In this document: positions 1 through 64,000 of the stretch, piece after piece
Position numbering within the stretch: position 1 is the stretch's first letter
Layout of the letters: each line of letters starts with the position of its first letter
Assembly (NCBI RefSeq): GCF_027942865.1
Contig: NC_134522.1
Location: forward strand, 34,915,149-34,979,148
Reading direction: 5' to 3'
Origin: Odontesthes bonariensis
Taxonomy: Eukaryota; Chordata; Actinopteri; Atheriniformes; Atherinopsidae
Length of the DNA stretch: 64,000 nucleotides
Program-made: the position numbers and the translations under genes
Notes under the pieces: model-generated
Told to the model about the DNA's origin: nothing
Databases searched by the model: none
What the model saw: only the letters and a program-made list of their open reading frames with translations

Positions 1-28908
<28,908 letters not shown>

Positions 28909-29050
28909 GTTTTCTGTTGTTAGTGGTGACGGAGCATCTGACGTGGCAGCAGCCCAGTCCGACCCTAATCCACTTCAGAGAGCAAGGGATAACGAAGAGG
29001 TTTCACTCCGCCTCTGTTTCCCGGAGACCAACTACACACTTCCGCCAAAA
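28909..29050 (-). promoter_or_regulatory. scfd1: scfd1 proximal promoter / 5' UTR with UPRE-like and ETS-like motifs
   Basis: Just upstream of the scfd1 ATG the plus strand reads TGACGTGG at 28939-28946, the core bound by XBP1s/ATF6 in unfolded-protein-response elements. On the minus strand GGCGGAAGTG is read from 29046 downward, an ETS/GABPA-type site typical of TATA-less housekeeping promoters. No TATA box was seen. The motif matches are direct; their function is inferred. Confidence 0.5.
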
Positions 29051-29220
29051 AGAAGTGACGATGTTCTTCTTCTTCTTGTAATTTATTGGCGGTTAGCATC
29101 CGTAATGTTGCATTACCGCCACCAACGGTACAATTATGTAACTGCGGGTGTGGAGCGTCGACGAAGGAGTGACAAAATAAAAAAATAAAAAATAAAATAA
29201 ATAAATAGACAAATAAATAA
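29050..29220. repeat. Interspersed repeat fragment upstream of scfd1
   Basis: TTCTTCTTCTTGTAATTTAT, TTGGCGGTTAGC and TGCATTACCGCCACC form a motif familiar from many fish genomes, ending in an A-rich (AAATAAAA)n tract at 29176-29225. Class not assigned. Confidence 0.45.
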
Positions 29221-29839
29221 ACAATTCACAAAATAAAAAAATTAACTAAATCCAAGTGAAGATGTTCAGAGCTCTCGCTTGTTTTATTTGTTTTTCAACT
29301 ATCTTTATTCATAACAAAGTGGATACATTCACACAAGTATCCTGAGTAGAGCAATGAAACACCGTCAGTTGGAAAATAAACAAAAAAATCTAGATACTGA
29401 AAATGCAACTGTATTTTGTGATACAGACAGAATGAAGACTGGAAATGACGTCGGCAACTTTTTTTTAGTCATATTAGCTTGAACTGTCATGGGATTCTGG
29501 AAGTAGAATATTAAATAGGCCGTTTAGGAAAAATCGCGAATTCTGTAGCTCCCTCTGAAGCCTGTAATCGTGCTTGCAAAAATCGAGCGCTCCCGGCTGT
29601 TTTTAACCAATCACGTTAGGGGGGTCTTCCATAAGACATAAAGAGTCTTCCATGCTGAGCGTGAGTCTGCCCCCAGCTTGAGTGCGCGCACACTGGTGTG
29701 AACTCATGTGCACAACCTCGTACACAGAGGGGGAGGGGTTTGGGGGGCGGTTTGGAGCTTGGTAGAGGTTGGGGGAGGGACCTGAAAGTTGTATCAGTTC
29801 GCATTTTCCGACTTTAGACTCAGAATTTTGAAAACCTGC

Positions 29840-30400
29840 CGCCGGCAGCTTTAAGACCAGACTTAAAACTTTCCTTTCTGATAAAGCTTATAGTTAGGGA
29901 TGGCTCAGGTGATCCTGAAACATCCCATAGTTAAGCTGCTATAGGCCCAGACTGCTGGGGGGCCTCATATCACACCTTTCCTCACTTTACTCTCTTTTTT
30001 CCCCGTTTAATTTCTCAAAAGATATTATGTACATGGGACATGTATTGTCATTATTGTTGACAATACATGTCAATACATGTTATTGTGGTCATTAACTCAT
30101 GTTTCCCTGTTCCAACAGGTATCCTTTGAATGGTGTTACAGTGTTTGTTGTCCCCTCTTTTCTGTCCTCTCAAACCCCAGCTGGTGGAGGCGGATGGCCA
30201 CCCTTCCTGGTTCTGGTTCTGCCAGAGGTTTCTTCCTGTTCAAAGGGAGTCGTTTCTCTCCACAGTCGCCTCAGGCACGCTCAGGACGGGAGATTGGACT
30301 GAAGACAAGTTTCAGTGCAATCTGTTGGTTTCTTAGCTAGGAATTTTTTTTTGAATGGACTCTGAATTGGATTATTTTGAAATTAATAAATTGGATTATG
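29840..30400 (+). mobile_element. L2-like LINE 3' UTR fragment
   Basis: Begins AAGACCAGACTTAAAACTTT, TCTGATAAAGCTTATAGTTA, then GTGGAGGCGGATGGCCACCC and GGTTTCTTCCTGTTCAAAGG, ending in GAATTGGATT-like repeats. It parallels the sequence after the RT block at 17430-17690. No ORF retained. Confidence 0.6.
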
Positions 30401-30403
30401 ATT

Positions 30404-33400
30404 ACCCCCCCATGAGCTGTCACCTTATCGTGGTGGGGGAGTTTGCGTGCCCCAATGAGTCTGGGAACTAGGGTCACCCATGGCAAACAGATCCTAGATG
30501 AGGTACCAGACAAAGAACAGCTCATAAAACCCCTATGATGATGGACAATATTGGACACCGTGTACCCTTGCCCGGACGCGGGTCACCGGGGCCTCCCCCT
30601 GGAGCCAGGCCCAGGGGTGGGGCCCGCCGGCGAGTGCCTGGTGGCCGGGTCTGTGCCCGTGGGGCTCGGTCGGGCACAGCCCAAAGAAATTACACGGGTC
30701 CCCCTTCTGACGGGCTCACCACCCGTGGGAGGGGCCATGGGGGTCGGGTGCATTGTGAGCTGGGCGGCAGCCGAAGGCAGAGACCTTGGCGGTCTGATCC
30801 TCGTCTACTGAAGCTGGCTCTTGGGACGTGGAACGTCACCTCTCTGCTGGGGAAGGAGCCTGAGCTGGTGCGCGAGGCTGAGCGGTTCCGGCTAGATATA
30901 GTCGGACTCACCTCGACGCATGGCTTGGGCTCCGGAACCAGCCTCCTCGAGAGGGGTTGGACTCTCTTCCACTCTGGAGTTGCCCGTGGTAAGAGGCGTA
31001 GAGCAGGTGTGGGCATACTTATTGCCCCCCGGCTATGCGCCTGTACATTGGGGTTTACCCCGGTGAGCGAGAGGGTAGCCTCCCTCCGCCTTAGGGTGGG
31101 GGGACGGGTCCTGACTGTTGTTTGTGCTTATGCACCGAACGGCAGTTCAGAGTACCCACCCTTTTTGGAGTCCCTGGAGGAGGCACTGGAGAGTGCTCCT
31201 CCGGGAGACTCCCTCGTCCTGCTGGGGGACTTCAATGCTCACGTGGGCAATGACAGTGAGACCTGGAGGGGCGTGATTGGGAGGAACGGCCCCCCTGATC
31301 TGAATCAGAGTGGTGTTTTGTTATTGGACTTCTGTGCTCGTCACGGACTGTCCATAACGAACACCATGTTCGGGCATAAGGGTGTCCATAAGTGCACTTG
31401 GCACCAGGACACCCTAGGCCGCAGCTCGATGACCGACTTTGTGGTCGTATCGTCGGACTTGCGGCCGTATGTCCTGAAGAGAGGGGCAGAGCTGTCAACT
31501 GATCACCACCTGGTGGTGAGTTAGCTCCGCTGGTGGGGGAGGAAGCCGGTCAGACCTGGCAGGCCCAAACGTATTGTGAGGGTCTGTTGGGAACGGCTGG
31601 TGGAATCCCCTGTAAGGAGGAGTTTCAACTCCCACCTCCGGCAGAGCTTCAACCATGTCCCGGCGGAGGTGGGGGACATTGAGCCCGAATGGGCCATGTT
31701 CCGTGCCTCCATTGTTGAGGTGGCCGACCGGAGCTGTGGCCGTAAGGTGGTCGGTGCCTGTCGTGGCGGCAACCCCCGACCCCGCTGGTGGACACCAGTG
31801 GTGAGGGAAGCCATCAAGCTGAAGAAGGAGTCCTATCGGGCCTTTTTGGCCAGTGGGACTCTGGAAGCAGCTGATGGGTACCGACAGGCCAAGCGGAACG
31901 CGGCCTCGGCGGTTGCTGAGGCAAAAACTCGGGCTTGGGAGGAGTTCGGGGAGGCCATGGAGAATGATTTCCGGACGGCCTCGAGGAGTCGGGGGGGGAG
32001 CGGTGCACGGTCAACACCGTGTATGGTGAGGGCGGGGCTCTGCTGACCTCAACTAGGGACGTCGTGAGTCAGTGGGGGGAATACTTCGAGGGCCTCCTCA
32101 ATCCTACCGACACGCCTTCCGATGAGGAAGCAGAGTTGGGGAGCTCGGACGTGGGGCCTCCCATTTCTGGGGCTGAGGTTGCCGAGGTGGTCAAAAAACT
32201 CCTCGGTGGCAACCGGGGTGGATGAGGTCCGTCCTGAGTTCCTCAAGGCTCTGGATGTTGTAGGGCTGTCTTGGTTGACACGCCTCTGCAGCATCGCGTG
32301 GACATCGGGGGCAGTGCCTTTGGACAGGCAGATCGGGGTGGTGGTCCCTGTTGCGGCGAGTGAGTGACAATGCTGAGTGCCCGCGCCTGCTTCTGACCGT
32401 TCTCCCCTGCACGCAGCGGGGAGCGCGCACGTATGCCGACACCGGCAACCGCTCGCCCGCAGGTGAAGCGGATGACTAATTATTCCCTGAGCTGAGGGAG
32501 CAGCGGGCTCTCTTTGTGTGTGTGTGTCGAAAGAACGGACGCTTTCCACGAGACAGGCAAGGAAAAGGACTTAAAAAAAACTCCTAAAGGACTGCCGGTG
32601 AGCTTGTGGAGAAAAAAAAAAAAAAGCTTGCTTCTGGTCTTAGGAGGTGGATGCCCGTCAGATTATTTGTTTATTATTTGTTACTGGGTCACTTGTTTAA
32701 GTTATTCATATCGTATCATGTGTGTGACCCAGGATATTTTAATTACGGAGAGTGATGATCCAATGTATGGACTGTTAAAAAGAAAAAAGAAATAAATAAA
32801 TACTTAAGTTAAAAAAGGATGTATTAAAAATAGATTTAGTTAATTTAACAGACGAAATGCCTCTAAAACCATGCACTGAGTATACACTGTAAAAAACTGT
32901 GCTAACATTAGTCCCTTTTATTGATATATTTATTAATGTTAGATGGCTAAATTTATCTGTGTACACTGAAGTAATGTTTATATATATATATATATCTAGC
33001 AATACTTTGCTTTTCTATGGTAATAATTTGTGTTTGATTTGTTAAAGGTTTTTCACCTGTGCCAGGGCCTGTGCCAAAACCTGTGCCAAAAGAAAAATAA
33101 AGAAAAAGGATAAAGCACTGAGTGAAGTCCTGCGTCTAGTTTTCAGGAGTGTGAGACCCTTCCCTTTTCAAGTGTGGGAAAGCTTGACCTGTTAAAATCA
33201 CTTGACAGTCCCCCTCTTTAAAAAGGGGGACCGGAGGGTGTGTTCCAACTATAGGGGGATCACACTCCTCAGCCTCCCTGGTAAGGTCTATTCAGGGGTA
33301 CTGGAGAGGAGAATCCGCCGGATAGTCGAATCTCGGATTCAGGAGGTGCAGTGTGGTTTTCGTCCTGGCCGTGGAACAGTGGACCAGCTCTATCCCCTCG

Positions 33401-33580
33401 GCAGGATCCTGGAGGGTGCATGGGAGTTCGCCCAACCGGTCTACATGTGTTTTGTGGACTTGGAGAAGGCGTTCAACCATGTCCCTCGGGGACTCTTGTG
33501 GGGGGTGCTCCGGGAGTATGGAGTGCCGGACTCCTTGATATGGGCTGTTCGGTCTCTGTATGACCGGTGTCAGATGAAAG
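30404..33580 (+). pseudogene. 5'-complete, damaged RTE/Rex3-like LINE interrupted by a solo LTR
   Basis: Plus-strand non-LTR retrotransposon. The 5' leader CCATGAGCTGTCACCTTATC leads to a Gly/Arg-rich start and an AP-endonuclease domain from about 30820: [61 protein letters not shown] at 31522 breaks the frame, a deletion and shift fall near 31990, and another shift near 32220. RT motifs start with GVDEVRPEFLKALDVVGLSW and VPLDRQIGVVV; a solo LTR (32349-33207) then intervenes, and RT resumes with LFKKGDRRVCSNYRGITLLS, GFRPGRGTVDQLYPLGRILE and CFVDLEKAFNHVPRGLLWGV. Similarity stops at about 33575, before the catalytic YxDD-type box, so the 3' half is missing. Inactive. Confidence 0.85.
32349..33207. 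mobile_element. Solo LTR, 859 bp, inserted in the LINE reverse transcriptase
   Basis: Begins TGTTGCGGCG and ends CACTTGACA, with TG..CA termini. Flanked by a perfect 5-bp duplication GTCCC (32344-32348, 33208-33212). Removing the LTR and one GTCCC makes the flanking LINE frame continuous across the site, which fixes the boundaries. Contains AATAAA at 33096-33101, a GC-rich 5' part and a tandem CCTGTGCCAAAA. No internal coding region, so an LTR-LTR recombination remnant of an unclassified LTR retroelement. Confidence 0.85.
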
Positions 33581-34465
33581 ATTATTCAGTGTGCACACTG
33601 ATGACAGTTCTGGTTCAGTGAAGGGACACTCTTCTCTGTGCCAGGACCATGAAATCTTCTACAATGCATCTGCCTCTACCAAACAGTGGCAGGAAAACAT
33701 TTTTTCTGCTATTCACAGGAAGGGATATTTATCAAATCGCCTCAATTAGCCCACAAACTGAGAAACAGCACAAAAATTGGCTTTAAATTCGGGTAAAATC
33801 TGATAATCATTTCAATGTTTAATCATATTTTGAATAACAAAGAAAAACATGACAAACAACAGCAAACAGAGCAAGAATCAGTTATCCTGTAGCACAAACT
33901 GTACAGTGAAAATGTCACCGAGCTAAAAGCAATTCTTAAGGCAAAAGTATCAACTCAGCACTGTACAAATCCCAGCAGATTTGACCAGTTTGCGTCACAT
34001 AGCAAAAACACAGGATAAAGCCACTCAGTTCAGAGTTGGACATCTAAAGATCAAAAAGTAAGACGGCTCAATGATGAACAGATGTTTTTAAGGAAAGGAA
34101 AAGTTTAGTATTTAAGTCGTTTTTTTGCTGACGCATTACTAATGAAACGTGAGAAACTCATTCGGCCATTAGAGCCTAACAACATGCACAGAATCCTCCG
34201 AAAACGGAAATACCAACCATAACTAAAACACATATACCTTTTCTAATATCATAATGAACATGTTGAAAAGCATTTCAAGTCAAATTGATCATCTAGATCT
34301 TTATTTTGAATTAATCTCACAATAAAACTCTGAGGCAACAGTGAAAGTATCAACTGCCCTTATTGCTACCTTTTTAGGAATGAAATCATCCATAAATGAG
34401 GTTATCTTTATTTACAGCGAATGCTACATGCAAGATGTGTTGGATACCTTGTTTTTCCCACAAAT
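33581..34465. other. Intergenic, nothing recognised
   Basis: AT-rich sequence between the LINE relic and the next repeat; only short ORFs without similarity. Confidence 0.5.
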
Positions 34466-34467
34466 AT

Positions 34468-34735
34468 ATCAGCCATCCATCCATCTTCCACATCTGCTTC
34501 ACCCTATTCAGGCTCACAGGAGGGGGGGGGGGGGGGTCTATCAGCCCTGGACAGGCTGTCAGTCCATCACTATCCACTCACTATCCCACTCACTCCAAGA
34601 GAACATTATACTAATTAATGCACAATCTGCGCACGCCCAGGGTCAACATGCAAACTCCACCCAGCTGGAACTGAGAACCTTCCTGCTGTGAGGTGATGGT
34701 TCCAACCACCACACCAATGTGCAGAGCCACATGTA
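34468..34735 (-). mobile_element. Interspersed fish repeat with (CCAT)n end and poly-G tract
   Basis: CATCCATCCATC start, CATGCAAACTCCACCCAG, GAGAACCTTCCTGCTGTGAG and CCACACCAATGTGC match the layout of a very common fish retroposon whose 3' end is ATGG repeats, so the element points to the minus strand. It holds a 16-base G run at about 34520-34536. Diverged. Confidence 0.5.
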
Positions 34736-35836
34736 TCATGCAGCAGATATGTTTCAGACCAATAATGACCAAAACAAAAGCTCAGCTTACAAATACTGCT
34801 ATCAAGATTAGGTTCCACAAGGACATTTCATCCATGTGATGTGCTTTTCCAGATTTATATCTTCAGGGAGAAACGGTCTGCTTGGACTTCGTAGCCACAG
34901 GGTACAGAAATCAATGCATTAAGATGGACGGATAGACATTGCTCTGGTCTGTGGTTTCCAGTTGTGTCCTGTGCTTGGTCTTAAAACACCTGCTTCCAAA
35001 TAGTTCTAAAACTGAAAATGTGTACAGATTTAGGTCTATCAGATACTAGCAGAACCTAAACAGAGCTGGCTCAGTGTATCTGATGTCATGCTCTTTGTCA
35101 CCTTTTCTTAGCCTTTACTGGACAGTGACACCAGACAGGGAAGGGCAGCAACAAGGACCTGGCCTCTGGCAGATGTGATCACACGCACTGCAGGATGCCA
35201 GATGGAATGCCGTCCACATTCATATCACCCACTGCTTTATAAAAAAAAGAGGAAGCTTTTCTGGAGTTTTTTCACACATTAAACTTTCCTAAACATTGTC
35301 CAGAGTGGCTGCATGTGAGAAGGCAAATGTTCCCCAACAGACAGACACCCAGCCAGCACCATATTCAGTTCAGCGTGTCCCATGTGAGAGAGCAGCTACA
35401 TCCTGAGTCAGGATCCTGACAAGTACTGCTGCTTTTACCCGTTCATCAAGGTCGCAGATAGGTCTGAATACACTTAGCACAGGTAATGACCCAGAAACAG
35501 TCACCAGGGAGTTGAAGCTGGGAACCTCGCCCACCTTCCTGGATGTGGTCGAAACAAATCTGTGAATCCCACACAGACCTTTGCATCATGTCCTCCCTTC
35601 CCTTGTGCTCTTTCTGGATGCCACTTCCAGATCATTTGAACTGTGAGAGCCCCTCTCACATGGAACCCCTCCAGCAAAACCTCCAAAGATGTTACACTGC
35701 TCTGCTACACATTGGGATAAGACATTGAGAATAAAAAAAGAAAAACTAAATAAAAATCACTATATTGGATGGAATGAGAACAGCTCCAGCTCCAATAAGA
35801 GATATTTCCTTGGAAGTTCATCTTTGAAGAAATAAC

Positions 35837-36165
35837 CTAAATGACTTCATGCAAAGTCATGCTCTGACTCTCTGAGGGGAGGAGGTGTGCATGGTGGCTG
35901 ATGGCCTGCTCCATGGAGCTCTTAAAGGCCTGGTAGGAGGAGGGGACAGGCAGGAGGAGGACTTTGGACTCTGGTTTGCTCTGAGGGAAAAGACCCTCAT
36001 CTCTCCACTCTACATCTTCCTCCTCCTCTTTGGATCCCAGTTGAGAGGAGGTGGCATGTTGGAGGAAGACAATGGAGGGATCAGGGAGGAAGCCAACTGC
36101 TGGCAGCTCCTCAGCTCCAGTGGCGAAGCGAAGGATGTCCTGCAGGGAGATGGAGCTTCTTCCAA
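35837..36165 (-). CDS. g2e3: g2e3 exon 17 (terminal, HECT-like C-lobe)
   Basis: Encodes [40 protein letters not shown], an acidic insert [18 protein letters not shown], then [20 protein letters not shown] and a final MTLHEVI before TAG at 35839-35837. Acceptor TCTCCTCAG. Where active HECT ligases have TCFNxLxLP this copy reads ESKVLLLPV, with no Cys. Confidence 0.94.
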
Positions 36166-39100
36166 CTGAGGAGAGGGAAGGGGAGTTCAGTACTGCATGA
36201 AAAGCCCAACAGCATCGAATACTACATTTTAAGTTACAGTCCTTCATGTAGATACTTGCACACATAAGGTGGAAAGAAGATTTATTCCTATGAGCCCATA
36301 AGAAGTTATTTTAATTCACACAGAAATGACTTTCCTTAAAGTCCCATCTACAAAACCTCAAAACAGTCGAGTCAAACAGGGCAAAAACAGAGAAATCTCA
36401 CTCTGAGCCCTTCAAGCAGATGCAGTGGACTCTGGTCTCAACCCTCTCTTTGAGAAAAGCCTTTTTACTGAAGAACGGGACTTTTTCTCAGCACAGCAAC
36501 TTGAAAGAGGATACCCACTCACGTGTGATTGTCATCTTTTTACTGATGCACCACCACTCCTATCCATCTTTATTCCATCTTTACTTCCTTTTTTCCTGTT
36601 TCCCACAACGCCTGCATCTTAACTGAACGAATTAGACATGTGAACATTGCATGTTTGTCCAAATCTAATCTGAATATCTTCCTTTGCTCAAGTCTTTCTT
36701 GAAAAACAATACGAGTAAAACAATCAATTTGAATCAACACAAGATAAAAGGAACATTTGACCTTCACACTCCAGCAGGAAGTGTCTCCAGAAGGTGACGA
36801 CGGCCATCTCTTGGTTCAGTTTCTCCTCCTGCTCAGAAAAGCCTACGGTGAAGAGCTGACCCAGAGTCTGAGCTGTGAGACCATCTGCAGCTTTGCAGAA
36901 AACGCTGCAGAAGACTGACGGGAAGAGCTGAACCTGGAGCAGATCAGAGTTGGATTTTTGCAGTTTGAATTTCCATCAGTTACAAAAACAGAATACAAAA
37001 ACTTCCTGTTGCCGAGGCAGATGCTGGCTCTTATTACAGCCTGCTGGCTTTGACATTATTCAGTCCACAGTTAAAAATGCTTTAGATTGGGGCAGAAAAT
37101 TCCCAGTAAATATCTGAGAAATTTCAGGAAACTTTAATTCTGGAATTTTGGAAATATTCCAAATTGGATTATTTATTTATAAACAATGACTTTCCATCAG
37201 CATTAGCTGGTGGGCACCTCCACCTCCACACATTGAATGGCATTTTACTGTTGAATAAGATAAACAGCTGTATCGATAGATAGCTAAAGAAACAGAAGAA
37301 GATTTTATACATCAGTTGTAAAATATTTTACAATGAAATTTAGTATGTTTACAGAAAACCATCGAGCAGGAGGCAGAAGTAAGAGCATCACATTTGAGGT
37401 AGCTAGCACCATGATAAGATGGCCTCTTTAATGAAACGATGCTAGCTAGCTTACATTCAGTATATTTGGTTTACCAGTTAGCTAGCTCATGTATGAATTA
37501 TTGTGATTTAATAGTTGCTCGTTAAACTTTGACACCATAGATCAAATAAATCTACCTCCTAATATCACCAAAACTTTGCGCTCAAATGTGTGACATCAAT
37601 AGTCTGTCTGTGCTCAAAGAGTAGCTTTAGTAGTCTAAAAAAAATCCTCCGTGCATGTGAGGGAGGAATGACCAACGCATGTGTAGGTGTGGCCTCCACA
37701 GCCCTGCAGTCAGTAGTGTGCTGTGATCACACAATAACAGATACCCGACTGTATTTGCATCAAATCTGATCGTTTTAGCCAAGATTATGCTAAAATAGCT
37801 TTCATATATACTTCATTTAAGTTCTAAATTTTCAGTTAATTCTCTTAAATTCCCATGAAAAGTTTCCAACTTTGAAAATTCCCAGAATTTTGCAACACAA
37901 CTACAAATCTTTCAAAACTTTACACGAACATCCATTTTCTTATTAAACCACAGCTCTACACTTGTCTTGTACCCAAAGAAATAATCCACTCTTGCATTGT
38001 ATGCTGCTCTGAGAAACAGCAACAATACTATTTACCTGAAAACAATGTAACTGACACATGTCTAACAGATGGATGAATTCATTGTTACTTTGAGGCTTCG
38101 TAGGTGTAAAATCCTGTCTTCATCTTTACAGTAGCTTTGTGCTGAAAAAACTCACCTGGTCAAATACACCCAAAGTCTGCAGACCCTCACGGAATCTGCA
38201 GGAGGACAAAAACAACCAAAGCACAGTTATTACAGCTTTGGCCCTTTTATTCACATTTCAGCTTAAAAAAATGCAGTTAGAGAAGTTTGAGAAATGATGA
38301 AAAAGGCACCAAACATCAGTGTTTGCAGCTGATTTTGTATTATTATTCTTTTACATTCAAGGTATCTTTATCCTTGTGTTTTTATGACAAGTCTAACATT
38401 TCATGTAATAACCTTGAGATACTTTTCCAATGGGTGAAACATATAGATTCCACGGTCTTGGAGGATGATCATTCAGCTGTTTTCGATTACAGAAAGTAAG
38501 AAAAATCACTGATATGACACAAAAGAGTAGAATATTCTCGCTTTCCAAAACATACCTAAAACAGTTTTTATAACATTTTGCAGGCCCATAAGCAGTCCTA
38601 TCAAAAGGCCACTTCCATGCACTGCAATCCTCTCATGTAGTGTACCTTTGTTAACTGGGCATTTCTATTGGTTTATCTCACCTCTGCAGTGGCAGCTGCA
38701 TCCTGGTGATCATGGTGAAGCCGACTACATCATCCACCAGAGCCTCTCTCTCCTCCAGGCTACTGACTGGTCTGTTGCAGCCAGCCAGCTCCAGGTACTC
38801 CCAGCACGCTGCCATGACTTCTCTCAGATCATCTAAAGACTCTGCCTTTGCAATCTGAAACAATGATCCGTTTAGTTCAGTTTTACATTTACAGAGGTGT
38901 GAAATGCTGCTGTCATCAGCTGTGGGGTGCATAAGGCAAGCCTGCAGGCCTGGGACTTTGTCCTGTGCTCACCCGAGTGACTTGGTGGGTGAAGTGTGTT
39001 TCAGGTGTCATGTGTTGGACAGTGAGTGGGCAGTTGGCTGGGTAGTTGAACAGACACTGATAGAGAGCGTGGGAGAAGAAGCCAACAGGTGGGCCGCCAT

Positions 39101-42100
39101 GAACCAAAGAGAGAGCCAGCAGACAGCCAATGTCAAAGTACAGGTCATCCCGAAGAGCTGAACGACACACACACACACACACACTTTATGCACACCTCAT
39201 AAGGTGGGATGCTGGAGTTTAAGTAACCTGGAATACCCAGTAGGATGCTTGTCTATATATGAATGTAAAGCCAATCTGACAGCCAAGCAGAGGCTCATTG
39301 GTTACATGACATGTTCCTAATAAATGATCTCAATCACTTCTTATTACCCTGGGAATCCAGTGCCAGGTTTCTGGACCCACATGGACCTTCAAACGCCACA
39401 GAGTCCTGGATCTGCTGCACCAGCAGCTTCAAAAAGTACTGCTTGGCTGTGTTCGGGTCCAGGAGGGTGCTGGGAAATGCAGTTTGATGCTGCTCATCTA
39501 TGAACCTGGACAAAGATGGGAAACAGTTAAAAGGAGAACAGGCATGGAAAGTATCCAAGAGAAAAATGTTCAGAAAGAGGAACCGAGGTGAATATTTTAT
39601 CTACTGACCTAATGGACAGAGTGTGGGTGGGGTTGAAGTCGGCCCTCCTGACCAGCTCCAGACCAGCTGACAGAGCCTGATCCCCATTCACTTCCACCTG
39701 GACACTGACAGGATGAAGCTGAGGGACTAAAGACTGAAGCAGCTCCTCAGGTGATCCAGATTTTACAGCTAAAGATGGTCTGAAAGAGACGGAGACAAAG
39801 TTCCACTCACAAAAACTTTTACAGGAGGGAACATGGCTGAGCTGTGCTATGTTTGCATACCTTTTACAGGAGGGAACATGGCTGAGCTGTGCTATGTTTG
39901 CATACCTTTTACAGGAGGGAACATGGCTGAGCTGTGCTATGTTTGCATACCTTTTACAGGAGGGAACATGGCTGAGCTGTGCTATGTTTGCATACCTTTT
40001 ACAGGAGGGACCATGGCTGAGCTGTGCTATGTTTGCATACCTTTTACAGGAGGGAACATGGCTGAGCTGTGCTATGTTTGCATACCTTTTACAGATGGGA
40101 ACATGGCTGAGCTGTGCTATGTTTGCATACCTTTTACAGGAGGGAACATGGCTGAACTGTGCTATGTTTGCATACCTTTTACAGGAGGGAACATGGCTGA
40201 GCTGTGCTATGTTTGCATACCTTTTACAGGAGGGAACATGGCTGAGCTGTGCTATGTTTGCATACCTTTTACAGGAGGGAACATGGCTGAGCTGTGCTAT
40301 GTTTGCATACCTTTTACAGGAGAGAACATGGCCGAGCTGTGTTATGTTTGCATACCTTTTACAGATGGGAACATGGCTGAGCTGTGCTATGTTTGCATAC
40401 CTTTTACAGGTGGGAACATGGCTGAGCTGTGCTATGTTTGCATACTTTTTACAGATGGGAACATGACTGAGCTGTGCTATGTTTGCATACCTTTTACAGG
40501 AGGGAACATGACTGAGCTGTGCTATGTTTGCATACCTTTTACAGATGGGAACATGGCTGAGCTGTGCTATGTTTGCATACCTTTTACAGGAGGGAACATG
40601 GCTGAGCTGTGCTATGTTTGCATACCTTTTACAGGAGGGAACATGGCTGAGCTGTGCTATGTTTGCATACCTTTTACAGGAGGGAACATGGCTGAGCTGT
40701 GCTATGTTTGCATACCTTTTACAGATGGGAACATGGCTGAGCTGTGCTATGTTTGCATACCTTTTACAGGAGGGAACATGGCTGAGCTGTGCTATGTTTG
40801 CATACCTTTTACAGGAGGGAACATGGCTGAGCTGTGCTATGTTTGCATACCTTTTACAGGAGGGAACATGGCTGAGCTGTGCTATGTTTGCATACCTTTT
40901 ACAGGAGGGAACATGGCTGAGCTGTGCTATGTTTGCATACCTTTTACAGGTGGGAACATGGCTGAACTGTGCTATGTTTGCATACCTTTTACAGGAGGGA
41001 ACATGGCTGAGCTGTGCTATGTTTGCATACCTTTTACAGGAGGGAACATGGCTGAGCTGTGCTATGTTTGCATACCTTTTACAGATGGGAACATGGCTGA
41101 GCTGTGCTATGTTTGCATACCTTTTACAGGAGGGAACATGGCTGAGCTGTGCTATGTTTGCATACCTTTTACAGGTGGGAACATGGCTGAACAGTGCTAT
41201 GTTTGCATACCTTTTACAGGAGAGAACATGGCCGAGCTGTGCTATGTTTGCATACCTTTTACAGATGGGAACATGGCTGAGCTGTGCTATGTTTGCATAC
41301 ATTTTACAGGTGGGAACATGGCTGAGCTGTGCTATGTTTGCATACCTTTTACAGGAGGGAACATGGCTGAGCTGTGCTATGTTTGCATACCTTTTACAGA
41401 TGGGAACATGGCTGAGCTGTGCTATGTTTGCATACCTTTTACAGATGGGAACATGGCTGAGCTGTGCTATGTTTGCATACCTTTTACAGGAGGGAACATG
41501 GCTGAGCTGTGCTATGTTTGCATACCTTTTACAGGAGGGAACATGGCTGAGCTGTGCTATGTTTGCATACCTTTTACAGATGGGAACATGGCTGAGCTGT
41601 GCTATGTTTGCATACCTTTTACAGGAGGGAACATGGCTGAGCTGTGCTATGTTTGCATACCTTTTACAGATGGGAACATGGCTGAGCTGTGCTATGTTTG
41701 CATACCTTTTACAGGTGGGAACATGGCTGAGCTGTGCTATGTTTGCATACCTTTTACAGGAGGGAACATGGCTGAGCTGTGCTATGTTTGCATACCTTTT
41801 ACAGATGGGAACATGGCCGAGCTGTGCTATGTTTGCATATCTTTTACAGGTGGGAACATGGCTGAGCTGTGCTATGTTTGCATACCTTTTACAGATGGGA
41901 ACATGGCTGAGCTGTGCTATGTTTGCATACCTTTTACAGGAGGGAACATGGCTGAGCTGTGCTATGTTTGCATACCTTTTACAGATGGGAACATGGCCGA
42001 GCTGTGCTATGTTTGCATACCTTTTACAGGAGGGAACATGGCTGAGCTGTGCTATGTTTGCATACCTTTTACAGATGGGAACATGGCTGAGCTGTGCTAT

Positions 42101-45100
42101 GTTTGCATACCTTTTACAGGTGGGAACATGGCTGAGCTGTGCTATGTTTGCATACCTTTTACAGGAGGGAACATGGCTGAGCTGTGCTATGTTTGCATAC
42201 CTTTTACAGGTGACTGAGGAATGAATGGGGGAGAGATGCCGTTTGGACAGTAGGCTTCTCCGCTGACCTCTCTGAGGTGACGTAACCAGGCATGCTGGAG
42301 CAGACAAAACATACAGTTCACAGCAGCTGCAGTTAGTTTAAATGCTCATCCCTTTGTTAAGCATAGATGAGACTAAGTTGAGTGGCTCAGACCTCTCCCG
42401 TCGGTAGCCTTTGTGCAGTCGCTGCAGGCCCAGTCTCTGGTGTCCACCTTCAGCCCCGAACACTTTCTGTGAGTGCCCCTGGATCCACACAGCCGGCATC
42501 GAATCACCTCGAACCAACTTATTCAAGCACAAACACAGAAACATCAGATGCATTCATTTCTGAAAGAAGTGCTTCTGCTGCACACATCTGAACAACCTGA
42601 AAATGACATGTCTGCTTGCAGTCCAAGCTGTCTGAAGAATTTGTGCCGTCAAGATGAATTTACTCACTGAACTGTAAGTTTTATTCCCATTTGATTACCC
42701 TCACACACCTCTCATAAAACATATCATCCCAAGCAATCTACAATGGGATTTAGTCAGATAAACTAAGCATCAACACCCAAGTGTGTGCCAGGAGTGTCTG
42801 AAAGCCCGGGAGGAATGCTCAGCAGCTAACCAAAACAAAGTGAGCTGGTTCAGCATGGCCAGCTGTGGTCCACAAAAAGCTAGATTGCAAAAAAAAAAAA
42901 AAAAAAAAAAAGAAGCTGAAAAGCTAAATTTGTCATATTGTCAAATTTATGGAGTATTTCCCTTCCCAGTGTTAATTCTACCACTTTTGCAGAGGAATAG
43001 CAGATTTCCCCTCCAGAGACCGTGCAGACCGAGCAGTCCCTGCTTCCGAGCAGCAAACACCGTAACAGGCGCGGCTGTCGGCAGCAGGCAGTGATACGAA
43101 GGGAGAGAAAATAGGGCCAAGCGATTGTGAGATCTAACTTTTTCCCAGAGAACGATTTTGTGACGCAAATGTATTACTCTTTTGAATGCATATTGTTTTG
43201 AGAAGCCAAACGCTTTATTTTTTAAACCCCAGCCAACTAGCTGGACTACCTTCATCAACACCAAAACGAGGCTGGAACTCTGCTCACAGGACGCAGCAGG
43301 GGGTAAGAAGATGTTCATAAACAATATTGCTAATATAGGATGTCATACAGCTTCATGTCAAAAGAGGCGAACTATCCCTTTAAGGTAATCTCACATATCA
43401 GGTTATTTCTTTCAAAAGCTGACTCACAAAAAGTTTAGCGTGCTTTTAACTATTCTCTCCTCAGCCATTGCTTTACACTATAATCATGGATCGGTCAGCA
43501 GAATTCTGTTCTTGTTCTTTCATCACTCGGTTCATTTTGTTGTTTCATCCTAACCTAGTTACATTGTGCTGCTCTCCTCTAAAGCCATAAATGAACCGTA
43601 ACTACAACTTGAGTACACTTCAGGGTAACTGAGCATTGGCTTCTCCTTTAAGAGCAAATGACTGACTATGATTTGCAAGTCATACCCGCTCTTGGCGGAG
43701 TGTGTGCGTCCACTGTCGCAGAGGCACGTGAGAGAGTCACAGCAGTTGTGAACCTCCAGAAGCTCTGAATATGCGTTTGCCTCCAACTCCCATGAGGCAT
43801 CTCTGCAAAGAAAAAAGAATCCAGTGTTAGCATCTCCAGCTCAGCGTGAGAACTGATATCATGACATAAGGAGGCAGCTTTCATCTTTTTTGAACAAAAC
43901 AATGCATGTGATGTGTTCTGGGATAATGGTGGAGTGCCCTTAATGTTTCCTGATTATTGTTTTAAGGACAGAAAACACTGGACGTGTGTATATTTGGGTT
44001 TATATCTACAGCAGTCTTTAACTGGATAGATTAGAATCTAACAATTTCCTTTCCAGCTGCTTGTTCCTGGTGTGAAAACTGGATGGGAAGAGACAGATTT
44101 GGTGCTGAATGGTTGTGGTACCTCTCCGGGATGTATATCCCCATCCTGAGCATCTCCTCCTGGAAGTTTTCTTTGTTGTTACAGAGAGTACATCTGAAGA
44201 AGAAGAGGCCTGCGCTGTGAGCCTGACGCTGACACAAACACATAAAAATACAAGAAGGAAGTCATGGACACTGTCCTGTATCTGCAGATTTTTACATTTT
44301 AAAACACAAGCTTCCCTTACAGAAAGGGTGCTACGGTCTTATTTGCTCTCCATTTCCTATCAAACTAATGCAAAATGTCCCGATTGAAGATGCAAATCAA
44401 CAAATAAAATTGGGGTAAATTGCACATATATACTACCTGCACACAGTCTCTGTGGAACCAGCTGGTGTGGCAAGAAGGACACTTGAGGACAGAGTAGGAC
44501 AAAACAGGGTCGATGGAGTCCAAACAAACAGAACAAGACTGAGGCAGACTGATGTCTGCAGCCACACACAGAGACTGAGAAGGACTGTGATCCGGACAGT
44601 AAGACCTGGACAAGCAGATAAAGAGGTTAAGGTCACGTAGTTGTATCTGTTGTATATCCATAGTTTCTGTTACTTTAGAAGCAGAGAAGTACTATGATCT
44701 AACAATTCAATTTCCAGCTGACAGGACTGGGTCTCATGTTTGGCAGGATACTCTTGTCTGCACAAATAAATCCCACCTGAGCCTCTCATTCCAGGGAATG
44801 TATAGCAGTTTTTACTCTTTGGGACCCCAAATGCACCATAGAAGCCTTTTCAACATTTATCCATTACTTTCAGCTGGATGTTTCGTTTTTTCAGCAGTTT
44901 TCCAGAGTTTCCGACATTGATCCAAATTTTCGTACTTTTTTTTAAAAAAAATTTTTTTTATCTATTGCATTTACCTAGTCATTCATTCATTGGAATACAC
45001 ACACACACACACGTATGTATGCGCATATAAATATATAATCACATAAAATAATACATACATATAATAATACAATAAATATAAAGTATACAAATGTAGAATC

Positions 45101-48100
45101 TTAATAAATCAATTATTACAGTATGAGGTGTTTGGGTTCGAACAGTGTTTGTGCAAACGTTCAATCAGAAATTGTATTTTTTGCATTAGTTCAGTTCAGT
45201 TCACTCTGACCATGCCACCATGTCTTTAGAGAAAACGCTCTTGTGGAGGCACTCACGGGAACAATCCAGTAAACTGTGAGAGGAACATCTGTTTCCGCCC
45301 ACAGGGGAAGTGAACCATCTTCCTGCAGCTTCGGACATTACAGCCAACACATGCTCCCTTCTTTTTACAGCCGCCACATGTCTGAAACACACAATAAGCC
45401 AGGCTGATCACTGAATGAGGACTCTGCCAAGGCCAGTTCTGTATTCTGCACCTTCCTTCACCCAAGCCCCATATATCCTTTTAAACTGTATTTTAGACAT
45501 CAAGACATGGATGGCAGACAATTTCTTTCAGCTCAACCGGGACAAACCAGAAGTATTGGTCATCGGTCCTGAGGCACACAAAGAGGAACTTTGCCTGGAT
45601 GGAGAAACAAAAAGACACACAAGAGCCTGTACTCCTCCTGAAAATCCCGTCCATTCGTTTTCTTCTCGACTAAAGATGGCAGGTTTTCAGACCCCTTTTG
45701 TTTGAAGCTCTTGACAAATCTTGCCATTTTTGGTGTGACAGAGAGCTCAGTTGGACTAATGATCATAAAGAACAGTGTAACAAGGTAAAAAAAGAATGCG
45801 CTCACCAGTCGAGCCGACCTGCGGCTCTCCCGTTTGATGTCGTCAACCAGGAAACCAAAGACGCCTTCCTCTTCTTCTCCTCGCTGGTAAACGCCACAAG
45901 ATGTTAACTGATACAACACACAAATTCATTGCATTAGCACACATTCTTGACATTAAGTAACATTATATGGAATATATTAGTGTTAAGCTATGAATGTTGA
46001 CTCCAACAAAGAGTCCACGTGAAATTCTCCCACTTCTGCGTTTACAGGAAATCTGGAAATGTGCAGAGGTGAATAAGGCCGTATTGTCCGTTTCTTGGGT
46101 ACTAAAATGAGTTTAAAGATTACAGTACTTTAATTTATTCATTTATATTTATATGATTTATTATTATTTATTATTTAACGTGAGCTCACTAGAACCGTGA
46201 GATGAGACGCTCAGGAAGGAAATGAATCACAGACAGGTATGCCAGTATGAGGGGGGTATGAAAGGGTCTGCTGACTGCAGGGCATCAAATACCTTTTACT
46301 GAAAAATGCATTCAACTTTCTCTGTGACATCCACCACATATGTTTAATTAGCCCAAACGTTCAGTTTGATCATATTTATGTTTACAAATGGGAAAGGAAG
46401 GTCTATTTTTGCTTCAACGTTCAATCTGGCATGTGAACTATATGTACGATCAACAGAAGACACAGCTTTTTCCCCTGAGGGGAGGAGCTTCTATTTCTAT
46501 TCTGAAGTGAATTTGAAGGTACTGTGCCACTGTCAGAAATCTGTACATTTTACAAGATGTGTTTTCCAATCCTTGGAGATGGAAACATATTGTTTTTCTT
46601 TTCTTTTCAATACAAAGTATATTTTCTTGGCTTTTGTTAGGTTACACTTTAGGTTAAACAATAAGGAAAATGAGTTAAATGTATTAATTTCCCCCCATTT
46701 TTTTCTAAAATAAAGCAAAAACTAGTTTTAACAATTTCTTTGTCATTTATTTTGTTTGGTATTTTAATGAAGGAAACCAAATTCTTTTTTAGTAAATCTA
46801 AAATTGAGTCACATTTTTAGATCACATCGCCCGGTCCTCCTGCCGACTCACACATTTTTGATAAGATTCACCAAACAGACCTGTTAGTAAGCTCAGACTC
46901 TCAGGAGCTGTATCCTCAGTTTTCAACCTGGTTTGATGATGGCGAATGAGGATTAAGCCTACTGTTATTTTTAATTATTATTAGTTACAGGCAGTACAAA
47001 CTCACTTTATCATTCAGTTAGTTACGTTATTCCTTATTTCTGTCATTGCTTCTGCACTGTGACATCTCTTGAATGAGTGCGAGAGGTTGTCTCACTGTGC
47101 AGGGTTGCGTTTTGAAGTGCAGTCTTCAAAGAAAATTTCTAGACAGCACTGCTTAAGTCCTGTTACTAAGAGGCAGGGCTGTTTCATAACTTATACCTTT
47201 ATACCTAGGTATCTGTCTGCAGTGCTCTGAGACTCCACAGATGGACCGGCAGACATGCAATCCTCCAAAAAGCTAACAATGTACAGGCTTCTGTGATGAT
47301 ACCATGTGTTGAAAGTAAGCTTGAGCCTTCAAGACAACCACCAGCAACAACAAAGAGGACGAAATGCCAAAAACCGTAAAAAAGAAAGAAGCAAAGGAGA
47401 GAAACAATGGCCACTGTTGAGCTTCCTAATCTTAGCACTCAGTTTCACTCCTTCACAAAGCAGATCTTTGTCCTCTTTGACCTCTTTTTTTTTTCTACAG
47501 CAGAGCAACACCAACAGCAGCACCAGCACAGCTAAAAACTGCAAACAACACAACGGCTGCCCCCAAGTGGCAGCAAAACACCATCACATCCAGAGGTTTG
47601 TTTGCAAGATGTGTACTAATAAAGCTCGTTACGACCCATATGTGTGGTGGTGGTTCTTGAAAAAAGGAATCATTTTCAGATTAGAAATAAACTTCAAGTG
47701 TGGGTATAGCTAGGCTGTTTTTATTGTGACATCGAACATGTTCAAGTTTCTCATCTGTTGAGTAATATAGTGCCACCAGAACCACAGAGTCAGGGTGGAG
47801 AAGCAGCTGCTGCACAGCAATGCTTATAGAAAACATTTCAAGCAAAAAACGTTTTTTTCATTACAAATGAAAACTGTCAAAGTCATCACACAAATGCCGT
47901 CTTCCTGATGTCACTTCGGAGTATGGTGGTGTCCGATGACCCCTTATTTATAAAGTTAAGACTTTGTGAGAGCAGAGCTCCAACCACGCAATACTTTCAA
48001 ATGTGCTGCTTTTTCATTTCACAAGTTTCACCATTTCTGACAACAAAAATAGGTGAATGAGAGCAGTGTTCTTGGGAATTCAGCCATATTAAAATAAGTC

Positions 48101-48447
48101 TATGTGAACACAGTGGGACAAGCGAAGAGATGCAAAGGGCTGGAAAAAGCAGGACTCTGGTTGGAACTTACCAGTTCACTGAAAGGAAATGATCAAGCAG
48201 GAGAGAAACCAGATTGCACAAGAACAACAGTAAGCATGGATATCTTCACAGTGGGTTTCTGGATCTATAATGCAACACCAAAGTCTGTAAACAAGCTGAT
48301 CTGTGATCTTTGTACAGCTGAAAAACAGTCTATTTTCAAAGCTGTTTGCAGATAAAAGTGTTTTTCCTGAATCTGTAATGTGTGGTATTTTCAGTACACC
48401 ACAGAGAAACAGAAAAGCCCAGACAGTGTGTGTGGTTAAGTTTGTTC

Positions 48448-48508
<61 letters not shown>

Positions 48509-51500
48509 CTTTATTAATCCAGAGGGAAATTTAAGAATATTTCATGCATATTGTGATTCATGTACAGCTTCTAAAACTATTCTTGTGGTGTCAGGGCACT
48601 ATTTTCTCACTAATGACGCCTGCAGTGAATGCGTCACGCCTGGGGCAATTTTTCAAAAGGGTGGTTTCTTAAATCTTTTCTTTCAATCCAGTATGATTTT
48701 GTCATAAAATTTCTCACAACACGTGCAGACCCACGACTAACATAAATGTATTTTTGATCTTCAAGATTGAGTTAAAAACATAATATGTGTGACCAGCCTT
48801 TGGTCATTTACACTTTGTCATTTAGGCTGCTGTCCTAAATGGAAACGGGCTGCGTGCGAGTTAAAAACAGTACTTTTTTTTTCTGTTTGATAGTTTAAAT
48901 ACATATTTGAGTTAATCAGTTTCCCAACCTATCCAGCTGCTTAAAACACTTACATTTACCTTGTATGACACATGTAGATAGAAAAAAGATTTTAATATAC
49001 TTTTAGGAGTCCCTATATTCTTGTGACAAGTGTGAACACAATGTATTATTGAAAAAAAGAAGAAAAACTCTCCACAGATAAACAAACAAAGAAAGAACTC
49101 ACACAGACTTACCAAACAGAAGTAGTGGACGGACAGCTTGTGCTCTTTAACTGTAACCTTCTCCCCAAACATGGCTGGGTCATCATCACTGATCCTGCAC
49201 AGAACACAGCCTGGAAACACAAAAACAGGCTTTTATTTTCCTCTGTGTCACATCGTTGCATCAACCAAAGTCGAGATGGTCTCTTTAGCCTTGCATTGTG
49301 TCTGTTCTTACTTTGCTAGTTCAGGCATTTCAAGCTAATGCATCATGAACATAAAATAATGAGTTACATTGTGGGAGTTCCAGAGATGCTGAAGCAGCAC
49401 AGGGTCTTACATTTAGACACAGACACAGCATGGTATTATCACAACACCATGTTCTTCACACACATGTTGCACAGCATCTCAGATGGTCATGCAAGTGTTT
49501 CTTTGCCTTCCGTGGGATCATTTTCCAGCTGGACTTGCAGGTGCAGCATGGTATGGAGTTAGCACTGCGTTAGCGCTTCGCTGAGCTTTGCAGGCACACA
49601 TTTACCGGTTGCAGTTCTCTGCTCCCATTTGGGAATAATGTCAAAAACATGTTGAGCTCCCAGAGAGCCACATTAACCGACACCAACCGGGAACTGTGAA
49701 CCGGCTTTTAGACGCACTTCACTACTGACTGGTCACTGCAGTGAGCTATGTGGTCATGCCATCAAAAGCATATCTTTCACATCTTCACCATGGGAAGGGG
49801 CACTCTAAAGATATTTTAACACCTCAGCTCAGGACATAGACAGGTCAAGTCCTACAGAGTGACCTTCAGTCTCTTCATTTTCATAATGTGGAGAGTAGTT
49901 ACTCTAAACTACTCTTTGAGTCCAACAACAGTTATTTCAGGCAGAGTTTGAGCTGGGTGGGAAGCACCACAAGGTCTTTTCCATCGGCTTGAATAATGCA
50001 GTCAGCCTGTGGACTCTATCCACCATCTCCGTCCTCAGTGCTCAATCAGTGCTAATCCAGCTAACTCCACCATTGTTGGATTGAGAAGCTTGAGGATTGG
50101 ATGTACTACACAGTTAGCAGGAAGTCATTTAGAAACTAGATCCATCGACATGTTCTTTTCATATCCAACTTAATAGTGTCTATACTAATACGAATAAACT
50201 GCAGATGTCAGAACTAGTGTAGTTTCGACAGAGCTCCAAAGGGCGAATATTATGGATAAGGAGCCCACTATTTCACATTTTAAACATTCTGCATATGCCA
50301 ACACACCAGAGCGCTCTGCACAGGATGGTTATAATCTTTTTATCGTCCCATTTCTCCACTTAAATACAGCAGGGCCCCCTACTGTGTTTACATCAGCTGA
50401 TAATCTAAGCAGCATAGAAGTGTGTGTTCATCACTCACAACCCTCGGGGATACTGGATGTGTCAGGAGCCTGCAACCGCCTGGTCTTCGTCTTCATGCTT
50501 GTATTAATCAAACCTGTTGGATCATGAGGACAGTGAGCCATGGTCAGATTTATTAAGCTTTGACCCAACAGAATCCTCATTACAAAGTCTTTAACCAACA
50601 ACATACTGCGTAAGTCATAAAGAAACAAAACAGAAAAAGCACCATTAGGGCCGCCTGTAGTCAAGAAATGATCCCCAACCAGGCATGGCAGGTAAGTGTC
50701 CAGGTGCCTGCAGTATGATGGAAGTTCAACATAACAGCTTTCTTTCTGCCATCTGTCTGAAATAACACTAACAATAGACACAGTGTTTGTCATGGTGCTG
50801 GTAATAAACTTGATAAGTCATCCAGCTTTTTTGCTTCTGGATATGTACTGGTTTGCGTAAGTAGAGCCAGATGACCACCACAGACAACGTATGTTAAAGT
50901 GATAAAATGACCTATTGCTGAGTGAAGACAGAGGAGACGGCTCCCTTTGTTCTTTTCGGTTTAAGTGCCTCCTTTGATACTGTCGATCTGCATTGTTTAG
51001 AGTCCTTGGTTGATATTAAGACTTGACTCTTAAGTTTATTAGTCTCATATCTCTCTAATAGAATTTTTTTTTCAAGCTGAATCATTTTTACCTCCTAAAC
51101 AGCGTAGCCCAGCTGACTTGTGATGTACCACAGGGCTCAGTCCTTAGCCCCCTCTCTATTCTCCATTTACATGTTACCTCTTGGCCAGCTTATTCAAGGC
51201 CATAATGTTCATTAGTAGTTTTTATATGAAGGACACTCAGTTGAACATGCTAATAAAATCCACCATTCCCAGCATTAATCTCACAGCTGGTATTTCTAAC
51301 ATGAAATCATGGATGGCTGAAACTATCCTGAACTCAATGACGACAGGTCAGGGGACACTCTGCTTTGAATATCACCTATTTCAGGTCATCCATCAGTCTG
51401 TCATATGGCTTCTATGTTAAAGAGATTTGATTATTCAAATAACAATTACCTCATTTATTGTGTTGTGTCAAATTAGTTTCTACATTTCATTACACAATTA

Positions 51501-52330
51501 ACAATAAATTAAAAAATAGACCATCAAACAATAGTAATAAGACAGAAAATTTTACAAATGTGTCTATTATCATTACTGAAAACCCGTCATGCTACATGAC
51601 TGTGTTCCCTGAAGAGAACACACACTCAAACATTTTATTAATATGACAGAAATGTTGAGATTATTCTTTAAAAGAAAGAAAAAAAGAAGCTAGAAAAAGC
51701 TGAAAAGTTCTTTCATCTCTCGAAGGCGAATAGTTTCTGGGGAATAAAAGGAAAATAAAAATGGCTCATTCTGGGCTCCTCCAGGCAAACCCCCCAAATA
51801 TTCCGTTTACTAACAGTCAGTCAATCAATGACAAGTTTGAAGTGTTCTTCTTAAGAATAAAAAACATATTATTGTTAATTACCGGAATGCTTTCTGATGG
51901 ATTAAGTCTGCATGTAATTCTCTGAAGTTCTGCAGGTAAACACAGGGCATTGGTATCTACTTACAGGGATACAAGCTGCTGGTACTATTTAACATTCCAA
52001 TAGAGCATTTTAAAGATGATGGAAAGGGGAGGAAAATATGAAGATACATAGTGTATAATTAACACCAAATTCTGTGTTTTAAACCATACCGCGAAACGTT
52101 TCCAGTAAGTTCTACGCACACGCTGAATTTAACCGTCAGAGAAGATTTAAACTAACTAAAACTGACAAAACAATGTTTACCTATCGACCTACTTTAAATT
52201 CAAGGTGAAGAATTTCAGTTTGTGGTCATTTTCAGTCTTCTTTTGTAGAGCTATTCCGCTTCTTCGTCTGTTTACTTCTAACGCCATCCAGTTTTAAATT
52301 TCCCTCTTTCAAAACAAAAGAGTCGCATTT
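35837..52330 (-). CDS. g2e3: g2e3, G2/M-phase-specific E3 ubiquitin ligase (complete, 16 coding exons)
   Basis: Ubiquitin ligase known from vertebrates to shuttle to the nucleolus, with three PHD/RING-like zinc modules and a HECT-like C-terminus. Coding exons (listed separately) sum to 2217 bp, 738 residues plus stop; human is about 706. Order: extended PHD (exons 3-5: [31 protein letters not shown]), second PHD/RING-like (exons 6-7: [23 protein letters not shown]), third PHD (exons 8-9: [19 protein letters not shown]), variable linker (exon 10), HECT-like region (exons 11-17: ISLVHGG-like [38 protein letters not shown]). All 15 coding junctions are GT..AG and in phase. The usual catalytic Cys near the C-terminus appears absent. 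Start chosen at 50496 in exon 2; exon 1 is probably non-coding. Same strand and order relative to scfd1 as in mammals. Confidence 0.94.
36762..36933 (-). CDS. g2e3: g2e3 exon 16
   Basis: Encodes [57 protein letters not shown]. Acceptor TGCTCCAG, donor GAAG|GTCAAA; 172 bp. Confidence 0.93.
36934..38155. other. g2e3 intron 15, nothing recognised
   Basis: 1.2 kb of AT-rich intron without identifiable repeats or ORFs. Confidence 0.5.
38156..38195 (-). CDS. g2e3: g2e3 exon 15 (40 bp)
   Basis: Encodes [13 protein letters not shown], matching the family's FKQGLKTLGVLE stretch. Acceptor CTCCTGCAG, donor CAG|GTGAGT. Confidence 0.9.
38682..38854 (-). CDS. g2e3: g2e3 exon 14
   Basis: Encodes [57 protein letters not shown]. 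Acceptor TTTCAG, donor AGAG|GTGAGA; 173 bp. Confidence 0.94.
38973..39157 (-). CDS. g2e3: g2e3 exon 13
   Basis: Encodes [60 protein letters not shown] and R. Acceptor CGTTCAG just after a (GT)n tract, donor CGG|GTGAGC; 185 bp. Confidence 0.94.
39348..39505 (-). CDS. g2e3: g2e3 exon 12
   Basis: Encodes [52 protein letters not shown]. Acceptor TTTGTCCAG, donor AGG|GTAATA; 158 bp. Confidence 0.94.
39609..39779 (-). CDS. g2e3: g2e3 exon 11
   Basis: Encodes [56 protein letters not shown], the start of the HECT-like region. Acceptor CTCTTTCAG, donor TTAG|GTCAGT; 171 bp. Confidence 0.93.
39780..42200 (-). other. g2e3 intron 10, entirely open in frame (2421 bp, 807 codons)
   Basis: Between the exon 10 donor and the exon 11 acceptor the g2e3 reading frame contains no stop and the length is divisible by three, so a continuous frame runs from exon 10 through exon 11. 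Retention would lengthen the protein from 738 to about 1545 residues. Normal splicing joins AA AG|A CCA. Confidence 0.85.
39833..42217 (-). repeat. 45-bp minisatellite, 53 copies, duplicating the g2e3 exon 10 splice donor
   Basis: Fills nearly all of g2e3 intron 10 and overlaps the last bases of exon 10. In the g2e3 sense each unit contains CCTGTAAAAG|GTATGC, a usable-looking 5' splice site, and translates as [14 protein letters not shown][S/T/I] with no stop. The S/T/I state comes from TCC, ACC or ATC in one codon and varies between units. The plus strand reads [13 protein letters not shown][G/D]N, open too, and carries CATACCTTTTACAG, which resembles a 3' splice site. A few units vary at the junction; one (41831-41860) has lost the donor GT. 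Confidence 0.96.
42201..42294 (-). CDS. g2e3: g2e3 exon 10, linker; its donor is the first unit of a minisatellite
   Basis: Encodes [20 protein letters not shown] then [11 protein letters not shown] plus AG. Acceptor CTGCTCCAG. Donor ACCTGTAAAAG|GTATGC is the founder-like copy of the splice-site sequence repeated in the downstream 45-bp array. 94 bp, phases fit exons 9 and 11. Confidence 0.9.
42393..42517 (-). CDS. g2e3: g2e3 exon 9, third PHD
   Basis: Encodes [20 protein letters not shown] then [20 protein letters not shown]. Acceptor GAATAAG has a weak pyrimidine tract; donor AGAG|GTCTGA; 125 bp. Confidence 0.92.
42888..42911. repeat. Poly-A tract
   Basis: A run of about 22 As in g2e3 intron 8. 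Confidence 0.9.
43000..43379 (+). mobile_element. TTAA-type MITE, right end only (g2e3 intron 8)
   Basis: Ends with GAGGCGAACTATCCCT followed by TTAA at 43380-43383, a terminus familiar from abundant fish TTAA elements. Interior includes GTCATACAGCTTCATGTC. The matching left end (AGGGATAGTTCGCC) was not found, so the left boundary is approximate. Confidence 0.5.
43686..43802 (-). CDS. g2e3: g2e3 exon 8
   Basis: Encodes [20 protein letters not shown] then [18 protein letters not shown]. Acceptor CTTTGCAG, donor GCGG|GTATGA; 117 bp. Confidence 0.94.
44122..44222 (-). CDS. g2e3: g2e3 exon 7
   Basis: Encodes [20 protein letters not shown] then [13 protein letters not shown]. Acceptor GCGTCAG, donor AGAG|GTACCA; 101 bp. 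Confidence 0.95.
44437..44605 (-). CDS. g2e3: g2e3 exon 6, second PHD/RING-like module
   Basis: Encodes [56 protein letters not shown]. Acceptor TTGTCCAG, donor CAG|GTAGTA; 169 bp. Confidence 0.95.
45257..45381 (-). CDS. g2e3: g2e3 exon 5, extended PHD part 2
   Basis: Encodes [20 protein letters not shown] then [20 protein letters not shown] and F. Cys/His ligands of the PHD are in place. Acceptor GTTTCAG, donor CC|GTGAGT; 125 bp. Confidence 0.94.
45470..45612 (+). pseudogene. L2-type LINE ORF2 fragment (g2e3 intron 4)
   Basis: Reads [20 protein letters not shown] then [12 protein letters not shown], the conserved stretch after the RT core of fish L2-like LINEs. Antisense to g2e3; isolated fragment. 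Confidence 0.75.
45806..45907 (-). CDS. g2e3: g2e3 exon 4
   Basis: Encodes [20 protein letters not shown] then [14 protein letters not shown]. Acceptor TGTATCAG, donor CTG|GTGAGC; 102 bp. Confidence 0.94.
45908..49112. other. g2e3 intron 3
   Basis: 3.2-kb intron. Apart from the GATA microsatellite and LINE tail at 48449-48535 I recognise nothing; small ORFs are spurious. Confidence 0.5.
48449..48535 (-). repeat. (GATA)15 microsatellite attached to a LINE 3' tail
   Basis: About 15 GATA units (48449-48508) followed by CTTTATTAATCCAGAGGGAA. Read on the minus strand, this is TTCCCTCTGG..AATAAAG plus (TATC)n, a LINE 3' end whose tail expanded. It pairs with the plus-strand tail at 24180. Confidence 0.8.
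49113..49210 (-). CDS. g2e3: g2e3 exon 3, extended PHD part 1
   Basis: Encodes [20 protein letters not shown] then [12 protein letters not shown]. CxxC and HYxC ligands of the pre-PHD knuckle. Acceptor TTTCCAG, donor TTG|GTAAGT; 98 bp. Confidence 0.94.
50439..50513 (-). CDS. g2e3: g2e3 exon 2 (start codon at 50496)
   Basis: Acceptor GATCCAACAG then 17 untranslated bases and [22 protein letters not shown] plus one base. Donor GGTT|GTGAGTGA. The leftover T joins GC of exon 3 to give Cys and the frame CVLCR. Chosen because it is the only ATG exon found that matches phase and spacing; similarity to mammalian N-termini is weak. Confidence 0.68.
50900..51360 (+). pseudogene. L2-type LINE reverse-transcriptase fragment (g2e3 intron 1)
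   Basis: Degenerate frames resemble [15 protein letters not shown] and [17 protein letters not shown], the RT palm motifs A (AFDTVDH-like) and B (VPQGSVLGP-like). Followed by [17 protein letters not shown], similar to the DIKTWM segment at 45500. Many stops. Confidence 0.65.
52181..52330 (-). other. g2e3: g2e3 exon 1, probable 5' UTR with a short uORF
   Basis: A good donor, CGATAG|GTAAACATTG, ends this putative exon at 52181. It holds an ATG at 52287 with a 32-codon frame starting [20 protein letters not shown] that stops at 52189, inside the exon, so it is an upstream ORF rather than the g2e3 start. The upper boundary (transcription start) is a guess. Confidence 0.45.
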
Positions 52331-53160
52331 CCGTTTCCGCTCGGCATCGTCTTCTTCCTCTTCTTCTTCTTCTTCTCCCCCTCCGCCCTGGCATGGACAC
52401 AGATCTCGCTAAACTCATCTGAGGCAGCATTTTGCTGCCACTTTCAGGTGTTGCCTACCTTTGCTTGTGTTTGAGCTGTTATTGGTCGTTTAGCTTTGAC
52501 TTTGACCTTGAATTGGCCCCTTCAGACGCTGTAGATGCTTCTGCAAATGATACACCAGTGTTTTTTGCTCCAATAATTCGTTTTCTTTTTTTAAAAAATG
52601 TGCATTAATTAGTGAAATTTTTCATTCCTACTGTTTCCTGGACGTCTCCTTTTTCCTTCTTATTAGGTATTTACTTGATAATCATAGATGAAAAGTCACA
52701 TTTGAGAATCAAATCATTTAGAAATATGAGAAATGGGCCAAGGCGACTTGGAAACTGCTTTTCAAATGAGTTGCCAAAGGAGATTTTAGTGGCTGTGCTG
52801 ATTGATTCAAAATTCTACTTTAGTGCGCTACAACACGTGATCTGTTGTAAGATTGCAAGAGTTCCTAAACAACTATCATCTCATTTAAAGGGATTTTGGC
52901 ATGAGTCTTTCCCATAAGTCTTAACTATTTCGAACTAGCTTGAGTCAAATAAGTGTTTAGGGTCCAGGATTACAGTGTAGTAAGTTGTTATTACCTATTC
53001 TTTATTGATCAATCATTTTTTAAGTTTAATACAATGATTACTGGTAGTTGAATAAGGAGACTTTATTGATTGATGATGCATTTGAAATACAGGTACATAT
53101 ATTTTCATTATTTTACATTTTATTATTTTATTTTATTATTATTATATTTTTTGTTTTATT
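52331..53160. other. Intergenic region upstream of g2e3
   Basis: Contains a CTTCTTCCTCTTCTTC pyrimidine tract (about 52350-52390) that in g2e3 orientation is purine-rich just upstream of exon 1. No TATA box, no gene recognised. Confidence 0.5.
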
Positions 53161-53164
53161 GCAC

Positions 53165-53235
53165 CAAACAGACCAGACCAAATTCCTTGTGATGTGAAAA
53201 TTACTTGGCAATAAAATCTTTTCTGATTCTGATAT
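53165..53235 (+). mobile_element. LINE 3' tail
   Basis: CACCAAACAGACCAGACC, AAATTCCTTGTGATGTG, TTGGCAATAAAATC and CTGATTCTGAT form the well-known 3' end of a LINE family ending in TTCTGA repeats. Confidence 0.55.
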
Positions 53236-54003
53236 ACCTTGACGGTCTAGAATATCACTCATCTGTAAATATTAGAAAGTTATTTCTGAAAAATATTTTA
53301 GAAATATATCAGTTACTACTTCTAAAGCGAGTTTGTATTTTGTTTGTCCAGATTAGTTTAATTCCATTTATAACTTCTTTGAAATGAATAGCGACATTAT
53401 CTTCAGCCACAGTTGAGCTGCTGACAGTGATGGACTGTAGTATATTATCATATACTGTCCAGATATGTTGTAGCTCTGTCCTGCTGTTAAGCACAGAGGT
53501 CTCGTACTTTTTTCTAATAGGCTACTTCTGTTTACTAAACGTATTGCAACACTTAAAATGCAAGCAGTAGAAAAGCTAGTGATCATTCATCTGTTTGATA
53601 TTTGTATTTTGTGTACAACTTTTGAAATGTGAGGATTTCATTTTCTCTTTGAGTCACATCATTGAATTTGGATTTGAGTTCTTCTCATTTTGACAGTGAA
53701 GGCCTCACTGTAGGACAGGATAGTGAACTGGTGGGATTTCCACGTTATTTTCTTACACTTTTTTGTATTTTAAAAGACAAACAGTCTGCAGATTACTGGT
53801 GGGGCCCGCTGAACATCAGTTTTATGTTTACTGACTTCAGAAATGATGGAAATCCACCCCTGCTGAAGCAGAATACAGACCGTATTGCATCTAGACGTAC
53901 AGTCATATTTTTTACTTAATTGTATATTGTTTCAACTGTTTTTAAGTAATCGCAAAACACACAAAAAAACTATTGTCATGAAAGAAAAGTAAGGCTGTAA
54001 CAA

Positions 54004-54178
54004 TACAGAAGAGTAGGGCCAGGCATAAGAAAAAATATTTATATTTTTCCTGTCGAGATTAAAGTCGAAATCTTTATTCTCGACATTTCAATTTTATTCT
54101 CGACATGTTGACATTATTCTCGACAGGCAAAATATTATTATTATTTTTCCTCATGCCTGGCCCTAATACTCTTCCGTA
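54004..54178. mobile_element. 175-bp MITE with TAC..GTA ends and 7-bp target duplication
   Basis: Inverted ends TACAGAAGAGTAGGGCCAGG and the complement of TACGGAAGAGTATTAGGGCC. Direct flanks GTAACAA at 53997-54003 and 54179-54185. The interior has three TTATTCTCGACA-type repeats. Non-coding. Confidence 0.75.
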
Positions 54179-54535
54179 GTAACAAACCGTCCTCAGAGTC
54201 AGTTTTCTTTTCACACATGGCTCTTATTTGGAATTGCCTTCAGTATCTTTGTCTTCAAACTACCGACATTTGATATTATTGCCACTAAAAACTTGAAAAT
54301 GATCAAATTATTCACATCTGATGAAGTGCTGCATGTTGCCAAGTGATTACCTGACAAATCAAATTTAAACTCAAACTTGCTGGAGAAATACTGAGAGTGG
54401 TAATAAACCTGTTGGATAATGAACTATAATAAACTATGATGCCCGGCTAACTGATCCCACAGGGACCGTGTTGTGGACTTTCAGTTCTCTCATGATATTT
54501 TCCTGTGAGACTCACAGGGTTGGGCTATAGTGAGG

Positions 54536-54543
54536 TATAAATA
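54536..54543 (+). promoter_or_regulatory. TATA box candidate for the EHD gene
   Basis: TATAAATA at 54536-54543, 338 bp upstream of the ATG. It predicts transcription start near 54567, just before a (CA)n/(CGCG) tract at 54578-54622. Confidence 0.45.
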
Positions 54544-54577
54544 CTTTTGCCCTAAGTGCCCCCCACCACCGCTCCAC

Positions 54578-54622
54578 ACACACGCGCGCGCGCGCACACA
54601 CACGCACACGCACACACACACA
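54578..54622. repeat. (CA)n(CG)n microsatellite in the EHD 5' UTR
   Basis: CACACACACGCGCGCGCG followed by CACACACG repeats; alternating purine/pyrimidine with potential Z-DNA character. Confidence 0.85.
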
Positions 54623-54880
54623 GTGGTGTTTGGTAATATCCAGGGAAAGAACGGCGTCACGGGGGGAAGGGCGGTGCCCGCAGGTACCCACATCAGCAGA
54701 GGCGGCAGAACAAGCCGCTGCAGTGTGTCCGGAGCAGAGGAGAAACAAGGTGTCAGGCACATTCTTCCCCGAGCCCAGCCTCCGACACACCGAGCGAGGA
54801 AGGACACCAAACATCCGCAGAGTTTGGAAACATCGAAAGAGGGAAGTTGGAGCGCAGCGCCTCAGCGTGCTTTAGGAAGT

Positions 54881-55110
54881 ATGTTCAGTTGGGTCAAACA
54901 GGAGCAAGGTGGCCGCAACAAGGAAGGAGAGATGTACCAGACGGTCACGGAGGGACTCCAGACTCTTTACACCAAGAAGCTGCTGCCGCTGGAGGAGACC
55001 TACCTCTTCCATGACTTTCACTCTCCGGCCCTGGAGGGCGCCGACTTCCAGAGCAAGCCCATGGTGCTGCTGGTGGGCCAGTACTCCACCGGGAAGACCA
55101 CCTTCATCAG
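54881..55110 (+). CDS. EHD-family dynamin-like ATPase, exon 1
   Basis: First coding exon of a C-terminal EH-domain protein (EHD1-4 family), membrane-bound ATPases that remodel endocytic recycling membranes. It reads MFSWVKQEQGGR, then QTVTEGLQTLYTKKLLPLEE, FHDFHSPALEGADF and the nucleotide-binding loop GQYSTGKTTFI (P-loop, about residues 66-76). The exon ends ATCAG|GTGGGA, two bases into the next codon. The start MFSW is diagnostic. Gly instead of the usual Asp in ALEDADF and QS for DN before KPMVLL make it unlike the paralogs I can recall, so I do not assign EHD1, 3 or 4. The continuation (YLLEQDFPG...) is not found up to 64000. Confidence 0.92.
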
Positions 55111-55407
55111 GTGGGAAAGTGCGGAGCAAATATCCACACACACTGTTCTGTGTGACCTAAATGCTCAGTAGTGGAGCTCAGTGCCAGGTGCAGGATGTTA
55201 AGATATCCAGATTTAAGCGTCTTGCTGGTATGTAGAAACTAACTTGACAGGATTGGGAACTCTTGGCTTGTGCTCAGTTCGCTGAGCTGAAGGTGATCTC
55301 CATTACGACCCAAGCTGGGTTTTTTTGTTTGTATTTTCTGATTTGACAAGGAAAGGGACACTTTAGGGCACTGATTAAACCTCTAATAGTCCATTGATAT
55401 TGTATAT

Positions 55408-55621
55408 ATATATATTTTTTTATATATATATATATATTTTTTTGGGGCCTTTTATGCCTTTAATGATAGGACAGTCGGAGAGAGACAGGAAGCAGGGGGC
55501 AGAGAGAGGGGGAAGACATGCAGCACAGGGGTGCGGGACTCGAACCGGGGCCAGCTGCAGCGAGGACTGTAGCCTCTGTACATGGGGTGGCTGCTTAACC
55601 CACTATGCCACCAACCGCCCC
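55408..55621 (-). mobile_element. tRNA-derived SINE with 12-bp target duplication (EHD intron 1)
   Basis: On the minus strand it begins CGGGGCGGTTGG, then a box A-like TGGCATAGTGGGTTAAG and box B GGTTCGAGTCC, an internal Pol III promoter, followed by a body (CTGCATGTCTTCCCCCTCTC) and an AT/A-rich tail (55408-55440). Direct repeats GATATTGTATAT at 55396-55407 and 55622-55633 flank it. Confidence 0.85.
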
Positions 55622-55763
55622 GATATTGTATATTTCTGATTTCTTCTTGTGTGAAAATGTCTGCCTAAAACGGCTCAGCTGTCCCAGCTCATGTTGTAGG
55701 TTGTGTGGAAGTGCAGATGAGCCCATCCTGTCCTGCTTGTCCTGTCCTGGAGCTCCTGACATG

Positions 55764-56222
55764 GCTGTGCAGCAGGAACATGTATACAACGCATTCTGCT
55801 CCTGGCTGTGCAGCAGGAACATGTATACAACGCATTCTGCTCCTGGCTGTGCAGCAGGAACATGTATACAACGCATTCTGCTCCTGGCTGTGCAGCAGGA
55901 ACATGTATACAATGCATTCTGCTCCTGGCTGTGCAGCAGGAACATGTATACAACGCATTCTGCTCCTGGCTGTGCAGCAGGAACATGTATACAACGCATT
56001 CTGCTCCTGGCTGTGCAGCAGGAACATGTATACAACGCATTCTGCTCCTGGCTGTGCAGCAGGAACATGTATACAACGCATTCTGCTCCTGGCTGTGCAG
56101 CAGGAACATGTATACAACGCATTCTGCTCCTGGCTGTGCAGCAGGAACATGTATACAACGCATTCTGCTCCTGGCTGTGCAGCAGGAACATGTATACAAC
56201 GCATTCTGCTCCTGGCTGTGCA
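55764..56222. repeat. 41-bp minisatellite, 11 copies (EHD intron 1)
   Basis: Unit GCTGTGCAGCAGGAACATGT + ATACAACGCATTCTGCTCCTG, nearly identical copies; one has AATGC for AACGC. 41 is not a multiple of 3 and the unit has no stop in any register, so all six frames are open. The ORFs are artefacts. Confidence 0.96.
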
Positions 56223-56291
56223 GGTGGAGCAAAGAAAAAGCTGCACCATGAAGTCAGGTTCAACACAATATTTTTGGTGTGGTGGGATCAT

Positions 56292-56790
56292 TACCGAGCC
56301 CTTAAAATGACATGGGAGAGTAAAATAAAACCCAAGGGTTTCTCGTGCCCACGCGAAACTTTCTCGTGCGCACCTGAAACTTTTCTGGTGGGAACATGAA
56401 ACTTTTCTCGTGCGCACCTGAAACTTTCTCATGCGCACCTGAAACTTTTCTGGTGGGAACGTGAAACTTTCTCGTGCGCACCAGAAACTTTATGGCACGC
56501 GCGCATTTGAAACTGTCTAGTCAGACAGCAGTGTTTGATGTCCGCAGAAAGTTGACCTGCGTCTGACATTAGACCTACATGACGATTCTCTGCCCGTCCT
56601 GCTGCCTAACCTACACTGTTTTACAATAAAGTGTAAGTTTCTCGTGCCCACGCAAAACTTTTCTAGTGGGCACGCAAAACTTTCTCGTGGGCCCGCAAAA
56701 CTTTGTCGTGCCCACGAGAAAAGTTTTGCGTGGGCACGAGAAACCCTTGGGTTTTATTTTACTCTCCCATGTCATTTTAAGGGCTCCGTA
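56292..56790. mobile_element. 499-bp foldback element with internal direct repeats
   Basis: Terminal inverted repeats of ~70 bp: TACCGAGCCCTTAAAATGAC at 56292 and the complement of TACGGAGCCCTTAAAATGAC ending at 56790, continuing through CCCAAGGGTTTCTCGTGCCC. Perfect 6-bp flanks GATCAT (56286-56291, 56791-56796). The interior has about ten variants of a ~20-bp motif AACTTTCTCGTGCGCACC. Non-coding. 6-bp duplications with TA-Y ends recall the IS3EU superfamily, a weak inference. Confidence 0.8.
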
Positions 56791-56839
56791 GATCATCGTG
56801 TCACACTGCACATCATGTTTCTCCTGTGTTCGGCACAGT

Positions 56840-57150
56840 TGACACTTTCTAAAGAGATTACTCCAGACTTTGTACCCAAAACTCTAAAAGAGTCTAATGA
56901 AAAAGGCCAACATGGATCCATACCATTTGGAACAGCGGGCTACTTCTTTGCTTGGCCTTTGTGCATTCTGAGCAAACATCTCCACTTTGGTCGGGTCTGT
57001 CCAAAGGACACTGCTCCAGAACTCTTGTGGTTTGTTCAGTCACCTCCAGCAGCTCATGTTCTTTTGAAGAGGAGGTGTTCCCCTGACAGGTGCTAAACTA
57101 ATCAAGTCGCTAATCAAATACTTATCCTTTCAACTGCTATGGAGGTGATA
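56840..57150 (+). mobile_element. DNA-transposon-like relic
   Basis: TTTGGTCGGGTCTGTCCAAA, GGACACTGCTCCAGAACTCT and TGTGGTTTGTTCAG resemble a sequence widespread in fish DNA-transposon copies. No ends or transposase motif identified. Confidence 0.35.
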
Positions 57151-60100
57151 AGAATGGACTTGGTTTGTCACTGTTCCTTTGAGTTTGCATGTACCTCGGT
57201 TTAAGATCAGGTGAGGGTCAGATCATTCGTCTTTGAATTTGAAGAGGTTGTATTTTCTTTTTCACTTGACTCTTTGTCAGTTTAAAACAGTTTTAACAAG
57301 AAAGTTACCTCCAGACGTTTGAACATCAGCGCATTTAAAGTGCTGGCAGCCGAGGCATTAGCTGCGATCTTTAAGAACTGACGGTCAGATTCACTGTGAC
57401 ATGCACGTGTCAAATGGAGCTGATGACAAACCATCTCATTCTTACACCCTCCAGTGGTCATGTCCCTGACAGTAGTCAGTCCCTGCAGGGTTTCGCAGGA
57501 TCTTTTGGGAAAGCCTGACTTTGTGGCAGCTTTTCTGAAAGGTTTTGCTGTGGTTTTTAGTCTTTTTTAAATTTATTTTCCCCCTAACATTCATGCAGAA
57601 CACAGGGAATCTGTCGTGCATGGGGATTTTTGATTGGTAAACCATTCAAACCCAGAAACACAGAAGTGAAGTTAATGATATAATCATATAGGTTGATGTG
57701 AGTGAGTGACGCGATTGGTCAAAGTTGAATTATAGTTGTGGTGATTGGACAAAATAGCAAGGATGTGCAAACTTCCCCAGGATTGGCTGAATTTGAGTTA
57801 ATTGTTGCAATGGCAACATTGTGAATAGTTTGGAACATCTCTTGTGTTTGTATTCCAAAGTGTGTAGAAGAGTTTGAGTCATATTTGAGACAGGCTGGGA
57901 CTTGCTGAGTGTAGCATGTGACTCATTCTCAGCTCTGCAGCTGTACATCGGCCTCAGTCATGAAACCAACTCTGTGCCTATTGCATCAGAGGCAGGTTGA
58001 CTGTTGTCTGAGTCGTACTGACTCCGCTAAAGAGTTTAAGTCGCACACAGAATTGCCAGGTTTGGCCTGGAGTGCACCCTCTTGTTTTTGCGCTTTCTTT
58101 GTTTAAAAAGTTACTTGAATCAAAATTTTAAATAAAACCTTTGAATTAAAGAAATGCTCATGCCCCTCCTTATGTGAAAAGTTTCTCTCAAATATCAGCT
58201 CAAGTAAGATCTTAAATTCCTGAGTGATTTTCAGAAAGACCTCAGGATTTTTGTGAGCTGGCATATGTGTGAAGTCGACACCTAATGCACATTGTATTGT
58301 GCCTACAGCATTGAAGATGGCAGAGAACATTTTGAAAGGCTGCAAACTTCCAAGATTTTGTTGTGATATTTTCTTTAAAAACTCATTTTTACACAAGAAG
58401 AAGAGGGTATTTTCATGTTGGTCTGAGGCGCTAACTGAGGCTTCATCTGTGAAACGCAGGCAAAAAGGTTCAAGTTTGGATGAAAAAACAACAGGGTGAA
58501 CCCGCTGCTGTTGTAATGCTGCGTACTTCCTGTTAGTCCCGCTGCAGAGCACTGTGCCTCATGTCTGCAGTATAAAAGCACGTTTCATTCGTTTTAGTCC
58601 AGGAATCAAGCACAGCTTCAATCTTCTCTGATTTCCAGCCTACACAGAGCAGAGGGAGAAATGATCATGATCAGATTCTTTTCCTGAATTTAAACGTCAG
58701 CAACTTCACCGACAGAACCAAACCAAAGCAGCACCGCAGAAGTTCGGCTCAGGCTAACGAAAGCAACCATGAAGCTCGCTCTGCATGCGTCTTCTTATTT
58801 CACTGAGCTCTTGAGTTTTTTTTAGTTTTTTTTTTAAAATATATATATATGTAGTGACAAAGATGTCGCTGCCCCCTCCAACATTATTTGGTGACCGTGT
58901 GTGTTTTTCTTGAGTTTACTGTATTTATTGCAGTGAAAGTGTTTTGTTTCGTAGTTGGTGGTGCACGACGTGCTGCTGTAAAGCAAAACGGTGTCTTGCG
59001 GGGCAGGAAACCGTGATTGTGAGCTGCAGCCTCTGAGCCCTGAATGTGCATAACAAAGGCTGGTGCATTTCAGAACAAGTCAGAAGCTCATAGTTTTAAG
59101 ATTCACAAACTGCTCCTGTGTAGTTTTAAGTTGGTACAAAGCTGATGTTTCTATTCTATAAATTCATCTTCAGTGGAAACGGTCTTTACACCAAACAAAG
59201 ATCTGCCCATGGGCTCCACTGTCATTATGAAAGGTCCTTCATGTGAGGATGTGAGTCTTCAACTGATCAGAACTCATGTTTCAAAACCATGTCAGTATTA
59301 AAGTTAAGCTCAATAAAGTGAGGACTAATCTGCTGCCAGGTCCAGGTATGCAAGGTCACATGTAGAAGTGGCTCACATGTTCAGAGCGGCTAAGAACAGC
59401 TCCAGACTCTCACATCTACGGACGGAGAGCGTGTGGGTGTGTGCAGACGTTAAATCCAAACGTTCGAGCGTTTTGGCAGCAAACAGAAGGAGCAGATCTG
59501 ACCTGCTGTACGTTTTCATCAGCACAAGATGCAGGAAAACTTTGGCTCTGTGTAGTATGTATGTGTGTTCTTGTTATTTCTAACGTCATGAGAATCTGCT
59601 GTGCCATAATCACTGACCTCGTCAGGATCAGTGGTCTTCATGGGGACCAGAGCAAAGTCCTGATGAGGCAGGGTGTCATTTCTGGGTCCTGATTAAGGTT
59701 AGTCTGAATCATTATTGCCTCAAGCTCAGGCTTTGGGTTGGGCAATCCACACCAAATGGAAGTCCATGCAATGTCCTAATAGCTATAGCTGCACAAGCTT
59801 TTGGGTGTCTGTGTGTGAAAAAGGGGGAAACTGCTGAGGCCCACCCTGCCCTAAGGAATGCTTTGAATAATTTGAACATTTTGCCAGAAACTACACTGTC
59901 AATTCTTCTGCTTATTCTCTTTTTCTGCTTTTTCTGTCTTGTGTTCGAATTGCCCACTTGTTCAGCATATAGAGGACCCACATATTGGACAGCACTTGAA
60001 TGCAGCAGTTTCTACTTTACCAAAGTTCTGCATCTGGGGCAGAAAAAGACACAAATCATTTCATGTTTAAGATGCATAAGGAGCATGTTTGGTTCACCAG

Positions 60101-60180
60101 ACACTTCCAGCGGGTCAGAAAATCCCAATTACAAGCTGCGAATGTTTGGTTCAAAGATGTATGACTGAATTAGTTCCATT
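57151..60180. other. EHD intron 1, no recognised feature
   Basis: 3 kb of unremarkable AT-rich intron. ORFs are short and without similarity; no EHD exon found on the plus strand. Confidence 0.5.
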
Positions 60181-60189
60181 TCAGTTTGT

Positions 60190-61488
60190 AGGGGACACTG
60201 CAGTGTGGAGTGGACACTGCAGAGTGTAGTGGACACTGCAGAGTGTAGTGGACACTGCAGAGTGTAGGGGACACTGCAGAGTGTAGGGGACACTGCAGAG
60301 TGTAGTGGACACTGCAGAGTGTAGTGGACACTGCAGAGTGTAGGGGACACTGCAGAGTGTAGGGGACACTGCAGAGTGTAGTGGACACTGCAGAGTGTAG
60401 GGGACACTGCAGAGTGTAGTGGACACTGCAGAGTGTAGGGGACACTGCAGAATGTAGGGGACACTGCAGAGTGTAGGGGACACTGCAGAGTGTAGGGGAC
60501 ACTGCAGTGTGGAGTGGACACTGCAGAGTGTAGTGGACACTGCAGAGTGTAGTGGACACTGCAGAGTGTAGGGGACACTGCAGAGTGGAGTGGACACTGC
60601 AGAGTGTAGGGGACACTGCAGAGTGTAGGGGACACTGCAGAGTGTAGGGGACACTGCAGAGTGGAGTGGACACTGCAGAGTGGAGTGGACACTGCAGAGT
60701 GTAGGGGACACTGCAGAGTGTAGTGGACACTGCAGAGTGTAGGGGACACTGCAGAGTGTAGGGGACACTGCAGAGTGTAGTGGACACTGCAGAGTGTAGG
60801 GGACACTGCAGAGTGTAGGGGACACTGCAGAGTGTAGTGGACACTGCAGAGTGTAGGGGACACTGCAGAGTGTAGGGGACACTGCAGAGTGTAGTGGACA
60901 CTGCAGAGTGTAGGGGACACTGCAGTGTGGAGTGGACACTGCAGAGTGGAGTGGACACTGCAGAGTGTAGGGGACACTGCAGAGTGGAGTGGACACTGCA
61001 GAGTGTAGGGGACACTGCAGAGTGTAGTGGACACTGCAGAGTGTAGTGGACACTGCAGAGTGTAGGGGACACTGCAGAGTGGAGTGGACACTGCAGAGTG
61101 GAGTGGACACTGCAGAGTGTAGTGGACACTGCAGAGTGTAGGGGACACTGCAGAGTGTAGTGGACACTGCAGAGTGTAGGGGACACTGCAGAGTGTAGGG
61201 GACACTGCAGAGTGTAGGGGACACTGCAGAGTGGAGTGGACACTGCAGAGTGTAGTGGACACTGCAGAGTGGAGTGGACACTGCAGAGTGTAGGGGACAC
61301 TGCAGAGTGGAGTGGACACTGCAGAGTGTAGGGGACACTGCAGAGTGGAGTGGACACTGCAGAGTGTAGGGGACACTGCAGAGTGGAGTGGACACTGCAG
61401 AGTGTAGTGGACACTGCAGAGTGTAGTGGACACTGCAGAGTGTAGGGGACACTGCAGTGTGTAGTGGACACTGCAGAGTGTAGGGGAC
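60190..61488. repeat. 19-bp minisatellite, ~68 copies (EHD intron 1)
   Basis: Unit GGACACTGCAGAGTGTAG[G/T]; common variants are GAGTGGAGT and ACTGCAGTGTGGAGT. Every unit holds CTGCAG within an imperfect palindrome ACACTGCAGAGTGT. Variants are interspersed. No stop on the minus strand, giving three long spurious frames (TLCSV-, LQCPLHSAVS-like). Confidence 0.96.
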
Positions 61489-61489
61489 T

Positions 61490-62440
61490 AGTGCTGGGCG
61501 GTATGACCACAGATTCTATAATACTACAGATACGCCACTCACGGTGCATTTCCGGTTTCCAACGAGCCGATTTTGGTTGCAGTTCCACCCTTTTTCCACG
61601 TGGGGCGCTCAATTTTGGAGACCAGAATGAATGGAGTCCTATGGAGCTATACGCCCTTTCGTGCCCTTATCTCAAGATATAATTTTTTCTCTATTAATTT
61701 GAATGTTGTTTTCGAAAGAGGATGTTTAGAAAATACCCATGGCTGAGTTTTAGATTTTTAGAGCCACTCATTTGCTTAAAAAAAGGATTTGAAGTGTATA
61801 TGACGTCATACATAGCTTACGACCGGAGATGCCGCTTTACGGCAACAATCCTGCTTGTTGTTGGTCTCAAAGGCAGCAGCGTTTTCAAGGAAGAGCTGTA
61901 GTAAGAGAGAATGTGTGGTAACATCACAGATTCTTAGGCTGTGGTAACATAAGCGGAAAAAGTCCATCTTAATTCTGTTGTCGCTTGGTATGGAGCCAGC
62001 CGTCAAGCGGTGCCTCTGGTCGTAATTCTGGTCGAGCGCTGTCATTAGCACAATGCTAGCGCGTGGTGGACAACAAGAAGCCAACCTGTAAGAAATCAAA
62101 GGGATATATGTACTCGTTCAGTAGATTTTTGACTTGAAACCCATGTTGAGCTCTCAGAAACTACATTCAAATCTGAGCGCTCTTGAGGAGACTTAGGTGA
62201 AACTGACCATTTGTAGCATCTAGCTCCATTGGGCCCCATTCATTCTGGTCTCCACCGACGCCCCCAGTGGAATTCTGGTGGAACTGCAGCCAAAAAGCCG
62301 GTACAATGGGGCTTAATAGAGAATGGCAAGGCTGTTCGTTATAATGGCTGTGGTATGACCAAAAATACATATCACGGTATTTTTTCACGGTATCACGGTT
62401 TCACGGTATATCACTGTATTTTTTTTTTCATGCATAATTA
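61490..62440. mobile_element. Interrupted 'GGTATCACGG' fish repeat
   Basis: GTGCTGGGCGGTATGACC (61491-61508) continues after the inserted element as AAAAATACATATCACGGTAT and TTTCACGGTATCACGG (62361 on), a familiar fish repeat with CACGGTAT steps. Its right end is not clear. Confidence 0.6.
61509..62351. mobile_element. 843-bp MULE-like element with 9-bp target duplication
   Basis: Perfect 9-bp direct repeats GGTATGACC (61500-61508, 62352-62360) flank an element with ends ACAGATTCTATAAT / ATTATAATGGCTGT. Long imperfect inverted arms follow: TTGCAGTTCCACCC.. and GGAGACCAGAATGAATGG at 61575-61640 pair with complements at 62222-62300. No transposase frame. 9-bp duplications with long inverted arms fit Mutator-like elements. 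Confidence 0.7.
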
Positions 62441-62573
62441 GGTGTTCACAGCATTTTCTACAGATTGAGAACAGAATTACTGCAGTAGATTAATTTAGGA
62501 TGGTCTATTTTACCTTCATAGAATAACGCCCCACAAAATGATGCTGTTTACAAAGAAGTGCTACTCATGATTC

Positions 62574-64000
62574 TTTTTTTTTTTTTTAATTGTTTTTATT
62601 AGAGCTGAAGAATGGAACAGAAAAAACAATATGTATACATATATACGACACATCCCACTATGGACATATGTCAGTCAACACAGTGAGTACAATAGTGACA
62701 AAACATTGCCCAAAAAATGAAAATTACAATCCAACAGTTTCAGCCCTCTTTTTATATTTTCCCCCAACAGAAAAGGAAAATTAAGCAATATAACTATACA
62801 AAATAACTCCCGTTCCAGCTCAAAGTCGACCTGATGAAAAAGAAAATACATAAATATATACCGTAATTCTTCAAATATGGCTACCCATATTGATACTCAA
62901 ATCCAGATACAGCAGCAGGCACCTTCAGTTGGGCAGAACCTCCAAGTTTCCAAAATAGGAAAGAAAACATTGCCATTTTTGGTAAAACTTCTGTGTAGTC
63001 CCTCGGAGAGTGTACTTGATTTTCTCAAGCTTCAAAAAGAACAACATGTCTTTAACCCAAAGAGATATCGAGGGACATTTATCAGACTTCCAGTGTAACA
63101 GTAAAATACGCCTAGCCAATAAAGATGTAAAAGCAACAATTTCCCTTTGATCAAAACTTAGCACCAAAGTAGGGCTGAGGATACCAAATATAGCAACAAG
63201 AGGACAACGTTGCAAATTTACTTTCAGAACAGAAGATGTAATTTGGGACAAAGAAAGAACATGTGGCCAAGATTACAAGGGGAGCCTTTGCATTTTCACA
63301 TATATCCAAAACATCAGGGTAAATCTGAGAGAGTCTAGATTTAGAGAAATGAATCCTATGTACAACTTTGAATTGAATCAAACTAAGACGAGCACAAGAC
63401 GAGGAAGATCGAATTCTGTCCATAGCGTCATCCCAAAGATCTTCGGTCAGCTGGATTTCCAACTCATTGTCCCATGCATCTCTAATTTTGACATTAGAAT
63501 CGACCCTTAGATCTAAAATAAGACTATAAATCTTTGAAATCATACCTTTCTGAGGTGGATTACATGCAATCATCTTTTCCCAGGGCTGTTCAGGGGGTAC
63601 AGAAGGAAAATTTGGAAAACATTTAGAGGCAAAATTCCGAATTTGTAAGTAACGAAACAAATCCGTACTAGGTAGACTGTATTTGGAAGATAAATTTGCA
63701 AAGCTATCAAATACTCCTGATGTATATAGGTTTTTTATTGTTTTAAACCCCTATCATACCAAACTGAAAATGTAGGGTCAGAAAGAGACGGAGGAAACAA
63801 ATGATTATTCGTCAAGGGGCTTGAAGATGAGGCATCAAAAAACTCAAAGCGCCTTCTAAATTGAAACCAGATTTTCAGTGTGTTAAGAAGAACTTGATTC
63901 TTGGTATATAAAGAGGGTCTTACAGGTAGTGAAGAAAAAATTAGAGCAGATAATGAAGACCCAGTAGTACACGAAGATAACTCCAACTTGCACCAAGGTG
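62574..64000 (-). pseudogene. L1-type LINE ORF2 C-terminus with poly-A tail, continuing off the right edge
   Basis: Minus-strand frames read DAWDNELEIQLTEDLWDDAM, SSSCARLSLIQFKVVHRIHF, SKSRLSQIYPDVLDICEN, then after a shift DQREIVAFTSLLARRILLLH and LWVKDMLFFLKLEKIKYTLR, the C-terminal part of L1/Tx1-like ORF2. Upstream 63735-63986 holds LLNTLKIWFQFRRRFEFFDA and NNHLFPPSLSDPTFSVWYDR in another frame. A poly-T run (62574-62587) is the reverse-strand poly-A tail. Frameshifted and 5' part outside the window. Confidence 0.85.

Follow-up and report, generated by a model that had tools for sequence, protein, structure and literature searches.

A 45-bp minisatellite repeating the exon 10/intron 10 edge of g2e3 in the silverside Odontesthes bonariensis

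Repeats that supply splice sites

The minisatellite of the human IFI6 gene (6-16/G1P3) has a unit of 12 nt that adds 4 residues. Its downstream repeat units are used as donors, giving three mRNA species, according to PMC4526556; the paper on this multiple splice donor minisatellite by Turri, Cuin and Porter (1995, Nucleic Acids Res 23:1854) is cited in PMC2572611 and PMC2915984. In human UBC, whose units are coding domains (nine ubiquitins), each site of a tandem array of dual-specific AGGT sites can act at the 5′ or the 3′ end of an intron, variable unit numbers being included, as described by Duan et al. (2024, PMC10809524). In human duplicated genes, variable internal tandem repeats at exon-intron boundaries change splicing, mostly in frame, according to De Grassi and Ciccarelli (2009, PMC2812944), and so extend amino-acid repeats or the low-complexity stretches that separate domains.

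With these precedents, the array in g2e3 of Odontesthes bonariensis joins a known kind of element. It resembles IFI6 in that minisatellite units would supply multiple splice donors, and is unlike it in having a 45-nt unit in about 53 copies, in an unrelated gene of a fish, with donors that are predicted from the sequence. Like those of UBC, the g2e3 units are bounded by AGGT, which stands at the same unit position in 50 of 53, and have a length that is a multiple of three, and isoforms could differ by whole units; unlike those of UBC, they are mostly intron and not constrained coding domains. The g2e3 array also shares with the duplicated human genes a minisatellite at an exon-intron edge, although there the reported outcome is new introns, whereas in g2e3 an existing donor has been multiplied into its own intron.

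Literature searches for G2E3 with a minisatellite and for alternative donors with tandem repeats found no report, and none of the listed teleost items on minisatellites and splice sites looked like the g2e3 case. An earlier sequence-only reading of this DNA had known of no described example in this gene, but the type of element had already been described in another gene, IFI6. The g2e3 array is notable for its 45-bp unit, its roughly 53 copies and, likely, its recurrence in other fish.

The array at the exon 10 donor

The window, i.e. the whole stretch of 64,000 nucleotides analysed (contig NC_134522.1, positions 34,915,149 to 34,979,148), contains g2e3 with the features listed in Table 1. The exons as read measure 40-329 nt and the introns 98-3205 nt, with short introns of 98, 103 and 118 nt. 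When spliced, the gene encodes a PHD/HECT-type protein that continues through CKR/PSL. The closest named protein is G2E3 of Leuresthes tenuis (P0001), to which the predicted protein is 93% identical over 99%, and both an extended PHD region (PF13771, E 2.7e-18) and a HECT-like region (PF00632, E 5.2e-8) were found, as is characteristic of G2E3. NCBIfam gave no match for three of the g2e3-like proteins.

Table 1. Features of g2e3 and its repeat array (window positions)
Feature	Position	Strand	Basis or remark
g2e3 gene as read, 15 exons	35837..49210	-	5′ end lies upstream of 49210
Donor exon, 94 nt, ...SSVTCK-AG ("exon 10" of the sequence-only reading; 8th exon read here)	42201..42294	-	Spliced reading and ortholog alignment
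Next g2e3 exon	39609..39779	-	Spliced reading, ortholog comparison; one match in assembly (DNA search)
45-bp minisatellite, 53.2 copies, units of CCTGTAAAAG/GTATGC... form	39816..42210	-	TRF and in-register unit reading
Final 10 bases of the exon, CCTGTAAAAG, which belong to repeat unit 1	42201..42210	-	Unit reading
GT of first 5′ splice site, ortholog-supported	42199..42200	-	Spliced reading, alignment
Unit 9, donor lost (GT to AT)	41839..41840	-	Unit reading
Last intact donor GT (unit 53); its use would leave 81 nt of intron	39859..39860	-	Unit reading
Intron remainder, likewise an open frame, with a pyrimidine tract and the 3′ splice site CTCTTTCAG	39780..39815	-
936-codon stop-to-stop open frame across exon, whole intron and next exon	39527..42337	-

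TRF gave the array a period of 45, 96% matches, 0% indels and a score of 4412. The 45-bp tandem repeat was correctly placed by the sequence-only reading at the exon 10 donor, where unit 1 straddles CCTGTAAAAG/GTATGC, and each unit does consist of 10 exon and 35 intron bases; the repeat had also been said to fill the intron to 39780, whereas the array proper stops at 39816. Read in exon register there are 53 full units, with first bases from 42210 to 39870, followed by a partial 54th that lacks the donor. The GT is kept in 52 of the 53 and AAAAG/GTATGC is exact in 50, unit 1 counted, which bears out the claim of dozens of near-identical donors; units 21 and 40 have lost the G in position -1. 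The units fall into 15 types in interspersed order. A 301-base query made of the exon and the first units was searched against the 945-Mb assembly, and with very common words skipped it gave 15 overlapping matches, all within 39840-42300. An array that multiplies the exon/intron edge of g2e3 is thereby confirmed, and as in IFI6 it overlaps the exon-intron junction, the exon end being its first unit, and carries an intact donor copy in almost every unit.

Reading frame and donor strength

The intron is 2421 nt long, a multiple of three, and holds 807 open codons in the exon frame, since all 53 units and the 36-base remainder are open. The period is likewise a multiple of three, so that the frame is kept whichever donor is taken, or if none is. 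The sequence-only reading had named the frame that the upstream exons impose, and each unit would insert 15 open codons between the third PHD, where a match to PHF7 structures ends at query residue 277 or 278, and the HECT match, which starts at 415, as had been proposed. In the predicted structure of Leuresthes P0001 (with 31 proteins) the linker at 292-354 has pLDDT below 50; the model proves little because residues 96-281, including most of the PHD region, likewise score below 50.

A period divisible by three and a unit without stop were rightly noted before; as evidence for coding they are weak. Shuffled 45-mers of the same composition were open in the exon frame in 47% of 20000 trials, and the chance of a length divisible by three is about 1/3. 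The opposite strand is also open, over 814 codons, because the unit is open in three of six frames. Compared with their consensus, the 53 units show 12 different changes, of which 10 are nonsynonymous, 2 synonymous and none a stop, against a neutral expectation of about 0.73 nonsynonymous, 0.24 synonymous and 0.03 stop. As these changes fit neutrality and an open frame is common by chance, there is no sign that selection has favoured a repeat in the protein. Among the synonymous changes, that in unit 9 destroys the donor, and two nonsynonymous changes (units 21 and 40) are those that remove the -1 G. A coding array without an intron was rejected as the main reading, in spite of the 936-codon frame, in view of the plain CKR/PSL junction in the closest orthologs together with the unconstrained units.

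The array donor is usable. In a position-weight score built on human donor frequencies and applied to this fish gene, it reached 8.0 bits, ranking 6th among 14 g2e3 donors scored (range 3.0 to 12.4). Beyond the array the gene has 687 other GTs, its real donors among them, and 13 of these scored as high. Its U1 pairing energy of -5.7 kcal/mol is on the weak side (-4.1 to -10.5 for 12 other donors, of which 9 are stronger, 1 is equal and 2 are weaker). The 50 sites of exact sequence do not differ among themselves. The exon grows with the unit chosen: with the donor of unit n its length is 94+45(n-1) nt, up to 2434 nt for distal donors as against 40-329 nt for the exons as read. We infer that the first units are favoured as donors.

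Inserts at the same junction in other percomorphs

The relatives were represented by 123 fetched g2e3-like percomorph proteins (the 120 best of 430 matches, and 3 from two other searches). Leuresthes, Menidia and Melanotaenia have the plain unit-1 junction in the alignment. Pattern search and alignment revealed a repeat-like unit of 14-17 residues with a second KR at the same junction in 6 of the 123, namely in Siniperca (P0013), Acanthopagrus (P0025), Sparus (P0081), Acanthochromis (P0053), Amphiprion (P0063) and P0074. The insert in Siniperca reads SCKR-YTNLTRLSSV-SCKR. No such insert was found with this pattern in the other 117, which include the closest relatives and some proteins that do not span the junction. 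P0074, about 82% identical to the two damselfish, has 756 aa and carries two clear units and a diverged third. It is presumably spliced RNA, or a retrocopy, as it lies on a contig of 2438 bases while the gene spans 13 kb in Odontesthes bonariensis. Four clusters have an "lgn" source, and among them the insert occurs in P0074 alone.

The unit peptide of Odontesthes bonariensis was compared with eight inserts that had been chosen by eye before the tests, from relatives that are mutually non-independent, and it resembles them more than chance would give: out of 20000 shuffles the observed similarity was reached by 62 for the best score and by 36 for the mean score, and by none of 250 other open AGGT sites in the window. 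Tested singly, with 5000 shuffles each, the score was reached by 0 for Siniperca, 48 for the second copy in Sparus, 126 for Acanthochromis and 350 for Acanthopagrus, and the shuffles were not beaten by P0074 (1062 and 1120), the first copy in Sparus (1439) and Amphiprion (2898). Left out of the set of eight were two cichlid models whose reading runs on into the intron; they gave 421 and 5000. The inserts in the named records are annotation models, and an annotation model alone is no proof of splicing because several other models carry unrelated read-through at or near this junction. A search for relatives with many units brought none to light: an 893-aa query was matched by 51 proteins, among candidates of 0.55-1.75 times its length, and in no case across more than 10% of it.

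The inserts hint that downstream donors can be used. Siniperca and Sparus belong to Eupercaria, and Acanthochromis and Leuresthes to Ovalentaria; with a second copy in annotated proteins of these two large percomorph groups, the edge duplication is probably not unique to Odontesthes bonariensis. The simplest reading would be a duplication of the edge in the ancestor of Eupercaria and Ovalentaria, or duplications that arose repeatedly anew. The sea bream proteins have T instead of Y after the first CKR, which looks like what a lost GT would leave, with the unit absorbed into the protein. On a broader and more tentative view, which we hold possible but doubtful, the exon 10 edge would long have been a hot spot for donor duplication in percomorphs (Ovalentaria and Eupercaria). 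The unit number would drift in each lineage, the first donor would be lost in some, with a unit taken up into the protein, and the silverside would have reached about 53; array polymorphism and splice choice would then set the length of the linker in a conserved ubiquitin ligase. If the inserts are real, they represent intermediate stages at the same edge (one, two, perhaps three units) and would document intron sequence turning coding through repeated donor copies.

Donor choice among the copies

The reading we lean towards, if only slightly, is a dominant unit 1 from which splicing leaks to some extent into the few donors that follow, in an array that is probably polymorphic. The minisatellite would have arisen as the exon 10/intron 10 edge was duplicated in tandem, which would account for the 5′ splice site recurring in nearly all units, and the units would have been copied and homogenised without visible selection at the protein level. 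The spliceosome would mostly take unit 1, giving the conserved CKR/PSL junction and the 94-nt exon, and a small fraction of transcripts may take one of the few donors after it, the linker ahead of the HECT region gaining 15 residues with each step. The remaining donors, about 50, would be ordinary intron or decoys. The array constitutes a natural experiment on donor choice, offering the spliceosome dozens of 5′ splice sites that are identical, evenly spaced and frame-neutral. With the same site in 50 of 53 units, the effects of position, transcription order and exon length can be told apart.

A silent intronic minisatellite, in which the donor at 42201 alone is used and the copies are ignored, is a serious though rather unlikely alternative to leakage from a dominant unit 1. 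It agrees with the plain junction of the closest relatives, with the lack of coding constraint in the units and with an open, in-frame array that is not improbable by chance. It accords less well with copied donors that are identical to that of unit 1 in 50 of 53 units, with the second unit included in the proteins of some relatives, and with human IFI6, where downstream units serve as donors (PMC4526556).

Under intron definition the donor of unit 53 would pair with the nearest 3′ splice site, leaving an 81-nt intron and adding about 52 units (780 residues). The array and the whole intron are indeed open in frame, and introns nearly as short occur in g2e3 (98, 103 and 118 nt), but an exon of 2434 nt would be required in a gene whose other exons do not exceed 329 nt, and the 51 matches to the 893-aa query yielded no many-unit relative, which makes this very improbable. 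Equally hard to credit is a use of the units as in UBC, with 45-nt multiples removed or the intron removed stepwise: AGGT, the dual-specific motif of UBC, is present in 50 of 53 units, but an acceptor at the end of a unit would read TGTAAAAG, which looks weak by eye (A before the AG, purines nearby). An assembly artefact, in copy number or in the array as such, can practically be dismissed, for although the array is known from one assembly and its precise copy number may be off, an assembly of 945 Mb in 187 contigs suggests long reads, and 53 in-register units of 15 interspersed types are unlikely to have been invented.

Another array in the window was considered as a second case and rejected as it could not be tied to an exon, the guess of a scfd1-like gene near it not being confirmed. 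It has a 24-bp unit, lies at 2614-3719 and displays CAG/GTGGGG on the plus strand.

Junctions of g2e3 and the frame opposite its array

In P0025 (Acanthopagrus) and P0081 (Sparus), the g2e3-like sea bream proteins with a repeat-like insert at the exon 10 junction, the residue following the first CKR, which marks the end of exon 10, is T and not Y, which would be consistent with the first GT having been lost and a downstream donor being used constitutively in these fish. The g2e3 exon at 42517 (minus strand) appears to have an unusual acceptor ending in AAG (gcttgaataag/TTGG), which agrees with the reading frame and with orthologs. The complement of the 45-bp array in g2e3 holds 814 open codons (39773-42217, + strand), a caution against taking long open frames in arrays for genes.

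Other repeats of the window

The 64-kb region is array-rich: it holds two further minisatellites, with 19-bp and 41-bp units. The consensus unit of the 24-bp minisatellite contains CAG/GTGGGG on the + strand, and the acceptor-like CTCTTTTCTCAG lies a short distance upstream; no exon could be linked to this array. The retrotransposon-like fragments match two endonuclease families, PF14529 and PF03372, and the reverse transcriptase family PF00078.

Minisatellites and retrotransposon-like fragments
Feature	Position	Strand	Unit and copies	Remark
Minisatellite	2614-3719		24 bp x 45.8	Unit length a multiple of three
Fragments of non-LTR retrotransposon-like element	30502-33621	+		Domain matches
Minisatellite	55762-56223		41 bp x 11.3	
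Minisatellite	60187-61488		19 bp x 68.5
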